This document shows positions 1 through 64,000 of a stretch of 64,000 nt of DNA, one piece after another (positions within the stretch are counted from its first letter, which is position 1; every line of letters starts with the position of its first letter). The notes below the pieces were generated by a model that was given only the letters and a program-made list of their open reading frames with translations, was not told where the DNA came from and made no database searches. The DNA is from Vulgatibacter incomptus (GTDB lineage: Bacteria; Myxococcota; Myxococcia; Myxococcales; Vulgatibacteraceae), in assembly GCF_001263175.1 (NCBI RefSeq), contig NZ_CP012332.1, positions 3,926,220 to 3,990,219 of the forward strand, written 5' to 3'. The translations under genes were made by a program, and so were the position numbers.

Positions 1-261
1 GTGAACAAGAACCCCGGGCCGACCGACCTCATGGTGGAGGTCTCGGCCCCGTTGGAAGCGAGCTTCACGCTGCCCCACCACAAGGTGCACCTCGAGTCCC
101 TGGAGAGCTTCCGCTTGCCGATCTTCGTGAGCGTCCCGCGCGAAGGCTTCCCCGGCGCCTTCGAGGTCCGGATCGACGTGGAGGACGGCGCCTCCGGCAA
201 GCGCAGGGCGATCGAGGCGCGCTTCCTTGGGCCCGCCCCGTCGCATAAGGAAGGCACATGA
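1..261 (+). CDS. ccoG: CcoG/FixG cytochrome c oxidase accessory protein, C-terminal fragment
   Basis: The window opens inside this gene, so the GTG at base 1 is simply the edge and not a supported start. The visible 86 residues match the Ig-like C-terminal domain of CcoG (FixG), a membrane ferredoxin-like protein that helps mature the copper centre of cbb3 cytochrome oxidases. Seen directly: a beta-rich stretch ending in the typical F-x-GP close (FLGP) shortly before the stop. The ferredoxin-type cysteines lie upstream of the window. The stop overlaps the start of the next small ORF (ATGA), so this is the distal end of a cco-type operon. The family call rests on a short domain and is moderately sure. 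Confidence 0.6.
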   Translation: MNKNPGPTDLMVEVSAPLEASFTLPHHKVHLESLESFRLPIFVSVPREGFPGAFEVRIDVEDGASGKRRAIEARFLGPAPSHKEGT

Positions 262-389
262 AACGGTTCCTCGCCGATCGACCCTGGCTCTTCGTGGTCG
301 TGCTCCTCGCGATCTTCGTCGCCGCCAACCTCGCCGTTCTCGTCGCTGCCCAGCTCTCGCACGGGCCGGATGTGATCCATGCTCCCTGA
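258..389 (+). CDS. Small single-helix membrane protein of the cco region
   Basis: A 43-residue ORF starting MKRFLADRPWLFVVV has one hydrophobic helix (residues about 10-31) and a short polar tail. Its ATG overlaps the ccoG stop as ATGA, and its end overlaps the hemN start by 11 bases, so translational coupling on both sides supports it as a real gene. Short one-helix proteins such as CcoS and CcoQ are common in cbb3 oxidase operons, but the sequence is not specific enough to name it. It could be an assembly or stability subunit, which is inference from position only. Confidence 0.55.
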   Translation: MKRFLADRPWLFVVVLLAIFVAANLAVLVAAQLSHGPDVIHAP

Positions 390-1776
390 AAACCGGATGG
401 CCGAGCTCGTCGCACGCCACGACAAGCCGGGACCCCGCTACACCAGCTACCCCACCGTGCCGGCGTGGACCGACGCCTTCGGCCCCGACGACTTCGCGGC
501 CAAGCTCGAGGAGGCCGGCGCCGCGGGCGACGAGCTCCCGCTCTCGCTCTACGTGCACCTCCCGTTCTGCCGGGAGCTCTGCACCTACTGCGGCTGCAAC
601 GTCGTCATCTCCAGCAATCGCGACAAACACGAAGAGTACGTCGAGGTGGTGCGGGCCGAGCTCGACCTGGCGGCCGATCGCCTCGGGCGCCGCAACCGGC
701 TCCTGCAGCTCCACTACGGCGGCGGCACGCCCACGAGCCTCGACGAGGCCCTCCTCGTGCGCCTCTGGGACAAGATCACGGAGCGCTTCGAGGTGCGGCG
801 CGACGCCGAGGTGGCCATCGAGGTCGATCCGGTGGTCACGAGCCGTGAACAGCTCGCGCTCCTCCGCGGCATGGGCTTCAACCGGCTGTCGCTAGGGGTG
901 CAGGACTTCACACCCGAGGTGCAGAGGGCGGTGAACCGGCTCCAGACCGTGGAGGAGACGGAGAAGCTGGTCGAGTACGCGCGGAAGCTCGGCTACCGGG
1001 GCATCAACTTCGACCTGATCTACGGTTTGCCGCACCAGCGGATGGAGACCTTCGCGCGCTCGATCGAGGAGGTGATCCGCCTGGCGCCCGACCGGGTGGC
1101 GATCTTCTCCTACGCACACGTTCCGGATCTTCGGCCCCATCAGCGCAAGATCGACGAGGGGACGCTCCCGGCAGGGCCCGAGAAGCTCGCGCTCTTCCAG
1201 CACGCGCGGGAGCGGCTCCTCGCCGAGGGCTACGTGGCGATCGGCATGGATCACTTCGCGCGGAAGGACGACGAGCTCGCGCTGGCCCAGGCCGAGCGAC
1301 GCCTCTCGCGGAGCTTCCAGGGCTACACCGTGAGGCCCGCGCCGGACATCGTCGCGGTCGGAGCCACGGCCATCTCGGACCTGCGGGGCTCGTACGCGCA
1401 GAACGTGCGGCCGCTGGGCGCTTACTACGAGGCGATCCGCGCCGGCCGCTTCGCTACCGAGAAGGGCGCGTGGCTCGAGCGGGACGACCTCCTGCGCCGG
1501 GACGCGATCACGCAGCTCATGTGCAACTTCCACCTCGACCTGGGCGCCCTCGGCGAGAAGCACGGCGTGGACGCAGCGCGGGAGCTCTCGAGCTCCCTCG
1601 AGGCGCTTCGGCCCCTCGAGGAGGATGGCCTCGTCCGCCGGCTCCCTGGTGCGGTGGAGGTGACGCCGGACGGACAGCCCTTCGTGCGCGCGGCGGCGAT
1701 GGCCTTCGACGCGTGGCTCGGGCGGCTGCCTCCGACCCGCAAGGGAAAGCTGCCGGTCTTCTCTCGGACGATCTGA
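379..1776 (+). CDS. hemN: Oxygen-independent coproporphyrinogen III oxidase (radical SAM)
   Basis: A 465-residue protein, the usual length for HemN, which oxidatively decarboxylates coproporphyrinogen III to protoporphyrinogen IX without oxygen in haem synthesis. The radical-SAM cluster motif CxxxCxxCxC is at residues 64, 68, 71 and 73, and GGGTPT (114-119) is the SAM-binding loop. The N-terminal RYTSYPT segment is typical of true HemN, as distinct from HemW. It starts at ATG 379, overlapping the small membrane ORF, so it probably shares a transcript with ccoG. Pairing haem synthesis with a cbb3-type oxidase factor suggests a microaerobic or anaerobic respiration module. Confidence 0.93.
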   Translation: MLPENRMAELVARHDKPGPRYTSYPTVPAWTDAFGPDDFAAKLEEAGAAGDELPLSLYVHLPFCRELCTYCGCNVVISSNRDKHEEYVEVVRAELDLAADRLGRRNRLLQLHYGGGTPTSLDEALLVRLWDKITERFEVRRDAEVAIEVDPVVTSREQLALLRGMGFNRLSLGVQDFTPEVQRAVNRLQTVEETEKLVEYARKLGYRGINFDLIYGLPHQRMETFARSIEEVIRLAPDRVAIFSYAHVPDLRPHQRKIDEGTLPAGPEKLALFQHARERLLAEGYVAIGMDHFARKDDELALAQAERRLSRSFQGYTVRPAPDIVAVGATAISDLRGSYAQNVRPLGAYYEAIRAGRFATEKGAWLERDDLLRRDAITQLMCNFHLDLGALGEKHGVDAARELSSSLEALRPLEEDGLVRRLPGAVEVTPDGQPFVRAAAMAFDAWLGRLPPTRKGKLPVFSRTI

Positions 1777-1794
1777 AGGCCGAGCCCAGCGCTG

Positions 1795-1818
1795 GGTCGA
1801 ACGCCGGGCGCTTCGACC
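1795..1818. terminator. Hairpin between convergent hemN and fliT-like genes
   Basis: GGTCGAA (1795-1801) and TTCGACC (1812-1818) form a perfect 7-bp stem around a GC-rich 10-base loop. A second palindrome, CCCAGCGCTGGG, lies at 1785-1796. The hairpin fills the 43-base gap between two convergent genes, where a bidirectional terminator is expected. There is no T tract on either side, so Rho-independent activity is uncertain. Confidence 0.45.
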
Positions 1819-1819
1819 G

Positions 1820-2092
1820 TCAGCGGGCGTAGGCCGCGTGGGCGCGGCTCGATGCGCCGGCGCGCTCCAGCTCGAGGCGCAGCTCGTCCCGGAGGGGCTG
1901 CGCGGCCTCGATGCAGGCGGAGACCAGCGCCGAGGCTTCGGCGACCCGGTCGGCCGGGATCGAACTGCCGCTGGCCTGGAGGGCCTCACAGTGCTCCCAG
2001 GCCAGGGAGGCGAAGTGCGAGGCCTCGAGGGCGTCGCCCCGTGCGAGCGCGGCCCTCGTGGCCTCCAGCGTCTCCGCCAGTTCGTGCGTCAT
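1820..2092 (-). CDS. FliT-like small flagellar protein (putative chaperone)
   Basis: A 90-residue, mostly alpha-helical, Glu/Ala-rich protein beginning MTHELAETLEATRAAL. Its ATG overlaps the fliS stop (ATGA), so it is the last gene of the fliC-fliD-fliS operon. That is the position of FliT, the chaperone for the filament cap protein FliD, in many flagellated bacteria. The sequence has no diagnostic motif that can be recognised by eye, so the call rests on size, helix content and context. It may be a lineage-specific flagellar helper. Confidence 0.5.
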   Translation of the reverse strand: MTHELAETLEATRAALARGDALEASHFASLAWEHCEALQASGSSIPADRVAEASALVSACIEAAQPLRDELRLELERAGASSRAHAAYAR

Positions 2093-2463
2093 CGCGCGCG
2101 TACCTGGGCCACCGCCTGCCCGAAGGCGTCGGCGATGGGAGCGAGGGTCTCCTCCGCCTCCCGAGCGTAGGCCGGATCGCCGGAGGAGATGGCGCGGGTG
2201 AGCCGCGTGGCCACGTAGACGTAGAGGGCGGAGAGCTGTTCGCAGATCTCGGGGGCGCGGTCGTGATCGAGGGAGCCACGGAGCTCGAGGACGATCTCGC
2301 TCGCCCGCTCGAGGGCGTCGGCGGCCTTGCCGCGCTGCCCCTGCTCCAGCTCGGCGGCGCCGCGGCGGATCCGCGCGAGGGCGCCCTCGAAGAGCAGGAG
2401 CATGATCCGCTCCGGATCGGCGGTCTGGGCCTGGGTGCGGTTGTAGATCGCGGCGGCGTTCAT
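2089..2463 (-). CDS. fliS: Flagellin export chaperone FliS
   Basis: A 124-residue helical protein that binds the C-terminal tail of flagellin in the cytosol, prevents premature polymerisation and delivers it to FlhA. Family landmarks are the AAAIYNRTQAQTADPERI start, in which the Tyr and the Q-T/P-E pattern are typical, followed by LLLFEGALARI and the C-terminal ETLAPIADAF region. ATG 2463 overlaps the fliD stop, showing coupling within the fliC-fliD-fliS-fliT-like order. Confidence 0.9.
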   Translation of the reverse strand: MNAAAIYNRTQAQTADPERIMLLLFEGALARIRRGAAELEQGQRGKAADALERASEIVLELRGSLDHDRAPEICEQLSALYVYVATRLTRAISSGDPAYAREAEETLAPIADAFGQAVAQVRAR

Positions 2464-3821
2464 TTCTTCTCCCGGGCCTTCTCGAGCGCGTCGAGGTAGT
2501 TCTTCGTGTTGCCGAGCTTGGAGAGGGTCTCTTCGAGGGCGGTGAAGCGGCGCATCAGGCCTTCCCGGAACTTCTCGATGTGCGCCTGCTTGGCCTCGAC
2601 GTCCTCGTCCATCCGCTTGATCGTGGCCTCGAGGCCGGACTTCCGGTCGACGAGGAGGCCGTCCTTGCTGTTGGTGTAGCGCTTGACCAGGGCCTGGATC
2701 GCCGAGTCGAGGCCGTTCTCGCCCCGGAAGAGGCGATCGAGCGCGGAGGGATCGCGGGCGAGCGCCTCGTCCATCGCGGCGCCGTCGACCGAGAGGAGGC
2801 CGTCGCGTCCGAGGGCGATGCCGGCCTCGGAGAGGGTCTTCAGGCCGCCGCCCGGGATGAGCATGGAGAGGAGGCCCTGGAGGTCCATCTCCAGGTTCCT
2901 GGCGACGGAGTCGCCCGAGAGCGGCCCGGCGGCGAGCTCGGTCGCGTAGGTCTGCCTGCGGACCATCGACGCGATCGCGTTGTAGGCGTCGACGAAGGCC
3001 TGTACCCGGCTGCGCGTCCCGTCGCGATCGTCCTGGAGGGACAGCGTCTCGGGGGCGGAGCTCTGCGCCTTGAGCTCGAGGCGCACGCCAGGGAGCAGAT
3101 CGTCGATCCGGTTGCTCGTGCGCTCGATCGCGAGGTCGTCGAGGGTGAAGCGGGCGTTCTGTGCGGAGGCGCGGACCTCCACGTTCGCCGTGGGATCGTC
3201 GGGGTCGTCGCCGAAGAGCGCGGCGCCGGTGGATCCGGTGAGGGTCTGGCGGATCACCAAGGCCGAGTCGGGAGCGGCGTCGATCGGGTGGCCCGAATCC
3301 CGGTTCGAGATCGAGAGGTGGGCCCGCCTGCCATCGAAGATCACCGTCGCGGACACGGGCGCGCCGGAGGCCGCGATGGCGGCGGCGACGTCGGCGAGGG
3401 TCGCGCCCTCGGCGATGTCGACGCCGAAGCTCTGGCCCTGCACCTCGAGGTCGAGACGGCCCGCGCGAACCTTTGCGTCCGCGTCGGCGAAGGTGGCGGA
3501 CGTGGTCCGCGCCACGGTGGCCAGGGATTGGACCGCGATGGAGTAGTTGCCGGGAGACGCGCCGGTGGTCGCGGTGGCCGTGAACGCGCTGTTGGTGCTG
3601 GCGACCTTCACTGAGCGGACCCCGTCTCGGGCCATCGAGTGGGTCGTGTTTCCGAAGGTGGAGAGTCGCGAGAGGAGATCGCCGAAGGCGGAGACCTGGA
3701 CCTTCAGCGCCGACTTGCGCTGCTGGATCAGCGCGATCGGCCGCGACTCCAGCGAGACCATCTTGTCGATGATGAGCTGCGAGTCGATCCCGGAGATCAG
3801 CCCGCCGACGAAGTTCGCCAT
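2460..3821 (-). CDS. fliD: Flagellar filament cap protein FliD
   Basis: A 453-residue hook-associated protein 2, the cap at the filament tip that folds and inserts incoming flagellin. The N-terminal segment MANFVGGLISGIDSQLII contains the conserved GLxSGxD pattern of FliD. The C-terminal quarter is a long coiled coil (KLNT-type LSKLGNTKNYLDALEKA end). It lies 72 bases downstream of fliC behind a strong hairpin, so its expression may depend on read-through. The length is normal for a FliD with one central domain set. Confidence 0.93.
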   Translation of the reverse strand: MANFVGGLISGIDSQLIIDKMVSLESRPIALIQQRKSALKVQVSAFGDLLSRLSTFGNTTHSMARDGVRSVKVASTNSAFTATATTGASPGNYSIAVQSLATVARTTSATFADADAKVRAGRLDLEVQGQSFGVDIAEGATLADVAAAIAASGAPVSATVIFDGRRAHLSISNRDSGHPIDAAPDSALVIRQTLTGSTGAALFGDDPDDPTANVEVRASAQNARFTLDDLAIERTSNRIDDLLPGVRLELKAQSSAPETLSLQDDRDGTRSRVQAFVDAYNAIASMVRRQTYATELAAGPLSGDSVARNLEMDLQGLLSMLIPGGGLKTLSEAGIALGRDGLLSVDGAAMDEALARDPSALDRLFRGENGLDSAIQALVKRYTNSKDGLLVDRKSGLEATIKRMDEDVEAKQAHIEKFREGLMRRFTALEETLSKLGNTKNYLDALEKAREKK

Positions 3822-3846
3822 CTCGCCTCGGTCCTTGTGCGAAGGG

Positions 3847-3876
3847 GCCGGGAGGAGCGTTCATCCTCCTCCCGGC
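3847..3876 (-). terminator. Strong hairpin between fliC and fliD (attenuator or 3' stabiliser)
   Basis: GCCGGGAGGA (3847-3856) pairs perfectly with TCCTCCCGGC (3867-3876) around a 10-base loop, just downstream of the flagellin stop at 3894. It is followed on the minus strand by CCCCTTCGC and not by a T run. A hairpin here would let flagellin mRNA outnumber fliD mRNA by partial termination or 3' protection. The stem is seen; the role is inference. Confidence 0.5.
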
Positions 3877-3893
3877 GGGTTCAGCGAAACGCT

Positions 3894-4766
3894 TTAGCCG
3901 AGGAGCTTCAGCGCCATCTGCGGCATCTGGTTCGCCTGGGCGAGGACGGAGACGCCGGCCTGCATGAGGATCTGCGCCTTCGTCATCTCGGCGGTCTCGG
4001 CGGCAACGTCGGCGTCGCGGATCCGGCTCTCGGAGGCCGAGAGGTTCTCCGCGGTGACGTTGATGTTCTCGATGGCGTGATCGAGGCGGTTCTGGGCGGC
4101 GCCGAGGGTCGCACGCATGTCGCTGACCGAGTTGATCGCGGCCTTGATCCCGTCGATGAGCGCGGACGCGTCGTCGGCGGTTGCTCCGGAGTCCGGATCC
4201 GTCGGGTCGAAGTCGGCGGCGGCGTCGAGGAGGTCCTGGATGGCGTCGTCCAGGTCGGAGGCGAACTCATCCATCTTGATGCTCTTGAAGTCGACGCCCA
4301 GCTTGTCGTCCTTGCCGGTGCCGATCTGGAACTCGATCGTCTTGTCCTCGCCGAGCATCTTCACGCCGTTGAAGTTCACGCGATCGGCGATGGAGGTGAT
4401 TTCGGCCCGAAGGTCGCCGACCTCCTTCGCGATCAGGCCGCGGTTTTCGTTGGAGAGCGTGGCGTTCGACGCCTGCAGCGCGAGCGTGTTCATGCGCTGC
4501 AGCATCGAGTGGACTTCCTGGAGCGCGCCTTCGGCCGTCTGGATGAAGGAGATGCCATCCTGCGCGTTGCGCGAGGCCTGGTTGAGGCCCGAGATCTGCG
4601 AGCGGAGCACCTCGCTGATGGCGAGGCCGGCGGCGTCGTCGCCCGCCTTGGTGATCCGGTAGCCCGAGGAGAGCTTGGCGAGGCTGGTGTTGAGGGTGTT
4701 CTGGGTGGAGTAGAGGTTTCGCTGGGCGTTCAGCGAGCCCACGTTGGTACGGATGCTCATCGTCAT
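3894..4766 (-). CDS. fliC: Flagellin
   Basis: A 290-residue flagellin, the filament subunit. The N-terminal D0/D1 segment (MSIRTNVGSLNAQRNL, then LSSGYRITKAGDDAAGLAIS) and the C-terminal D1/D0 segment (ending NQMPQMALKLLG) are canonical. The central part is short and Asp/Ala-rich (about residues 165-205), so there is little or no exposed D2/D3. Two ATGs lie six bases apart; the upstream one (4766) is chosen because AAGGAG at 4781-4776 is nine bases before it. A possible sigma-28 element lies at 4838-4811 inside the end of the upstream gene. This is the only flagellin in the window. Confidence 0.96.
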   Translation of the reverse strand: MTMSIRTNVGSLNAQRNLYSTQNTLNTSLAKLSSGYRITKAGDDAAGLAISEVLRSQISGLNQASRNAQDGISFIQTAEGALQEVHSMLQRMNTLALQASNATLSNENRGLIAKEVGDLRAEITSIADRVNFNGVKMLGEDKTIEFQIGTGKDDKLGVDFKSIKMDEFASDLDDAIQDLLDAAADFDPTDPDSGATADDASALIDGIKAAINSVSDMRATLGAAQNRLDHAIENINVTAENLSASESRIRDADVAAETAEMTKAQILMQAGVSVLAQANQMPQMALKLLG

Positions 4767-4775
4767 GGGAAGGAT

Positions 4776-4781
4776 CTCCTT
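4776..4781 (-). promoter_or_regulatory. Shine-Dalgarno site deciding the fliC start
   Basis: AAGGAG lies nine bases upstream of ATG 4766 and fifteen upstream of the alternative ATG 4760. This favours a protein starting MTMSIRT. Confidence 0.6.
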
Positions 4782-4810
4782 GCGGCACGCGAGGGGCGCC
4801 GCCTCCCCTC

Positions 4811-4838
4811 TCTTCGGTACGGACCCGCGGACGGTTAA
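4811..4838 (-). promoter_or_regulatory. Candidate sigma-28 (FliA) promoter for fliC
   Basis: On the minus strand TTAA (4838-4835), a 16-base spacer and ACCGAAGA (4818-4811) resemble the FliA consensus TAAA-N15-GCCGATAA (5 of 8 in the -10). It lies about 45 bases before the flagellin start, immediately at the stop of the upstream gene, where a separate flagellin promoter would be expected. The match is partial and was found by eye. Confidence 0.35.
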
Positions 4839-7072
4839 GGGCGGATCATCCGGCGCATGTGGAGCAGCAGCCGGCGCAGCACCACCGAGCGGGCGTAGAG
4901 GAGCTCGAGGCCCGATGCCGGCGCTCCGCGGAGCCGGACGTCGAAGGCGTGGAAGCGCATCGCCGGAAAGGAGGTCGTCGGCCAGACGGAGAGCAGCGCC
5001 GTAGCCGCTCCTGCCCACCGGAGCGCGCCGCCCCTGCCGAAGCGCTCGCCGAGCAGCGTGAGACGGAGGTCATGGAGGAGCTCGCCCTCGACGCCGACGG
5101 CGACGGGTTCGGTCTCTGGAGGCGCCGCGGTCATCGCGCGCCTCGCGCCGGAGACGCGCACGGTAAGGACCGTGGGCTCCCGTGCGCTCCGTAGGAGCTC
5201 GCGCGCTTCGGCGAGGTGCGCCTCGAGGCGGGAGGGGTGGACCTCCTCACGGACGCGGAAGCCGCGCGAGTCGGCGTAGATCAGCGTCGCCAGGGGTGCG
5301 CCGTCGTCGAGGACGAGGCAGTCGACGGTGCCGCGTGGCGGGAGCCCCACGTGGCCGCCGGCGGCGCCCAGGTCGGGTGCCTCCGGATCCGGGACGTAGC
5401 GGCGGGGCCTCGAGAGGAAGGCTCGCAGCCCGTATCGCCGGGGCGTGCCGCCGTGGCGGAGGAGCACGCTGCCGCCCACTTCGGCGGCGAGGGGCGTCTC
5501 CGCTCCTGCCCTCGCGGCGAGGCGGGCGAGCCGCGACGCGGCCGGCTCCGCGGTCGCGTCCTCGGCGAGGATCTCGACCTGCCTGCCGCTGCTGGCGTCG
5601 GCGATCACGCGGCGCACCGCTTCTCCGGCGAGGAGGCGGCGCGCGGTGGGGCGGTGCTTCGGGGAGAGGGCGACGGCGAGAGGATTGCGCAGGCTGTTGC
5701 GGCGTCGCGGGCCGCGGTTGAGGGGATCGAGCGGCGGTCCTTCGAAGGCGTGGACGCCGATCGAGAGCAGGAAGGTGCGGCGCTGTACGGCGCGCTCGAG
5801 CCGGCGGGCGATCCCGGGCCAGGGCGGGTCGAGGCGCGGCGCGAGGCTGCCGTCCGCACGTCCCAGGATCGCGAGCCCGCGGACGAGGGCGGTCTCGAGG
5901 GGGCCCGCCGCCTCGCCGCCGCCGAGCTCGATCAGCTCCTCGAGGCCGAGGCGGCCGCTCCCGGCGGCGGCGACGTCGAAGGCCGTCTCGAGGAAGGCGG
6001 GGAGCCCCCTCGGCGTGAGGAACGCGCGGCGAAAGCGCTCCCGGAGCCCGCGGCTCCCGGCGAGAGGGTGGCGCCGGACCGCCCCGGCAGCCGTCACGGT
6101 GAGCGAGCGACCGAGTGTGACGATGGATCTCACATCGTCATGGCCGTCGGCCGATCCGCCGACGGTCGGCATGCTCCAGTCGGCGAATGATCGAGCATCG
6201 GAGCTGCCCGCACCCACTAGGGCCTGAATGCGTGACTCCGCCGGGCTGGCATCGAGCCACCTCGCGGCGGCCCTTCGGCTGGCCGGCACCGATCCGGCGA
6301 GCCGCACCGCCTCGAGGGGGAGCATGCCGGCGAGCGTCCAGCGGGACACCCAGACCGCGCAGAAGAGCTCGGGATCGGAGAGGGTCGCCGCGGATTTTCC
6401 TGGCCCGCGGGAGCGCAGGAGCGCCATCGGCGACGACGTGGACGCGCCCGCCTGGAGCATCATCAACGACGCCGCCACGAGCCGCGACGGCGCGTGGTCG
6501 ATGAGGGCCGCGATCGCGTCGGCGGAGTCCACCGTCAGCGAGTCGAAGGAATCGCCCGGAAGCCCGCCGGCGAGGAGGCCGCCGAAGAGCAGCAACCTCA
6601 AGGCGAAGAGCTCGCCGTCCAGCGACGGCTCGGCGATGCGGATGGTCGCCGCCACGCCGTTGCGCTGCATCAGGCCCTGTGCGTATCGGCACCGCTGCCG
6701 GACGGCCTCCAGCTCGTGCTGGCGGGCGTCGGGGATCGGCAGGACCACGAGCTCGACGCCTCCCTGCACGGGGAAGGCGACGAGAGAGCGAATCGTCCGC
6801 CTCGCGCGCTGGGTGCCGGTGGGCGCCGGGAGTCCGAACGTGCGACCGATGGCGATCCACGAGCGCCGCGCCGAGTGGCCCTCCACGCCGGGAGGCTCGC
6901 CGCGCAGCTCGGGGGTCGGATAGCTCGCGTGGAAGAGGGACGGCAGGAGGCGCAGCATGCGCCTGCCGCGCAGGGGCATGCCGGCGAGGATCCGCCGCAT
7001 CCGCCAACGGAGGAGCGCCCGGACCGGGCGCGGGTCTGCAGCGCGCGATCCCTCATGAACGGCCGCCCTCAC
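4835..7072 (-). CDS. Class I adenylate-cyclase-like protein, probably catalytically inactive, in the flagellar operon
   Basis: A 745-residue protein with no known flagellar counterpart. By-eye comparison with remembered landmarks of E. coli CyaA (class I cyclase) gives three matches in the same order. These are LLPSLFH followed by PPGVEG (residues 42-65; CyaA LLPTLLH...PKGI), a QRCRYAQGLMQRNGVAATI stretch (127-145; CyaA QRKC...SLGVEVSF), and near the C-terminus IYADSRGFRVREEV (CyaA IYILDESNRVEVYH). Between the first two, the catalytic Gly-Ser and Asp-Leu-Asp appear replaced; GVE stands where DLD is expected. The GTG start at 7072 overlaps the flgL stop (GTGA), and fliC follows 68 bases later. 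Function is unknown; a nucleotide-independent regulatory or scaffold role is speculation. Confidence 0.5.
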   Translation of the reverse strand: MRAAVHEGSRAADPRPVRALLRWRMRRILAGMPLRGRRMLRLLPSLFHASYPTPELRGEPPGVEGHSARRSWIAIGRTFGLPAPTGTQRARRTIRSLVAFPVQGGVELVVLPIPDARQHELEAVRQRCRYAQGLMQRNGVAATIRIAEPSLDGELFALRLLLFGGLLAGGLPGDSFDSLTVDSADAIAALIDHAPSRLVAASLMMLQAGASTSSPMALLRSRGPGKSAATLSDPELFCAVWVSRWTLAGMLPLEAVRLAGSVPASRRAAARWLDASPAESRIQALVGAGSSDARSFADWSMPTVGGSADGHDDVRSIVTLGRSLTVTAAGAVRRHPLAGSRGLRERFRRAFLTPRGLPAFLETAFDVAAAGSGRLGLEELIELGGGEAAGPLETALVRGLAILGRADGSLAPRLDPPWPGIARRLERAVQRRTFLLSIGVHAFEGPPLDPLNRGPRRRNSLRNPLAVALSPKHRPTARRLLAGEAVRRVIADASSGRQVEILAEDATAEPAASRLARLAARAGAETPLAAEVGGSVLLRHGGTPRRYGLRAFLSRPRRYVPDPEAPDLGAAGGHVGLPPRGTVDCLVLDDGAPLATLIYADSRGFRVREEVHPSRLEAHLAEARELLRSAREPTVLTVRVSGARRAMTAAPPETEPVAVGVEGELLHDLRLTLLGERFGRGGALRWAGAATALLSVWPTTSFPAMRFHAFDVRLRGAPASGLELLYARSVVLRRLLLHMRRMIRP

Positions 7073-7953
7073 CTCAGCTTGTCGAGGAGGGAGAGGCGGA
7101 AGCTCTGTGCGGCGACGGTGAGGGCCGCGTCGAGCGCGTGCTGGGCGAGGGCGAGGCGGCTCGCGGCGTCGATGGGATCGGCGTCGGCCATGCGGCCCAC
7201 GTCGATCGTCGCGGCGCTCTCGCCCGCCTTCGCGGCGTCGACCGAGGACGCGAGCACGTTCATCAGGCCGCCGGCGCTGGCGCGTCCCGACGCGACCTGC
7301 GCGATCGCCTTCGGATAGTCGTCGAGGCCGGCGCGGATCGCCGGGACGTCGTCGGCCGCCAGGGCCGCGGCGAGGTCGCGGAGCACGGCGAAGACGTCGA
7401 TGCCTCCGGCGGTGCCGTTCACCACCTGATCGGCGCGGATCGAGGTGTCGAGGAAGATGCCGGGGGCGACCTCGAGGGAGCGGACGCCCGTGTCTCCGAC
7501 GAAGTTGCCGTCGACGTCCCAGGCCGGCGACGCGCTCTGATCGCCCGCGAAGACGTAGCGGTTGCCGACCTTCACGTTCAACGCGGCGGCGGCGCCGCGG
7601 ATCATCGCCTCGACCTCGAGGCCCGCGGCCCTGCGGCCCTCGGCGGAGGCGGAGTCGTTGGACGCCTGGATGGCGATCTGCTGGGCGCGGACGAGGATCG
7701 TCCCCAGCTCGCCGAGGGCGGCGTCCGCCTGGCCCAGCTCGTCCAGGGCCCGCTCGCCGTTGCGGGCGATGGAGGCGAAGCGCTCCGCCTGGGCCTTGCC
7801 CATCACGACGCCGCCGGAGGCCACGGCGTCGTCGCTCGGATGGAAGATCCGGGCGCCGGACGCAGACTCCCGGGCCGCGCGCTCCACTTGCTCGGCTGCG
7901 CGGCCCGTGGTGGTGAGGCCGCGCTCGAAGATCATTCGTTCGGTCACGCGCAC
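7069..7953 (-). CDS. flgL: Hook-filament junction protein FlgL (HAP3)
   Basis: A 294-residue flagellin-like protein that forms the upper of the two rings joining hook and filament. The N-terminus MRVTERMIFERGL with SGARIFHPSDDAVASGG matches the FlgL/flagellin D0-D1 pattern. NVKVGNRYVFAGDQ is the typical FlgL mid-region motif, and the C-terminus is helical (QSFRLSLLDKLR). It lies 11 bases after flgK and is coupled by GTGA overlap to the following cyclase-like gene. The length is normal. Confidence 0.93.
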   Translation of the reverse strand: MRVTERMIFERGLTTTGRAAEQVERAARESASGARIFHPSDDAVASGGVVMGKAQAERFASIARNGERALDELGQADAALGELGTILVRAQQIAIQASNDSASAEGRRAAGLEVEAMIRGAAAALNVKVGNRYVFAGDQSASPAWDVDGNFVGDTGVRSLEVAPGIFLDTSIRADQVVNGTAGGIDVFAVLRDLAAALAADDVPAIRAGLDDYPKAIAQVASGRASAGGLMNVLASSVDAAKAGESAATIDVGRMADADPIDAASRLALAQHALDAALTVAAQSFRLSLLDKLR

Positions 7954-7964
7954 GATGGCTGGTC

Positions 7965-9368
7965 CTATCGGAGCTTCATGAGGGTATCGAGCATCTCGTC
8001 GGTGGTGGCGATCACCTTGCCGACGGCGTCGTAGGCCCGCTGGGCCTGTGTCATTCGAATCAACTCCTCGTCAATGCTGACGCCGCTCACGGACTCCCGC
8101 ATCGCGTCGAGGTTGCCGAGGAGCGTGGCGTCGTGATCGGCCAGGGCCTTCACCCGGGCCGACGAGGCGCCGAAGCCGGAGATGATCGAGGCGATGGTGG
8201 CGATGGCCGTCGCGCCGGACGGGAGCGCCTGATCCTCGAGCGCGCCGAGCGCGAGGAAGTTGCGGCCGCTGCCGGGGATCCCGGCGGCGGTGTCGGAGGC
8301 TGCGAGGCGCGACGGGTCGGCGAGGATGGACGGATCCACCGCGAGGCGGCGCGCCGCCCCGGCCACGGTGGCGCCTGCGTCGAAGAGATCCACGCCGGGG
8401 TTCCCGTTCAGATCGAAGCCCGAGCGGTGGACCTCGTTGACCATGCCGGCGAGATCCCACGCGAGACGATCCAGCTTCTCCTCCGCCTCGCGCAGCGCGC
8501 CGTCGCGCGCGTCGAGGTTGCCGCCGATGGCGCCGCCCATGCCCTTGACGTTCTCGGACGAGCCGTCGGCCTTCGTGAGGCGGAACGAGAGGTGGCCGTC
8601 GTTGGCGGGGTCGGGCCAGGTCGAGAGCGTCGACGCGCGGTCGCCGCTGACGAGCGCGGCGCCGTTCGGGAGGAACATGTTCAGGTTGCCCTCGCCGTCG
8701 AGGATGGCGGTGGCGCCGGTCACCTGGGCGAGCTCGTCCCGGGCGCGGGCGCGGGCGTCCAGGAGATCGTTCGGAGGCGCGCCGCCGGCCGCGCTGGTCG
8801 CCACGCGGATCTGCCGGTTGAGCTCCGCGATCTGCTGGCTGAGCCCGTTCGCCTGGTCGGCGAGGCTGTCCAGGCGTGCGTCGACGCCGAGGCGAGCCTG
8901 CCGAAGGCCGTCGGAGGTGCGGTTGAAGGCGAGGGCGAGGGCGCGGGAGGACGCCACCGCGGTCTGGCGGAGGCCGTCGTTCCCGGCGTCGGCCGCGAGG
9001 GCGCGGACCGATGAGTAGAACTTGGTGAGCGCGTCGCCGACGCCGCCGGCTAGCTCGGGATCGAGGACGTGGACGCCGAGGAGCGCCGTCGCCTCGGCCT
9101 GGCTCCTCGCGGCGGTCGCTGCTGCCTGGGGGAACTGGCTCTCGAAGAAGCGATCGCGGAGCTGGACGATCGACTGGACGACGACGCCCTGGCCCAGGTA
9201 GCCGCCGCCGACCCGGTCGGCGGGGAGCGCCGCCGCGAGCTGGACGAGCTGGCGCGCATACCCGGGGGTGTTGACGTTCTGGATGTTGTTTCCCGCCGTC
9301 GCGACGGCGAGCCGGTGGGCGTTGAGGCTCGAGGCCGCCTGGTTGAGGAGGGTGAAGAGGCTGCTCAT
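7965..9368 (-). CDS. flgK: Hook-filament junction protein FlgK (HAP1)
   Basis: A 467-residue HAP1, the first junction ring on the hook. The rod/hook-type N-terminus is clear (SLFTLLNQAASSLNAHRLA, then AGNNIQNVNTPGYARQ), and so is the C-terminal SGVSIDEELIRMTQAQRAY with the helical end MLDTLMKLR. The ORF is open further upstream, but ATG 9368 overlaps the flgN stop (ATGA) and opens the conserved N-terminus, so it is taken as the start. FlgN, its chaperone, is encoded directly upstream. Confidence 0.95.
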   Translation of the reverse strand: MSSLFTLLNQAASSLNAHRLAVATAGNNIQNVNTPGYARQLVQLAAALPADRVGGGYLGQGVVVQSIVQLRDRFFESQFPQAAATAARSQAEATALLGVHVLDPELAGGVGDALTKFYSSVRALAADAGNDGLRQTAVASSRALALAFNRTSDGLRQARLGVDARLDSLADQANGLSQQIAELNRQIRVATSAAGGAPPNDLLDARARARDELAQVTGATAILDGEGNLNMFLPNGAALVSGDRASTLSTWPDPANDGHLSFRLTKADGSSENVKGMGGAIGGNLDARDGALREAEEKLDRLAWDLAGMVNEVHRSGFDLNGNPGVDLFDAGATVAGAARRLAVDPSILADPSRLAASDTAAGIPGSGRNFLALGALEDQALPSGATAIATIASIISGFGASSARVKALADHDATLLGNLDAMRESVSGVSIDEELIRMTQAQRAYDAVGKVIATTDEMLDTLMKLR

Positions 9369-9829
9369 ACGCTCACGCTTCGGGAGGAGAGGGGATCCCG
9401 GCCGGTCGCCCGGCCCCGCCGGTCGTAGGCAGCGCTTCCGGGAGCGAGCAGGGAGAGGTAGGAGCGCACGCAGGCGAGGGAGTGGCCCAGGGCCTCGCGG
9501 GTGACGAGATCCTCCTCGCGGAGGCGGGACGCCAGGTCGCGCAGCTCGTCGAGCCCCTCGTCGAGGCGGGCCGCTTCCGCGGGGGCGTGCCGGCGCAGCG
9601 CGGCGAGGGTGGGCTCCGGGAGCCCTTCGCAGGCCCGGGTGAGCGCCTCGAGGATCCGCTTCTCGAGGTCGAGGGCCTGGCCGTTCCGGGCCTCCCGCTC
9701 TGCTGCCCACTCGAGCGCCCGCTCGGGGTCGAGGCCCGCGAGCCGACGGCGGCTCTCGGGCGCCTCGTCGAGCTGGAGCCGGAGCAGGGTGCGCAGCTCC
9801 TCGGCCGTTGCGATCGCTTCTTCGAGCAT
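9365..9829 (-). CDS. flgN: FlgN-family chaperone for FlgK/FlgL
   Basis: A 154-residue, almost wholly helical protein located between flgM and flgK, the usual place for FlgN, the export chaperone of the hook-associated proteins. The sequence shows long amphipathic helices with many Leu, Glu and Arg, such as EEAIATAEELRTLLRLQL, and a C-terminal segment with GHSLACVRSYLSLL. ATG 9829 is the first start after the flgM stop (17-base gap), and the gene is coupled to flgK by ATGA overlap. The family is weakly conserved, so context carries much of the call. Confidence 0.75.
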   Translation of the reverse strand: MLEEAIATAEELRTLLRLQLDEAPESRRRLAGLDPERALEWAAEREARNGQALDLEKRILEALTRACEGLPEPTLAALRRHAPAEAARLDEGLDELRDLASRLREEDLVTREALGHSLACVRSYLSLLAPGSAAYDRRGRATGRDPLSSRSVSV

Positions 9830-9846
9830 CCTTCGGGAACCCTTCT

Positions 9847-10185
9847 CTACGTCCGCAGGATCGCGTGGATCTGGGCGAGGAGCTCCGCCTCGTCGAGGAT
9901 CCGCTGCGCGATCCGGGCGGGATCCGGCTTGTAGTTGCCCTTGCGGACCTGGGCCTCGATCTCCGCGAGGCGGGCGGTCCGGGTCTCGCCCGAGGTCGAC
10001 TTGGCGTGCTCGACGGCCGCCTGGAGCTCCCGCTGCGTGTCGGTGGTGACCTTGTCGGGGGCCCTCGGCGCCAGGACCGGATCGGCCGTCACCGGGGCGG
10101 TGGCGGCCTCGTGGCGGGGGCGCACCCCCGTGGCGCTCCTCGCGGCCGGCAGGCTGGCGATGTCGTGGATGTCCTTGGGCGTCAT
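9847..10185 (-). CDS. flgM: Anti-sigma-28 factor FlgM
   Basis: A 112-residue protein with a disordered Ala/Pro/Thr-rich N-terminal half and a C-terminal helical part (QVRKGNYKPDPARIAQRILDEAELL). The segment V-x-x-G-x-Y-x-x-D-x-x-x-x-A is the FlgM signature that binds FliA. FlgM holds FliA inactive until it is exported through the finished hook. ATG 10185 has an AGGGGG purine run about eight bases upstream. ATG 10221, directly next to the flgJ stop, would add 12 residues and cannot be excluded. FliA is encoded in the same window. Confidence 0.88.
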   Translation of the reverse strand: MTPKDIHDIASLPAARSATGVRPRHEAATAPVTADPVLAPRAPDKVTTDTQRELQAAVEHAKSTSGETRTARLAEIEAQVRKGNYKPDPARIAQRILDEAELLAQIHAILRT

Positions 10186-10221
10186 GGCTTGGGCCCCCTG
10201 GAGGCAAGTCGTCCGAATCAT

Positions 10222-10932
10222 CTATTCGGCACGCTTGCCGTAGGCCTTAAGGGCCGTCGAGGGATTCACGGGGCGATCGTGGACGCGGACCTCGAAGTGG
10301 AGGTGGGGGCCCGTCGCCCGTCCGGTCTGCCCGACCCTGGCGATCGGTTGGCCCTTCCGCACCCGATCGCCCTCCGCCACCAGGAGCTCCGAGGCGTGGG
10401 CGTAGAGGGTGGTGACGCCGCCTCCGTGGTCGACCTCGACCGCCTGGCCGAAGCCGCCCCTGGGACCGACGCGCCGCACCACGCCATCGGCCGCCGAGAC
10501 GATGGCGCTCCCCTCCTTGGCCCCGAGGTCGACGCCGCGGTGCTCCTGGACGCCCTCGCCCAGGGGATCGGCCCGGCGTCCGAAGGCGCTGGTCACGGCG
10601 GACGGGCCGTGGACCAGGGCGCAGGGGTCGAAGGCCTCTGCTGCTGGAGCCCGATGGAGGAGGGCAGCGGGGTCGGTCCTCTCACGTCCGGACGACGCCT
10701 GGGGCAGAAGGTCGAGGAGGGGGCGGTCGGGTCCGTGGGCGGGGCGGCCCGCCTCCGCCAGGGAGTCCGCGAGGGCGTCGACGATCAGGTCGGAGAAGAG
10801 CGGCGAGCCCTCCTTCCCTGCGAACGCGCCGCTCGCCTGGAGGAGCTGCTTGATCACGAGGGAGTCGAAGGCGCGCTCGGCCTCGCGCTGGCGGTCCGCG
10901 CCGGCGGCGGGCGTGTCGCGGAGGAGGGCCAT
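10222..10932 (-). CDS. flgJ: FlgJ-like rod-binding protein fused to an M23 (LytM) peptidoglycan endopeptidase
   Basis: A 236-residue protein. Residues about 15-60 match the FlgJ rod-binding domain (AFDSLVIKQLLQASGAF and LFSDLIVDALADSL). Residues about 105-230 are a complete zinc endopeptidase of the M23 family: His131 and Asp135 (HRGVD), His179 (YAHA), and His210/His212 (PHLHFE). It would open the peptidoglycan for the growing rod. In enterobacteria the lytic half of FlgJ is a glucosaminidase, so here the same job is assigned to a peptidase of a different class. There is no obvious signal peptide, as expected for export through the flagellar apparatus. The start overlaps the flgI stop (TGATG). 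Confidence 0.88.
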   Translation of the reverse strand: MALLRDTPAAGADRQREAERAFDSLVIKQLLQASGAFAGKEGSPLFSDLIVDALADSLAEAGRPAHGPDRPLLDLLPQASSGRERTDPAALLHRAPAAEAFDPCALVHGPSAVTSAFGRRADPLGEGVQEHRGVDLGAKEGSAIVSAADGVVRRVGPRGGFGQAVEVDHGGGVTTLYAHASELLVAEGDRVRKGQPIARVGQTGRATGPHLHFEVRVHDRPVNPSTALKAYGKRAE

Positions 10933-12017
10933 CAGAGCACCTCGAGGTCGGCGTCGAGGGCGCCGGCCGCCTTGATCGCCTGGAGGATGGAGACGAGGTC
11001 GCGGGGCGGGACGCCGAGGGAGGTGAGGGCGCGCACGAGGTCGTCGACGTTGGACGTGGCAGGGAGGGCGACGGCGCCGCGGCCGGCCTCCTGGGCGTCG
11101 ACGCCGGCGACGCGGGTACGGACGGTCCGGCCGTTGGAGAAGGCCTCCGGCTGGGAGACGAGCGGCGTCTCGCTCACGGTGATCCGCAGGCCGCCGTGGG
11201 CGACCGCCACCGGCCGGATCCGCACGTTCGCGCCGGCGACCACCGTGCCGGTACGCTCGCTGATGACGACCTTGGCCCTTCCGTCGGCGTCGACCTCCAG
11301 GGCCTCGAGCCGGGCGATCAGGCCCACCCGATCGCCGCGATCGGGGACGCGCACCTCCACGGCGGCGGGGTCGAGGGCCGTCGCGACCTCGGCGCCGAGG
11401 GCGCCGTTGAAGGCGGCGGCGATCCGGCTCGCGGTGGTGAAGTCGGGGTTCGTCAGCGTGAAGATCAGCGGGCCGGAGTCGAGGTCGACCTGCACCGTCT
11501 TCTCGATCGTGGCGCCGTTCGGCACCCGGCCCGAGGTGGGGTGGTTCTTGCGCACGCTCGATCCGGCGGCGGCGGCGTCGAAACCGCCGACCTGTACCGG
11601 ACCCTGTGACAAGGCGTAGACCGTGCCGTCGGAGCCCATGAGCGGGGTGACGACGAGCACGCCGCCGGCGAGGCTGCGCGCGTTTCCCATCGAGCTGACG
11701 CTGACGTCGATCTTGCCGCCGGGGCGAGCGAAGGGAGGCAGCCGCGCCGTCACCATCACCGCGGCCACGTTGCGGACCCGCACCTCGCGGGGATCGATCC
11801 GGATCCCCAGGCGGCCGAGCATGCTGGAGATCGACTGCGAGGTGAAGAAGACGCGCTCGGTGTCGCCGGTGCCGGCGAGGCCCACCACGAGGCCGTAGCC
11901 GAAGAGCTCGTTCTCCCGGACGCCCTCCACCGCGGCGAGCTCCTTCACGCGCACCGGGGCGGCGCCGGAGGGAGCCGCGGCCAGGAGGAGCAGGACGAGG
12001 GCGAGGGCGTTTCGCAT
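10932..12017 (-). CDS. flgI: Flagellar P-ring protein FlgI
   Basis: A 361-residue periplasmic protein that builds the P ring around the rod in the peptidoglycan layer. It has a signal peptide (MRNALALVLLLLAAAPSGA, cut near residue 20). Conserved P-ring segments include VRVKELAAVEGVRENELFGYGLVVGLAGTGD, read in two parts, and DLVSILQAIKAAGALDADLEVL at the C-terminus. It lies 9 bases after flgH and overlaps flgJ. A P ring together with an L ring (flgH) indicates a Gram-negative envelope with an outer membrane. Confidence 0.96.
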   Translation of the reverse strand: MRNALALVLLLLAAAPSGAAPVRVKELAAVEGVRENELFGYGLVVGLAGTGDTERVFFTSQSISSMLGRLGIRIDPREVRVRNVAAVMVTARLPPFARPGGKIDVSVSSMGNARSLAGGVLVVTPLMGSDGTVYALSQGPVQVGGFDAAAAGSSVRKNHPTSGRVPNGATIEKTVQVDLDSGPLIFTLTNPDFTTASRIAAAFNGALGAEVATALDPAAVEVRVPDRGDRVGLIARLEALEVDADGRAKVVISERTGTVVAGANVRIRPVAVAHGGLRITVSETPLVSQPEAFSNGRTVRTRVAGVDAQEAGRGAVALPATSNVDDLVRALTSLGVPPRDLVSILQAIKAAGALDADLEVL

Positions 12018-12026
12018 GGAGAGCTC

Positions 12027-12716
12027 CTAGAAGGGCCAGACCCAGCCGAGGTAGCGGGAGAGCCAGCCCTGGCGCTGGTTGTCGGTGAGGACGCCGTTTC
12101 CGGTGAACTCGATCTCGGCGTCGGCGACCATGGTGCTCTTGACGCTGTTTTCCTGGTCGATGTCGATCGGGCGGACCACGCCGGAGATGTAGAAGTGCTG
12201 CTCCTCCTCGTTCACGAGGACCACGCGGTGGCCCTCGATGAAGAGGTTTCCGTTGGGGAGCACCTTCCGGACGATGGCGGGAACGGTGGCCTTGAGCCGC
12301 TCGGTGCGCGCGGTCGCTCCCTCGCCGCGGAAGCTCGACGCCGACATCCCTTCGACGTTCGCCCGGAAGTCGCTGTTTCGCTGCATCTTCTCGATGAGGC
12401 CGAGGAAGGCCGAGATGCTCGCCTGCGCCTGCGAGCTCCGGGTGAGGTCGGTGTCGGCGCTGCGCTTCGCGTCCGCGATCTCCTCGATCTTCACCACCAG
12501 CAGATCGTTTGTGCGCAGCGCCCGCGCGTCGGTGAAGAGGTTCGCCGCCGGGCGGTTCTCGCGCCAGAGGCTCCCCGGCGTCCGGGCTTCGGCGGCGGCT
12601 TCGCCCTCGGAGGGGAGCTGGTACTCGCGCTGCTTGGGCACGTAGGTGGAGATGTGCCTGGGGCCGCAGCCCGCGAGGATCACGAGAGCGGTGAATCCGA
12701 CGATCGGACGGATCAT
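12027..12716 (-). CDS. flgH: Flagellar L-ring lipoprotein FlgH
   Basis: A 229-residue outer-membrane lipoprotein forming the L ring. The lipobox LAGC places the lipidated cysteine at residue 17. Conserved FlgH features are SLWRENRPAANLFTDARA, DLLVVKIEE and the C-terminal GVLTDNQRQGWLSRYLGWVWPF, read in parts. ATG 12716 overlaps the flgA stop (ATGA) and gives the correct lipoprotein signal. Confidence 0.95.
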   Translation of the reverse strand: MIRPIVGFTALVILAGCGPRHISTYVPKQREYQLPSEGEAAAEARTPGSLWRENRPAANLFTDARALRTNDLLVVKIEEIADAKRSADTDLTRSSQAQASISAFLGLIEKMQRNSDFRANVEGMSASSFRGEGATARTERLKATVPAIVRKVLPNGNLFIEGHRVVLVNEEEQHFYISGVVRPIDIDQENSVKSTMVADAEIEFTGNGVLTDNQRQGWLSRYLGWVWPF

Positions 12717-13384
12717 GGATCCTCCATGACGAGGGTCTCGCCCTCGAGCCGGCCCTCGAGCCGCTTGCCGGAGGAGAGCTGTGCACAGGCGCGGCCCGGC
12801 CCACAGGCGATCGCGCGGCCCCGTGTCTCGATCGTCAGGCCGTCGCGGCGCAGGAGCACCGTCAGCGGCTCGCCCGGCGCGATCGCGCCGCCGATCTGGC
12901 CGGGTTCGAGCGCGACTCCGGCAGCCAGATCGCGCGACGCGCGGGCGCCTGGCGGGAGCTCGTGCAGGATGCGGCGGCCGGGCTCGAGCTCGCGCAGATC
13001 CTCGCGGGATGCGCCGTCCAGCGGCTCGCCGGCTCGGACCGCCCGGGTGGTGATCCAGGCGGGCGCCATGAGCTTCACGTCGGCGAAGGCCCACCCCTCG
13101 CACGCGAATCCTTCACTCGTGGTGCCAATTAGCTTCACGTGCTGACGGCCGGAGGTCTCGATCGGGCGGGGGACCTCGGCGCGCGAGGCCCTGCAGCCCG
13201 GAGGGAGGCGGTCGCGGAAGGAGCGGATCTCCAGGCGCGCGGCCGGGTTCGAGACGGCGGCACGTAGTGCGGCTTGGAGTGCGCTGGGGACCGGCTCGGG
13301 CACCGCGGAGATCGCGGCATCCGGGGCCGGCGACGAATTCGCGGTCGCGGCCGAAGCCAGGACGGCGGCGACGAGCGCGATCAT
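12713..13384 (-). CDS. flgA: P-ring assembly chaperone FlgA
   Basis: A 223-residue secreted protein. ATG 13384 overlaps the flgG stop and opens a signal peptide (MIALVAAVLASAATANS). The C-terminal SAF-like domain is typical of FlgA (AVRAGEPLDGASREDLRELEPG, read in parts, then GEPLTVLLRRDGLTIETRGRAIA). It assists polymerisation of FlgI in the periplasm. Four cysteines are present, two of them close together (CRASR.. and FACEGW). Confidence 0.88.
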   Translation of the reverse strand: MIALVAAVLASAATANSSPAPDAAISAVPEPVPSALQAALRAAVSNPAARLEIRSFRDRLPPGCRASRAEVPRPIETSGRQHVKLIGTTSEGFACEGWAFADVKLMAPAWITTRAVRAGEPLDGASREDLRELEPGRRILHELPPGARASRDLAAGVALEPGQIGGAIAPGEPLTVLLRRDGLTIETRGRAIACGPGRACAQLSSGKRLEGRLEGETLVMEDP

Positions 13385-14166
13385 CGCAGCTGGGTGAGCC
13401 GCTGGAGCATCTGATCCGCGGTCTGGATCACCTTGGAGTTCAGCTCGTAGGCGCGCTGCGTGGAGATCATGTCGATCATCTCCTCCACCGCCTTCACGTT
13501 CGAGCCCTCGAGGAAGCCCTGCGAGATCCCGCCGGCGCCCTGCTCGCCGGGCCGCACGTGCATCGGCTCTCCGCTGGCCGGCGTCGCGGTGAAGAGGTTG
13601 TTGCCGATGGCGAGGAGGCCGCTCGGGTTCGCGAAGAGGGAGAGCTCGAGGGTGCCGAGCTCGTCGGGATGGGGCGAGCCGTCCACCTGGGCGAGGACGC
13701 TGCCGTCGGACTGGATGGTGATCTGCTTCGCTCCCGCGGGCACGTCGATGCCGGGCTCGACGAGGTCGCCGCGCTGGGTGACCAGGCGGCCCATGGCGTC
13801 CACGCGGAAGTTGCCGGCGCGGGTGTAGCCGAGCTCGCCGTTGGGCCGCTGCACGCGGAAGAAGCCGTCGCCCTCGATGGCGACGTCGAGGGGGTTCCCG
13901 GTGGAGAGCAGGTCGCCCTGGGACCACGTGCGGGTGGTGGAGCCCGTGCGCACGCCGAGGCCCACCTGCAGCGGCGCGGGATCGGTGCCGCCGTTCGGCG
14001 TGGGCTCCGCGGGAGCGCGCATGGTCTCGGAGATCAGATCCTCGAACTCGGCGCGGCCCTTCTTGAAGCCGGTGGTGCTGGCGTTGGCGAGGTTGTTCGC
14101 CGTCACGTCCATCTTGAGCTGCTGGGCTTCCATGCCCGTGGCGGCGGTGTAGAGGGAGCGGAGCAT
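13381..14166 (-). CDS. flgG: Distal rod protein FlgG
   Basis: A 261-residue rod protein, the usual FlgG length. The N-terminal signature MLRSLYTAATGMEAQQLKMD with ANNLANASTTGFKKGRAEFEDL is diagnostic. So is the C-terminus (EGSNVKAVEEMIDMISTQRAYELNSKVIQTADQML, read in parts). It builds the distal rod crossing the P and L rings. The gene sits 11 bases after flgF and couples to flgA. Confidence 0.97.
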   Translation of the reverse strand: MLRSLYTAATGMEAQQLKMDVTANNLANASTTGFKKGRAEFEDLISETMRAPAEPTPNGGTDPAPLQVGLGVRTGSTTRTWSQGDLLSTGNPLDVAIEGDGFFRVQRPNGELGYTRAGNFRVDAMGRLVTQRGDLVEPGIDVPAGAKQITIQSDGSVLAQVDGSPHPDELGTLELSLFANPSGLLAIGNNLFTATPASGEPMHVRPGEQGAGGISQGFLEGSNVKAVEEMIDMISTQRAYELNSKVIQTADQMLQRLTQLR

Positions 14167-14177
14167 CGAGAGACCTC

Positions 14178-14885
14178 TTAGCGGACCTTGCCGAGCTCGC
14201 CGAGGCGCTCGTCGAGCTTGCGGTAGGTCTGGATGGCTTGCATGGACTGGTCGAAGGAGCGCTGCGCGGCGATGAGCTGCACCGCGGCCTCGAGGGGACC
14301 CGCGTTGCCGAGCTCGAGCTCGCCGGTGCGGACGTGGCCTGAAACGGGGATCGCCGCCGATTCCGTCGGCGTGAGGAGCGAGCCGCCGTGGCGCTCGACG
14401 GCGCCCTCCAGGCGGAAGAGCGCGAGCCGGCCGACCTCGAGCTCGCCCACGCGCACCGCGCCGTTCGCGTCCACCACCGGCGTCACGTCGTCGACGGGAA
14501 CGAGGATCGGCTCGCCGCTCCTCGAGAGGACGGGATGGCCGGCGGTGCGCAGCACGCCGTCGGCGTCGACGGAGAGCCGGCCGTCGCGGGTGTAGGCGAC
14601 GGCGCCGGAGGGAAGCGTCACGCCGAAGAAGGCGCCATCGTCGGGCACGAGATCGAGGGGGCGGCCGGTGGGCTCGATCGAGCCCGGGCGGAGATCGACG
14701 CCGGTGGCCACGGCGCCCGCGTAGACCTTGCCGCCGTCGCCGCCTTCGGGGAGGAACGACTCGAACGCGGGACGCGAGGCCTTGAACCCCACCGATCGCG
14801 CGTTGGCGAGGTTGTCTGCCACCGACTCGAGCTGCTTCGAGCGCGCGACCGCGGCGCTCATGCCGACGTAGATTCCGTCACTCAT
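14178..14885 (-). CDS. flgF: Proximal rod protein FlgF
   Basis: A 235-residue rod protein, first gene of the late operon. It shows the rod-protein N-terminus (GIYVGMSAAVARSKQLESVADNLANARSVGFK, read in parts) and C-terminal QLIAAQRSFDQSMQAIQTYRKLDERLGEL. Start ATG 14885 is preceded by AAGGAGG (14902-14896), and a strong sigma-54 element lies 33 bases upstream. It is a little more divergent than FlgG, as is usual for FlgF. Confidence 0.92.
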   Translation of the reverse strand: MSDGIYVGMSAAVARSKQLESVADNLANARSVGFKASRPAFESFLPEGGDGGKVYAGAVATGVDLRPGSIEPTGRPLDLVPDDGAFFGVTLPSGAVAYTRDGRLSVDADGVLRTAGHPVLSRSGEPILVPVDDVTPVVDANGAVRVGELEVGRLALFRLEGAVERHGGSLLTPTESAAIPVSGHVRTGELELGNAGPLEAAVQLIAAQRSFDQSMQAIQTYRKLDERLGELGKVR

Positions 14886-14917
14886 CCGTCGCGGGCCTCC
14901 TTGGGGAGAGGGTTGAG

Positions 14918-14933
14918 AGCAAGCGCCTTGCCA
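14918..14933 (-). promoter_or_regulatory. Sigma-54 promoter of the flgF operon
   Basis: The minus-strand sequence TGGCAAGGCGCTTGCT fits the -24/-12 consensus TGGCAC-N5-TTGCW at every conserved position except one (C to A), with exact GG/GC spacing. The predicted start is near 14907, giving a leader of about 22 bases that contains the flgF Shine-Dalgarno site. Confidence 0.75.
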
Positions 14934-14984
14934 GCGCCGCCGACATCGAATTGACGCGTACGCCTTTTGCATTCGAGGCGAGCG

Positions 14985-15404
14985 ATGGCCCCGAAGACCC
15001 GGCTCGACGCGGTGGTGCGGATCCGTGAGCACCAGGAGCAGGAGGCGCGCCTCGCGCTGGCCTCCGCCGCGGCGTCCACCCGGCAGGCCCGGGAGCGGGT
15101 GCGCGCGCTGCGCGAGGCGTCGCTGCGGGAGGCGGGGCCGCGCTCGGCCCTGGAGTGGGAGATCGCCCAGGCCGCGTCGTTCCGGATGCTCGACGCGATT
15201 CGGCTGGCGGAGTCGGTGGTCCTCGACGCCGAGGCCAGGGAGCGCGCAGCGAAGGCCGGCTTCGAGGCGGCCCATCGGGCGGCCGAGTCGGTTCGCCGCG
15301 CGGCGGAGTCGAGGCGGGAGGCGATCGTCCGTGAGCAGGAGAAGGCCGAGCGCAAGGAGCTCGACGCCTTCGGCCAGCTCGCCCATGTGCGCCGCAGCTC
15401 CTGA
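14985..15404 (+). CDS. fliJ: FliJ-like flagellar export chaperone/ATPase stalk protein
   Basis: A 139-residue coiled-coil protein rich in Ala, Arg and Glu, starting MAPKTRLDAVVRIREHQEQEARLALA. It matches the FliJ pattern of an N-terminal RLDxVLxIRexxExxA-type segment followed by one long antiparallel coiled coil. FliJ is the central stalk of the FliI ATPase ring in flagellar export. ATG 14985 has GAGG about seven bases upstream; an earlier in-frame start at 14967 lacks this. fliJ normally follows fliI, but here it is alone on the opposite strand between the two flagellar operons, convergent with fliA (6-base gap). Confidence 0.8.
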   Translation: MAPKTRLDAVVRIREHQEQEARLALASAAASTRQARERVRALREASLREAGPRSALEWEIAQAASFRMLDAIRLAESVVLDAEARERAAKAGFEAAHRAAESVRRAAESRREAIVREQEKAERKELDAFGQLAHVRRSS

Positions 15405-15410
15405 GCGGCT

Positions 15411-16103
15411 TCAGCTCTCGGAGGCCAGATCCGCGCGCAGGCGCTTGATCGCGTCCGAGTGGAGCTGGCTTACGCGGGCTTCGCTGACCTCGAGGATCCC
15501 GGCGACCTCCTTGTTCGTGAGCGACTCCGCGTAGAGGAGGCTCATCACGAGCTGCAGCCTCTCGGGGAGGCGGGCGATCGCTGCAGCCAGGCGCTCGCTC
15601 CGCTCCGCTGCGACGATGCGCTCGTCCGCGGGAACCTCCTCCGCCCGGAGCGGCGCGTCCTCCATGAGCGGGAGGGGAGGGAGCGTGAGCGCCTCCATCT
15701 CCGCGAGGGCATCCGCCTCGATCCCGAGCGCGGCGGCGAGCTCGTCGAGCGTGGGCTCCCGCCCCAGCGTCGCTTCGAGCCGGGTCCGCGCCGCGTGGAC
15801 GCGATCGAGATCGTCGCGCAGGCGGCGGGGCAGGTGATCGTGCCGGCGCAGCTCGTCGATCATCGCCCCGCGGATGCGGTGCTCCGCGTAGCTCTCGAAG
15901 CGGATGTCCCGCCCCGCGTCGAAGCGCCGGGCTGCGTCGAGGAGGCCGACGGCGCCGGCGGACCAGAGGTCGTCGAAGAGTGTCGCGTCGCCGGTGCGAG
16001 CCGCCAGCCGCCGAGCGTGCCGATCGATCGAGGCGCCGTAGCGCGTGATCAGGGCCCGGGCGTCTCCTCCCTCGGTGGCGTAGAGTGCATGGACGCGACG
16101 CAC
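15411..16103 (-). CDS. fliA: RNA polymerase sigma factor FliA (sigma-28)
   Basis: A 230-residue sigma factor with region 2 (DLWSAGAVGLLDAARRFD then FESYAEHRIRGAMIDELRR), region 3 (PTLDELAAALGIEADAL) and region 4 (LPERLQLVMSLLYAESLTNKEVAGIL with SEARVSQLHSDAIKRLR). This architecture is diagnostic for the FliA group, which transcribes late flagellar genes. The GTG start at 16103 is used because AGAGGA lies seven bases upstream and no in-frame ATG precedes the conserved region. It is last in the flhF-flhG-fliA group; FlgM at 9847-10185 is the matching anti-sigma factor. Confidence 0.95.
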   Translation of the reverse strand: MRRVHALYATEGGDARALITRYGASIDRHARRLAARTGDATLFDDLWSAGAVGLLDAARRFDAGRDIRFESYAEHRIRGAMIDELRRHDHLPRRLRDDLDRVHAARTRLEATLGREPTLDELAAALGIEADALAEMEALTLPPLPLMEDAPLRAEEVPADERIVAAERSERLAAAIARLPERLQLVMSLLYAESLTNKEVAGILEVSEARVSQLHSDAIKRLRADLASES

Positions 16104-16116
16104 GCTCGGGTCCTCT

Positions 16117-17019
16117 TTATTCGCTCGCGAGCGAAGAACGCGCCGGCGTGGAGGACTCCCGGAGGAGGCGCTGCCAGAGGATCTTGAGCCCTCCCTCGAG
16201 CCTGGAAGCGGCGGGCTCGCCCAGAAGCTTGTCGGCGATCTGCTCGAGGCTCCGGCTCGAAGGCGACAGCGGGAAGCACTTCACCAGCGGCCTCTGCATC
16301 ATCACCGCGCGGTGGATGTTCTCGTCGCGGGGCAGGTAGCCGAGGTATCGCAGCCTGGCGTGGAGGAAGCGCTCGGTGAGCCGCGGCAGCCTGCCGAAGA
16401 CCTCGCGCGCCTGGGCCTCGCTCGCCGCCGGGTTGACCAACACGTGGAAGACGCCGGTCATCCCCTGCTGCGAGAGCACCTTCACCGCGGCGTAGGCGTC
16501 GGTGAGCGAGGTGGGCTCCGGGCTCACGACGAGGATCGTCTCCTGACAGGCGCCGACGAAGAAGGTCATGTTGTCGCCGATGCCCGCGGCGGAGTCCGCG
16601 ATCACCAGGTCGAAGTCGTCGTCGAGGGTGTCGAGCTCGCCGATGATCCGCATCTTCTGCGCGGATCCGAGCCGCGCGAGCTGAAGGACACCGGTGCCCG
16701 CCGAGAGGATCTTGATCCCGTGGGGGCCCTCGGTGAGCGCCTCGCGGATGGACACGGAGCCGTCGAGGACGTGCCCGAGGTGGAAGCGGGGCGCGACGCC
16801 CAGGAGGATCTCGGCGTTGGCGAGGCCGAGGTCTCCGTCGAGGAGGAGCACGCGCCTTCCCTGCCGGGCGGCGATCACGGCGAGGTTGGCGGCGACGGTG
16901 CTCTTGCCCACGCCCCCCTTGCCGGACGTCACGGCGATGACGCGCAGGGGGGTCGTCTTTTCTGTGCGTTTGTTATTCACGAGAAGTCGAAGGCTCTCGG
17001 CCTGGTCCGTGACTTTCAC
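16117..17019 (-). CDS. flhG: FlhG (FleN/YlxH) MinD-like ATPase
   Basis: A 300-residue MinD/ParA-family ATPase controlling flagellar number. The deviant Walker A GKGGVGKST is at residues 33-41, followed by LLLDGDLGLANAEILLG and the DSAAGIGDN Walker B/switch region. The N-terminal TDQAESLRLLVNNK is the DQAxxLR motif typical of FlhG, where it stimulates the FlhF GTPase. The GTG start at 17019 overlaps the flhF stop (GTGA). It may also restrain the sigma-54 activator, as FleN does to FleQ; that is family knowledge and is not visible here. Confidence 0.93.
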   Translation of the reverse strand: MKVTDQAESLRLLVNNKRTEKTTPLRVIAVTSGKGGVGKSTVAANLAVIAARQGRRVLLLDGDLGLANAEILLGVAPRFHLGHVLDGSVSIREALTEGPHGIKILSAGTGVLQLARLGSAQKMRIIGELDTLDDDFDLVIADSAAGIGDNMTFFVGACQETILVVSPEPTSLTDAYAAVKVLSQQGMTGVFHVLVNPAASEAQAREVFGRLPRLTERFLHARLRYLGYLPRDENIHRAVMMQRPLVKCFPLSPSSRSLEQIADKLLGEPAASRLEGGLKILWQRLLRESSTPARSSLASE

Positions 17020-18275
17020 CCGTTCACCCGCTCTCGCTCCGCCCCACGCCCCAAAGGAAGATCCCGGCAGGAGGCCAGCGCGCGCTCGGTCAGCTCCTCG
17101 GCGGTCGCCTCGTGGAGATCGTCGGGGACCTTCTGGCCGTCCGCGATGCAGGTGATCCGGCTGGAGAGGCGGACTGCCGCGGAGAGCACGCCGCCAGGGG
17201 CCACCGCCTCGTCGAGCTTGGAGAAGATCAGGCCATCGGGGCGCAGGCCGCGATAGCGATCGGCCAGCGCGGCGAGCTCCCGCCAGCCGGTGGCGGCGCT
17301 GCACACCAGGTGGAGCTGCACGCCTGGAACCGAGCGGAGGAGCTCCGCCTGCTGGGCCACCGCCTCGTGGGTCGAGCGGCCGGCGGTGTCGATGAGCACC
17401 AGCTCCGCGTCCTGGCTCCGGGCCAACGCCTTGGCGAGCTCGTCCCGGCTCCTCGCCACGTAGGACGGGACGCCCATGATCTCGCCGTACCTTGCGAGCT
17501 GCTCGCTGGCGCCGACGCGGTAGGTGTCGACGGTGATCAGGGAGACCCGCATGCGGGAGTCGAGGAGGGCGCGGGCGGCGATCTTCGCGATCGTGGTGGT
17601 CTTGCCGACGCCGGTGGGACCCACCAGCGCGATCGCTCGCTTGGGGCCGGGATGCCAGGGCGCCTGTCCCGTCGCGAGGCGCTCGCGCACCAGTCTGCGG
17701 GCCTCGTCGAAGAGGGCGCTCCCCGACTCCGTGGCGCCGTCCTTCCGGGCCGCCTTGCGGACGAGCTCGTCCGCGAGCGCGTCCTCGACGCCTCCGGCGA
17801 TCAGCTTGCCGAAGACCGCCGCGGTGGCCGGGCGCAGGCGCGTTCCAGGCTCGGTGCGCGTGCGCTGCGCCATCGACCTCATCTCGCGCCTCGTCTCCTC
17901 GACGCTCCGTCGGAGAGCCAGGATCTCGCCGGCGAGCGCCTCGTCGAAGGGGCGCTCCGGGGCGCGCTGGTGGAGCGGCTCGGGCGGCTGCGAAGGGACG
18001 GGACGGAGCGCCTGCACGTTCGACGACGCCGGCGCCGAGAGCGCTGCATAGGCGGCGTGTCCTGTCGGCGGCGCAGGGGGGAGCTCCGCGAGAGGTCGTG
18101 CCGGCGAGCGGGGCGCATGCGCCATGGCCAGGACCTCGACCCCGTTCTTTCGGAGCAGGCCACCTGGGATCTCGCGGGCGGAGAGCACCACGGCCTCCCC
18201 ACCCAGCGCAGCGCGTACTGCCGCGAAGGCTTCCTTCGCGTCGGCACCCCGGAAGCTGCGGATGGTCTCCCTCAT
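17016..18275 (-). CDS. flhF: FlhF SRP-type GTPase for flagellar placement
   Basis: A 419-residue protein with a basic N-terminal B domain (residues 1-about 130, including a Pro/Ala-rich linker) and an SRP-GTPase NG domain. The P-loop GPTGVGKTTT is at 219-228, followed by DTYRVGASEQLARYGEIMGVP and the IDTAGRS G3 motif near residue 300. FlhF marks the pole or site where the basal body forms and works with FlhG. It lies 25 bases after flhA. Confidence 0.95.
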   Translation of the reverse strand: MRETIRSFRGADAKEAFAAVRAALGGEAVVLSAREIPGGLLRKNGVEVLAMAHAPRSPARPLAELPPAPPTGHAAYAALSAPASSNVQALRPVPSQPPEPLHQRAPERPFDEALAGEILALRRSVEETRREMRSMAQRTRTEPGTRLRPATAAVFGKLIAGGVEDALADELVRKAARKDGATESGSALFDEARRLVRERLATGQAPWHPGPKRAIALVGPTGVGKTTTIAKIAARALLDSRMRVSLITVDTYRVGASEQLARYGEIMGVPSYVARSRDELAKALARSQDAELVLIDTAGRSTHEAVAQQAELLRSVPGVQLHLVCSAATGWRELAALADRYRGLRPDGLIFSKLDEAVAPGGVLSAAVRLSSRITCIADGQKVPDDLHEATAEELTERALASCRDLPLGRGAERERVNG

Positions 18276-18300
18276 CTCGGAACCTCGATCGTCTGGCGCG

Positions 18301-20361
18301 TCACGCCGCCGTCTTCATCGTCACTTGCAAGAGTCCCGCCGGCTCCACCGAGGTGCCCGGCACCAATTCCCTGGCGCTGATCACCTGCAGCTCCGGCACG
18401 AAGCGGGAGGCGAAGTCGAAGAGGGGCCGGCGCAGGTCGGGGGGCGCCAGGAGCACGGGTACGTTGCCGGCGGCCGAGAGCGCGGCGGAGAGGGTCTCGA
18501 GCTGCGCGATGAGCTGCCGCGCCGTCTCGAGGTCGGGGGCGAGGGCGGCCTCGCCGTCGGAGACGCCGAGGGAGCCGCGCAGCAGCTCCTCCGTGGCGCG
18601 GTCGAGGGTGATCGCCCTCACCGGGCCGGCGCCGTCGCGGACCCTGCCGGTAATCTGGCGCGAGAGGCGGCGGCGCGCCTGCTCCACCAGGAAGGCGGTG
18701 TCCTTGCTGCGGGGCGCCGCGTCCGCCACCGCCTCGAGGATCGTGCGCAGATCCCGCACCGAGAGCTGCTCTCGGAGCAGCCCGCGCAGCACCCGGACCA
18801 GCTCACCCAGGGTGATGGTCGCCGGCACGACGTCCTCGACCAGCTTGGGCGCCTCCCGCGCGCAGACGGAGAGGAGCTCCTGGGTCTCCTGCCGTCCGAC
18901 CAGCTCGTGGGCGTGCCGCCGCAGGAGCTCCGAGAGGTGGGTGGCGACGACGGAGGCCGCGTCCACCAGGGTGAGGCCGAGGGCCTCCGCCTTGGGGCGG
19001 TCGCGGGTCTGGATCCACACCGCGGGCAGGCCGAAGGCGGGCTCCTTTCCGGCGATGCCGTCGACGGAGGGCGCGCGGCCGGTGGGGTCGAGGGCCATCA
19101 GCCGATCGGCGTGGGCCGCGCCCCTCGCGATCTCGTGGCCGCGCAGGAGCAGCCGGTACTCGCTCGCGCCCAGTCCCAGGTCGTCGCGCAGGTGCACCGA
19201 CGGCAGCACGATGCCGAGCTCCTCGGCGAGCTTCTTCCGGAGGGCTGTGACCCGGCCGGGGAGCTCGCCGCCCCTGGCGAGATCGATGAGGGCGACGAGG
19301 CCGTAGCCCACGTGCAGCTCCAGCGCGTCGACGGCGAGGAGATCCTGGATCTTCTCCGGGCCCTTGGGTTCGGCCTCAGCGGTCGGGTGCGCCTTGTCCT
19401 TCTTGGCGGCCTTGTCGACCCGGCGCGAGAGGAGGAAGGCGCCGGCGGCGAGGGAGCCGAAGGCGGCGAAGGGGAGACCCGGCAGGAGCGCGAGGATGCC
19501 GAGGACCGCCGCGGTGGACGCGAGCACGCGGGCGTTGCCGAAGATCTGCCCGCCCACCTGCGAGCCGAGGTCGGAGCCCTGCGCGCGGGTGACCACGATA
19601 CCGGCGGCGGTGGAGACGAGGAGCGCCGGCATCTGGGCGACCAGGCCGTCGCCGACGGTGAGCAGGGTGTAGGTGTCGACCGCCTGGCGCAGCGAGAGGC
19701 CGTCCCTGAGGAGGCCGGTGGCGAGGCCGCCCAGCAGGTTCACCGCGGTGATCAGCAGGCCGGCGATCGCGTCGCCGCGCACGAACTTGCTCGCGCCGTC
19801 CATGGCGCCGAAGAACTCGGCCTCCTGCGAGAGGGTCTGGCGCCGGAGCTTCGCCTCGCGATCGTCGACGATGCCGGCGGCGAGGTCGGCGTCGATCGCC
19901 ATCTGCTTGCCCGGCATCGCGTCCAGGGTGAAGCGCGCCGCCACCTCCGACACGCGCCCCGAGCCCTTGGTGATCACGATGAAGTTGACCAGCAGGAGGA
20001 TGAGGAAGATCACCAGGCCGACGACGAGGCTGCCGCCGACCATGAAGCGGCCGAAGGTCGCGATCACGGAGCCCGCCGCGCCGGGGCCCTCGCCGCCGTG
20101 GAGGAGGATCAGCCTCGTGGTGGCGACGTTGAGGCCGAGGCGGAAGAGGGTCGTGAGGAGAAGCAGCGACGGGAAGACCGAGAACTCCAGCGGCTGCTTG
20201 ATCCCGAGACCGATGAGGAGCATCAGCACCGAGACGCCGATGTTGAAGGCCAGGAGCACGTCGAGGGCCGCCGCCGGCACCGGCAGGATCAGGATCGCCA
20301 GGATGCCGATGACGGCGATGGCGGAGAGGGTCTCGCCCGCTCTGCGGGGGCTCGCGCTCAC
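18301..20361 (-). CDS. flhA: Flagellar export gate protein FlhA
   Basis: A 686-residue export-gate protein. Eight membrane segments in the N-terminal half include the conserved FHIPEP-region elements PLEFSVFPSLLLLTTLFRLGLNVA (read in parts) and MPGKQMAIDADL. The C-terminal cytosolic half (from about residue 345) binds chaperone-substrate complexes. The GTG start at 20361 overlaps the flhB stop (GTGA), and the first residues MSASPRRAGETLSAIAVIGI lead directly into helix 1. Length is normal. Confidence 0.96.
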   Translation of the reverse strand: MSASPRRAGETLSAIAVIGILAILILPVPAAALDVLLAFNIGVSVLMLLIGLGIKQPLEFSVFPSLLLLTTLFRLGLNVATTRLILLHGGEGPGAAGSVIATFGRFMVGGSLVVGLVIFLILLLVNFIVITKGSGRVSEVAARFTLDAMPGKQMAIDADLAAGIVDDREAKLRRQTLSQEAEFFGAMDGASKFVRGDAIAGLLITAVNLLGGLATGLLRDGLSLRQAVDTYTLLTVGDGLVAQMPALLVSTAAGIVVTRAQGSDLGSQVGGQIFGNARVLASTAAVLGILALLPGLPFAAFGSLAAGAFLLSRRVDKAAKKDKAHPTAEAEPKGPEKIQDLLAVDALELHVGYGLVALIDLARGGELPGRVTALRKKLAEELGIVLPSVHLRDDLGLGASEYRLLLRGHEIARGAAHADRLMALDPTGRAPSVDGIAGKEPAFGLPAVWIQTRDRPKAEALGLTLVDAASVVATHLSELLRRHAHELVGRQETQELLSVCAREAPKLVEDVVPATITLGELVRVLRGLLREQLSVRDLRTILEAVADAAPRSKDTAFLVEQARRRLSRQITGRVRDGAGPVRAITLDRATEELLRGSLGVSDGEAALAPDLETARQLIAQLETLSAALSAAGNVPVLLAPPDLRRPLFDFASRFVPELQVISARELVPGTSVEPAGLLQVTMKTAA

Positions 20362-21425
20362 GCCGCCCTCGCGGCGCCGGGCCTTCCGGTGATCCGGTAG
20401 ACGAAGGCGAGGATGGTGGCCACGGCCTTGTAGGTCTCCGCCGGGATCTCGCGGCCGACCTTGACCCGCCGGTAGAGGAGGCGTGCGAGGGGGATGTCCT
20501 CGACGATGGGGATCCCGTTGCTGCGGGCGAGCTCCCGCATGATCTCGGCGAGCTGCCCCTTGCCCTTGGCGATGACGCGGGGCGCGCGCGCCTCGTCCCG
20601 GCGGTAGCGGATCGCCACCGCGACGTGGGTGGGATTCACGAGGACGGCGTCGGCTCGCGGCACCTCCACCGAGACGCGGACGCGGGCGAGCTCGCGCTGC
20701 CGCCTTCGGCGCTGTGAGCGGATGAGGGGATCTCCCTCGTCCTCCTTGTGCTCTCGCTTCAGCTCTTCCCGGGTCATCCGCATCTTGGCTCCGAACCGGT
20801 AGCGGGTGACTGCAAAGTCCACACCCGCGAGCGCCACCATCACCGTCAGCACCCTGACGCCGGCCGAAGCGATCAACGACGAGAAGTGGGAGAGCTGGGC
20901 GGCAGGCGTCGCGGTGGGGAGTGAGCCCAGGCCCAGCGCGTCGTCGCGGACGGAGAGCCACACGGTGCCGAGGATGGCGAGGACCTTCACCGCCGCGAGG
21001 CCCAGGTCGGAGACGACCTCGCGCGAGAAGAGGCGCTTCAGCTTTCCCGCCTGCCAGAGCCTCTCGGGATCCGGCGCGGCGAGGTGGGGCCACATCCGCG
21101 CGCGGGTCTGAACGACGGTGGCCGCGAGGCCCCCGGCAGCGCCGGCCAGGCAGGGAACGAGGGCGAGGAGGGTGGGGCGCGCGAGGAGGCCCAGGAGCGC
21201 GCTGGGCCGCCCCTCCGGCGCGGCGCGGACGGACGCGCCGAAGAGCTCGATGAGGGCGTCGCGGAGGGGGATCGCGGCGAACGACAGCGCGACGAGGGCC
21301 GCGCCGAGGGAGGCGACCGTCACCGCGTCCTTGGAGAGGGCGATCTGGCCCTTGTCCGCGGCGTGTTGCAGGCGCTTTTGTGACGCCTGCTCGGTCTTGT
21401 CGTCCTTGCTGCTCTCGTCAGACAC
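20358..21425 (-). CDS. flhB: Flagellar export switch protein FlhB
   Basis: A 355-residue membrane protein with the conserved DKTEQASQKRLQHAADKGQI start, four membrane segments and the C-terminal autocleavage motif NPTH at residues 264-267. Cleavage between Asn and Pro switches export from rod/hook to filament substrates, acting with FliK (29183-30877). It is separated from fliR by only three bases. Confidence 0.96.
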   Translation of the reverse strand: MSDESSKDDKTEQASQKRLQHAADKGQIALSKDAVTVASLGAALVALSFAAIPLRDALIELFGASVRAAPEGRPSALLGLLARPTLLALVPCLAGAAGGLAATVVQTRARMWPHLAAPDPERLWQAGKLKRLFSREVVSDLGLAAVKVLAILGTVWLSVRDDALGLGSLPTATPAAQLSHFSSLIASAGVRVLTVMVALAGVDFAVTRYRFGAKMRMTREELKREHKEDEGDPLIRSQRRRRQRELARVRVSVEVPRADAVLVNPTHVAVAIRYRRDEARAPRVIAKGKGQLAEIMRELARSNGIPIVEDIPLARLLYRRVKVGREIPAETYKAVATILAFVYRITGRPGAARAA

Positions 21426-21428
21426 CGA

Positions 21429-22178
21429 CTAACTCCTCGTGAACGCTTCGACCGCCATCCGCGCGGCGATCTCGGCAGCCGTCGGCACCACGAGGTAGAC
21501 CGCCCCGCCGCCGGCGAGGATCGCCACCGAGAAGCCGAGGGTGGAGAGGTTCATCTGCGGGGCGATCCGCCCCACCAGGCCCAGGGCCAGGTGGCCGACG
21601 GTGACCGCAGCGAGGATCGGGAAGGCGAGGCGCACGGAGAGCGCGAACGAGCCCAGCGAGTGCGCGACCATCGAGCCGAGGAGGGCCTTCGCATCGAGCG
21701 GGAGCCCTGGCGGCATCTCGCGGACCGAGCGCGCGAGCCAGGCGATGGCCTCGCGGTGGACGCCGAGGGTGACGGCGAAGCCGAGGGCCGCCATGGAGAA
21801 GAGCTGGCCAAGCGTGGACGACTGGACGCCGCCGACCGGATCGACGATGGCGCTGAAGCCCAGGCCCATGCCGAGGCCGGCGAGCTGACCGGCGGCGAGG
21901 GCCGCGTCGAGGACGATGCGGGCGCCCAGGCCCGCGGCGAGGCCGATGGCGGTCTCTGAGAGGGCGCTGCCCGCGAGCGCGAAGAGCGAGGCGGGGAGCT
22001 CGGGCGACGGAAAGCCGGCGCCGGCGTGGGCAGCGAGCGCGGCGACGAAGGCTACGCCGATGCGGATGCGCGTCGGGATCATCCTCGCCGAGAGCACGGG
22101 GGCCACCGCAACCACGCCCGCGGCTCGGAAGAGCACGAGGCCGAAGCCGAAGAGGAAGGGGAACGCCTGCTCGTCCAT
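21429..22178 (-). CDS. fliR: Flagellar export protein FliR
   Basis: A 249-residue polytopic membrane protein of the export gate core (FliP5-FliQ4-FliR1). The start MDEQAFPFLFGFGLVLFRA and the later GxGxGFSxIVDPxxGxxSS element (GMGLGFSAIVDPVGGVQSS) identify FliR. ATG 22178 shares one base with the fliQ stop (TGATG). Several further membrane helices end with TAAEIAARMAVEAFTRS. Confidence 0.93.
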   Translation of the reverse strand: MDEQAFPFLFGFGLVLFRAAGVVAVAPVLSARMIPTRIRIGVAFVAALAAHAGAGFPSPELPASLFALAGSALSETAIGLAAGLGARIVLDAALAAGQLAGLGMGLGFSAIVDPVGGVQSSTLGQLFSMAALGFAVTLGVHREAIAWLARSVREMPPGLPLDAKALLGSMVAHSLGSFALSVRLAFPILAAVTVGHLALGLVGRIAPQMNLSTLGFSVAILAGGGAVYLVVPTAAEIAARMAVEAFTRS

Positions 22179-22441
22179 CAGAAGGGATTCCCCATCCGCT
22201 GGACCGAATCGGTGAAGAAGACGGCGAGACGGTCGGTCATCCATCCCCCGAGCATCCAGCAGACGATCCCGGCGGCGCCGAGCCGCACCAGGAAGCCGAT
22301 GGCGGGGTCGTTGATCTGCGTGGCCGCCTGGAAGATCCCGACCACCAGACCGGTGACGAGGAGCGCGCCGAAGATCGGGGCGCCCAGCCACGCGGTCAGG
22401 GCGAGGCCTTCGCGGATGAGGTCGCCGGGGAAGGCGCTCAT
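22178..22441 (-). CDS. fliQ: Flagellar export protein FliQ
   Basis: An 87-residue protein with two membrane helices separated by the conserved loop GIFQAATQINDPAIGFLVR. It has the standard FliQ length and forms part of the FliPQR gate. The start overlaps the fliP stop (ATGA); the order fliP-fliQ-fliR is conserved. Confidence 0.93.
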   Translation of the reverse strand: MSAFPGDLIREGLALTAWLGAPIFGALLVTGLVVGIFQAATQINDPAIGFLVRLGAAGIVCWMLGGWMTDRLAVFFTDSVQRMGNPF

Positions 22442-23121
22442 CCGAAGCTCCGCGCCAGGGAGCCGACGACCAGGTGCCAACCGTCTGCGAGGAGGAAGAT
22501 CCCGACCTTGAGCGGGAGGGAGATCAGCGTCGGCGGCACCATCATCATGCCCATCGACATCAGGATCGCGGCGACGAGGAGGTCGACGAGGAGCAGCGGC
22601 ACGTAGAGGAAGAGGCCCATCCGAAACGCGGTGGTCAGCTCGGAGACCATGAACGCGGGGATGGCGACGGAGAGGGGGATCTCCTCGCCGCGGGCGGGGC
22701 GGGCGGTGCTCGAGAGGTCGTAGAAGAGCCGGAGGTCGTTCTCGCGGGTCTGTCGCAGGAGGAACTCGCGCACGGGCGCGGAGGCGCGCTCGAAGGCGTC
22801 GGGGCCCTCCATGCGATCCTCGAGGTAGGGGCCGAGGGCCTCCGAGTAGACGCGCTCGGCGGTGGGCGCCATCACGAAGAAGGAGATCGCGAGGGCGAGG
22901 CCGATGAGCACCGGGTTGGGCGGGAGCTGCGGCGTGCCCATCGCCTGGCGGAGGAAGGAGAGCACGATCACGATCCGCGTGAACGACGTGATCGAGACGA
23001 GCACCGCCGTGGCGAACGAGAGCGCTGTGAGCAGGAGGAAGAGCTTCACGGGCGCAGAGCCGCTCCCGCCCACGATGAGCTGGAGACCCGGCTCGGCCGC
23101 CGTGGCGGCGAGGAGGCTCAT
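22438..23121 (-). CDS. fliP: Flagellar export protein FliP
   Basis: A 227-residue gate protein. Its landmarks are LLLTALSFATAVLVSITSFTRIVIVLSFLRQAMGTPQLPPNPVLIGLAL (read in parts) and, near the C-terminus, IPAFMVSELTTAFRMGLFLYVPLLLVDLLVAAILMSMGMMMVPP (read in parts). Length and four-helix layout are typical, with an N-terminal stretch before helix 1. It overlaps fliO and fliQ by four bases each. Confidence 0.96.
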   Translation of the reverse strand: MSLLAATAAEPGLQLIVGGSGSAPVKLFLLLTALSFATAVLVSITSFTRIVIVLSFLRQAMGTPQLPPNPVLIGLALAISFFVMAPTAERVYSEALGPYLEDRMEGPDAFERASAPVREFLLRQTRENDLRLFYDLSSTARPARGEEIPLSVAIPAFMVSELTTAFRMGLFLYVPLLLVDLLVAAILMSMGMMMVPPTLISLPLKVGIFLLADGWHLVVGSLARSFG

Positions 23122-23567
23122 CCGACTCTCCCCGGCAGTCCGTTAGCCAGGCGATGGCGCAGCTCCTGATCGGAGGCGCTCTCGTCGAGGAGCTCGTCGA
23201 AGTCGACACTTCCCCTGCGCGACTTCGTCGGGATCGGTGGCTCGGGCGGCGCGGGCCTCGTGGCGAGCAGAGCGATGCCGGCCTCGCTGCAGCCCAGCAC
23301 CAGCTGGTCGTCGCCCACCTGCGCGATCACCAGGCTGCGTTTGGGGCCGATCGAGATCGACTCGACGATCCGCAGCGAGCCCGGGAGCCGCTTCTTGCGG
23401 AGAGTGAGAAGGATCGCGACTCCAGCGAGGGCGAGGAGGGCGCCGCCAGGGAGGAGGAGGCCCTGCAGCGATCCCGAGGAGGGCAGGGTCTCGGCCGCGT
23501 CGCCGATCACCGCGTCCGGTACGAGCCCCGCGAGCAGCGCCGCGATCGGGAAGATCGGATCCGGCAT
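23118..23567 (-). CDS. fliO: Flagellar assembly protein FliO
   Basis: A 149-residue protein with one membrane helix (about residues 36-56, LLLPGGALLALAGVAILLTL) followed by RKKRLPGSLRIVESISIGPKRSLVIAQVGDDQLVLGCSEAGIALL, read in parts. This basic-then-beta pattern is the conserved part of FliO, which assists assembly of the FliP ring. Low sequence conservation is usual; position directly before fliP secures the call. Confidence 0.88.
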   Translation of the reverse strand: MPDPIFPIAALLAGLVPDAVIGDAAETLPSSGSLQGLLLPGGALLALAGVAILLTLRKKRLPGSLRIVESISIGPKRSLVIAQVGDDQLVLGCSEAGIALLATRPAPPEPPIPTKSRRGSVDFDELLDESASDQELRHRLANGLPGRVG

Positions 23568-23569
23568 GG

Positions 23570-23866
23570 CTACCTGAGGCGCGCGAGGCGCTCGGATGGG
23601 CTGACGATGTCGGTGATGCGGGCGCCGAACTTCTCGTTCACCACCACCGCCTCGCCGCGGGCGAGCAGGCGTCCGTTCACGAGGATGTCGAGGGGCTCGC
23701 CCGCGACCTTGTCGAGCTCGACGACCGAGCCGGGCCCGAGGCCGAGGAGCTCCTGGATCGTCATGCGCGACCGGCCGAGCTCCACCGTGATCTCGAGGGG
23801 GACGTCGAGAAGGAGCTCGAGGCGACGCGAGGGCGTCTCGTGCTCGAGGAGATCGGAATCGTTCAC
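23570..23866 (-). CDS. fliN: Flagellar motor switch protein FliN
   Basis: A 98-residue SpoA-domain protein of the C ring. The segment [38 protein letters not shown], read in parts, is diagnostic, as is [20 protein letters not shown]. The GTG start at 23866 overlaps the fliM stop (GTGA). It is short, essentially only the SpoA domain with a small N-terminal extension, and binds FliM and the export ATPase complex. Confidence 0.95.
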
Positions 23867-24855
23867 GTTGCCTCCGGGCGTGGCGCGGGTCGGAACGCCC
23901 GCTCCAGCTTCACGGCCATGCCGCCGTGGACGACCATGGGGTGACCGCTCAGCTTCTCGCGGCCTTCTACGAACAGCGGGAGCGCCGAGCTCTCCTCGGT
24001 GCCCAAAAGGAGCACGTCGCCTTCCCCGAGCTCGAGGAGCCGCGCGAGCGTGAGCGAGGTGCGGCCGAGGACGGCGCAGACCTCGACCACGGTGGCCTCG
24101 ACCTCGAGGGCGAGGGCCTCCCTCGTGCGGGGATCGCGGGTGGCCTGCGAGCGGACCTCGTTGCCGAGGACCTTCTTGGCGGGCTGGATCGCGGTGTACG
24201 GGATCGCGAGCTGGATCCGGCCGCCGATCGGGCCGCTGATGGCGAAGGAGGTGAGCACGGCGACGTCGCCGCCTGGCGCGATGGAGATCGCGAGGCGCGG
24301 ATCGGCCTCGAGCCTCGCCACCTCCGGCTGCATCGGCAGGTAGGGCGCCCACGCGTGTCCCATGGCGTCGGTGAGCAGACCGAGGAGCTTGCGGAGGACC
24401 TGCTTGCCGACTGGTGTCAGCTCCTGTCGATCTGTCGCGGCCTCGCTCGGGGCCTTGTCGCCGAGGGCGGCGGCCACCAGGGACTCCGCGAGGCCCGGAT
24501 CGAGGATGGCGATCGCCTCCGTTCCGCGGCCGAGGGAGATGACGCAGACGGTGGCGGGCGGCGCCAGGAGCATCTCCAGATCCGCGAGAGGCACCAGGGT
24601 CCCCGGCGTCGGCGCAACGCGGAGCGGCAGGCGTGTGCGCCCGGACAGGCCCGTGGAGAGACGCGCGGCGATCTGCTCGTGGATGGAGTCGAGGGCGGGC
24701 ATGCGGCCGCGCAGCACCCGATCCCGGCTGGTCAGGTCGTAGGGGATCGCCTGGCCGCGAGCGTCGGCCGGAGCGTTGCTCTCCTGGACGCGACCCTCGC
24801 GGATCGCGCCCATTAGCGCGTCGAGCTCCTCGGGGTTGAGGTCGGCGCCTTTCAC
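23863..24855 (-). CDS. fliM: Flagellar motor switch protein FliM
   Basis: A 330-residue C-ring protein. The N-terminal peptide [14 protein letters not shown] (residues 5-18) corresponds to the CheY-P-binding motif, so rotation is probably under CheY control even though no cheY is present in this window. A CheC-like middle domain and a C-terminal SpoA domain ([35 protein letters not shown], read in parts) follow. It overlaps fliL and fliN by four bases. Confidence 0.92.
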
Positions 24856-25349
24856 TGGACCATGAACTCCGTGAGGAAGATCGCGCGGACCGACGACTTG
24901 GGCATCACCTCGCCGAGGAGCTGGAGCAGCGAGCGGCGGAGGGTGTTCATCCCTTCCGTTCCGCGAAGCTCCTCGAGGGTGCGATCGCTCAGGTAGCCGA
25001 TGAACGAGTCCCGGATCCGCGGCATGTTCGTGGTGACGAGCTCGCGGTCGGTCTCCTTGCCCAGCTCGATCTCCACCGTGAGGCGCAGGTATCGGTCGAC
25101 CTCCGGATTGCGCAGGTGGATCACGAAGTCCGGCAGCCTCACGATCGGCCCGGGCGTCCCGGGCGCGGGCTGCCCTTCGGCGGCGGCCTCGGGCGGCGGC
25201 TCCGGCTTCGCCTCGGGGGCGGAACCGCTCGGGCGGAGCAGGAGCATCGCCAGGACACCCGCGACCAGCAGGCTGTTGAGGGCGAGGAGTGCGGGGACGA
25301 GCTTTCCCGATCCCTCGTTGCGCTTCGGTTCGTTCGATTCGGCAGCCAT
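24852..25349 (-). CDS. fliL: Flagellar basal-body protein FliL
   Basis: A 165-residue membrane protein with one helix (about residues 18-37), an Ala/Pro/Glu linker and a periplasmic domain ([25 protein letters not shown], read in parts, to [12 protein letters not shown]). FliL surrounds MotA/B stators and supports torque. ATG 25349 starts the conserved protein; the ORF is open further upstream to 25403. A sigma-54-like element lies only 14 bases before this ATG, which would give an almost leaderless mRNA. Confidence 0.9.
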
Positions 25350-25362
25350 TGCCGGGCGAAAT

Positions 25363-25378
25363 AGCAAGCGACGTGCCC
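25363..25378 (-). promoter_or_regulatory. Candidate sigma-54 promoter before fliL
   Basis: The minus-strand sequence GGGCACGTCGCTTGCT matches the sigma-54 consensus at all positions except the first, with exact GG/GC spacing. It lies in the 64-base gap between motB and fliL. The predicted start near 25352 is only about three bases before the fliL ATG, which is unusual. Confidence 0.5.
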
Positions 25379-25413
25379 GCCCGAGGAGGGCTCGGCCCGT
25401 CAATCGGCTGACG

Positions 25414-26202
25414 TCACGGACACGGGCTGCCCTCCGAGGGATCGCCCGCCGACAGCTCCATCACGATGTCCACGCGACGGGCGGCCTCTTCGTCGCTCCA
25501 GGCCGTGTGGCCGGGCAACGGCCGACCCGCGGCGAAGCCGGCCGCAGAGAGCCTGCCCGGCGCGACGTGGTGCGCCTGCTCGAGAAAGCTCACGACCGAC
25601 GCCGCTCTCGCGGCGGAGAGGTCCCAGTTGTTGCGGAACCGGGCCGAGCGGATCGGGCGCTCGTCGGTGTGGCCCTCGACCCGGATCGGGATGCAGAGCG
25701 GCACGATCTCCTCCGCGATCGCGTCGAGGATCGGGATCGCCTCGGGCTGGAGGGCGGCCTCGGCCGAGGCGAAGAACCGCGAGGCCGACATGCGGATGAT
25801 CAGCCGCTCGCCCTCGGCCTCCACCGTCACGGCGCTGGCGTGCTGGTCCCGGAGCAGGGCCCGCAGCCGCGTCTCCAGCTTTCGGCGCGTGCGCTCGGCC
25901 CGCTCCTTCTCCCGGTCGACCGGGCGCATCGGGCTCCCCGACTCCTGGCCGATTCCGTCGCTGCCGCCGGTCGGCGGCCCCTGGAAGAGCGGGAGCTTCT
26001 CGACGCCGCCCGTGCCCTCGAAGTGCAACGCGAAGCGGATCGCGCTCGACACCTGGATCAGCCGCTCGTTGTCCACGCGGCTGACGGCGTACATCACCAC
26101 GAAGAAGGCGAAGAGCAGGGTGATGAAGTCCGCGTACGAGACGAGCCATCGCTCGTGGTTCTCGTGCTCCTCCTCGTGGTGCTTCTTCTTCCTTCGCGAC
26201 AT
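25414..26202 (-). CDS. motB: Flagellar stator protein MotB
   Basis: A 262-residue stator subunit. A charged N-terminus (SRRKKKHHEEEHENHERWL) leads into the single helix, with the essential proton-path Asp at residue 25 (SYADFITLLFAFFVVMYAVS). The C-terminal OmpA-like peptidoglycan-binding domain shows VEGHTDERPI and NNWDLSAARAASVVSFL. The ORF continues upstream, but ATG 26202 gives the canonical start. It follows motA by two bases. Confidence 0.95.
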   Translation of the reverse strand: MSRRKKKHHEEEHENHERWLVSYADFITLLFAFFVVMYAVSRVDNERLIQVSSAIRFALHFEGTGGVEKLPLFQGPPTGGSDGIGQESGSPMRPVDREKERAERTRRKLETRLRALLRDQHASAVTVEAEGERLIIRMSASRFFASAEAALQPEAIPILDAIAEEIVPLCIPIRVEGHTDERPIRSARFRNNWDLSAARAASVVSFLEQAHHVAPGRLSAAGFAAGRPLPGHTAWSDEEAARRVDIVMELSAGDPSEGSPCP

Positions 26203-26204
26203 CG

Positions 26205-26975
26205 TCAGGCCGCCTGCTTCGCTTCTGCGCCGAGGCCGCCGGCGTAGGAGCGCAGCTTCTCCTCGAGCACCCGCGGGTTCAGCCCCTCCTGGATGCCGAG
26301 GATCCCCTCGGTGATGAGCAGCTTCCGCTCCTTCTCGAGGGAGACCTTCCGCTTCAGCTTGTTCGCGATGGGGAGGAAGAGGATGTTCGCCGCGCCCACG
26401 CCGTAGACCGTCGCCACGAAGGCCACCGCGATGCCGCCGCCGAGCTTCGATGGATCGGAGAGGTTCTCCATCACGTGGATGAGGCCGAGCACGGCGCCGA
26501 GGATTCCGACGGTCGGCGCGAAGCCTCCCGCGGACTCGTAGACCTTGGCGCCGATCACCTGCTCCGCGTAGACGGAGTCGATCTCCGCCTCCAGGGACTC
26601 GCGGGCCACCGAGGGATCGACTCCGTCCACCACGTATTGGACGGCCTTGCGGAGGAAGGGATCCTCCAGGCTCGCCACCCGCGACTCCAGGGCGAGCACG
26701 CCCTCTCGCCTCGCGACCGCGGCGAGCTCCCCGATCTGGGCCACCAGGGCCGCCAGGTCGGAGCGGGTCTCGACGAAGGCCATGCGGAGCATCTTCACGC
26801 CGCGCATGAAGTCGCGGGTCGGGAAGGCCACCATCACCGCGCCCAGCGTTCCGCCGAAGACGATGATCGCCGCGGTGAGCTGCATGATCGACGAGGGGTG
26901 TCCGCCCTCGAGGATCTGTCCGAGCAGGATGAAGCCGATCGCGACGACGAGCCCGAGGATGCTGGTGATGTCCAT
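26205..26975 (-). CDS. motA: Flagellar stator protein MotA
   Basis: A 256-residue four-helix stator subunit that pairs with MotB. MDITSILGLVVAIGFILLGQILEGG, read in parts, and the pair of helices around FAPTVGILGAVLGLIHVMENLSDP, read in parts, are typical of the MotA/PomA group in Gram-negative delta-type bacteria. The basic cytosolic loop that contacts FliG lies between helices 2 and 3. It follows flbD by six bases. Confidence 0.95.
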   Translation of the reverse strand: MDITSILGLVVAIGFILLGQILEGGHPSSIMQLTAAIIVFGGTLGAVMVAFPTRDFMRGVKMLRMAFVETRSDLAALVAQIGELAAVARREGVLALESRVASLEDPFLRKAVQYVVDGVDPSVARESLEAEIDSVYAEQVIGAKVYESAGGFAPTVGILGAVLGLIHVMENLSDPSKLGGGIAVAFVATVYGVGAANILFLPIANKLKRKVSLEKERKLLITEGILGIQEGLNPRVLEEKLRSYAGGLGAEAKQAA

Positions 26976-26981
26976 CTTCTT

Positions 26982-27182
26982 CTAATTCCTTTTGACCGGC
27001 GCCTCGTAGAGGGCTCGGCGATAGGCGATCACGCCTTGCACCACCTCGTCGGTCGATTCCTGCACGAGGATCCGTGCGCCGTTCACCAGGGTGACGATGG
27101 TATCCGGCGTGGCCTCGACGGTGGCGATGAGCTCGGCGTTGACGACGATCGCGCGTCCGTCCAGCCGCGTGACGTGGATCAT
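26982..27182 (-). CDS. flbD: FlbD/SwrD-family flagellar protein
   Basis: A 66-residue protein: MIHVTRLDGRAIVVNAELIATVEATPDTIVTLVNGARILV, read in parts. This matches the small FlbD (YlzI/SwrD) family found between flgE and motA in many bacteria. In Bacillus, SwrD increases flagellar torque through the stator. It is unrelated to the Caulobacter regulator also called FlbD. Context between flgE and motA is the conserved one. Confidence 0.9.
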   Translation of the reverse strand: MIHVTRLDGRAIVVNAELIATVEATPDTIVTLVNGARILVQESTDEVVQGVIAYRRALYEAPVKRN

Positions 27183-27231
27183 GTGTGGCTCCAGGGCCCT
27201 TCACGGATCGTGAGGGGCGCCCTCCGCTCGA

Positions 27232-28479
27232 TCAGCGCTTGAGCTGGATCAGATCGGAGAGGAGCTGATCGGCGGTGGTGACGGTCTTCGAGTTCGCCTG
27301 GAAGCCGCGCTGCGCCTCGATCATCCGGATGAACTCCGTGGCGATGTCGACGTTGGACTGCTCCAGCGCGCCCGCGACGATCGCCGCCCTCCCGCCGGAG
27401 GAGGCGGTGCCGATGGTCGGCTCGCCTGCGCTGGGCGCCGGGCCGAGGAGGTTGCCGCCCAGCCGCTCGAGCTGGTCGGGGGCCGCGAAGCTCGCCACCG
27501 CGAGCTGGCCGAGCACTTTGCTGTGACCGTTGGTGAAGGCGCCGACCACCCGGCCCTCTTGGTCGATCGTGATGCCGGCGAGATCGCCTGCGGCCCAGCC
27601 GTCCTGGTTGAGGAAGGAGACCGCCGACGGGTTCGCGAACTGCGTCATGCCGGTGACGTCGAGGGCGAGGGCCTGGGGCGAGGTCGCGCCTTTGGGCAGG
27701 AAGTTGCTCGTCTGGTTGTCGGAGACGAGCTTGCCGTCGGTGTCGAAGGTCAGATCGCCGGCGGCGATCTCGGTGAGCGTGCCGGCGGCGCCGCCCTGCA
27801 GGCCGCCTCCGTCCGTCATGGCGTGCCACTCCCAGCTCCCGTCGGCCGTCTTCCGGTAGAAGACCTCCACCGAGTGCGCCGCGCCGAGGGAGTCGAAGAT
27901 CGTGACGCTGCTCGAGAAGTTCGACGTGTCCCGCGGGTTCGCCGGATCCCAGGGCGGGAGGATCGCCGCGTCCGCCTGGAGGTTCGCCTTGATCGTGACC
28001 GAGCCGGTGGCCTTCGGCGGCGACGCCGCGCCGGCGAGGGCGAGGTCTCCGAGCTTGCCCGAGACGGTCCCGACGGCGTCCGCCTGCCAGCCCTGCACCC
28101 GGAGACCGTCGAGGTTCACGAGGTAGCCGTCGGAGTCGACGGTGAACTGGCCGGCCCGCGTGTAGTAGGAGCCGTCGCGGCCCGCGTGGTTGCCGCGCAC
28201 CACGAAGTAGCCGCTCCCCTGGAGCGCCAAATCGGTGGCGAGGCCGGTTTGGATCAGCGCGCCCTGGGTGATGATCCGCTGGATCGCCTGGATGTTGACG
28301 CCGAGGCCGCGGCCGCCGGCGCCCATCAGGCTCTGGGCGAGCGCCTCTTCGAAGGCGACCCGGCTCCCCTTGAAGCCGATGGTGTTCGCGTTGGCGATGT
28401 TGTCGCCCACTACGGAGAGATCGAGGCTGCTGGAAGCAAGCCCGCTGGCGCCCGTATGGAGAGAGGAGGTGAGGCTCAA
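27232..28479 (-). CDS. flgE: Flagellar hook protein FlgE
   Basis: A 415-residue hook subunit. The rod/hook N-terminus (SLTSSLHTGASGLASSSLDLSVVGDNIANANTIGFKGSRVAFEE, read in parts) and C-terminal EQSNVDIATEFIRMIEAQRGFQANSKTVTTADQLL, read in parts, are diagnostic, with TRAGQFTVDSDGYLVN in the middle. Length is typical of a hook with D0-D2 domains. The 37-base gap to flgD and the 49-base gap to flbD contain no obvious promoter. Confidence 0.96.
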   Translation of the reverse strand: MSLTSSLHTGASGLASSSLDLSVVGDNIANANTIGFKGSRVAFEEALAQSLMGAGGRGLGVNIQAIQRIITQGALIQTGLATDLALQGSGYFVVRGNHAGRDGSYYTRAGQFTVDSDGYLVNLDGLRVQGWQADAVGTVSGKLGDLALAGAASPPKATGSVTIKANLQADAAILPPWDPANPRDTSNFSSSVTIFDSLGAAHSVEVFYRKTADGSWEWHAMTDGGGLQGGAAGTLTEIAAGDLTFDTDGKLVSDNQTSNFLPKGATSPQALALDVTGMTQFANPSAVSFLNQDGWAAGDLAGITIDQEGRVVGAFTNGHSKVLGQLAVASFAAPDQLERLGGNLLGPAPSAGEPTIGTASSGGRAAIVAGALEQSNVDIATEFIRMIEAQRGFQANSKTVTTADQLLSDLIQLKR

Positions 28480-28516
28480 GGCTGATTCCTTTCCCGCGCG
28501 CTCGCGCGGCCTTCGA

Positions 28517-29173
28517 TCACGAGTGAATCTCGACCACGTCCGACAGCTTGATCCGCCTGCCGGCGACGATCAGCTCGGGGTAACCGTTTGCAAAGGACAC
28601 GCCGGACGCGATCGCGCGCCCGCGCTGCTCGACAGAGACGCTCTTTCCCTTCTCGTCTGCGGCGGCGATCCGGACCTTGTAGTCGCCGGCGGGCAGCGGC
28701 ACGCCGCTGTCGTCGAGGCCGTCCCAGCCGTAGGTGAACGAGCCCTTCTCCGCGGCGCCGAGCCGGATGGTGCGCACGGTCTTTCCCGTGGAGTCGGTCA
28801 CGGTCACCGTCACGGTGGAGGCCGGCGCGGAGAGCTCCGCCATCACGTTGGCGCCCGAGACGCCGTCCAGGTGGACCGAGTCCGTGCGGTAGACGAGCTC
28901 GCGGCCCACGAGCGACGCGGTCGCGGTCTGGTTGCTCGAGGTCTGCGCGATCAGCAGGGAGTCCAGCCTGCTGCCGATCCCCTGGAGCTGCTCGAGGTTC
29001 GCGAACTGCGCGAGCTGCGCCACGAAGGCCTGGCTGTCCATGGGGCTCGTCGGGTCCTGGTTCCCGAGCTGGGCCATGAGCAGCTTGACGAAATCGTCCT
29101 TGCCGAGGGAGCTGTCGGCGCGGTCGGCCGAGGCGGCGGCCGGCTGCGAGATCGGGATGCCAGAGGCGTACAT
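28517..29173 (-). CDS. flgD: Hook assembly scaffold FlgD
   Basis: A 218-residue hook-cap protein. The N-terminal export region contains LGKDDFVKLLMAQLGNQDPTSPMD (read in parts) and FVAQLAQFANLEQL, both diagnostic. A FlnD/Ig-like domain follows (GWDGLDDSGVPLPAGDYKVRI), closing with the ISPGYPEL-like segment SFANGYPELIVAGRRIKLSDV. It lies between fliK and flgE, as usual. Confidence 0.95.
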   Translation of the reverse strand: MYASGIPISQPAAASADRADSSLGKDDFVKLLMAQLGNQDPTSPMDSQAFVAQLAQFANLEQLQGIGSRLDSLLIAQTSSNQTATASLVGRELVYRTDSVHLDGVSGANVMAELSAPASTVTVTVTDSTGKTVRTIRLGAAEKGSFTYGWDGLDDSGVPLPAGDYKVRIAAADEKGKSVSVEQRGRAIASGVSFANGYPELIVAGRRIKLSDVVEIHS

Positions 29174-29182
29174 GGAGTTCTC

Positions 29183-30877
29183 CTAGGCTTTCACGTGGAC
29201 GGAAGTCGGAAGGTCCGGAAGGCTCGAGGGCTCTCGCCGCTCGCCTATGCGCTTCACGTCGCGGGGATCCTTCTCGTCGGCGCGCGTGCGGCGGCGCTCC
29301 GGGACGGGCGCGGCGTGGACGCGGCCCTCGGCGGCGGCGTTGACGGCCAGGAGGCCGAGGCGCAGGCCGGCGCCTGCGAGGGCGACGCGGAGCTCCGCCT
29401 CGTTCGCGGCCATCGCCGGCGCGACGGCGCCGTTGGCGCGTACCTCGAGCGTGCCGTCCTGGATGCGGAGGTCCACGGCGAGGTCGCCGCCGCGGGAATC
29501 GCGAACGAAGATCCTGGCGCCGCCCGGATCGAGGGAGAGCCCCAGCCCTTCGGTCGGGAGGAGGAGGCTCGGATCGTCGATGGATGGCGTGGTGGCTGCG
29601 CGCTCTGCGGCCTTGGGCTCGGGGACGGCCGTCGCGGCGGCCGGCTCGCGCAGGTGGGGCGTCACGGGTAGGTCGTGCGACGGGCGGGTGGCGTGTTTCG
29701 CCTCGTCGCGCACCTGCTCGAGCGCTCGCGGGCCTCTTCCGCTGTGGAGCTCGGCTGGCTCCGCAGGGCTCCACGAGGAGGCGGGCTCGGCCTCGAGCCG
29801 GGCGGCGACTTCCTGCGCCGACCGGGCAGTCGACTGCACGTCAACGCGTGGCGCGCCTGAGACGCGCTCGAGCGCCTGCTCGGAGCGGTGCTGCGGATCG
29901 TGATCGGCCGAGGAGTCGAGTGTGGGCCGCAGTGTCGCCTCGGGGCGGATCGCGTCGAAACCCGATCGGGCCTGGGGCGTGGCGACCTCCGTCACGTCCG
30001 TGCGGTTCCCGGTCGCGAGATCGACCTTCGAGCCGAGGCTCTCACCGACGTTCTCGCTCACGTCCGCGTCAGGCTTCGTCATGAACCCCGGGGGCTCCAG
30101 AGCAAGGTGCGAAGCGGATTCGCCGATGTGCGCTTCGACCTTCGGCTCGACGCGCGCTTCGGCCTGCCCGTCAGAATGCGAACCCGCGAGTGCGCCGGAG
30201 TGCATGGGCGGGCGTGTGCCCGTGTGCGCCCCGGAGTGCGTGCCAGGGCGCGTGCCCGTGAGCTCGTCGGCGGCCCGATCGGCGCCCGGGAGGGTGCCGC
30301 CCTCCGGGTTCGCGTGCGAGGCCTTCGCAACCTCCAGGCCCCTGGGCTCGGACTTCGCCTCGCTCTCCGTAAGCCGGACCGAGCTCGAAGCGCCCGCGCG
30401 TTCCGCTCGGGGAAGCGCCCGCATCGCGGGAGCGCTCTCGCCCTTCGCCAGGTGATTGGCGTGCTCGGCTCGGATCCCTTCGCCGCTCGCGTGGGTCTCC
30501 TGCCCGCGGGTCGGTCTCCCGGGAATCAGGCCCGCGGTCCCTTCGCGGTGGTTCGAGGCGACGTTCCGCTCCTCGCTGGCGGCGCGAGGTGCGCCGACTC
30601 CGGCCTCTCGCCGAACGACCACGTGCGCCCCGGCCGATCCGCCTGCCTTCTCCGCGACGCCGGTCTCTCGCCGAACGGCCTCGTGCGAAAAAACCGCCGA
30701 TCCGCCTGACTTCTCGACGACGCCGGCCGCCGGCTGGACGCCCCCGCCCAGCGCGAGGGCGAGGGCGGTGCCGAAGGCGGGCTCGTCCTCGGCTCGATGT
30801 CCGTTCCGGGTGCCGCCGGCTCGCCGCGACGGAGGAGAAGCGGGGGCGATCGCACCCGGGATCGGGAGGTTCTTCAT
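29183..30877 (-). CDS. fliK: Hook-length control protein FliK-like
   Basis: A 564-residue, low-complexity protein in the fliK slot between motE and flgD. The N-terminal three quarters is disordered (Ala, Glu, Arg, Ser, His rich) and repetitive. A folded C-terminal domain (about 440-530) carries the FliK_C-like pattern GLGLSLDPGGARIFVRDSRG then LRIQDGTLEVRANGA and ELRVALAGAGLRLGLLAVN. FliK acts as a secreted ruler and triggers the FlhB switch. Imperfect internal repeats include EKSGGSAVFSHEAVRRETGV / EKAGGSAGAHVVVRREAGV and several GTRP/HSGA units (about 205-235). The start overlaps the motE stop. Confidence 0.82.
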   Translation of the reverse strand: MKNLPIPGAIAPASPPSRRAGGTRNGHRAEDEPAFGTALALALGGGVQPAAGVVEKSGGSAVFSHEAVRRETGVAEKAGGSAGAHVVVRREAGVGAPRAASEERNVASNHREGTAGLIPGRPTRGQETHASGEGIRAEHANHLAKGESAPAMRALPRAERAGASSSVRLTESEAKSEPRGLEVAKASHANPEGGTLPGADRAADELTGTRPGTHSGAHTGTRPPMHSGALAGSHSDGQAEARVEPKVEAHIGESASHLALEPPGFMTKPDADVSENVGESLGSKVDLATGNRTDVTEVATPQARSGFDAIRPEATLRPTLDSSADHDPQHRSEQALERVSGAPRVDVQSTARSAQEVAARLEAEPASSWSPAEPAELHSGRGPRALEQVRDEAKHATRPSHDLPVTPHLREPAAATAVPEPKAAERAATTPSIDDPSLLLPTEGLGLSLDPGGARIFVRDSRGGDLAVDLRIQDGTLEVRANGAVAPAMAANEAELRVALAGAGLRLGLLAVNAAAEGRVHAAPVPERRRTRADEKDPRDVKRIGERREPSSLPDLPTSVHVKA

Positions 30878-31563
30878 CTCGGCTGGTCCTGAAGCGGAAG
30901 GCGGGCCATCTCTTCGACGAGGCGGCCGGCCTTCTCCGGAGGGAGGCGTGCGAGGATCGGCCCGGAGTCGGCGGGCCGCATCGACGCAAGGAGACGGGCG
31001 GCGAGGGGGCGCTCCACCCGCCCCACCAACGCCGCCGCCTGCTGGGGCTTCATGCCCCGAAGCGATTTCGCGAGGTGGGCGAGGCGATCGGCGTCGACGT
31101 CGGCGCCCGCCGTCGCAGAGGCGTCGTCCGTCTTCTGCGGGAGCTCGCCCGTGTCTGCAGCCGGAGGCGCCTCGCCGGCCTGGGCCGCGCCGCCGGGATC
31201 GGCCGCCGCTGGAGCAGCGTCCTTGGCCTTCTCGAGCGCCCGCTCGAGTCGGGTGGTCTCGCTCTGCAGCGCCTTGCGCGCGCCGTCGATCTCTGCCGCC
31301 AGCGCTTCGAGGCTCTTCCGTTCGTCCGCGAGGCGCTCCGCCTCCGCCTGTCGCTCCCGCCTTCCGCGCGCGAGCTCGTCGCGGAGCGCGTCGGCGGAGA
31401 GCGACGGAGGGATGGTCCGGCTCGAGGCGGCAGGCGCCGATGCAGCAGCCACCTGCGCGTCCGGCACCGATGCCACGTCCGGCGCCGAGGCGCGGGCGAA
31501 GGAGGTGAACGCCGCCGTCAGGCCGACCGCCACGGCGAGGCCGCCGATGATCTCCCTACGCAT
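30874..31563 (-). CDS. motE: MotE-like periplasmic flagellar protein
   Basis: A 229-residue secreted protein with a signal/anchor segment (MRREIIGGLAVAVGLTAAFTS), a coiled coil (about 60-115, LARGRRERQAEAERLADE), a low-complexity linker and a C-terminal MgtE-N/FliG-N-like domain (LAKSLRGMKPQQAAALVGR then LASMRPADSGPILARLPPEKAGRLVEEM). This is the MotE layout; in Sinorhizobium MotE acts as a chaperone for a stator-linked periplasmic protein. It sits between fliI and fliK, taking the place where fliJ usually lies. Confidence 0.8.
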   Translation of the reverse strand: MRREIIGGLAVAVGLTAAFTSFARASAPDVASVPDAQVAAASAPAASSRTIPPSLSADALRDELARGRRERQAEAERLADERKSLEALAAEIDGARKALQSETTRLERALEKAKDAAPAAADPGGAAQAGEAPPAADTGELPQKTDDASATAGADVDADRLAHLAKSLRGMKPQQAAALVGRVERPLAARLLASMRPADSGPILARLPPEKAGRLVEEMARLPLQDQPR

Positions 31564-32893
31564 GTCGAGGCTCTCCTGGGGTCGAGAGGAGGCCGGCGAG
31601 CTTCGTCAGGCTCTCGCCGAGGCCGGTGCGCTCGTCGGGCGCCTGGCGGAGGAATCCCTCCAGCGCCGGCATCACCCGGATCGCCCGATCCACCTTCGGA
31701 TTCGTCCCCTGTGCGTAGACGCCGACCTCGATCAGATCCGCTGCCTCGCGGTGGGCGGAGAGGAGCTGCCGCGCCGCGGTGGCGAGCTCGAGGTGGCGAG
31801 GGCTCGCGACCTCCGTCATCACGCGGCTCACGCTGGCGAGCAGGTCGATCGCGGGGAAGTGGCCCGCGCCCGCGAGCTTCCGCGAGAGCACCACGTGCCC
31901 GTCCAGGATCGATTTCGCGGTGTCCACCACGGGATCGGTGAGATCGTCGCCCTCCGCGAGGACGGTGTAGATCGCCGTGATGCTGCCCTCGCCCGCGTCG
32001 TTGCCGGCGCGCTCGAGGAGCCTCGGCATCATCGCGAAGACCGACGGCGGGTAGCCCTTGGACGTCGGCGGCTCGCCGGCGGCGAGGCCGACCTCCCGCT
32101 GCGCCATCGCCACGCGGGTGAGCGAATCCATCAGCAGCAGCACCCGCTTGCCCCGGGCGCGGAAGTGCTCCGCCACCGCGGTGGCGGCCATCGCCGCGCG
32201 GATCCGGATCAGCGGCGGCTCGTCGCTCGTGGCCACCACCACCACCGACCGCGCCCGGCCCTCGGGGCCCAGGTCGCGCTCGACGAACTCCCGGACCTCG
32301 CGGCCGCGCTCGCCCACCAGGCCGACGACCACGACGTCGACCTCCGCGCTCCGCGAGAGCATGCCGAGGAGCACGCTCTTGCCCACGCCGGCGCCGGCGA
32401 GAATTCCCAGGCGCTGGCCCTCGCCCAGGGTGAGGAAGGTGTCGAGGGCGCGGATCCCGAGGGGGAGCGGAGCCGAGATCCTCCGACGCGACATCGCGGG
32501 AGGCGGCGCGGCCTGGAGTGGCACGCGGCTCGTGAGCAGGGGCGCCGGGCCTCCGTCCAGGGGCCGCATCGACGGATCCACCACCCGCCCCAGGAGCGCC
32601 GGACCCACCGGCAGATCGGACGAGTCGCGGCGCGGGATCACCGCGGATCCCTCGCCGATGCCGGCGGCCTCGGCGAAGGGCATCAGGAGCGCCGTGCTCC
32701 CGTCGAAGCCCACCACCTCCGCAGGCACGACCTTGCCTCCGGCGGCGAGGATGTCGCATTGGGCGCCCATCGTCGCGCCCGGCAGCGCCGCCTCGAGGAC
32801 CAGCCCCGCCGCGCGCACGATCCGCCCCTGCACCACGAGCGGCTCGGTCTCGGCAAGGGCCTCGCGCAGGCGCGCCGGGTCGAAGAGGCTCAT
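31556..32893 (-). CDS. fliI: Flagellar export ATPase FliI
   Basis: A 445-residue hexameric ATPase powering export. The Walker A GAGVGKS is at about 167-173, followed by VGLVGERGREVREF and LLLMDSLTRVAMAQREVGLAAGEPPTSKGYPPSVF, read in parts, all conserved in FliI. The end of the gene overlaps the start of motE by eight bases. Length is normal. Confidence 0.97.
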   Translation of the reverse strand: MSLFDPARLREALAETEPLVVQGRIVRAAGLVLEAALPGATMGAQCDILAAGGKVVPAEVVGFDGSTALLMPFAEAAGIGEGSAVIPRRDSSDLPVGPALLGRVVDPSMRPLDGGPAPLLTSRVPLQAAPPPAMSRRRISAPLPLGIRALDTFLTLGEGQRLGILAGAGVGKSVLLGMLSRSAEVDVVVVGLVGERGREVREFVERDLGPEGRARSVVVVATSDEPPLIRIRAAMAATAVAEHFRARGKRVLLLMDSLTRVAMAQREVGLAAGEPPTSKGYPPSVFAMMPRLLERAGNDAGEGSITAIYTVLAEGDDLTDPVVDTAKSILDGHVVLSRKLAGAGHFPAIDLLASVSRVMTEVASPRHLELATAARQLLSAHREAADLIEVGVYAQGTNPKVDRAIRVMPALEGFLRQAPDERTGLGESLTKLAGLLSTPGEPRHA

Positions 32894-33636
32894 CGAGTCC
32901 TGCCCTCGGCGAGCGCCCTGCCGACGGAGCGCTCGAGCTGCGCGAAGCGCGTGTCGAGCCTGCCGTCCACGCTGGCGAAGTCGGCGTCGACCATGCAGTC
33001 GCCGCGGGAGAGGGAGGGGTCCGCCGCCAGCTTCAGCTTCGCCGCGAGGAGGACGTCGATCCGCTCGGCGCCGCCGCTCTGCTCGATCAGCTCCTTGTCG
33101 GCCGGGTGGAGGCGCAGGGTGAGGGTGCGCGACTCGCCGGCGCGCCGCACCGCGGATCGCACGAGGGCGAAGAGGGGCTCCGCGCTGGCGGAGAGCTCCG
33201 TCTCGAGGATGCGCCTCGCGACCTGGAAGCCGATCTCGAGGGCGTCGGCGCGGGCCTGCTCCGCGAGGCGCTCCGACTCCGAACGCAGGCGCTCCACCGA
33301 CGCCACGACCCGCGAGATCAGGCCGGCGTCGATGGGCGGCTCGTAGCTCGGCGCGGGGGGAGCGGCCGGCCGCGGAGGGCCCGGCGTGCGCGCGATCGAG
33401 GGCAGCGGCACGTTCTTCTCTGCGACGTGTGCCGCATCCGGGACGTCGAGTTCCTCCAGTGCCGGCAGGTCCATCGGCGAGGGCGCTTCCTCCGCGACCG
33501 TCGCGCTCTCGTCGTGGCGGGAGAACGCCCGCACCCAGGGCCCCGGGCTCTCGGGGACGGACGCGAGGAAGCGTGGACGTCGGATCGCGGCGGGATCCGG
33601 CGGCTGCTGCACGTGGCTCGATCGGGGAAACGGCAC
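32890..33636 (-). CDS. fliH: Flagellar export protein FliH (FliI regulator/stator)
   Basis: A 248-residue protein: a Pro-rich N-terminal half, then a helical segment (VASVERLRSESERLAEQARADALEIGFQVARRILETEL, read in parts) and a V-ATPase E-subunit-like C-terminal domain (LTLRLHPADKELIEQSGG). The ending with GDCMVDADFASVDGRLDTRFAQLER is typical of FliH, which links FliI to the C ring. The GTG start at 33636 is supported by AAGGAG six bases upstream; the open frame continues far upstream but overlaps fliG. Confidence 0.88.
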   Translation of the reverse strand: MPFPRSSHVQQPPDPAAIRRPRFLASVPESPGPWVRAFSRHDESATVAEEAPSPMDLPALEELDVPDAAHVAEKNVPLPSIARTPGPPRPAAPPAPSYEPPIDAGLISRVVASVERLRSESERLAEQARADALEIGFQVARRILETELSASAEPLFALVRSAVRRAGESRTLTLRLHPADKELIEQSGGAERIDVLLAAKLKLAADPSLSRGDCMVDADFASVDGRLDTRFAQLERSVGRALAEGRTR

Positions 33637-33642
33637 GGGGCG

Positions 33643-33648
33643 CTCCTT
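33643..33648 (-). promoter_or_regulatory. Shine-Dalgarno site deciding the fliH GTG start
   Basis: AAGGAG, touching the fliG stop codon, lies six bases upstream of GTG 33636. This fixes the start of fliH within a much longer open frame. Confidence 0.6.
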
Positions 33649-34679
33649 CAGACCATCGCGTCGCTGGCGGAGACGATGGTGATGCGGCCCTGGTCGGCGA
33701 GGTCGCGGGTGAGCTGGACGATCTCGGCCTGAGCCTCCTCCACGACCGAGAGCCGCACCGGGCCCTTGGCCTCCAGGTCGTCCGCGAGCATCTGTCCCGC
33801 GCGGGCCGACAGGTTCCGGACGAACTTCTCGACGAGGGCCCGGGTCGCGCCCTTGAGGGCCACCGCCAGCCGTCCGATGTCGACGTCCTTGAGCAGCGTC
33901 TGGATGTCGCGATCCCCGAGGCTGCTCAGGTCCTCGAAGGTAAAGAGCTTGCCGCGCAGCTCCGCCGCGAGCGAGGCATCGATCCGCTCGATCTCGGCCA
34001 CGAGCTCCGACTGCCGTGCCCCGGGCGTCCGCCTCAGGATCTCGAGGGCGGCGTGCTTGCCGTCGACGCGCCTCATGCCGCCGGACGCCGCCGCGGAGAG
34101 CTCGGCGGTCAGCGCCCGCGCCACCTCGGCCAGCACCTCGGGGGAGACCGAGTCGACCGTCGCCATCCGGCGGATCACCTGGGACCGCATCTCGTCGGGG
34201 AGATGGTCCATGGTGTCCGCCGCCTTCTCGGGCGGGAGGGAGCCGAGGACGAGCGCCACCGTCTGGGGATGCTCGCGCACGAGGATCATCGCGAGGGCCT
34301 CGGGATCCGCGTCGCCGATCGGCGCCAGCGGATCGTTCGGCTCCCGAGGCAAGGCTCCTCTCTCGAAGGCGCGGCGCGCGAGCTCGGGGCCGTGGGCGCG
34401 CTCGGTGAGCTCGCGGAGGAGCTCCTCGCCGGCCTGGACCTCGCCGCCGACGTTCTCCATCGAGGCCACGAAGCTTCGGAGGGCGTCGGGCACCTCGTTC
34501 GTCTGACCCCGTCGGAGCTCCTTGGCGCCGAGGGCGATCTTGCGCACCTCTTCTTCGCCCAGGAGGCGCACCACGTCCTCCGCCGACTCGCGGCCGAGGC
34601 CGAGGAGAAGGGCCGCCGCCCGGCGTGCTCCGGTGCCCGATTCGGACACCTCTAGTTTCGTTGCCGGATCTGCAGGCAT
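33648..34679 (-). CDS. fliG: Flagellar motor switch protein FliG
   Basis: A 343-residue rotor protein. The N-terminal FliF-binding domain (ARRAAALLLGLGRESAEDVVRLL, read in parts), middle domain with the EHPQ motif at 136-139 (REHPQTVALVLGSLPPEKAA) and C-terminal torque-generating domain (LFTFEDLSSLGDRDIQTLLKDVD then LVEKFVRNLSARAGQMLADDL, read in parts) are all present in order. It lies four bases after fliF. Confidence 0.97.
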   Translation of the reverse strand: MPADPATKLEVSESGTGARRAAALLLGLGRESAEDVVRLLGEEEVRKIALGAKELRRGQTNEVPDALRSFVASMENVGGEVQAGEELLRELTERAHGPELARRAFERGALPREPNDPLAPIGDADPEALAMILVREHPQTVALVLGSLPPEKAADTMDHLPDEMRSQVIRRMATVDSVSPEVLAEVARALTAELSAAASGGMRRVDGKHAALEILRRTPGARQSELVAEIERIDASLAAELRGKLFTFEDLSSLGDRDIQTLLKDVDIGRLAVALKGATRALVEKFVRNLSARAGQMLADDLEAKGPVRLSVVEEAQAEIVQLTRDLADQGRITIVSASDAMV

Positions 34680-34682
34680 TGC

Positions 34683-36263
34683 TCAGCTCGCTTCCGTTTC
34701 GTTGGCGATCCAGGCGCGGACCAGGCGTGCCGCGCGGACGGGATCCTTTCGCGCGAGCTCCCGCGCCTTCTCGCGGAGCACCAGATCGGGATCCTCGAGG
34801 GCGGCAGGCTTGGGCATGGGCGGGGCGTGGAGGATGGGGGCGGATTCGCCGTCGTCCAGGGCCTCGAGCTCGTCCACGGTCATCCCGGGCCGGATCGGCG
34901 GGAGGATCACCGGGATCCTGCGGCGCCGCCACCGCATCCATCCTGCGCCGACGACCGCGAGGGCCAGCAGCCCGGCGCCCGCCGCGAGCCACGGCGCGAC
35001 CGGCCGACCTCCGAGTCCGGGGAGGCCGGGAGCCGTTGGCGCGGGCGCGTCGTCCGCGGACGGCGTGAACACCACGCTCGAGATGTCGAGCTGGTCGCCG
35101 CGGGCCGCGTCGAAGCCCACTGCGCGCTTCGCGAGCTCGCCGAGCCGCGCCACCTCCGCGTCCGAGCGGGGCTTCCCTTCCACGCCGTCGACGAGGATCG
35201 CCACGGACAGCCGGTGGAGCCTGGGCGACTTCGAGGCCGTCCGGGTGACCGTCTTGCTCACCTCGTAGTTGCGCGTCTGATCCTCGGTGGTCGAGGACGA
35301 GCCGGCCGCCGTGACGGTCTGCTGCGTCGGGGACATCGGCTGGTTCGCCGCCGCGCCCGCGATGCCGCCTGGGGCGGGCTGGGTCTGCGTCTGCGACTGG
35401 TTCAGCGATCGCTCGCTGCGGATCACCGCCGAGTCGGGATCGAAGATTTCACTGGTGGTGTCCACCTCCGTCGCGTCCATCTGCACGGTCGCGCGGGCCA
35501 CCACGGCGCCGGCGCCGACGGCGGGTTCGAGGAGGCTCACGATCCGCTGCTCGAGGTCGCGCTCCAGGTCCCGCTGGCGGGATGCGAGGCCCCAGCTCTC
35601 CTGATCGCCCAGGACCATGCCCCTGCCGTCCACGATCGTCACCGCGTCCGACGAGAGGCCGGGCACCGCGGCGGAGACCAGGTGGCGGATGCCGGCCAGC
35701 TCGCGCTCGCCGAGGGTCCGTCCCGATCGCAGGTTCAGCACAACCGACGCCGACGAGCGCCGATCCTCGTCGCGGTAGAGCCCCCGCTCCGCCAGGGAGA
35801 CGTGGACGCGGGCCGACCGGACCTCGCTCAGGCTCCCGATCGTGCGGGCGAGCTCGCCCTCGATCGCGCGGCGCAGGTTGACACGCTGGGTGAACTCCGA
35901 CACGCCGATGTCGCCGCGGTCGAAGAGCTCGAAACCCACGCCGCCGCCGCGCGGCAGCCCGGAGGCGGCGAGGAGGAGGCGCGTGTCGTAGACCTTGGAG
36001 GCCGGCACGGCGAGGGCGGAGCCGCCGGCGTCGAGGCGGAACGGGATCCCCGCTGCCTTGAGCTGCGCCGACGCCTCGCTCCCGTCCTCGGGCCCGAGGT
36101 TGGTGAATGCGTACTGGTATTCTTCACCCCCGGTGTTGAGGGAGCGGATGGCGGCCAGGCCGACGACGAGGGCGAGGACGCCCAGGCCGGCCCAGCGGAT
36201 CGCCGAAGGGAGAGCCTTGAGCTTCGCGGGCAGCGCCCGCAGCTGTGCGAGGAGGGGCTCCAC
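34683..36263 (-). CDS. fliF: MS-ring protein FliF
   Basis: A 526-residue protein with two membrane helices (about residues 25-42 and, near residue 435, APWLAAGAGLLALAVVGAGW). It has YscJ/FliF ring-building motifs between them (YAFTNLGPEDGSEASAQLKAAGIPF and LDPWxRxG-like stretches) and a C-terminal cytosolic tail that binds FliG (VRAARLVRAWIANE). It is the base on which the motor and export gate assemble. Confidence 0.96.
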   Translation of the reverse strand: MEPLLAQLRALPAKLKALPSAIRWAGLGVLALVVGLAAIRSLNTGGEEYQYAFTNLGPEDGSEASAQLKAAGIPFRLDAGGSALAVPASKVYDTRLLLAASGLPRGGGVGFELFDRGDIGVSEFTQRVNLRRAIEGELARTIGSLSEVRSARVHVSLAERGLYRDEDRRSSASVVLNLRSGRTLGERELAGIRHLVSAAVPGLSSDAVTIVDGRGMVLGDQESWGLASRQRDLERDLEQRIVSLLEPAVGAGAVVARATVQMDATEVDTTSEIFDPDSAVIRSERSLNQSQTQTQPAPGGIAGAAANQPMSPTQQTVTAAGSSSTTEDQTRNYEVSKTVTRTASKSPRLHRLSVAILVDGVEGKPRSDAEVARLGELAKRAVGFDAARGDQLDISSVVFTPSADDAPAPTAPGLPGLGGRPVAPWLAAGAGLLALAVVGAGWMRWRRRRIPVILPPIRPGMTVDELEALDDGESAPILHAPPMPKPAALEDPDLVLREKARELARKDPVRAARLVRAWIANETEAS

Positions 36264-36267
36264 GGGA

Positions 36268-36558
36268 TTAGAGGCTCATCCTCATGATTTCCTGGTAGGA
36301 CTCGACGAGCTTGTTGCGGACCTTGACGGCGGTGCGCATCGCGATGTCGGCCGTCTCGAGGGCGAGCGCGGTCTCGTGGAGGTTGCCGCCGCCGGCGGCG
36401 AGGGTCGCCGCCTGGCGATCGCCCGCGATCTGGAGCGCGTCCACCGCGCCCAGGGCCTTGCCGAGCTCGTCGCCGAAGGCGCCTGCCGGTGCCCTGACTG
36501 CGGGCGCGGACGGCAGGCCGATTCCGTCCGGTGAGATTCGGATCGAGATGGGTTCCAT
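36268..36558 (-). CDS. fliE: Flagellar hook-basal body protein FliE
   Basis: A 96-residue rod-to-MS-ring adaptor. The C-terminal half (NLHETALALETADIAMRTAVKVRNKLVESYQEIMRMSL, read in parts) is the diagnostic FliE sequence, with the typical ending YQEIMRM. It lies between flgC and fliF, the conserved position. Confidence 0.95.
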   Translation of the reverse strand: MEPISIRISPDGIGLPSAPAVRAPAGAFGDELGKALGAVDALQIAGDRQAATLAAGGGNLHETALALETADIAMRTAVKVRNKLVESYQEIMRMSL

Positions 36559-36561
36559 TCG

Positions 36562-36987
36562 CTACCTCGCGATGTCGAGGGCGCGCTGCGCCATGCCCTT
36601 GAGGGTCTCGATGGCGGTCGCGTTGGCCTCGTAGCTGCGCGACGCGGACATCAGGTTGACCACCTCGTGGATGGGATCCACGTTCGGAAGCGTCACGAAT
36701 CCGTCCGCGTCCGCATCGGGGTGGGAGGGGCTGTGGATGCGCCTGCCCGGCTCGGGATCGGCTGCGATCCCGGCGATCCGCACCGCCGCGGTCCCGGCGG
36801 GTGCCGCCGCGCCGAGCGCCTGATCGAAGGGCACGGCCTCGAGGATGGGATCGAGCCGGCGGTAGGGCTGGCCGTCGGGGCCCCGCGTCGTGTCCGCGTT
36901 GGCGAGGTTGGACGTGGCGAGGTCGACGCGGGTTCGCTGGGCCGAGAGGCCGGAGGCGCCGATCCGGAGGGAGGTGAGGAAGCTCAT
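36562..36987 (-). CDS. flgC: Proximal rod protein FlgC
   Basis: A 141-residue rod protein with the N-terminal RIGASGLSAQRTRVDLATSNLANADTT pattern, read in parts, and the C-terminal PNVDPIHEVVNLMSASRSYEANATAIETLKGM, read in parts. Length is normal. The start shares a base with the flgB stop. Confidence 0.96.
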   Translation of the reverse strand: MSFLTSLRIGASGLSAQRTRVDLATSNLANADTTRGPDGQPYRRLDPILEAVPFDQALGAAAPAGTAAVRIAGIAADPEPGRRIHSPSHPDADADGFVTLPNVDPIHEVVNLMSASRSYEANATAIETLKGMAQRALDIAR

Positions 36988-37424
36988 CAGGCGTTCCCGT
37001 CGGAGGCGACGTAGCGGAGGATGGACAGCTTCTTGGACGCCGCCCGGGCGGTGGCGCCGTAGAGCAGGGCGTTCTCCGCCATCGCGACCATCGTGCGATC
37101 GAGGTCGACGGCGTTGCGGTCGAGGCCGGGAGAGGTGCCGGCGAGGGGAACCAGCTCCGCGTCGTGGCCCGCGGGATCGCCGGCCGTCCCGCCAGGGCCC
37201 GCCAAGGGAAGGAACGCCGCATGTCCGGCGCTCGAGGCTTCGCCCGGCATCGTGATGGGCACGCTCTGCCTCGCGCTGGACATGGCCGCGTCGAAGTCGA
37301 GATCCCGCGCGACGTAGGCCGGCGTGTCGGCGTTCGCGACGTTCGCCGAGAGCACCTCGTGCCTGCGCATCCGGACGTCCAGCGCGCGCTGGAGATCGGC
37401 GAGGGTCGAGTCGGTCAGCTTCAT
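36987..37424 (-). CDS. flgB: Proximal rod protein FlgB
   Basis: A 145-residue rod protein and first gene of the main basal-body/export operon. The N-terminal ALDVRMRRHEVLSANVANADTPAYVARDLDF, read in parts, and C-terminal DLDRTMVAMAENALLYGATARAASKKLSILRYV, read in parts, are diagnostic. ATG 37424 is preceded by AAGGAG four bases upstream, and a sigma-54-like element lies about 48 bases upstream. Confidence 0.95.
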   Translation of the reverse strand: MKLTDSTLADLQRALDVRMRRHEVLSANVANADTPAYVARDLDFDAAMSSARQSVPITMPGEASSAGHAAFLPLAGPGGTAGDPAGHDAELVPLAGTSPGLDRNAVDLDRTMVAMAENALLYGATARAASKKLSILRYVASDGNA

Positions 37425-37471
37425 CGCGCTCCTTCCACCCGCGTCCCGCGCAGGCGTTGGAGCAGCCCTCG

Positions 37472-37487
37472 TGCGAAAGCCGTGCCC
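37472..37487 (-). promoter_or_regulatory. Sigma-54 promoter of the flgB operon
   Basis: The minus-strand GGGCACGGCTTTCGCA differs from TGGCAC-N5-TTGCA only at the first base and one T of the -12 box, with correct GG/GC spacing. The predicted start near 37461 gives a 37-base leader for flgB. It lies in the 73-base gap after the TPR gene. Confidence 0.6.
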
Positions 37488-37497
37488 GACTCTCGCG

Positions 37498-38871
37498 TCA
37501 GGTTCCTGTCTCGATCTCCTTCGCGCGCTCGAGGGCCTGTCGCGCCGCCTCGAGGTCCGGCTTCTCGGGAGGAGGCGGCGTCTCGGGGCTCGCTTCGGCC
37601 GACTCAACGCTGGCGCGGACCTGCGCCCACGGCCGGGAGGCGAGCACCTTCTTGCCGAGCCTCTCGTCGGCGAACTCGAGGATCACCGAGGCGCGGACGC
37701 GGTCTCCGGCCTGCAGATAGAGCTGCGCGGTGCGGAGCAGATGTGCGCCGAGGAGGGAGCGCGGCGCAGCGTCGGCGACAACCGCGAGGGAGCTCGCCCC
37801 GAACCTCGGCGCCCCGGCTTCGGCCGCCACCTCCGCCGCCGCCGTGGCCAGCTCGAAGGCGAGCGCACCCGAGGTGCGATCGGGGAGCGCGAGGAAGAGG
37901 AGCAGGCCCGCCGTCCTCGCGTCGGCGTTGGCGGTGCGCATCGCCTCCACCGCGATCCGGCGGCAGAGGCCGCGATCGAGGGCGCAGGCCCTCTCGTCGC
38001 TCTCGAGGAGGCGTGCAGCCGCCTCGAGCCGATCCTCGAAGGCGAAGGCACGGGCGCCGCGGAGCGCCACCTCGCTTCGCAGCGGCTCGGGCAGTCCGAC
38101 CGGATCGAAGATCCGATCCTCGTCAGGAGAGCCGAGGCAGCTGCCGAGGAGCTCGCAAGATCGCGCGACGCCGATTCGGCCCCAGATCCCGATGGCTCCC
38201 GGCCGCCGATAGTGCTCGCCCGCTTCGGCGAGGGCGCCCTTCGCGGCGGCGAGATCGCCGAGGCGGATCGACGCCGCGCCCGCCGCCGACGGATCCTCGA
38301 GCGCTTCGCGGAAGCGGGAGGAGGCTTCCTCGTCGCGCCCGGCGGCCAGCGCGCACTCTCCCTGTGAGAAGGGCGAGTCGCCCGGACAGGCGCCGCCGAG
38401 GCCGAGCGGGACCGGATCCCAGAACACCCGGGGCGGCGCCGGATCGGGCGGGAGGCCGCGGACCTCGCGGAGGTCGAGGAAGGATGCGCCGCGGCTCCGG
38501 ACCAGGGCCGCGTCGATCCGCCGGCTGCGACAGCGCAGCACGACGCGGCCGCCCTCGACGGCGCTCTCGGGGCAGAGGGAGCCCCTCCGCGCCTCCAGCG
38601 CCGCGGAGAGCGGGGCCAGAGGCCCCTTCGCGTCGACGACGATGCGGGCGCCGAGGGCGTCGACCTCGATCCCGCTCACCCGGCTCGCGTCCGGCAGGTG
38701 GATCCGCTCCCACGACGCCGCCTGCGCCAGGCGGGCCGAGGCTCCCTGCTTCCGGGCCTCGGCGCCGGACGGACGGGGGGAGGCCAGCGAGGTGGTAGCC
38801 GGTAGAAGCGCCAGGAGCGACAGCGACCCGACCACCGCGCGAAGGCCCCAGCGCCGCATGGCCCGCGACAT
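37498..38871 (-). CDS. Secreted TPR-like protein coupled to the flagellar regulator
   Basis: A 457-residue protein with a signal peptide (RRWGLRAVVGSLSLLALLPATTSLA). Next comes a beta-rich N-terminal domain (about 55-135, IHLPDASRVSGIEVDALGA) and then helical repeats resembling TPR/Sel1 units (for example AAGRDEEASSRFREALEDPS and DLAAAKGALAEAGEHYRR). Paired cysteines (GACPG..GECAL, SCELLGSC, ACALDRGLC) suggest disulfides in the periplasm. ATG 38871 overlaps the activator stop by one base. No family is recognised. Placement between the regulator and flgB suggests a role in flagellar assembly at the envelope, but that is inference. Confidence 0.6.
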   Translation of the reverse strand: MSRAMRRWGLRAVVGSLSLLALLPATTSLASPRPSGAEARKQGASARLAQAASWERIHLPDASRVSGIEVDALGARIVVDAKGPLAPLSAALEARRGSLCPESAVEGGRVVLRCRSRRIDAALVRSRGASFLDLREVRGLPPDPAPPRVFWDPVPLGLGGACPGDSPFSQGECALAAGRDEEASSRFREALEDPSAAGAASIRLGDLAAAKGALAEAGEHYRRPGAIGIWGRIGVARSCELLGSCLGSPDEDRIFDPVGLPEPLRSEVALRGARAFAFEDRLEAAARLLESDERACALDRGLCRRIAVEAMRTANADARTAGLLLFLALPDRTSGALAFELATAAAEVAAEAGAPRFGASSLAVVADAAPRSLLGAHLLRTAQLYLQAGDRVRASVILEFADERLGKKVLASRPWAQVRASVESAEASPETPPPPEKPDLEAARQALERAKEIETGT

Positions 38872-40142
38872 CACGGCGTGTTCGCCGTCGAATCGGGCGG
38901 AGCCGCGTCGCGGTTCCGGCGGCGGAGCTTCTCGACCAGCGTGGTCCGCTGCAGGCCGAGGAGATCGGCGGCCGCCTTCTTGTTGCCCTCTGCGTTCCGG
39001 AGCGCGGTCTCGATGTACCGGTCCTCGATCGCGCGGAGCAGGGCGGGAAGATCCAGCGGGAGCACCGGCTCCCAATCCGACGGGGACTCCTCCACGAGGC
39101 CGGCTCGCGCCAGCCGCACCGCTTCGAGCTCCTCGGGTGACTCCTGGAAGGTCGCGTCGGGTCGGGGCACCGACTCTCGGGCGGGAGCCTGGTCTTCGAG
39201 TCCGGCAGCCCAGGCCGCGTCGCTGGAGATCTCCGCGGCCGCCTCGTTCGCCACGCCGGAGAGGTCCGCTACCGCGTCGTCGTCGGTCGACGCCCCGCCG
39301 TCGAGGACGATCGGGGTCGCCTCAACGACGTCCGTCGCCTCGTCCGGGAGCGGGTGCAGCATCGGCTTCCGGCGGAATTCCTCGGGCAGATCCGTCGCTT
39401 CGATGACCTCCCCCTCCGCGCAGATCGAGAGGCGCTCGACCAGGTTCTCGAGCTCGCGGACGTTGCCGGGCCAGTCGTGGCTGCAGAGGCGCACCATCGC
39501 CTCGGGTGCGATCCGCCGGCTCTCGCCGCGCCTGCGCCAGAAGTGGAGGAAGAGGGGCGCGATGTCCGCCCGGCGCTCGCGCAGGGCCGGCAGCTCCAGG
39601 GGGCAGACCAGCAGGCGGTAGTAGAGGTCCCTCCGGAAGCGCCCGGCCTCCACCTCCGCGGTGAGGTCGCGGTTCGTCGCCGCCACCAGCCGGAAGTTCG
39701 CAGGGACCGGCTCGGTGCTCCCCACCGGCTCGTACGAGCGCTCCTGCAGCACCCGCAGGAGCTTGGCCTGCAGCGAGAGGGGGAGCTCGCCGATCTCGTC
39801 CAGGAAGAGGGTGCCTCCGTCCGCGAGGGCGATGCGCCCCTTGCGCGACTGGAACGCTCCGGTGAACGCGCCCCTCACGTAGCCGAAGAGCTCGCTCTCC
39901 AGGAGCGCCTCCGGGATCGCGGCGCAGTTCACCGGCACCAGCGTGCGCTCGACGCGGGCGCTGTGCTCGTGGACGAGGCGCGCGAAGACCTCCTTGCCGG
40001 TCCCGGTCTCCCCCGTGATCAGGACCGTGGCCTCGCTCGCAGCGATCCGTTTGCAAAGGCGCGCGAGATTCAAGAGGGGAGAGCCCGGTCCATGCACGAG
40101 CTGTGTGTATGGAAGCACCTGGGGATCAGCGGAGAGCGCCAT
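38871..40142 (-). CDS. Sigma-54-dependent flagellar activator (FleQ/FlrA type, no receiver domain)
   Basis: A 423-residue bacterial enhancer-binding protein. The AAA+ domain begins almost at once: Walker A GETGTGKE at 44-51, the sigma-54-contacting GAFTGA loop at 91-96, LFLDEIG (112-118), and the arginine-finger region through residue about 250. A long acidic linker (about 265-360) follows, then a Fis-type helix-turn-helix (RAIEDRYIETALRNAEGNKKAAADLLGLQRTTL, read in parts). No REC, GAF or PAS domain precedes the ATPase, so control is probably by synthesis level, c-di-GMP or a partner such as FlhG. It is the likely master activator of the sigma-54 elements found here. The start has only a weak Shine-Dalgarno site. 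Confidence 0.9.
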   Translation of the reverse strand: MALSADPQVLPYTQLVHGPGSPLLNLARLCKRIAASEATVLITGETGTGKEVFARLVHEHSARVERTLVPVNCAAIPEALLESELFGYVRGAFTGAFQSRKGRIALADGGTLFLDEIGELPLSLQAKLLRVLQERSYEPVGSTEPVPANFRLVAATNRDLTAEVEAGRFRRDLYYRLLVCPLELPALRERRADIAPLFLHFWRRRGESRRIAPEAMVRLCSHDWPGNVRELENLVERLSICAEGEVIEATDLPEEFRRKPMLHPLPDEATDVVEATPIVLDGGASTDDDAVADLSGVANEAAAEISSDAAWAAGLEDQAPARESVPRPDATFQESPEELEAVRLARAGLVEESPSDWEPVLPLDLPALLRAIEDRYIETALRNAEGNKKAAADLLGLQRTTLVEKLRRRNRDAAPPDSTANTP

Positions 40143-40271
40143 GAGACTGGATGCCTTTCAACGATGGGCGCGGTGCGGTGACACCTAGATACCAGATGTG
40201 AATGTTCGAAATGCCACAGAAATGACGCTCGCCGTTGGGTTCTGGACGATTCCGCGCCATGCAGAGGGGAC

Positions 40272-40287
40272 TGCAGAAGCAGTGCCA
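40272..40287 (-). promoter_or_regulatory. Candidate sigma-54 promoter of the AAA+ activator gene
   Basis: The minus-strand TGGCACTGCTTCTGCA matches TGGCAC-N5-TTGCA with one mismatch in the -12 box and exact spacing. The start would be near 40261, giving a leader of about 119 bases before ATG 40142. If real, the activator gene is itself sigma-54 controlled, perhaps autoregulated. Confidence 0.5.
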
Positions 40288-40290
40288 CAT

Positions 40291-40334
40291 GAAACATGGG
40301 AGAAACATGGGGTTGGTATGGGATGAGTATGGGG
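40291..40334. repeat. Four tandem 11-bp repeats, candidate regulator-binding array
   Basis: Four consecutive 11-base units read GAAACATGGGA, GAAACATGGGG, TTGGTATGGGA and TGAGTATGGGG, with core YATGGGR. The period equals one DNA turn, so each core lies on the same helix face. The array begins three bases upstream of the sigma-54-like element of the activator gene. Response regulators of the OmpR/PhoB group bind 11-bp direct half-sites; which protein binds here is unknown. Confidence 0.65.
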
Positions 40335-40544
40335 GAGACGTAGGCTCCGTTTGTTTTTCAGCTAATTGCGATTTTTCGATTTGTGCGGATCGGGCAGGCC
40401 GTCCGGAGGCGCGGGGATGGCCCGGCGAGCGGGCGATCCGGACTCGAGCCGCCGGGGCCGCGAGTGAAGGGCGAGCACTCGGGCTCACGCAAAGCGGCCG
40501 CGGCAAAGCTGCGCAGGGAGGTCGCCCTCCCTACTTTCGACGGT

Positions 40545-42554
40545 ATGGAGACTCCCGGTGCCGAGCGGGGAGAGGGGGTACGCCGGGGCATCACCGAGCG
40601 TGCGCTTCTGAGTCGGCGCGGCCTCGTGTCCGAAGGCGTGATCGAGCTCGCACGGACCGCCGCGCAGATCGCGGGGAGGGCACGGCCCGAGGACGTCTTC
40701 GGCGAGATCGCCGCCCAGCTCGTGGAGCTGGGTGCCGAGGGGAGCCGGGTCTACCTCCTGGAGCCGGAGAAGGGCCGCCTGCGCTCCATCGCGGGCCGCG
40801 GCTCCCTCGACCTCCCGAGTGGCGAGGAGGCCATCGCCGTCGGCGGCGAGGGCGTCGTGGCGCGGGCGGCGGCGGGCGAGACGGTCTTCGAGACCAGGCG
40901 AGGGAAGAAGGGGCCGCGGACCCTCATCGCCATTCCGCTCCACGAGGACGAGCAGGTCATCGGCGTGGTCGCGTGGAGCATGCCGACGCCCGAGCTTCCG
41001 AGCGGAAAGGAGCGGGTCGTGATCCAGGCCATCGCCGGGATCTTCGAGGCCGTGGTCGGCACCGCGCTCCTCCACCAGCGCCGCGAGCAGGAGTCGAGCG
41101 AGAGCCTGCGAGTGGCCCTCGGCACCGCGCCCATCGGGATGTGCGTGGTCGACCTCGACCTCCGCTTCCTCCAGGTGAACCGCGCCTTCGCCGAGATGAC
41201 CGGCTACTCCCGGGAGGAGCTCCTGGACATGAGCTCGCGGGACCTCACCTTCCCCGACGATCGCGAGTCGACCGAGGAGATCGTCGAGAGGGTCGTTCGC
41301 GGCGAGGTGAAGAACCCGGTCTACTCCAAGCGCTACGTCCGCAAGGATGGCCAGGTGATCGAGGTGGAGATCCACGGAGGCCTGGTCCTCGCCGACGACG
41401 GCAGCCCGTTGCACTTCGTGGCCCAGATCGTCGACATCACCGATCGGCGCCGCGCCGAGAGGGAGCAGGAGGAGCTCCTCGCCTGGCTCCATCAGGAGTG
41501 GAGCTGGCTCTCCACCGTGATCGAGCAGTCACCCTCCGGGATCGTCCTCCTCCGCGGGACCGAGCGGATCATCTTCAACCCGATGGCCGAGCAGCTCTTC
41601 GGCTTCCACCTGGAGCCGGACCTCGGCATCGGCCAGCTCGCGGGGCGGATCCGGTGGGGCGACGACGGCGAGCTGGCGACCGAGGAGGACCTGGCGGCCG
41701 GCCGCCTCTGGGAGCCGGGAGCCCAGCAAATCTCGATCGTCCGGCCGGACGGGACCGAGCTCCCCGCCGTCGAGAGCTCCGCGCCCATCTCCCAGCCCAA
41801 TTCCCAGCCCAATTCCCGGGAGCGGTACGGCAGCGCGGGGCGGGTTCTGATCTTCCAGGACATCACCCCGCTCAAGGATATGGAGAGGCAGCGGGAGGAG
41901 TGGACCTCCATCGTGGCCCACGACCTCCGCCAGGTCGTCACGGTGATCACCTCCTACACCGGCCTCCTCGCGCGGCAGGCCGGCGCGGATCCCATCTCCG
42001 AGAAGCTCCGGCACATCCTGACGAACGCGAACCACCTGTCGCGGATGATCTCCGACCTCGTCGACTCCTCGCGCCTCGACACCGACCGTCTCGAGCTGCA
42101 ACTCGAGCTCGTCGACCTGGGCTGGCTGGTGCGCGACGTCGTCGAGAGGCGCGAGGCCACGCTGGGCGACCACTCCGTCGACCTCGACATCGAGCGCCAC
42201 CTCCCGGACGTGGACATCGATTCCGGCCGCATCGAGCAGGTCTTGGACAACCTCCTCTCGAACGCGGTGAAGTACTCCTCGCCAAAGTCCACCATCGAGA
42301 TCCAGGTGTCGCGGGCCGACCACGGCCTCGAAGTGGCGGTGAGCAACCGCGGCGAAGGGATCACCTCCGAGGAGCTCCCCCACGTGTTCCGCCGCTTCCA
42401 GCGATCCGCCAGCGCGAGCCGCACCGAGGGCCTGGGCCTCGGCCTCTACATCGCCAAGGGGATCGTCGAAGCCCACGGCGGCCGCATCCGGGCGGAGAGC
42501 ACGCCGGGCGAGACCACCACCTTTCGCTTCGAGCTCCCCCTCCCGCCGAGCTGA
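40545..42554 (+). CDS. GAF-PAS-PAS sensor histidine kinase
   Basis: A 669-residue soluble-looking kinase. An N-terminal GAF domain (about 45-180, ARPEDVFGEIAAQLVELGA) is followed by PAS 1 (about 195-310, VALGTAPIGMCVVDLDLRFL), PAS 2 (about 325-440, VIEQSPSGIVLLRGTERIIF), HisKA with phosphoacceptor His459 (SIVAHDLRQVV) and a complete HATPase with N box (QVLDNLLSNAVKYSS) and G boxes (RTEGLGLGLYIAKGI). No membrane helix is visible. The start at ATG 40545 precedes the folded region; an upstream in-frame extension to 40383 has no similarity. It is divergent from the flagellar activator but has no cognate regulator next to it. Confidence 0.88.
   Translation: METPGAERGEGVRRGITERALLSRRGLVSEGVIELARTAAQIAGRARPEDVFGEIAAQLVELGAEGSRVYLLEPEKGRLRSIAGRGSLDLPSGEEAIAVGGEGVVARAAAGETVFETRRGKKGPRTLIAIPLHEDEQVIGVVAWSMPTPELPSGKERVVIQAIAGIFEAVVGTALLHQRREQESSESLRVALGTAPIGMCVVDLDLRFLQVNRAFAEMTGYSREELLDMSSRDLTFPDDRESTEEIVERVVRGEVKNPVYSKRYVRKDGQVIEVEIHGGLVLADDGSPLHFVAQIVDITDRRRAEREQEELLAWLHQEWSWLSTVIEQSPSGIVLLRGTERIIFNPMAEQLFGFHLEPDLGIGQLAGRIRWGDDGELATEEDLAAGRLWEPGAQQISIVRPDGTELPAVESSAPISQPNSQPNSRERYGSAGRVLIFQDITPLKDMERQREEWTSIVAHDLRQVVTVITSYTGLLARQAGADPISEKLRHILTNANHLSRMISDLVDSSRLDTDRLELQLELVDLGWLVRDVVERREATLGDHSVDLDIERHLPDVDIDSGRIEQVLDNLLSNAVKYSSPKSTIEIQVSRADHGLEVAVSNRGEGITSEELPHVFRRFQRSASASRTEGLGLGLYIAKGIVEAHGGRIRAESTPGETTTFRFELPLPPS
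41791..41814 (+). repeat. Two tandem 12-bp units in the kinase gene
   Basis: CCCAGCCCAATT occurs twice in succession, encoding the S-Q-P-N repeat within PAS 2. It is in frame and looks like recent slippage. Confidence 0.7.
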
Positions 42555-42564
42555 TCGCGGCCCG

Positions 42565-44082
42565 TCAAGGCGTTGGCGACGAGTGCTTTCTCGGAACGCC
42601 CGGTTGCTCGCATGGGGGCGGCGGGCCGGTGATCGGACAGGACCGTCGTGATGGCGGGCGCTCGTGAGGGCGGTCCGGATGCGCGAGGGTCTCCGAGTCG
42701 CGGATCAGGAACCACGAGAGGAGGGCCGCCACCACGAGGAGGACGGCGCAGAGGATCATCGCCCTCGGAAAGCTCCGCGACAGCGCGGCGCCGTAGTTCG
42801 TTCCGGAGAGTCCCGTAGCGAGGGGGAGGGCGGCCACGGCCAGGAGGCTCGCCGCCCGCGCGACCGCGTTGTTGATTCCGCTCGCAGCGCCGGCGCGGCG
42901 GGGGTCGGCCGAAGCGAGCACCGCCACCGTCACCGGCACAGCGATCCCCACGAGGCCGAGGCCGAGCACGAGCATGGCCGGCAGCACGTCGCCGACGAGC
43001 CGCGGATGAGCGCCGATTCGGGAGAGCAGGATCAGGCCGATGGCCGCCACGATTCCGCCGCCCGACATCAGCTTCCTCGGGCCGAAGCGGCCCGCCAGCC
43101 CGCCGACGGTCGGCGAGAGGGCCAGCATCACCAGCGACACCGGCAGCAGCGAGATGCCCGACTTCAGGGGCGACCAGCCCGCGACCACCTGCAGGAAGAG
43201 GACGACGAAGAAGAAGCTCCCGCCCAGGGCGGCGTACGCGCAGAGCGTGATCAGGTTGGCGACCGAGAACTCGCGGGAACGGAACAAGGAGAGGGGGACC
43301 ATGGGCTCCGGGCTGCGGCGCTCGTCGACGACGAGGCCGCAGAACGCCGCCACGCCGATCGCCGCGCTCACCAGGACCACGGCCTCGCCCATGCCCGCCG
43401 CGCCCGCCTCGACGAGCGCGAAGGTGATCCCGCCCAGGCCCGACACCGCCAGCACCGCGCCGGCGAGGTCGAGGCTCTGCGGGAGCCTCTCGGCCCGGCT
43501 CTCCGGCACCTTTCGCGACGCCAGGAGGACCGCCGCCGCCAGCGGGACGTTGATCGCGAAGATCCAGCGCCATCCCACGGAGCCCACGAGCAGGCCGCCC
43601 ACGAAGGGGCCGATCGCCGCCGCGACGCCGCTCAGGCCCAACCAGTAGCCGATGGCCCGCGGGCGATCGTCGGGGTGGAAGGTCGACTGGATCAACGCCA
43701 GCGAACCGGGGGTGAGCAGGGCGCTCCCCACCCCTTGCAGGCCACGGGCGCCGACGAGCCACTCCATGCCCGGCGCGAGCGCGCAGAGGACGGAGGCGAC
43801 CGTGAACCAGGCGACGCCGATCCGGAAGGTCCGCAGCCGTCCGAAGCGATCCCCCAGCGAGCCTCCCACGAGGAGGAATGAGGAGAGCGCGAGCATGTAG
43901 GCGTTGACCGTCCACTGCAGGCCGCGGACGTCCGAGCCGAGGTCTTTCCCGATCGACGGCAGGGCCACGTTCACGACCGTCGAGTCCAGGAGGGCCATCG
44001 AGGCCCCGCAGACGGTCGTGACCAGGATCCACTTGCCTGTAGGCTGCGAGAGCCGCACGAGGGCCCGGGCGTCCTGCGCCAT
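42565..44082 (-). CDS. DHA2-family (14-helix) MFS drug exporter
   Basis: A 505-residue inner-membrane proton antiporter of the EmrB/QacA type. Motif C-like and motif A elements are present: LDSTVVNVALPSIGKDLG, GGSLGDRFGRLR, then GYWLGLSGVAAAIGPFVGGLL with GWRWIFAINVP. The helix count by eye agrees with 14. The last 35 residues are Pro/Arg-rich and polar. ATG 44082 starts the conserved segment; the frame stays open upstream but that portion is Arg/Pro-rich noise. Neighbouring genes are unrelated. Substrate cannot be told from the sequence. Confidence 0.88.
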   Translation of the reverse strand: MAQDARALVRLSQPTGKWILVTTVCGASMALLDSTVVNVALPSIGKDLGSDVRGLQWTVNAYMLALSSFLLVGGSLGDRFGRLRTFRIGVAWFTVASVLCALAPGMEWLVGARGLQGVGSALLTPGSLALIQSTFHPDDRPRAIGYWLGLSGVAAAIGPFVGGLLVGSVGWRWIFAINVPLAAAVLLASRKVPESRAERLPQSLDLAGAVLAVSGLGGITFALVEAGAAGMGEAVVLVSAAIGVAAFCGLVVDERRSPEPMVPLSLFRSREFSVANLITLCAYAALGGSFFFVVLFLQVVAGWSPLKSGISLLPVSLVMLALSPTVGGLAGRFGPRKLMSGGGIVAAIGLILLSRIGAHPRLVGDVLPAMLVLGLGLVGIAVPVTVAVLASADPRRAGAASGINNAVARAASLLAVAALPLATGLSGTNYGAALSRSFPRAMILCAVLLVVAALLSWFLIRDSETLAHPDRPHERPPSRRSCPITGPPPPCEQPGVPRKHSSPTP

Positions 44083-44183
44083 CGCATAGGGTAGGGTCTC
44101 GATCGGCGGGCGCCCGCCCGTCCGCACCCGCCCCGGGATCCCACCCGCGGCCTTGATCCCCAGGGTTCGCTGGAATACACCCC

Positions 44184-46211
44184 ATGGCCATGACGGTCCG
44201 ACTCCTCGTCCTCGCTTCAGCGCTCCTCGCCGGGCTCGCCTCCTGCGTCCCGCCCCGCGCCACCTACAACGGCGTCCAGATGTCGGTGGACGACGCCGCC
44301 CGGGCCCAGCTCGACGCGGCCCGGGCCAAGGAGCGCGCCGGCGACCTCGCCAAGGCCGCGGAGCTCTACGAGGACCTGGCCCGCCGCTTCCCCCGCGCGG
44401 ACGAGGCCGACGAGGCCCTCTTCGGCGCCGGCGGCGTCTGGGAGAAGCTGGGCAAGCCCCTGAAGGCCCGGGCGGCGTACGAGACCCTCCTCGACCGCTA
44501 CCCGCGCTCGGACAAGGCGCGGCTGGCCGAGGCCCGGATCTCGGCCCTCGGCGGGGGATCCGATCGGGAGCTCGAGCTGGCCCGGGAGGCCTACGGCCGC
44601 CTGCCGGAGGGCCAGAAGCTCCAGCGCGCCGACGAGCTCGCCCAGGCCGCGGAGAAGTCCGGCGACGCCGACGCTGCGCTCTTCTGGCGCAAGGAGGCGG
44701 TCGCCAGGGCCACGACGCCGGCGCAGCGCGATCGGGCCCAGGAGGCCCTGCGCCGCCTGGTCGAGGGCCTCTCGGCGGTGGACGTGGAGCGGCTCGCGGA
44801 CCGCGAGGACGGCTCCTCACCCGCGGCGCCCCTCCTCTCCTGGCAGCTCGCGTTGGTGCACCAGCAGCACCGCGACTGGGACGCCCTGGAGCGGGCCCTC
44901 TCGAGCTTCCTCTCCCGCTACCCCGACCACACCTACGCGGCCAAGGCGCGGACCCTCCGCGACTCCGTCGGCAACCGCGGCGTGGTGGAGCCCCTGAACG
45001 TCGGCGTGGTCCTGCCGCTCTCCGGGCCCTACAAGGCCTTCGGCCAGCAGCTCCTCGACGGGATCGAGCTGGCGACCAAGGGCTCGGGGATCCGCCTGAT
45101 CGTCCGGGACGACAAGGGCGAGCCCACCGACGCCGCCGCGGCGGTGGAGCGGCTCTTCTTCGAGGACCACGTGATCGGCATCCTCGGCGGCGTCCTCGTC
45201 ACCGAGGCCCAGGCCGCTGCCGCCAAGGCCGACGAGCTCGGGATCCCCATCGTCTCCTTCTCCCGGGCGGAGAAGCTGGTCGAGGGCTCGGAGTGGGTCT
45301 TCCGCGACATGCTCACCAACGGCGAGATGGCCGAGGCCCTGGCCTCGTTCGCCATCGAGCGCCGCGGCATGAGGCGCTTCGCGATCCTCTACCCCGAGAT
45401 CCCCTACGGCACGGAGCTCCGCGACCTCTTCGACGAGCACGTCTCGAGGCACGGCGGTGAGATCCGGGGCACGCAGAGCTACGCGGACAAGGCGACGACC
45501 TTCTCGGACCCGATCCGCAAGCTCGTCGGCAAGGAGAACGTGACCGGCCGGGCGGAGTACCAGCGCAAGCTCGCGGAGATCCGCGCGCAGAACCTCGACG
45601 CCCGGAAGTACCGGAACGCGGTGGAGAAGATGCGCAACTCGATCTCGCCGCGGATCGACTTCGACGCCCTCTTCATCCCCGACCAGTGGCGGCAGATCGC
45701 CCTGGTGGCGCCGGCCCTCGCCTTCGAGGACGTGATCACGAGCTGGTGCGACGCCGCCGACGTGGACCGGACCCGCCGCACCACGGGGCAGGACGTGAAG
45801 CCCGTGATGCTCCTCGGCGCGAACCTCTGGAACCATCCGGAGCTCCCCACCCGGGCGGGCAAGTACGTGAACTGCTCGGTCTTCGTCGACGGCTTCCACG
45901 CGGGATCGGAGCGCCCGGAGGTGGCGCGCTTCGTCGAGTCCTTCCAGCACGCCAAGGGGCGCAACCCCGGCCTCCTCGAGGCCTACGGCTTCGAGGCGTC
46001 GCAGGTGATGCGCTCGTCGATCGAGGCGGACCGCCCGACCAGCCGCCGCGCCCTGGTCGATTCGCTCCTGCGCGCGAGGGATCTCCCGGGACCGATGGGC
46101 CCGACCTCGGTGACCGGCGACCGCGAGCTCCGGCACCCGCTCTTCTTCCTCTTCATCGACAACGGGACGATCCGCGAGGCGCACGTCGACAGTCCGGACG
46201 GGGCACTCTGA
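44184..46211 (+). CDS. TPR plus periplasmic-binding-fold lipoprotein (LpoA-like)
   Basis: A 675-residue lipoprotein; the lipobox LASC puts lipidation at Cys21. Residues about 35-260 are helical TPR-like repeats (AAELYEDLARRFPRADEADEAL, read in parts). From about 270 comes a type I periplasmic-binding fold: VGVVLPLSGPYKAFGQQLLDGIELA (read in parts), then ILGGVLVTEAQAAAAKADELGIPIVSFSR (read in parts). This order matches LpoA, the outer-membrane activator of penicillin-binding protein 1A. A branched-chain amino-acid-type binding protein is the alternative, but there are no ABC genes nearby. The MTV codon at 44190 is an alternative start. Confidence 0.75.
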   Translation: MAMTVRLLVLASALLAGLASCVPPRATYNGVQMSVDDAARAQLDAARAKERAGDLAKAAELYEDLARRFPRADEADEALFGAGGVWEKLGKPLKARAAYETLLDRYPRSDKARLAEARISALGGGSDRELELAREAYGRLPEGQKLQRADELAQAAEKSGDADAALFWRKEAVARATTPAQRDRAQEALRRLVEGLSAVDVERLADREDGSSPAAPLLSWQLALVHQQHRDWDALERALSSFLSRYPDHTYAAKARTLRDSVGNRGVVEPLNVGVVLPLSGPYKAFGQQLLDGIELATKGSGIRLIVRDDKGEPTDAAAAVERLFFEDHVIGILGGVLVTEAQAAAAKADELGIPIVSFSRAEKLVEGSEWVFRDMLTNGEMAEALASFAIERRGMRRFAILYPEIPYGTELRDLFDEHVSRHGGEIRGTQSYADKATTFSDPIRKLVGKENVTGRAEYQRKLAEIRAQNLDARKYRNAVEKMRNSISPRIDFDALFIPDQWRQIALVAPALAFEDVITSWCDAADVDRTRRTTGQDVKPVMLLGANLWNHPELPTRAGKYVNCSVFVDGFHAGSERPEVARFVESFQHAKGRNPGLLEAYGFEASQVMRSSIEADRPTSRRALVDSLLRARDLPGPMGPTSVTGDRELRHPLFFLFIDNGTIREAHVDSPDGAL

Positions 46212-46243
46212 GCGACAACGACCCGCCGCACCTTCGAGGGACG

Positions 46244-47245
46244 ATGAGCGAGCTCCCGCGTCCGACCGCCGAGGTGGCCCCGGTTTCCGCCGAGGCCGGA
46301 GCGCCGCCTGCCGCCGCTTCGAGGCGGCGCTTTCCGACGCTCAACCTCCTCCTCTTCCTCGCCACGGTGGGCTCGACCCTCGTCGCCGGCGCGAACTATG
46401 CCGCCGGCTACGCGGAGGCCGAGGAGCCCGCTGGCTGGGGCCAGCTCCTGGCGAGCGGCGTGCCCTTCGCGGCGAGCCTCCTCGGGATCCTGGTCGCCCA
46501 CGAGATGGGGCACTTTCTCACCGCTCGTAAACACCGCGTCGACGCGTCGTGGCCCTATTTCATCCCCGTGCCCATCGGCATCGGCACCTTCGGCGCCGTG
46601 ATCCGCATGCGCGGGAGGATCCCCACCCGCGACGCCCTCGTGGACATCGGCGCCTCCGGACCCCTGGCCGGCTTCGTCGTCGCCTTGCCGCTGCTGGTGT
46701 GGGGTGTCTCGCTCTCGCGGATCGTCGACGTCCCCGCCGAGCCCAACCTCCTCTTCGGCAACCTCTCCGCCTACAGCCTGGTGAAGGGATGGATCTCCGG
46801 GGTGATGCCCTGGGCCCACGACTGGCCCATGGAGCCCCAGCCGCTCCTCTACCTCCTGGTGAAGAAGGCGATGGTGGGCCTGGGGCCCCACCAGGACCTG
46901 ATGATCCACCCGATCGCCTTCGCCGCCGTCATCGGCCTCTTCGTCACGGCGCTGAACCTCGTGCCCCTCGGCCAGCTCGATGGCGGCCACGTGGCCTACG
47001 CCGTCCTCGGGCGGAAGGCGCGGGCGGTGGGGCAGCTCGCGTCGGTCTTCCTCCTCGCGCTCGTGGTCTTCTCCAGCGCCGGCTGGCTCCTCTGGCTCCT
47101 CCTCTCGAGGCGCTTCGTCGGGGTGGGGCACCCCCCGGTGGAGCAGGACCACCTCCCGCTCTCCAGGGGGCGAAAGCTCGTCGTTGCCGCCACGGTCGTG
47201 GTCTTCCTGCTCACGCTCACGCCGGTCTCCATGGACCTGCTGTAA
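46244..47245 (+). CDS. Site-2-type M50 membrane metalloprotease
   Basis: A 333-residue polytopic protein. The zinc motif HEMGH is at residues 86-90 in a membrane helix (LLGILVAHEMGHFLTARKH), and the second motif NLVPLGQLDGGH provides the third metal ligand. Both match the S2P/M50 rhomboid-like plant EGY subgroup, which cleaves transmembrane substrates. About seven helices are visible. There is no PDZ domain, unlike RseP. ATG 46244 has GAGGG seven bases upstream. Substrate unknown; regulated cleavage of anti-sigma factors is a family possibility. Confidence 0.88.
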   Translation: MSELPRPTAEVAPVSAEAGAPPAAASRRRFPTLNLLLFLATVGSTLVAGANYAAGYAEAEEPAGWGQLLASGVPFAASLLGILVAHEMGHFLTARKHRVDASWPYFIPVPIGIGTFGAVIRMRGRIPTRDALVDIGASGPLAGFVVALPLLVWGVSLSRIVDVPAEPNLLFGNLSAYSLVKGWISGVMPWAHDWPMEPQPLLYLLVKKAMVGLGPHQDLMIHPIAFAAVIGLFVTALNLVPLGQLDGGHVAYAVLGRKARAVGQLASVFLLALVVFSSAGWLLWLLLSRRFVGVGHPPVEQDHLPLSRGRKLVVAATVVVFLLTLTPVSMDLL

Positions 47246-47298
47246 GGTCTCGCTCCCGGCGAGCGATCGCCCCTGACATCCGGGACGGATTCCGCGAC

Positions 47299-47889
47299 GT
47301 GAAGATCCTCTGCGAGGCCTGCAACCGGCTCGGACCGCCCTCGGCGTGGTCCGTGGATGGCAACTTCCTCCGCCTTCGCTGCGGCGGCTGCGGGGGCGAG
47401 CAGGCGGTCCGGGGCGAGCCGACGGCGCCGCGCGGTGCTCCGGCAGGCGCCGGCCCGACTCGAGGCGCGGCCGCCACGCCGGAGTTTCCGTCCCTGTACT
47501 CCGCGGGCGAAGGGGAGCAGGACCCCGTCCCACCGATCGATGCGGCGCCGTCAGAGGATTGGCTCGAACGGGGCTGGGCGCGCGTCCTCACCTGCTGGAA
47601 CGATCCCGCCGCCCACGAAGCCCTGGTGGCCGAGGCCGCCGCCCGCGGCTCCTTCGCCGAGCTGGGCGGGCTCTACCGCCGCGTGATCGAGACGCGGCCC
47701 ACCGACGAACGCGCCCTCGCCGCCCGGGAGGAGATCCTCCGCCGGGCAACGGCCCACCTCATGGTCACCCTCCCGTCCCAGGAGCGCGGCCTCGATTCCG
47801 CCCAGGTCCGCAAGGTCCAGGCGTGGGTCTTCGGCCTCTTCCTCGTGCTCCTGGGTGGCTTCGCCCTCTTCCTCTTCGCAGGCCGATGA
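47299..47889 (+). CDS. Zinc-ribbon and C-terminal membrane-anchor protein
   Basis: A 196-residue protein. A zinc ribbon opens it (CEAC at residues 4-7 and CGGC about 20 residues later). A Pro/Ala/Gly-rich linker, a helical domain (WLERGWARVLTCWNDPAAHEALVAEA, read in parts) with a TPR-like pair, and one C-terminal helix (VFGLFLVLLGGFALFLFAG) follow. The zinc end would face the cytosol. The GTG start at 47299 gives the first CxxC intact. It overlaps the helicase gene by ATGA, so the two are co-translated. No function is recognised. Confidence 0.65.
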   Translation: MKILCEACNRLGPPSAWSVDGNFLRLRCGGCGGEQAVRGEPTAPRGAPAGAGPTRGAAATPEFPSLYSAGEGEQDPVPPIDAAPSEDWLERGWARVLTCWNDPAAHEALVAEAAARGSFAELGGLYRRVIETRPTDERALAAREEILRRATAHLMVTLPSQERGLDSAQVRKVQAWVFGLFLVLLGGFALFLFAGR

Positions 47890-49940
47890 ACCACGACCCG
47901 ATCCTCCAGGTGCTCGGCGAGGGCGGCCTCCTCTCCCGCGCGATCCCCGGCTACGAGCTCCGCCCCCAGCAGCTCCGAATGGCACAGTCGGTGCTCGGCG
48001 CGCTGGAGCGCGACCGCTACCTCCTCGCCGAGGCGGGCACCGGCACCGGCAAGACCCTGGCCTACCTCCTCCCCGCGATCCTCTCCGGCAAGAAGGTCGT
48101 GGTCTCCACCGCCACCAAGACCCTGCAGGAGCAGATCTACTTCAAGGACCTCCCGCTCCTCGCCCGGGTCCTCGGGATCGACGTGCGCGCGGCCTACATG
48201 AAGGGCCGCTCCAACTACCTGTGCAGGACGCGCTTCGAGGCCTTCGCGGAGGAGCCGAAGTTCGCGGCGAAGGCCGAGGCCCAGAGCTGGCCGGAGATCC
48301 GTTCTTGGGCGGCCGCCACCGAGAGCGGCGACCGCGCCGAGCTCGACCTGCCCGAGGGCTTCGCCACCTGGCGCGAGCTCTCCGCCACCTCCGAGACCTG
48401 CACCGGCCAGCGCTGCCCCGCCTACGAGAGCTGCTTCGTCACCGCGATGAGGCGCAAGGCGCAGGAGGCCTCGCTGGTGGTCGTGAACCACCACCTCTTC
48501 TTCGCCGACCTCGCCCTCAAGAGCAGCGGCGAGGACCACGGCGCCGAGGTGATCCCCCGCTACGACGCGGTGATCTTCGACGAGGCCCACGCGCTCGAGG
48601 AGATCGCCACCGACTACTTCGGCGTGCAGCTCTCCACCTACCGGATCGAGGAGCTGGTCCGAGACGCCACCCGCGAGGTGGCGAAGATCCCGTCTCTCGT
48701 GCCCCTGCTCGCGCCCTTGATCGGCCGCGTCGAGGGCCGCGGGGCGGGCTTCTTCTCCTCGGTGGAGGCGGCCACGGGGCTCGTGCGCGGCGGCGGCCGA
48801 AGCAGCACGCCGCACGCCTTCGCCTCCCGGGGAAGCGAGGACCTCCTCGGCGGTCAGAGGCCCGCCCAGCCGCCGCGCGACGGCCAGGACGCGACGGTCC
48901 GCCTCGCCCCGGGGGCCCTCGGCGGCTGCGCCCAGGAGAGGAGCGAGCTCCTCCACGCGCTGGGCGAGCTCACCGAGGCCGCCTCCGGCGCGCCCGACGT
49001 CCCCGAGCTCGAGGCGATCGCCCGGCGCTGCGTCCGGATCGCCGACGAGCTCTCCTTCGTGAGCGAGGTGGGGGAGGGCGGCGTCTTCGTGCACTACGTG
49101 GAGCGCCGCGGGCGCGGAACCTTCCTCCGGGCGGCGCCGATCGAGATCGCCGACGAGCTCGCGAGGCGCCTCTACGCCACGCTCCCCAGCGCCGTCTTCA
49201 CCTCTGCCACCCTGGCCGTCACCGGGCGCTTCGACTACGTGCGCCGCCGCCTGGGCATCGAGGACCACGAGCGCGAGCTGCGCGTGCCCCTCGACGAGCT
49301 GCAGGTCGGCAGCCCCTTCGACTACCGGCGGCAGGCGGCGCTCTACCTGCCCACCCATCTCCCCGAGCCCCAGGACCGCGCCTTCATCGACGAGGCGACC
49401 TGGGAGCTCGAGCAGCTCTTCGCCCTCACCGGCGGCCGCGCCTTCGCCCTCTTCACCAGCGTGCGCAACATGCAGCGCGCCCACGCCCTGCTCGAGCCGC
49501 GGCTCCCGTATCGGGTGCTGCTCCAGGGCGAGCTCCCCAAGGCGCGACTCATCGAGCGCTTCGTCGAGACGCCCAGCGTCCTCTTCGCCACCGCCTCGTT
49601 CTGGGAGGGGGTCGACGTCCCGGGCGACGCCCTCTCCCTTGTGGTGATCGACAAGCTCCCCTTCGCCTCACCGACCGATCCGGTGGTCGCCGCGCGCATC
49701 GACGCCCTGCGCGCCGGCGGCGGCGATCCCTTCGGCGCCTACCAGGTGCCCCAGGCCGCAATCGCCCTGCGGCAGGGCTTCGGCCGCCTAGTCCGCACCC
49801 GCAGCGACCGCGGCATCGTAGCCATCCTCGACAAGCGGATCACCACCAAGGGCTACGGCCGCCAGTTCCTCCGCTCGCTCCCCGACTGCCCGCGCTTCGG
49901 CCGCCTCGAGCACGTCGAGCGCTGGTGGACGTCGACCTAG
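47886..49940 (+). CDS. DinG/XPD-family iron-sulfur DNA helicase
   Basis: A 684-residue superfamily 2 helicase. Walker A GTGTGKT is at 51-57, DEAH at 232-235, and four cysteines (113, 172, 177, 183) suit the [4Fe-4S] cluster of XPD/DinG. C-terminal motifs include FTSATLAVTGRFDYVRRRLG, ATASFWEGVDVPGDALSLVVIDKLPF (read in parts) and the Arg-rich QGFGRLVRTRSDRG motif VI. It lacks the exonuclease domain of Gram-positive DinG. The start overlaps the preceding zinc-ribbon gene. It probably acts on R-loops, D-loops or G-quadruplexes, as family members do. Confidence 0.88.
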   Translation: MNHDPILQVLGEGGLLSRAIPGYELRPQQLRMAQSVLGALERDRYLLAEAGTGTGKTLAYLLPAILSGKKVVVSTATKTLQEQIYFKDLPLLARVLGIDVRAAYMKGRSNYLCRTRFEAFAEEPKFAAKAEAQSWPEIRSWAAATESGDRAELDLPEGFATWRELSATSETCTGQRCPAYESCFVTAMRRKAQEASLVVVNHHLFFADLALKSSGEDHGAEVIPRYDAVIFDEAHALEEIATDYFGVQLSTYRIEELVRDATREVAKIPSLVPLLAPLIGRVEGRGAGFFSSVEAATGLVRGGGRSSTPHAFASRGSEDLLGGQRPAQPPRDGQDATVRLAPGALGGCAQERSELLHALGELTEAASGAPDVPELEAIARRCVRIADELSFVSEVGEGGVFVHYVERRGRGTFLRAAPIEIADELARRLYATLPSAVFTSATLAVTGRFDYVRRRLGIEDHERELRVPLDELQVGSPFDYRRQAALYLPTHLPEPQDRAFIDEATWELEQLFALTGGRAFALFTSVRNMQRAHALLEPRLPYRVLLQGELPKARLIERFVETPSVLFATASFWEGVDVPGDALSLVVIDKLPFASPTDPVVAARIDALRAGGGDPFGAYQVPQAAIALRQGFGRLVRTRSDRGIVAILDKRITTKGYGRQFLRSLPDCPRFGRLEHVERWWTST

Positions 49941-49986
49941 GCCGCGCCAATCGCCGTCGCCTTGGGCGCCTCGGATTTGTTTCGCG

Positions 49987-50883
49987 CTACCGCGACTCCA
50001 GCAGCGCGATCAGCGCCTCCCGCAGCTCGTGATACCGGGCCTTGCCCCACGCGAAGCCCTCGGTGCCGTGGAGGCCAGGGACGTCGTTGAGGCGCAGGCG
50101 CGTGTCGAAGGTCGCCACCGTCACCGCGCTCGGCTCCTCGATCACCGCGATCGTCGCCCGCTCCTCGAGCTCGCGCAGGAGGTTCTTCTTGTCCGACGGG
50201 GAGATCAGCTTGCCCAGGCGGAGCACCAGGATCCCCGGGTGGTCCAGCTCAGCCTGGTCGAGGTACTTGCGAACACCGGCCTGGCGCTTCCGGGCCTCGG
50301 CGTCGAGGCGGTCGATCGTGGCCGTCAGCTCGGCCGGCTCCTTACCCGAGACCAGGGCCTCCGCCACGGAGATCGCGAAGGCTCCGTGCTGGTTGGGATG
50401 CGCGTCCCGACTCCTCTCGATGGCGCGGGCGAGGCGCAGGCCCCGCTCCGAGCAGACGAAACCCTGGCCCGGCGCGTCGATGGCCCGGCTGTCCTCGTCG
50501 GCCTCGGGGTAGGGCGCGATCCCGCCGCGAAGGTACTTGACGGCGGAGATCAGCCCGTCGAAGTCGGCGTGGGCGTAGATCCGAGCCACCTCCCCGATCT
50601 CCTCCACGAGCTCAGTGGTCACGAGCTGGGGGCAGGCGGGCGCAGCGACCTTGTCCACCAGCAGGAAGCGCGGATCGCCCTCGTAGCGGCTCCAGGCCGG
50701 GTGGGGGTGGTGGTCGATCCACTTCGCCAGGCGGAGGCCGAGCTCCTCGATGAAGGGCCGCGTGGCCGTCTCGTAGCGGTCGCCCGCGGCGAAGGCGAGG
50801 TCGAGGGTGACGACCCTCCCCTCGAGGGGAGGGATCGGGAGCTGCTTGGGCGAGTTCACGAACTCGAGGGGAGGTTTGCGCAC
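49987..50883 (-). CDS. DHH-like phosphoesterase with unusual motif order
   Basis: A 298-residue protein. IDHHPHP (D57-H58-H59) resembles DHH motif III, and HADFDGLISA (H105, D107, D109) resembles motif I, yet motif I comes after motif III, the reverse of the usual order. The rest (about 175-298) has an alpha/beta pattern that could be a DHHA1-like or unrelated domain (GILVLRLGKLISPSDKKNLLRELEER, read in parts). It stands alone, convergent with the helicase and divergent from lon. It could be a circularly permuted DHH enzyme or a chance resemblance; no substrate can be proposed. Confidence 0.5.
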   Translation of the reverse strand: MRKPPLEFVNSPKQLPIPPLEGRVVTLDLAFAAGDRYETATRPFIEELGLRLAKWIDHHPHPAWSRYEGDPRFLLVDKVAAPACPQLVTTELVEEIGEVARIYAHADFDGLISAVKYLRGGIAPYPEADEDSRAIDAPGQGFVCSERGLRLARAIERSRDAHPNQHGAFAISVAEALVSGKEPAELTATIDRLDAEARKRQAGVRKYLDQAELDHPGILVLRLGKLISPSDKKNLLRELEERATIAVIEEPSAVTVATFDTRLRLNDVPGLHGTEGFAWGKARYHELREALIALLESR

Positions 50884-50963
50884 GGGGCGTATGATAGCCG
50901 CGAGCCCGTACGCTTGCCGGCTTGTTGACCCCCCGGCCCTTCGCGGGCGACGCTGCCTCCCCG

Positions 50964-53381
<2,418 letters not shown>

Positions 53382-53517
53382 AGAAATCGGCCCCGCAGCA
53401 GCGGGCCCGACTCCCTGGCTCCGCCTGAAGGGAAAAGGACTCCACCAGCGTCTTGGGATATGATCCTCGGCAGGCCCGGGTGGCTGGTGTCGAGCGGTCC
53501 CGTCGCGAGGCGAATGG

Positions 53518-53534
53518 GGGGGCTCGCAGCCCCC
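53518..53534 (+). terminator. GC hairpin in the lon-mglA-like gap
   Basis: GGGGGCT (53518-53524) and AGCCCCC (53528-53534) form a 7-bp stem with a CGC loop, in the 206-base gap downstream of lon. No T run follows. It may be a weak terminator or a leader hairpin of the GTPase mRNA. A TATGAT hexamer (53459-53464) upstream could be a -10 box but has no good -35. Confidence 0.3.
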
Positions 53535-53587
53535 TCCTCGTTCCCCGCAGCCGGGACGGGTTCGGCGCCGGTCACCAAGGGGTGGGA

Positions 53588-54277
53588 ATGCAGATCAACC
53601 AGACGCTGCGGGAGCTGACGCTCAAGGTCGTCTATTACGGCCCGGCGCTGAGCGGCAAGACGACGAACCTCCTGGCGTTGCACGAGCGGTTCTCGCCGGA
53701 GGTCCGAGGGCGTCTGCTCACGGTCGACACCAAGGACGATCGGACGCTCTTCTTCGACGTGCTCCCGGTGTTCGTCCGGACCGCCGGCGAGCTCCGGGTG
53801 AAGGTCAAGCTCTATACCGTCCCGGGCCAGGTGATCCACGCCGCCACGCGACGCCTCGTGCTCCAGGGGGCTGACGGCGTCGCCTTCGTCGCGGACGCCC
53901 AGCGGAGCGCCACACCGAGCAACAACGCAGCCTGGCGAAACCTGATGGACGATCTGCGGTCGAACGGCATCGACTCCCAGAGAGTCCCGATGGTGATCCA
54001 GTTCAACAAGATGGACCTCGAGGGCGCCCGCACCACCGCGGAGTTGGAAGAGGCGCGCTCGCGCGGCAAGGAGCCGGTCCTTGGCGCCGTCGCGGTGCGG
54101 GGAGACGGCGTGGTCGAGACGCTGCGCGGCCTCTTGCAGCTCATCTTCCGGGACCTGGATCGGAGCTTCGGCCTCGGGTCTACGATCCGGCTGACGGAAG
54201 AGGAATTCTTGGGGGAGATCTTCCGGAACCTGGACGGCGCGCCAGCCCGAAAGTCCGGAATGGGGGGACTGTCATGA
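53588..54277 (+). CDS. MglA-family Ras-like GTPase with C-terminal extension
   Basis: A 229-residue small GTPase very similar in layout to Myxococcus MglA. It has LKVVYYGPALSGKTTNLLAL (P-loop GPALSGKT), DRTLFFDVLPV, LYTVPGQV (switch II/G3 in the TVPGQ form), GADGVAFVADAQ, and the G4 motif NKMD (FNKMDLEG). MglA itself is about 195 residues; here 30-35 extra residues (STIRLTEEEFLGEIFRNLDG) follow the fold. MglA sets cell polarity for gliding in Myxococcus. ATG 53588 has a GGGGTGGGA purine run upstream. The stop overlaps the following kinase start (ATGA), so the pair is co-translated. No mglB lies nearby. Confidence 0.9.
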   Translation: MQINQTLRELTLKVVYYGPALSGKTTNLLALHERFSPEVRGRLLTVDTKDDRTLFFDVLPVFVRTAGELRVKVKLYTVPGQVIHAATRRLVLQGADGVAFVADAQRSATPSNNAAWRNLMDDLRSNGIDSQRVPMVIQFNKMDLEGARTTAELEEARSRGKEPVLGAVAVRGDGVVETLRGLLQLIFRDLDRSFGLGSTIRLTEEEFLGEIFRNLDGAPARKSGMGGLS

Positions 54278-55680
54278 GCGGATCGTTTCTCGACGAGCGG
54301 ATTCCGCTCGGCGAGCTCCTGGACCTGAAGTCGTTCCAGGAGGTCTGTCGCTCGTTCGTCGAGCTCTACAAGATCGGGATCAAGGTCTTCGACGCCACCG
54401 GGCAGAAGCTGGTCGACATCAAGGTCGGCTCCAGCGAGTTCTGCGGCTACGTCTTCAGCAACGCGGAGGGCGCGAGGCGGTGCACCTCGACGATCCTCAA
54501 GGTGAAGACCGATCCCCTCGACGAGCCGGGGATCCACACGGTGCAGTGCTTCACCGGCGCCCGCTACCTGGTGATGCCGCTCCTCTACGAGATGGACGTG
54601 GTGGGCCGGGCCGTTTTCGGTCCCTTCGTGCCCCAGGAGCTCGAGGAGCTGCCGCGCTCGCTCACCGAGCTCGGCGGACTCGACTTCGTCCACGCCTCCC
54701 GGCTGATGTCGAGGATCCGCCGGGCGGGCGACTCCGCCGTGGCGAAGGTGATCGAGCACTTCGTGAAGATCTGCGACGTGCTGATCTTCTCGGCCTACAA
54801 GGTGAACCTCACCTCCCGGATGCACATCGAGTCGGTGCGCGAGAGCTTCAAGGAGCTCTCCGCGAAGAACGAGAAGCTGGAGGAGAGCTACAAGCGGCTC
54901 CACGAGCTCGACCAGCTCAAGTCGAACTTCCTGGCCACCGTCTCCCACGAGCTCCGGACCCCGCTCACCTCGATCATCGGCTACGCCGAGATGCTGATCG
55001 AGGGCCTCGCGGGACCGCTCGCTTCCGAGCAGCTCGAGTACCTGCGCACCATCATGGACAAGGGCGAGAGCCTCCTGGGCCTGATCTCGTCGATCCTCGA
55101 TCTCACCCGGATCGAGTCGGGGAAGCTGCGGATCCAGGCGGCTCCATTCCGGCTCGAGACCATGGTGGCGAACGCGATCTCGAGCGTGCTCCCGCAGGCG
55201 AACCGGCGCGGCCTCGTCCTGGCCTCCGAGATCGCGAAGGAGCTCCCCAACCCCGTCCTCGACCAGGAGAAGATCACCCAGTGCCTCGTCAACCTCCTCG
55301 CCAACGCGGTGAAGTTCACGCCGGCGGGCGGGAGCATCACGGTGCGCGTGGCTCCCGCACCCCGGACGCCTGCGCGGGCTCAGGGGCGCTTCGACGGGCC
55401 GGAGAGCTATTTCTGCCTGACGGTGGCCGACTCCGGGATCGGCATCCCCCAGGAGCAGCTCGCCCGGATCTTCGACAGCTTCTACCAGGTGGACGGCAGC
55501 TCCACCCGTGAGTACGGCGGGGCGGGCCTCGGCCTCGCGATCGTCCGCAACTACGTGGAGGCCCAGGGCGGCGAGATCGTCGTCGACTCGAAGCCGGGCG
55601 AGGGCTCGACCTTCTCGATGATCCTCCCTCGCGCCTTCGCGGCGCCCGCGAGCCTGGACGCCCGGCGGTTCGCGTCGTAA
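54274..55680 (+). CDS. PocR-domain sensor histidine kinase coupled to the MglA-like GTPase
   Basis: A 468-residue cytosolic kinase. The N-terminal PocR ligand-sensing domain (about 10-175) has the conserved Cys-rich pattern FCGYVFSNAEGARRCTSTIL and VQCFTGARYLVMPLL. A short coiled coil (KELSAKNEKLEESYKRLHEL) leads to HisKA with His225 (TVSHELRTPL) and HATPase (LVNLLANAVKFTP, DSGIGIPQEQL, YGGAGLGLAIVRN). PocR domains bind small organic ligands in known cases. No response regulator is adjacent. Overlap with the GTPase gene suggests that the kinase signals to, or is governed by, the GTPase. Confidence 0.9.
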   Translation: MSGSFLDERIPLGELLDLKSFQEVCRSFVELYKIGIKVFDATGQKLVDIKVGSSEFCGYVFSNAEGARRCTSTILKVKTDPLDEPGIHTVQCFTGARYLVMPLLYEMDVVGRAVFGPFVPQELEELPRSLTELGGLDFVHASRLMSRIRRAGDSAVAKVIEHFVKICDVLIFSAYKVNLTSRMHIESVRESFKELSAKNEKLEESYKRLHELDQLKSNFLATVSHELRTPLTSIIGYAEMLIEGLAGPLASEQLEYLRTIMDKGESLLGLISSILDLTRIESGKLRIQAAPFRLETMVANAISSVLPQANRRGLVLASEIAKELPNPVLDQEKITQCLVNLLANAVKFTPAGGSITVRVAPAPRTPARAQGRFDGPESYFCLTVADSGIGIPQEQLARIFDSFYQVDGSSTREYGGAGLGLAIVRNYVEAQGGEIVVDSKPGEGSTFSMILPRAFAAPASLDARRFAS

Positions 55681-55689
55681 GACGCGCTC

Positions 55690-56673
55690 GTGACCGGCGA
55701 GTTCGAACGGATCTCCCTCTTCACGGCGCCCTTCGAGAAGGGCGGCGGCGGCGTGGTCGCGGGACCTGGGGACGACTGCGCCCTGACCCGGCCGCGCCCG
55801 GGCTGGCTGCTGGTCTCCAAGGTCGACGAGCTCGTAGAGGACGTGCACTTTTCTGCGGCGTTCCGCCCGGAGGAAGTGGGCCACAAGGCCCTCGCCGTCG
55901 CGCTCTCGGACCTCGCCGCGGCCGGCGCGACGCCCCGCTGGTTCCTCGTGGCCCTGGGGCTCCCGCCCGGCTTTCCGGATCGCCGCCTCGCCGGCCTCGC
56001 GAAGGGAATGAGCGCTCTCGCTTCTCGCACTGGCGCGATCCTGGTCGGCGGCAACCTCACGAGGGCCGGGGCGCTCTCCCTCACCGTGACCGCCTTGGGG
56101 GAGGCGAGGGAGGGCGAGGCCCTCCGCCGCAGCGGCGCCAGGCCCGGGTACGAGCTCCTGGTCTCCGGCAGCCTCGGCGGCGCGGCCTTGGGCCTGAGGC
56201 TCCTATCGAAGGACGGGGGTTCCCGGCGTTCCTGGCGGCGTTCCTGGCGGCGGTCCGCCGCGGTGCGCTCGCAGCTCACGCCCGAGCCTCGGGTCGGGCT
56301 CGGGACGATCGCGGGCCGGTACGCCGCGGCGGGGATCGATCTCTCCGACGGGCTCCTCCAGGACCTCGGCCACCTCTGCGAGCGGAGCGCGGTGGGGGCC
56401 GAGCTCTATGAGGAGAACCTTCCTCTTTCACCCGAGGTGAAGAGGTTGGGGGCCGAAGGCCTCGAGCTCGCGCTCGGCGGCGGCGAGGACTACGAGCTCC
56501 TCTTCGCCGTGGCGCCGGAGCGCGTCGCTCCCTTCGTCCGTGCGGCGAAGAGGCGCGGCGAATCGCTCACGCGGATCGGGCGGATCGTGGAGGGCAGGGG
56601 GATCCGCCTCCTCGGCAAGGGGGGCGCACCGCTCCCGCTCCCCGCCAGCGCGGGCTGGGACCACTTCCGATGA
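55690..56673 (+). CDS. thiL: Thiamine-monophosphate kinase
   Basis: A 327-residue enzyme making thiamine diphosphate from thiamine monophosphate. The N-terminal GDDCAL motif (27-32), SKVDELVEDVHF (the usual DxLVEGVHF), SDLAAAGATPRWFLVALGLP and AGIDLSDGLLQDLGHLC identify ThiL of the PurM-like superfamily. GTG 55690 is the first start of the frame. An insertion near residues 178-190 contains RSWR twice, from a 12-bp tandem repeat. It ends in a clear terminator. Confidence 0.92.
   Translation: MTGEFERISLFTAPFEKGGGGVVAGPGDDCALTRPRPGWLLVSKVDELVEDVHFSAAFRPEEVGHKALAVALSDLAAAGATPRWFLVALGLPPGFPDRRLAGLAKGMSALASRTGAILVGGNLTRAGALSLTVTALGEAREGEALRRSGARPGYELLVSGSLGGAALGLRLLSKDGGSRRSWRRSWRRSAAVRSQLTPEPRVGLGTIAGRYAAAGIDLSDGLLQDLGHLCERSAVGAELYEENLPLSPEVKRLGAEGLELALGGGEDYELLFAVAPERVAPFVRAAKRRGESLTRIGRIVEGRGIRLLGKGGAPLPLPASAGWDHFR
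56224..56247 (+). repeat. 12-bp tandem duplication in thiL
   Basis: CGGCGTTCCTGG is repeated exactly twice, followed by a third degenerate unit. It encodes the R-S-W-R repeat in a surface loop and keeps the frame. Confidence 0.7.
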
Positions 56674-56678
56674 ATTGG

Positions 56679-56707
56679 GGAGCGCGAGAGCGCTCCTCTT
56701 TCCGTTT
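56679..56707 (+). terminator. Rho-independent-like terminator of thiL
   Basis: GGAGCGC (56679-56685), GAGA loop and GCGCTCC (56690-56696) form a perfect 7-bp stem followed by TCTTTCCGTTT. It begins six bases after the thiL stop and precedes the chemosensory operon. Confidence 0.65.
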
Positions 56708-56748
56708 GCTCGCCTCCGGCTCGCGGGCTGGCGTAGGCTCTCCCGTCC

Positions 56749-58161
56749 ATGCGAACCGCTCTCCAGGTGGAACCCGGCCAGCCCGACGATGCCTCCGGCC
56801 CAGCCGCGAACGATCCCGAACCCGCCGCGGATCGGGACGCGGCGCGCGCCGAAACGCGGGGCAGGGACGCTCCCGCCGAGCCTCGTAGGCCCTTCCTCGT
56901 CCCGCTGCAGAGCAAGCTCTTCTTCGCATTCCTCCCCTTGGGCCTCGCCCTCTTCGCCCTGGGGCGCGGGGGCCTGGTCGAGTGGCTCGTCGGGACCTCG
57001 CCAGGGGCGATCGCCTTCTTCGCCCTCGTCAGCAGCATGCTCCTGGGCGCCCTCCTCACCTACGTGGTGGCGGGGATCGCCCGGGTGCCGGTGCTCCGGC
57101 GCTCGGCCCTCGAGATCGCCCACGGCGATCTCTCCCTCCCCCGCGAGACCGTCCGTGGCCGAGCGACGCTCCCGGACGAGATCGACGAGCTGGCCGGCTC
57201 GCTCCTCACCATGCGTGAGAGCCTGCGTGAGCTGGTGGGCCACATCCAGCGGACCTCCCACAGCGTCGCGGACTCGGCGTCGGGCCTGGAGCGCTCCGCG
57301 GAGGAGGTGAGCGCGTCGTCGGACGAGATCGCCGTCTCGATCGATCGGATCGCGAAGGGGGCCGGCGAGCAGGACCGCCTGGTCGAGGACGCCTCCCGGA
57401 TCATCTCGCGCATCGCCGCGGCCCTCGAGCGAACCGCCTCGTCCGCCGAGGACGCGGCGCGCTCGGTGTCCGAGACCACGCGTGCCGCCATGGGCGGCGG
57501 CGAGGCCGCTCGCCTGGCCGGCGAGAAGATCCACAAGGTCTTCGCCCGCGTGGAGGCGGCGTCCGACCAGGTCTTCGCCTTCGGGGACAAGACCCACGAG
57601 ATCGGCAAGGTCGTGCTGGCGATGACCCAGATCGCCCAGGCCACCAAGCTCCTCGCGATCAACGCGGCCATCGAGGCCGCCAGGGCGGGCGACTACGGCA
57701 GGGGCTTCGCCGTGGTCGCCGACGAGGTGAGGGCCCTCGCGGAGTCGTCGAACCGCTCCGCCGAGCAGATCAGCCAGCTCGCCCACGACCTCGACACCCG
57801 CTCGTCGTCGGTGGTCTTCGCCATGCGCGAGGGCATCGGGGAGCTCGAGGAGGGCAGGGCGGAGCTCGCCATCATCCTGCGGGCCCTCGAGGAGATCGGG
57901 CAGGCGGCGCAGGTGGGCGCCGAGAAGGTGGAGTCGATCAGCGGCGCGGCCCGGGAGCAGCGGCGCGGCTCCGAGGAGATGGTGCGCGCGATCCGCGACA
58001 TCCAGCAGGTGGTCCGGGTGAACGCCCGCTCCACGGAGGAGGTGGCGGGCGCGATCGAGGAGCAGAACGGCGCGATGTCGCAGATGGCGGCGTCGGCGCA
58101 GACCCTCGCCCAGCTCTCGATCGAGCTCCAGACCGTGGTCGCGAGGTTCAGGCTCCGTTGA
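56749..58161 (+). CDS. Methyl-accepting chemotaxis protein without a periplasmic sensor domain
   Basis: A 470-residue receptor. Its cytosolic N-terminus (about 50 residues, Pro/Glu/Ala-rich) is followed by two close membrane helices (about 58-76 and 86-107) with almost no loop between them. A HAMP-like helix pair follows, then a long coiled coil with the hairpin tip [47 protein letters not shown], read in parts, which contacts CheA/CheW. With no sensing domain outside, it must sense in the membrane, in the cytosol, or through a partner. The stop overlaps cheW (TTGA). Confidence 0.92.
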
Positions 58162-58529
58162 GCACCGGGGAAGGAGCTCACCTCCGGTTTCGCGCCGGCG
58201 ACCGGGTGTTCACCCTTCCCGTCGCAGCGCTGCGAGAGGTGGCGCCGCCGCCGGCGATCGCGAGCCGGATCCCGAGGTCCGCCGCTCCGGTGCTCGGCGC
58301 GATCCAGCACCGCGGCAGGCTCGCCGCCCTCGTCGATCTCGCCGGCCTCCTCGGATGCGCCGCTGCCGGGGCGGATCGCTCCGAGGCGCGGATGGTGCTG
58401 CTCGAGCGCGCGGCGGTCGGCTTCCTCGTGGATGAGGTGATCGGCCTCGCCGGCGACGGAGAGGCGACCCCACTCGCGCCCGATGCGCTCGTCGCGGACG
58501 TGGAGCGCCTCCTCGGTCGCCGCACATGA
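58158..58529 (+). CDS. cheW: CheW-like coupling protein
   Basis: A 123-residue CheW-domain protein that links the receptor to Che[25 protein letters not shown] at the start, [20 protein letters not shown] in the middle and [11 protein letters not shown] at the end follow the CheW fold. The TTG start at 58158 overlaps the MCP stop; the next in-frame candidate would cut into the fold, so TTG is kept. It is somewhat shorter than classical CheW. Confidence 0.85.
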
Positions 58530-60103
58530 GGCCCGATCTCTCCCGGTACCGGGAGCTCTTCGAGGCCGAGGTCGCTGAGCACCTGAGCGGCTTCGATCGG
58601 GCCCTGCTCGCCATCGAGCGGGAAGGCGCCACGAAACGGCAGCCGCCGGGCGAGACCTTCGACGCGATCTTCCGCCACGCCCACTCGATCAAGGGCCTGG
58701 CGGCCGCCATGGGCCTCGCTCCGATCGCCAGCCTCGCCCATCGCCTGGAGGAGCTCCTCGAGAAGCTCCGGAGCAGGGAGGTGCTCGCGCCCGGCACCGT
58801 CGAGCTCCTCTTCGCCGTGAGCCGCCGGCTGGGGGAGATGGTCGCGTCGGACGACGCGGTCGATGACTTCCCCGACCTGGACTCGGTGCTGGCCTACGCC
58901 GAGGCCCCGGAGCTCCCGCCATCCGGTGGGCCCCCGCTGCCGGCCCTCGCGGCGACCACGCGGATCCGGACCGACGCGCTCGACGACCTCCTCGACGAGG
59001 TCGACGAGCTCCTCCTCGCCTCGGCTCGCCTGGGAGAGCTGGGCCGATCCGCCGACGGCAGGAGGAGCCGCCTGGACGACGAGCTCGACGGCCTCCAGCG
59101 CCTGGCGCGGCGCCTCCACGCCAAGGTGCTCACCGCGCGTCTGACGCCCGTCTCGCGCCTCGTGGATCGGCTGACCCGGCTCTGTCGCGACGTCGCCCTC
59201 GCGGAGGGGCGGCGGGTCGAGCTGCGCGTCGCCGGCGAGGAGACCGAGCTCGATCGCGCGGTCATCGACGAGCTCGCGGATCCCCTGGGCCACCTCGTCC
59301 GCAACTGCGTCGTCCACGGGATCGAGCCCGCCGGCGAGCGGCTGTCGAAGGGCAAGCCGGAGATCGGCCTCGTGCACCTGGCGATCCGGCGCGACCGCGA
59401 CCGGGTCGCGATCGAGCTCGCCGACGACGGCAGGGGCATCGACGTCGAAGCCCTCGAGACCGAGGCGATCGCGAGCGGCCAGATGACGCGTGAATCTGCC
59501 GCGGCGATGACGCGCGAGGGGCGGCTGCGGGTCTGCCTGATGCCGGGCGTCTCCACCGCGCGAGGCGTCACGGAGAACGCCGGCCGCGGCGTCGGCATGG
59601 ACGCGGTCGCCACCGCCGTGGAGGGGCTCGGGGGCACGCTCTCGATCGACTCGGAGCCCGAGAAGGGGACGCGCTTCACCCTCACGCTCCCCTCCGGCGT
59701 CGCGACCGCGAGCCTCCTCGTCGTGGGCGCCGGAGAGGATCTCTTCGGCCTCCCCGCGTCCCGTGTGATCGGCGCGGGTGCCGATCTCGAGGAGCCGGCG
59801 ATCGTCCGCTCGCTGGCCGAGCTCGTCGGCGCCCCGTCCCGACCGTCATCGGAGGCCGGGATCCGCGTGATCCTCGAGACAGGGGCCGGCCGCGTCGCCC
59901 TCGAGGTCGAGCGGATCCTCGGGGTAGAGGAGGCGGTCCTCCGCCCCCTCTCGCCGCCCCTCGATCGCCTGCCGGGGATCCTCGGCGCCGCCTTCCTCGG
60001 CAGCGGCCGGTCGGTCTTCGTCCTCGACGTCGGCGGCCTCCTCGACACCCAAGCCCGTTGCATGGATCCGCCTCTTGGGGTAGCCGGCATCGGCAGCCGC
60101 TAG
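58526..60103 (+). CDS. cheA: Chemotaxis histidine kinase CheA
   Basis: A 525-residue kinase. The HPt domain has the phosphoacceptor His53 (HAHSIKGLAAAMG). No P2 CheY-binding domain is evident; the linker from about 110 to 145 is short. Dimerisation P3 is followed by the ATPase (LGHLVRNCVVHGIEPAGER, DDGRGIDVEAL, NAGRGVGMDAV), then a CheW-like P5 domain to the end. Coupled to cheW by ATGA overlap. The gene set lacks cheY, cheR and cheB, which must be elsewhere if this system is complete. Confidence 0.93.
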   Translation: MRPDLSRYRELFEAEVAEHLSGFDRALLAIEREGATKRQPPGETFDAIFRHAHSIKGLAAAMGLAPIASLAHRLEELLEKLRSREVLAPGTVELLFAVSRRLGEMVASDDAVDDFPDLDSVLAYAEAPELPPSGGPPLPALAATTRIRTDALDDLLDEVDELLLASARLGELGRSADGRRSRLDDELDGLQRLARRLHAKVLTARLTPVSRLVDRLTRLCRDVALAEGRRVELRVAGEETELDRAVIDELADPLGHLVRNCVVHGIEPAGERLSKGKPEIGLVHLAIRRDRDRVAIELADDGRGIDVEALETEAIASGQMTRESAAAMTREGRLRVCLMPGVSTARGVTENAGRGVGMDAVATAVEGLGGTLSIDSEPEKGTRFTLTLPSGVATASLLVVGAGEDLFGLPASRVIGAGADLEEPAIVRSLAELVGAPSRPSSEAGIRVILETGAGRVALEVERILGVEEAVLRPLSPPLDRLPGILGAAFLGSGRSVFVLDVGGLLDTQARCMDPPLGVAGIGSR

Positions 60104-60112
60104 CAGGCGCGA

Positions 60113-60117
60113 AGGAG
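60113..60117 (+). promoter_or_regulatory. Shine-Dalgarno region of larB
   Basis: AAGGAGG (60112-60118) precedes ATG 60128, with a second GGAGG at 60121-60125 closer to it. Together they favour ATG 60128 over the TTG at 60119. Confidence 0.5.
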
Positions 60118-60127
60118 GTTGGAGGCG

Positions 60128-60880
60128 ATGGACGAGCGGGAGCTCCGGAAGCTTCTCGAGGCGGTCCGGTCCCAGGAGATCTCCACCAAGGAGGCCGTCG
60201 GCAAGCTGCGCGAGCTGCCGTTCAAGGACCTGGGCTACGCGGTCGTCGATCACCACCGGCAGCTCCGGCAGGGCTTCCCCGAGGTGATCTACGGCGAGGG
60301 AAAGACCGCGGCGCAGATCGCGGGCATCGCCGAGGCCATCGTCGAGCGCGGAGCGCCGCTGCTCGTGACCCGCCTCGCCCCGGAGAAGCTCGCCACCGTG
60401 GAGGCGGCGATCCCGCAGGGGACCTACCACGCGCTCTCCCGGACCTTCATGTACCGGCCGAAGCGCGCGCCGAAGCCCAAGGTGCGCGGCTACGTCGCGG
60501 TGGTCTGCGCCGGGACCAGCGATCTCCCGGTGGCCGAGGAAGCCGCCGTCACCCTCGCCGTCGCGGGCCACCCCGTGCGCGAGATCCACGACGTGGGCGT
60601 CGCCGGAATCCACCGCCTGCTGCGCCGCAGCGAGGAGATCGCGGGCGCGAGCGTGGTCGTCGCCGTGGCCGGGATGGAGGGCGCCCTCCCCACCGCCGTG
60701 GCCGGCATGGTCGGCGTCCCCGTGGTTGCGGTGCCGACCAGCGTGGGGTACGGAGCCGCGCTGGGCGGCGTCACCGCGCTGCTCGGGATGCTGACCTCGT
60801 GTGCCTCCAACGTCGCCGTGGTGAACATCGACAACGGCTTCGGCGCCGGCTTCTACGCCGCGATGATCAACAGGAAGTGA
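60128..60880 (+). CDS. larB: LarB: pyridinium-3,5-biscarboxylic acid mononucleotide synthase
   Basis: A 250-residue PurE-like enzyme that carboxylates and hydrolyses nicotinic acid adenine dinucleotide, the first step to the nickel-pincer cofactor NPN. Landmarks are LRELPFKDLGYAVVDHHRQLRQGFPEVIYGEGKT (read in parts), the PurE-like VVCAGTSDLPVAEEAA, and VAVPTSVGYGAALGGVTALLGML, read in parts. Length is normal. It lies one base before larC and 24 bases after cheA. Confidence 0.93.
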   Translation: MDERELRKLLEAVRSQEISTKEAVGKLRELPFKDLGYAVVDHHRQLRQGFPEVIYGEGKTAAQIAGIAEAIVERGAPLLVTRLAPEKLATVEAAIPQGTYHALSRTFMYRPKRAPKPKVRGYVAVVCAGTSDLPVAEEAAVTLAVAGHPVREIHDVGVAGIHRLLRRSEEIAGASVVVAVAGMEGALPTAVAGMVGVPVVAVPTSVGYGAALGGVTALLGMLTSCASNVAVVNIDNGFGAGFYAAMINRK

Positions 60881-60881
60881 A

Positions 60882-62051
60882 ATGAGCTCGTTCTTGCTCC
60901 TCGAGCCGGTCGGCGGCTGCTCCGGCGATATGAGCCTCGCCGCCCTCATCGACCTCGGCGTGCCCGCCGACGTGATCCGCGGCGGCCTCGCGCGCCTCGG
61001 CCTGCACGGCTGGTCCCTCGACGTCACCCAGGCCGAGAAGTGCGGAATCGGCGGGACGCGGGTGGACGTGCGCGTCGACGAGAGCGCCCACGAACACGAG
61101 CGTTCCTGGCCCGAGATCCGCGAGCTGATCCTCCGCGCCTCCCTCCGCCCCCGGGCGGAGGAGCTCGCGCTGGGCTTCTTCGAGAGGCTCGCGATCGCCG
61201 AGGCCCGCGTCCACCGCACCACCCCCGACCACGTCCACTTCCACGAGGTCGGCGCCGTCGACTCGATCGTCGACCTGGTCGGCGTGGCGATCGCCCTCGA
61301 CGAGCTCGGCGTCGACCGCGTCCACACGCTTCCGCCTCCGGTCGGCGGCGGCATCGCCCAGACCCGCCACGGCCCGATCCCCGTTCCCGCCCCCGCGACC
61401 CTGGAGCTCCTGCGCGGGCGCCCCGTCCGGCCGTCCGGGCCGGGAGAGCGGACCACGCCCACCGGCGCCGCGATCCTCGCGGTCGCCACGGTCGGGTCGC
61501 CCACGACCGCGTACGTCCCGGAGCGCGTCGGCTACGGCATCGGCCACCGCGACTTCGACGACGCGGCCAACGTGCTCCGCGCCGTCCTCGCGCGGGACGC
61601 CGGCGGCCAGGACGACCTGCTCGTGATGGAGTGCAACCTCGACGACGCCAGCCCTCAGGTGCTCGCCCGCGCCCTCGAGGCAGGACTCGAGGCCGGCGCC
61701 CTCGACGCCTGGATCGCGCCCGTCACCATGAAGAAGGGCCGGCCCGCCCACCTGCTGGGGCTGCTCGTCCCGTCCGCCCGGCGCGCCCGCGTGACGGAGG
61801 TCCTCTTCCGCGAGACGCCCACGCTCGGCGTCCGCCACCACGCCGTCGCGCGGGAGATCCTCGATCGCCGCTTCGAGCCGGTCGAGACCCGCTTCGGCGT
61901 CGTCCAGGTAAAGGTCGGTTTCACCGGTGAGACGGTGTTCAACGGTGCGCCCGAGTGGGACGACTGCGTGGAGGCCGGTCGCCGCCACGACGTGCCCGCC
62001 CGCATCGTGCGCGAAGAGGCCCTGGCGGCCTGGCTCGCCAGCCGCCGCTGA
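60882..62051 (+). CDS. larC: LarC: nickel-inserting enzyme of NPN cofactor synthesis
   Basis: A 389-residue protein that inserts nickel to complete the NPN cofactor with LarB and LarE products. PVGGCSGDMSLAALIDLG at the N-terminus, the His-rich TPDHVHFHEVGAVDSIVD and the C-terminal NLDDASPQVLARALEAGLEAGA (read in parts) identify LarC. It is one continuous frame, unlike Lactobacillus plantarum, where larC1 and larC2 are joined by a programmed frameshift. Neither larE nor a larA racemase is in the window. Confidence 0.93.
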   Translation: MSSFLLLEPVGGCSGDMSLAALIDLGVPADVIRGGLARLGLHGWSLDVTQAEKCGIGGTRVDVRVDESAHEHERSWPEIRELILRASLRPRAEELALGFFERLAIAEARVHRTTPDHVHFHEVGAVDSIVDLVGVAIALDELGVDRVHTLPPPVGGGIAQTRHGPIPVPAPATLELLRGRPVRPSGPGERTTPTGAAILAVATVGSPTTAYVPERVGYGIGHRDFDDAANVLRAVLARDAGGQDDLLVMECNLDDASPQVLARALEAGLEAGALDAWIAPVTMKKGRPAHLLGLLVPSARRARVTEVLFRETPTLGVRHHAVAREILDRRFEPVETRFGVVQVKVGFTGETVFNGAPEWDDCVEAGRRHDVPARIVREEALAAWLASRR

Positions 62052-62123
62052 TCCGGCTGTCCTCGCGGGGTCGGAGGCGAAGCAGACGAAAAGAAGCGCT
62101 TCTCACGCTCCGAGCGCCGTCGA

Positions 62124-62157
62124 TCCACAGGCCCCCCCTTTCTCTCCGTGTGGACAA
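62124..62157. promoter_or_regulatory. Inverted TCCACA pair, DnaA-box-like
   Basis: TCCACA (62124-62129) and TGTGGA (62149-62154) form an inverted pair with a 19-base spacer that includes a run of seven C. The right arm extends to TGTGGACAA (62149-62157), the complement of TTGTCCACA, a DnaA box form common in GC-rich bacteria. It lies 20-53 bases before the GTG start of the next gene, so a promoter operator is also possible. Confidence 0.35.
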
Positions 62158-62176
62158 GGGTGGTAGAGTCTGCTCC

Positions 62177-63775
62177 GTGAGCGACGAGCGAATCTCCGAT
62201 CCGAAGCCGAAGCGCCTGCAGCTCCTGGTCTGCACCGACCGCGCGGAGATCGCTGCGCGGGTGCTCCTCGCGTCGGAGCGCGACGGCCTCGACCTGACGA
62301 CCGTCGAGCGCGACGGGCTCGCGAACGCCTCGGCCCCCGGCGCCGTCCTGCTCCTGGACATGAGGCTCGGCGGCCCCTTCGGCGCCGGCACGCTCGCGTC
62401 GCTGCGCTGCGATCCCCGCTGGGCCGAGGCCCCCGTGATCGCCTTAGTCGGGGATCGCGACGAGGCGGCGATCCGCGACGCGGTCGGAGCCGGAGCGGAC
62501 GACTTCATCCGTGAGGAGTTCCTCGATCGGGAGCTGGCCACCCGCGTCCTCGGTCAGCGCAGGGCGTGGGAGCTGCGCGACGAGCTCGCGCAACGGGAAC
62601 GCGATCTCGTCGCGCTCGTCGATCTCACGCGCTCCTTCGCCGGCGCCCTCGACACCGGGGCGCTCCTCGAGGACGTGACCCGCCGCCTCGCCCGGGATCT
62701 CGACCTCGTCCGCTGCTCCCTCGTCCTCACCGATCCCGAGGGCGCCAACGGCACGGTGCTCGCCACCAGCGACGAGCCCGGCATCGTCCGCAGGCGGCTC
62801 GAGCTCGCGCGCTACCCGGAGATCCGCGAAGCGCTGCGCACCCGGCGCGCGGTCGTCCTCGAGGACGCCGGCCGCCACCCCCTCCTGGATCCCGTGAAGG
62901 ACGCGATCGCGACGGCGGGCCTCGGGGCCCTGGCCGTGCTGCCGCTGGCCCTCGAGGGCGAGCTCCTCGGCGTGCTCTTCCTCCGCTCGGCGTCGCCCGC
63001 GATCTCCTCCCGCGCGATTGACTTCGCCTCCACCGTGGCGAACGCCACCGCGGTCGCGCTCCGAAACGCCCGTTCGGTGGACGAGATCCGGGTCCGGATC
63101 GATCAGGCCGAGGACAAGCTCCGCGACCTGCGCCAGTTCGAGGAGATCCACGAGCACGTCTCCGAGGGGATCGCGCTCGTCGACGCACGGGACGGCCGCG
63201 TGCTCTCGGTGAACCCGGCTGCGCTCCGGATCGTCGACCTCGAGGCGTATCGGGTCCGTGGCCAGCGCCTCTCGAGCCTCCTTACCGGTATCGACGAGCC
63301 GCGTTGCGCCGAGCTCATCCGGAAGATGGCCCGGGGCGAGGAGGTCCGGGACGTCGGGATGGAGGTGCGGCGCCTCGATGGACACCAGGTGTACCTCGAG
63401 GTGAGCGGCGCGCGGCTGCGCGACGAGGTCGTGCTCTTCTCGGTGCGCGACGTCACCGAGCGCAAGCGGCTCCAGGCGCAGATGAGCGAGCAGCAGGAGG
63501 AGGCCGCCCGCCAGGCGATGATCGTGGAGCTGGCCGGCGCCGCCGCACACGAGCTCAACCAGCCGCTCACCGCGGTGATGGGATACGCGGAGCTCCTCAA
63601 CCGCAAGGTCTCGGAGCTCGATCCCGCGTCCCACCAGGTCGCGATCATCCACCGCGAAGCCGAGCGTATGGCGGAGATCGTCCGCAAGCTCGGGCGGCTC
63701 ATGCGCTACGAGACGGCGCCCTACGTCGGCGACACGCGGATCGTCGACCTCGATCGCGCCTCCCGCGACGAGTGA
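62177..63775 (+). CDS. REC-GAF-PAS-HisKA signalling protein without an ATPase domain
   Basis: A 532-residue protein. A receiver-like domain (about 10-130, Asp61 in VLLLDMRLGG) has an Arg where the conserved Lys is expected (DDFIREEF). It is followed by a GAF domain (about 155-295), a PAS domain (about 310-425, EEIHEHVSEGIALVDARDGR) and a HisKA segment with His458 (AAAHELNQPLTAVMGYAELL). The frame stops about 75 residues after this His, with no N, G1 or G2 box. The following 225 bases in other frames show no such motifs either. It cannot phosphorylate itself unaided, so it may be phosphorylated by a partner kinase. The GTG start at 62177 has a weak ribosome site. Confidence 0.8.
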   Translation: MSDERISDPKPKRLQLLVCTDRAEIAARVLLASERDGLDLTTVERDGLANASAPGAVLLLDMRLGGPFGAGTLASLRCDPRWAEAPVIALVGDRDEAAIRDAVGAGADDFIREEFLDRELATRVLGQRRAWELRDELAQRERDLVALVDLTRSFAGALDTGALLEDVTRRLARDLDLVRCSLVLTDPEGANGTVLATSDEPGIVRRRLELARYPEIREALRTRRAVVLEDAGRHPLLDPVKDAIATAGLGALAVLPLALEGELLGVLFLRSASPAISSRAIDFASTVANATAVALRNARSVDEIRVRIDQAEDKLRDLRQFEEIHEHVSEGIALVDARDGRVLSVNPAALRIVDLEAYRVRGQRLSSLLTGIDEPRCAELIRKMARGEEVRDVGMEVRRLDGHQVYLEVSGARLRDEVVLFSVRDVTERKRLQAQMSEQQEEAARQAMIVELAGAAAHELNQPLTAVMGYAELLNRKVSELDPASHQVAIIHREAERMAEIVRKLGRLMRYETAPYVGDTRIVDLDRASRDE

Positions 63776-64000
63776 GCGCGCGATCGCGCGGCGGCCAGCG
63801 CGTCCGGTCGGAGCTCGATCCGTCTCCCGGGGACGGCGGCTCCGCCCGGCGGCCGCTCGTCCTCGTCGGAGAGCCGACCTCCGCCGCGCCCGTGCGAGCA
63901 CCCGTGAAGCACGATCTGCGGATCCCTACTTGCGCCCGGGGCGCCTACAGGGGACACTTCGCAACCCAAGGATTTCAGGTTGAAGGGCGCCCGGCGGATC
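63776..64000. other. No supported gene at the right edge
   Basis: The last 225 bases contain no convincing coding frame, RNA gene or terminator. It is probably an intergenic region or the upstream part of a gene that starts beyond the window. Confidence 0.5.

Follow-up and report, generated by a model that had tools for sequence, protein, structure and literature searches.

A four-repeat array at the sigma-54 promoter of a flagellar activator suggests rewired control of swimming in the Vulgatibacter incomptus lineage

What reads four short repeats that lie between a flagellar activator gene and a divergent histidine kinase gene in Vulgatibacter incomptus, and which of the two genes do they serve? 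The window analyzed here is a stretch of 64,000 nt from this myxobacterium (GTDB lineage Bacteria; Myxococcota; Myxococcia; Myxococcales; Vulgatibacteraceae), taken from assembly GCF_001263175.1, contig NZ_CP012332.1, positions 3,926,220-3,990,219 of the forward strand. The locus contains the following features.

38871-40142, minus strand: sigma-54 activator gene, first of the flagellar run (AAA+ and Fis-type HTH, FleQ-like recognition motif)
40213-40226, minus strand: GTCATTTCTGTGGC, sole candidate box for the activator between the two genes, downstream of the promoter
40272-40287, minus strand: TGGCACTGCTTCTGCA, predicted sigma-54 (-24/-12) promoter of the activator gene, from motif match and ortholog position
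40291-40334, plus strand: array, four direct repeats of 11 bp, each a YATGGGR core (7 bp) with a 4-bp spacer, from direct reading and pattern searches
40291-40301, plus strand: array unit 1, GAAACATGGGA
40302-40312, plus strand: array unit 2, GAAACATGGGG
40313-40323, plus strand: array unit 3, TTGGTATGGGA
40324-40334, plus strand: array unit 4, TGAGTATGGGG
40335-40400, no strand assigned: A+T-rich stretch beyond the array, towards the kinase gene, which may hold the kinase promoter
40545-42554, plus strand: divergent histidine kinase gene, GAF-PAS-PAS-HisKA-HATPase, PhoR/PnpS/WalK-like, start codon uncertain

All four units contain an invariant ATGGG, and YATGGGR holds throughout at a step of exactly 11 bp, as the original prediction had it. 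Core bases are kept and spacer bases vary: a single base distinguishes unit 1 from unit 2, and units 3 and 4 have diverged spacers with core and phase exact. The best candidate for a fifth unit matches at only 4/7 positions (CGTAGGC). Period-11 arrays of four units with five consecutive identical columns occur once in the 64 kb, compared with 0.017 per shuffled window. Across periods 8-22, the sole other comparable array in the window lies inside a coding frame, and its period of 12 fits whole codons; a coding origin of the period-11 array was rejected because 11 does not divide by three.

The array is above chance, unique in its own genome, and without a comparable counterpart among 195 Myxococcota genomes. 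Exact matches to the two-copy pattern are confined to this site in the 4,350,553-bp genome (control 0), and a search of the 195 genomes for the four-copy pattern, allowing up to 3 mismatches, gave this genome and one other match (3 mismatches). With one mismatch allowed, the two-copy pattern has three other matches genome-wide against 3 in the control, so the search for further YATGGGR-11 arrays that had been proposed found none above control. Tandem repeats of 11 bp also occur in nine viral contigs (L220-L228), where the ATGGGA-type units, unlike those of the window, are nearly identical to one another; these repeats were judged unrelated on that account.

Three bases (40288-40290) separate the array from TGGCACTGCTTCTGCA on the minus strand, the distance originally reported. 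Within the window, TGGCACTGCTTCTGCA alone matches TGGCAC-N5-YTGCW perfectly; its GG and GC stand ten bases apart in a TGGCAC-N5-TTGC context, as expected of a sigma-54 site. It scores 13.7, with P = 0.003 for an equal score in a 240-bp shuffled region. A sigma-54 site lies at the equivalent place upstream of the activator in all 17 orthologs compared, and 14 of these score at least 13.4, against 0.03 expected from shuffles. A genome-wide search with a short sigma-54 consensus gave a count below its control and was uninformative. These data make the predicted sigma-54 promoter of the activator gene credible, and this part of the original prediction stands, including the activator's place at the head of the flagellar run. 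The 4.35-Mb genome carries two rpoN genes, L240 and L241 (G000:C1:3093913-3094383 and 2078499-2078975).

The activator has an AAA+ domain beginning near residue 20 and a Fis-type HTH, the domains expected of a FleQ-type regulator. It contains no receiver domain, and a search for the N-terminal FleQ receiver-like domain did not find one. Behind it follow flgB, flgC, fliE (assigned from its position and its homologs in relatives), fliF, fliG, the export ATPase gene and others, as far as fliA, flgF, flgG, and flgI; flagellin is present in the genome. The order activator, TPR-like protein, flgB, flgC, fliE, fliF is common to the relatives. The FlhA frame (18301-21093) carries about 260 extra N-terminal residues, its FHIPEP match beginning at residue 264, and its true start is probably further down than the frame as called.

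The 17 orthologs, which are 59-75% identical and were aligned on their best sigma-54 site, point to the element that normally accompanies this promoter. GTCA-N6-TGAC, with at most one mismatch, is present in the 100 bp before the sigma-54 site in 11 of the 17 (0.5 expected); L008 and L017 are a similar pair among these, which leaves about ten independent cases. The same half-sites at gap lengths other than 6 gave nothing in these orthologs. Since the same sequences served both to find the motif and to score it, PWM ranks are biased towards it; the gap-length control is less exposed to such bias because other gaps were scored identically. The box mostly ends 4-5 bp before TGGC, and otherwise about two turns further up.

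GTCA-N6-TGAC resembles the 14-bp Pseudomonas FleQ box, GTCAAT..ATTGAC (PMC10723142; PMC6120874), in its outer half-sites and its length, although a robust FleQ consensus has been doubted (PMC6120874). The motif is FleQ-box-like and is predicted to be the box of the flagellar activator itself. The activator's HTH segment, NKKAAADLLGLQRTTLVEKLRR, is the same or almost the same in the window and the orthologs, with an identical recognition helix, so that the V. incomptus protein should still read this box. A literature search found no description of a binding box or promoter plan for myxobacterial flagellar activators.

Three sister flagellar promoters in the window carry the same box.

37472-37510, minus strand: flgB promoter, box GACAGGAACCTGAC, then sigma-54-like GGGCACGGCTTTCGCA 23 bp downstream
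25363-25412, minus strand: promoter of ORF 24852-25403, box GTCAGCCGATTGAC, then sigma-54 GGGCACGTCGCTTGCT 34 bp downstream
14918-14955, minus strand: flgF promoter, box GTCAATTCGATGTC, then sigma-54 TGGCAAGGCGCTTGCT 22 bp downstream

In each case, the box precedes the sigma-54-like site by 22-34 bp, with one mismatch in two of the three promoters; ORF 24852-25403, directly upstream of fliM, is fliL by position. Judged by motif, the sister promoters follow the same box-then-sigma-54 plan as the activator promoters of the relatives. The joint pattern of box and sigma-54 site with 3 mismatches is too loose, its control being as high as its signal. Strong box matches at 16928, 20845, 25826, and 27644 have no good sigma-54 site nearby, apparently lie inside reading frames, and were not counted. 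The flgF frame (14178-15386) seems to be called too long, as its rod-domain match begins at residue 172; together with the box and sigma-54 site at 14955-14918, this suggests that flgF probably begins near 14885.

A site adjoining the -24 element is thus normal in this clade, where the box usually nearly touches the sigma-54 site, and the original view that such a position is unusual gives way: both the relatives and the three sister promoters carry the activator's predicted box before their sigma-54 sites. What sets V. incomptus apart is the occupant. The 100 bp upstream of its activator's sigma-54 site contain neither GTCA nor TGAC, no GTCA-N6-TGAC palindrome lies within the array, and the array occupies the slot. 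In the comparison across relatives, which had been suggested as a check, the sigma-54 site is kept in the more distant relatives, and the array is absent from those sharing the activator-flgB-flgC-fliE-fliF order, where a different box, GTCA-N6-TGAC in 11 of the 17 orthologs, stands in its place. The single other member of Vulgatibacteraceae in the comparison set is without an activator ortholog, and a contig scan for closer relatives returned distant sigma-54 activators only.

The weaker box-like match GTCATTTCTGTGGC lies 61 bp past the point where the -24 element begins. It ranks 9 of 63,986 window positions on the biased PWM scale, an approximately 5% chance event for the intergenic region. 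FleQ boxes downstream of a promoter are known (Jyot 2002, as cited in PMC6120874). In ortholog L015 (also L139, genome G024), which has no box close upstream, a perfect GTCACCTTCATGAC lies 36 bp past the start of the -24 element, an apparent second case of downstream box relocation.

One explanation for the array is that a second, non-flagellar sigma-54 activator binds it in tandem near the promoter, as an enhancer, and starts the flagellar programme. Some activator must drive a sigma-54 promoter, this one lacks the usual box upstream, and the boxes of this clade appear from their position to work from beside the -24 element. The genome offers many candidates (18 sigma-54 activator matches scored in G000), and PilR-type tandem repeats provide a precedent. 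Activators with a Fis-type HTH usually bind inverted repeats, however, as the flagellar one appears to do; searches of the genome turned up no other combination of a sigma-54 site and an array, and GTCATTTCTGTGGC could serve autoactivation. On balance, this explanation is unlikely, with perhaps one chance in five.

Neutral tandem duplication that fell by chance in a promoter region would account for the closeness of units 1 and 2, which are one base apart as after a recent duplication, and for the absence of the array from all relatives. It does not readily account for units 3 and 4, in which the spacers have diverged and core and phase are exact, nor for the array being the only one of its sort with a non-coding period in 64 kb and sitting precisely in the regulatory-box slot. 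Neutral duplication is the least probable of the explanations considered.

The geometry of the array points elsewhere. Mycobacterium tuberculosis PhoP recognizes a 7-bp motif with a strict 4-bp spacer, and four motifs bind more tightly than two (PMC4832192). Most ArcA sites comprise direct repeats, three to five in number and 11 bp apart (PMC3798270). The array shares the 11-bp step of both, the 7+4 arrangement of PhoP, and a repeat number within three to five, which bears out the proposed match to OmpR/PhoB-type geometry; its core matches neither sequence, and its placement against a sigma-54 promoter is atypical of such sites. To our knowledge, YATGGGR matches no OmpR/PhoB-type half-site. 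The array also differs from FleQ boxes, being a direct repeat without a palindrome, next to an activator that lacks the FleQ receiver-like domain.

A precedent for its position comes from the sigma-54 promoter of Borrelia rpoS, where the direct repeats bound by BosR adjoin the -24/-12 site (PMC3037356). In both cases an additional regulator would occupy direct repeats next to a sigma-54 site, predicted in the case of the array; BosR is a Fur-family protein, its repeats are 5 bp long, and their sequence is unrelated. CtrA and Rem are OmpR-type masters of alphaproteobacterial flagella. They resemble the arrangement considered here in placing an OmpR-type regulator atop a flagellar hierarchy, and differ in that no sigma-54 master promoter of a FleQ-like activator is involved.

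The PhoP and ArcA geometry, together with the BosR precedent, led us to favor a lineage-specific OmpR/PhoB-type oligomer that would gate the flagellar master promoter from the array, a tentative reading to which we assign a probability of roughly 40%. The array would be the site of a head-to-tail oligomer of winged-helix OmpR/PhoB type, with four monomers forming two tandem dimers, aligned along a single face of the helix and up against the site of sigma-54 polymerase. The array would have taken over the slot immediately behind the -24 element, which in relatives holds the activator's box. The bound regulator would gate expression of the activator and hence of the flagellar genes, the likelier sign of control being to block access of polymerase or activator. 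The divergent PhoR-like kinase gene may be served by the same array.

Several observations count against the OmpR/PhoB-type reading. The array is known from one genome. The lack of excess one-mismatch pairs genome-wide, and the absence of array-like pairs near the six OmpR/PhoB-type genes of the genome, mean that a second site is not evident; genes of such regulators often control themselves. The two PhoB-like proteins of the genome would presumably prefer CTGTCAT-like half-sites, not YATGGGR. We also know of no OmpR-type protein that acts as a sigma-54 activator.

The neighboring kinase provides a further hint. In eight relatives, a divergent PAS-type kinase gene lies head to head with the activator, and these kinases are mutually alignable. 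Orthology with the window kinase was rejected, as the catalytic part alone aligns, and a whole-genome search for conservation of the window kinase returned generic kinase matches only. Three tested kinases of the relatives rank with AtoS, ZraS, and EspA/EspC models and the window kinase with PnpS, WalK, and PhoR models, none above curated cut-offs. These rankings hint at a difference in class, AtoS/NtrB-like in relatives and PhoR/PnpS/WalK-like in the window, short of a family assignment. An AtoS/NtrB-like kinase head to head with a receiver-less flagellar activator is a common arrangement in the relatives (L127, L128, L129, L132, L133, L134, L135, L141).

Kinases of the PnpS, WalK, and PhoR type pair with OmpR-family regulators. 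The window kinase has no response regulator beside it. Five of the six OmpR/PhoB-type DNA-binding domains in the genome lie beside a kinase, and the sixth, PhoB-like and located at G000:C1:2933793-2934476, has no adjoining kinase, so a candidate partner exists for the window kinase; as other unpaired kinases are present in the genome, this orphan is a candidate and nothing more.

The array may instead belong to the kinase gene; an activator of OmpR/PhoB type would then bind immediately ahead of the kinase promoter, and the closeness to the sigma-54 site would be incidental. OmpR-type activators do bind just upstream of -35 elements, an A+T-rich stretch lies beyond the array on the kinase side, and both the array and a PhoR-like kinase in this position are specific to this genome. 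A search of the far side of the array found no consensus kinase promoter, however, and with 3 bp between array and sigma-54 site, occupancy must affect the activator side too. We consider this assignment improbable, to about the same degree as a second sigma-54 activator.

Extending the OmpR/PhoB-type reading to both changes, a tandem array would have replaced a self-activating FleQ-like box and a PhoR-like kinase an NtrB-like one, turning a sigma-54 autoregulatory loop into a two-component gate on the polymerase site. This full sequence of replacements is unlikely, less probable than the gate itself.

For myxobacterial flagellar activators, the comparison defines a probable promoter plan and the box that they are likely to bind. 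It also suggests that the control of swimming has been rewired in the V. incomptus lineage, a concrete and testable case of rewiring atop a regulatory hierarchy, in which the input site and the neighboring kinase would have changed and the activator protein, its recognition helix, the sigma-54 site, and the target boxes are kept.
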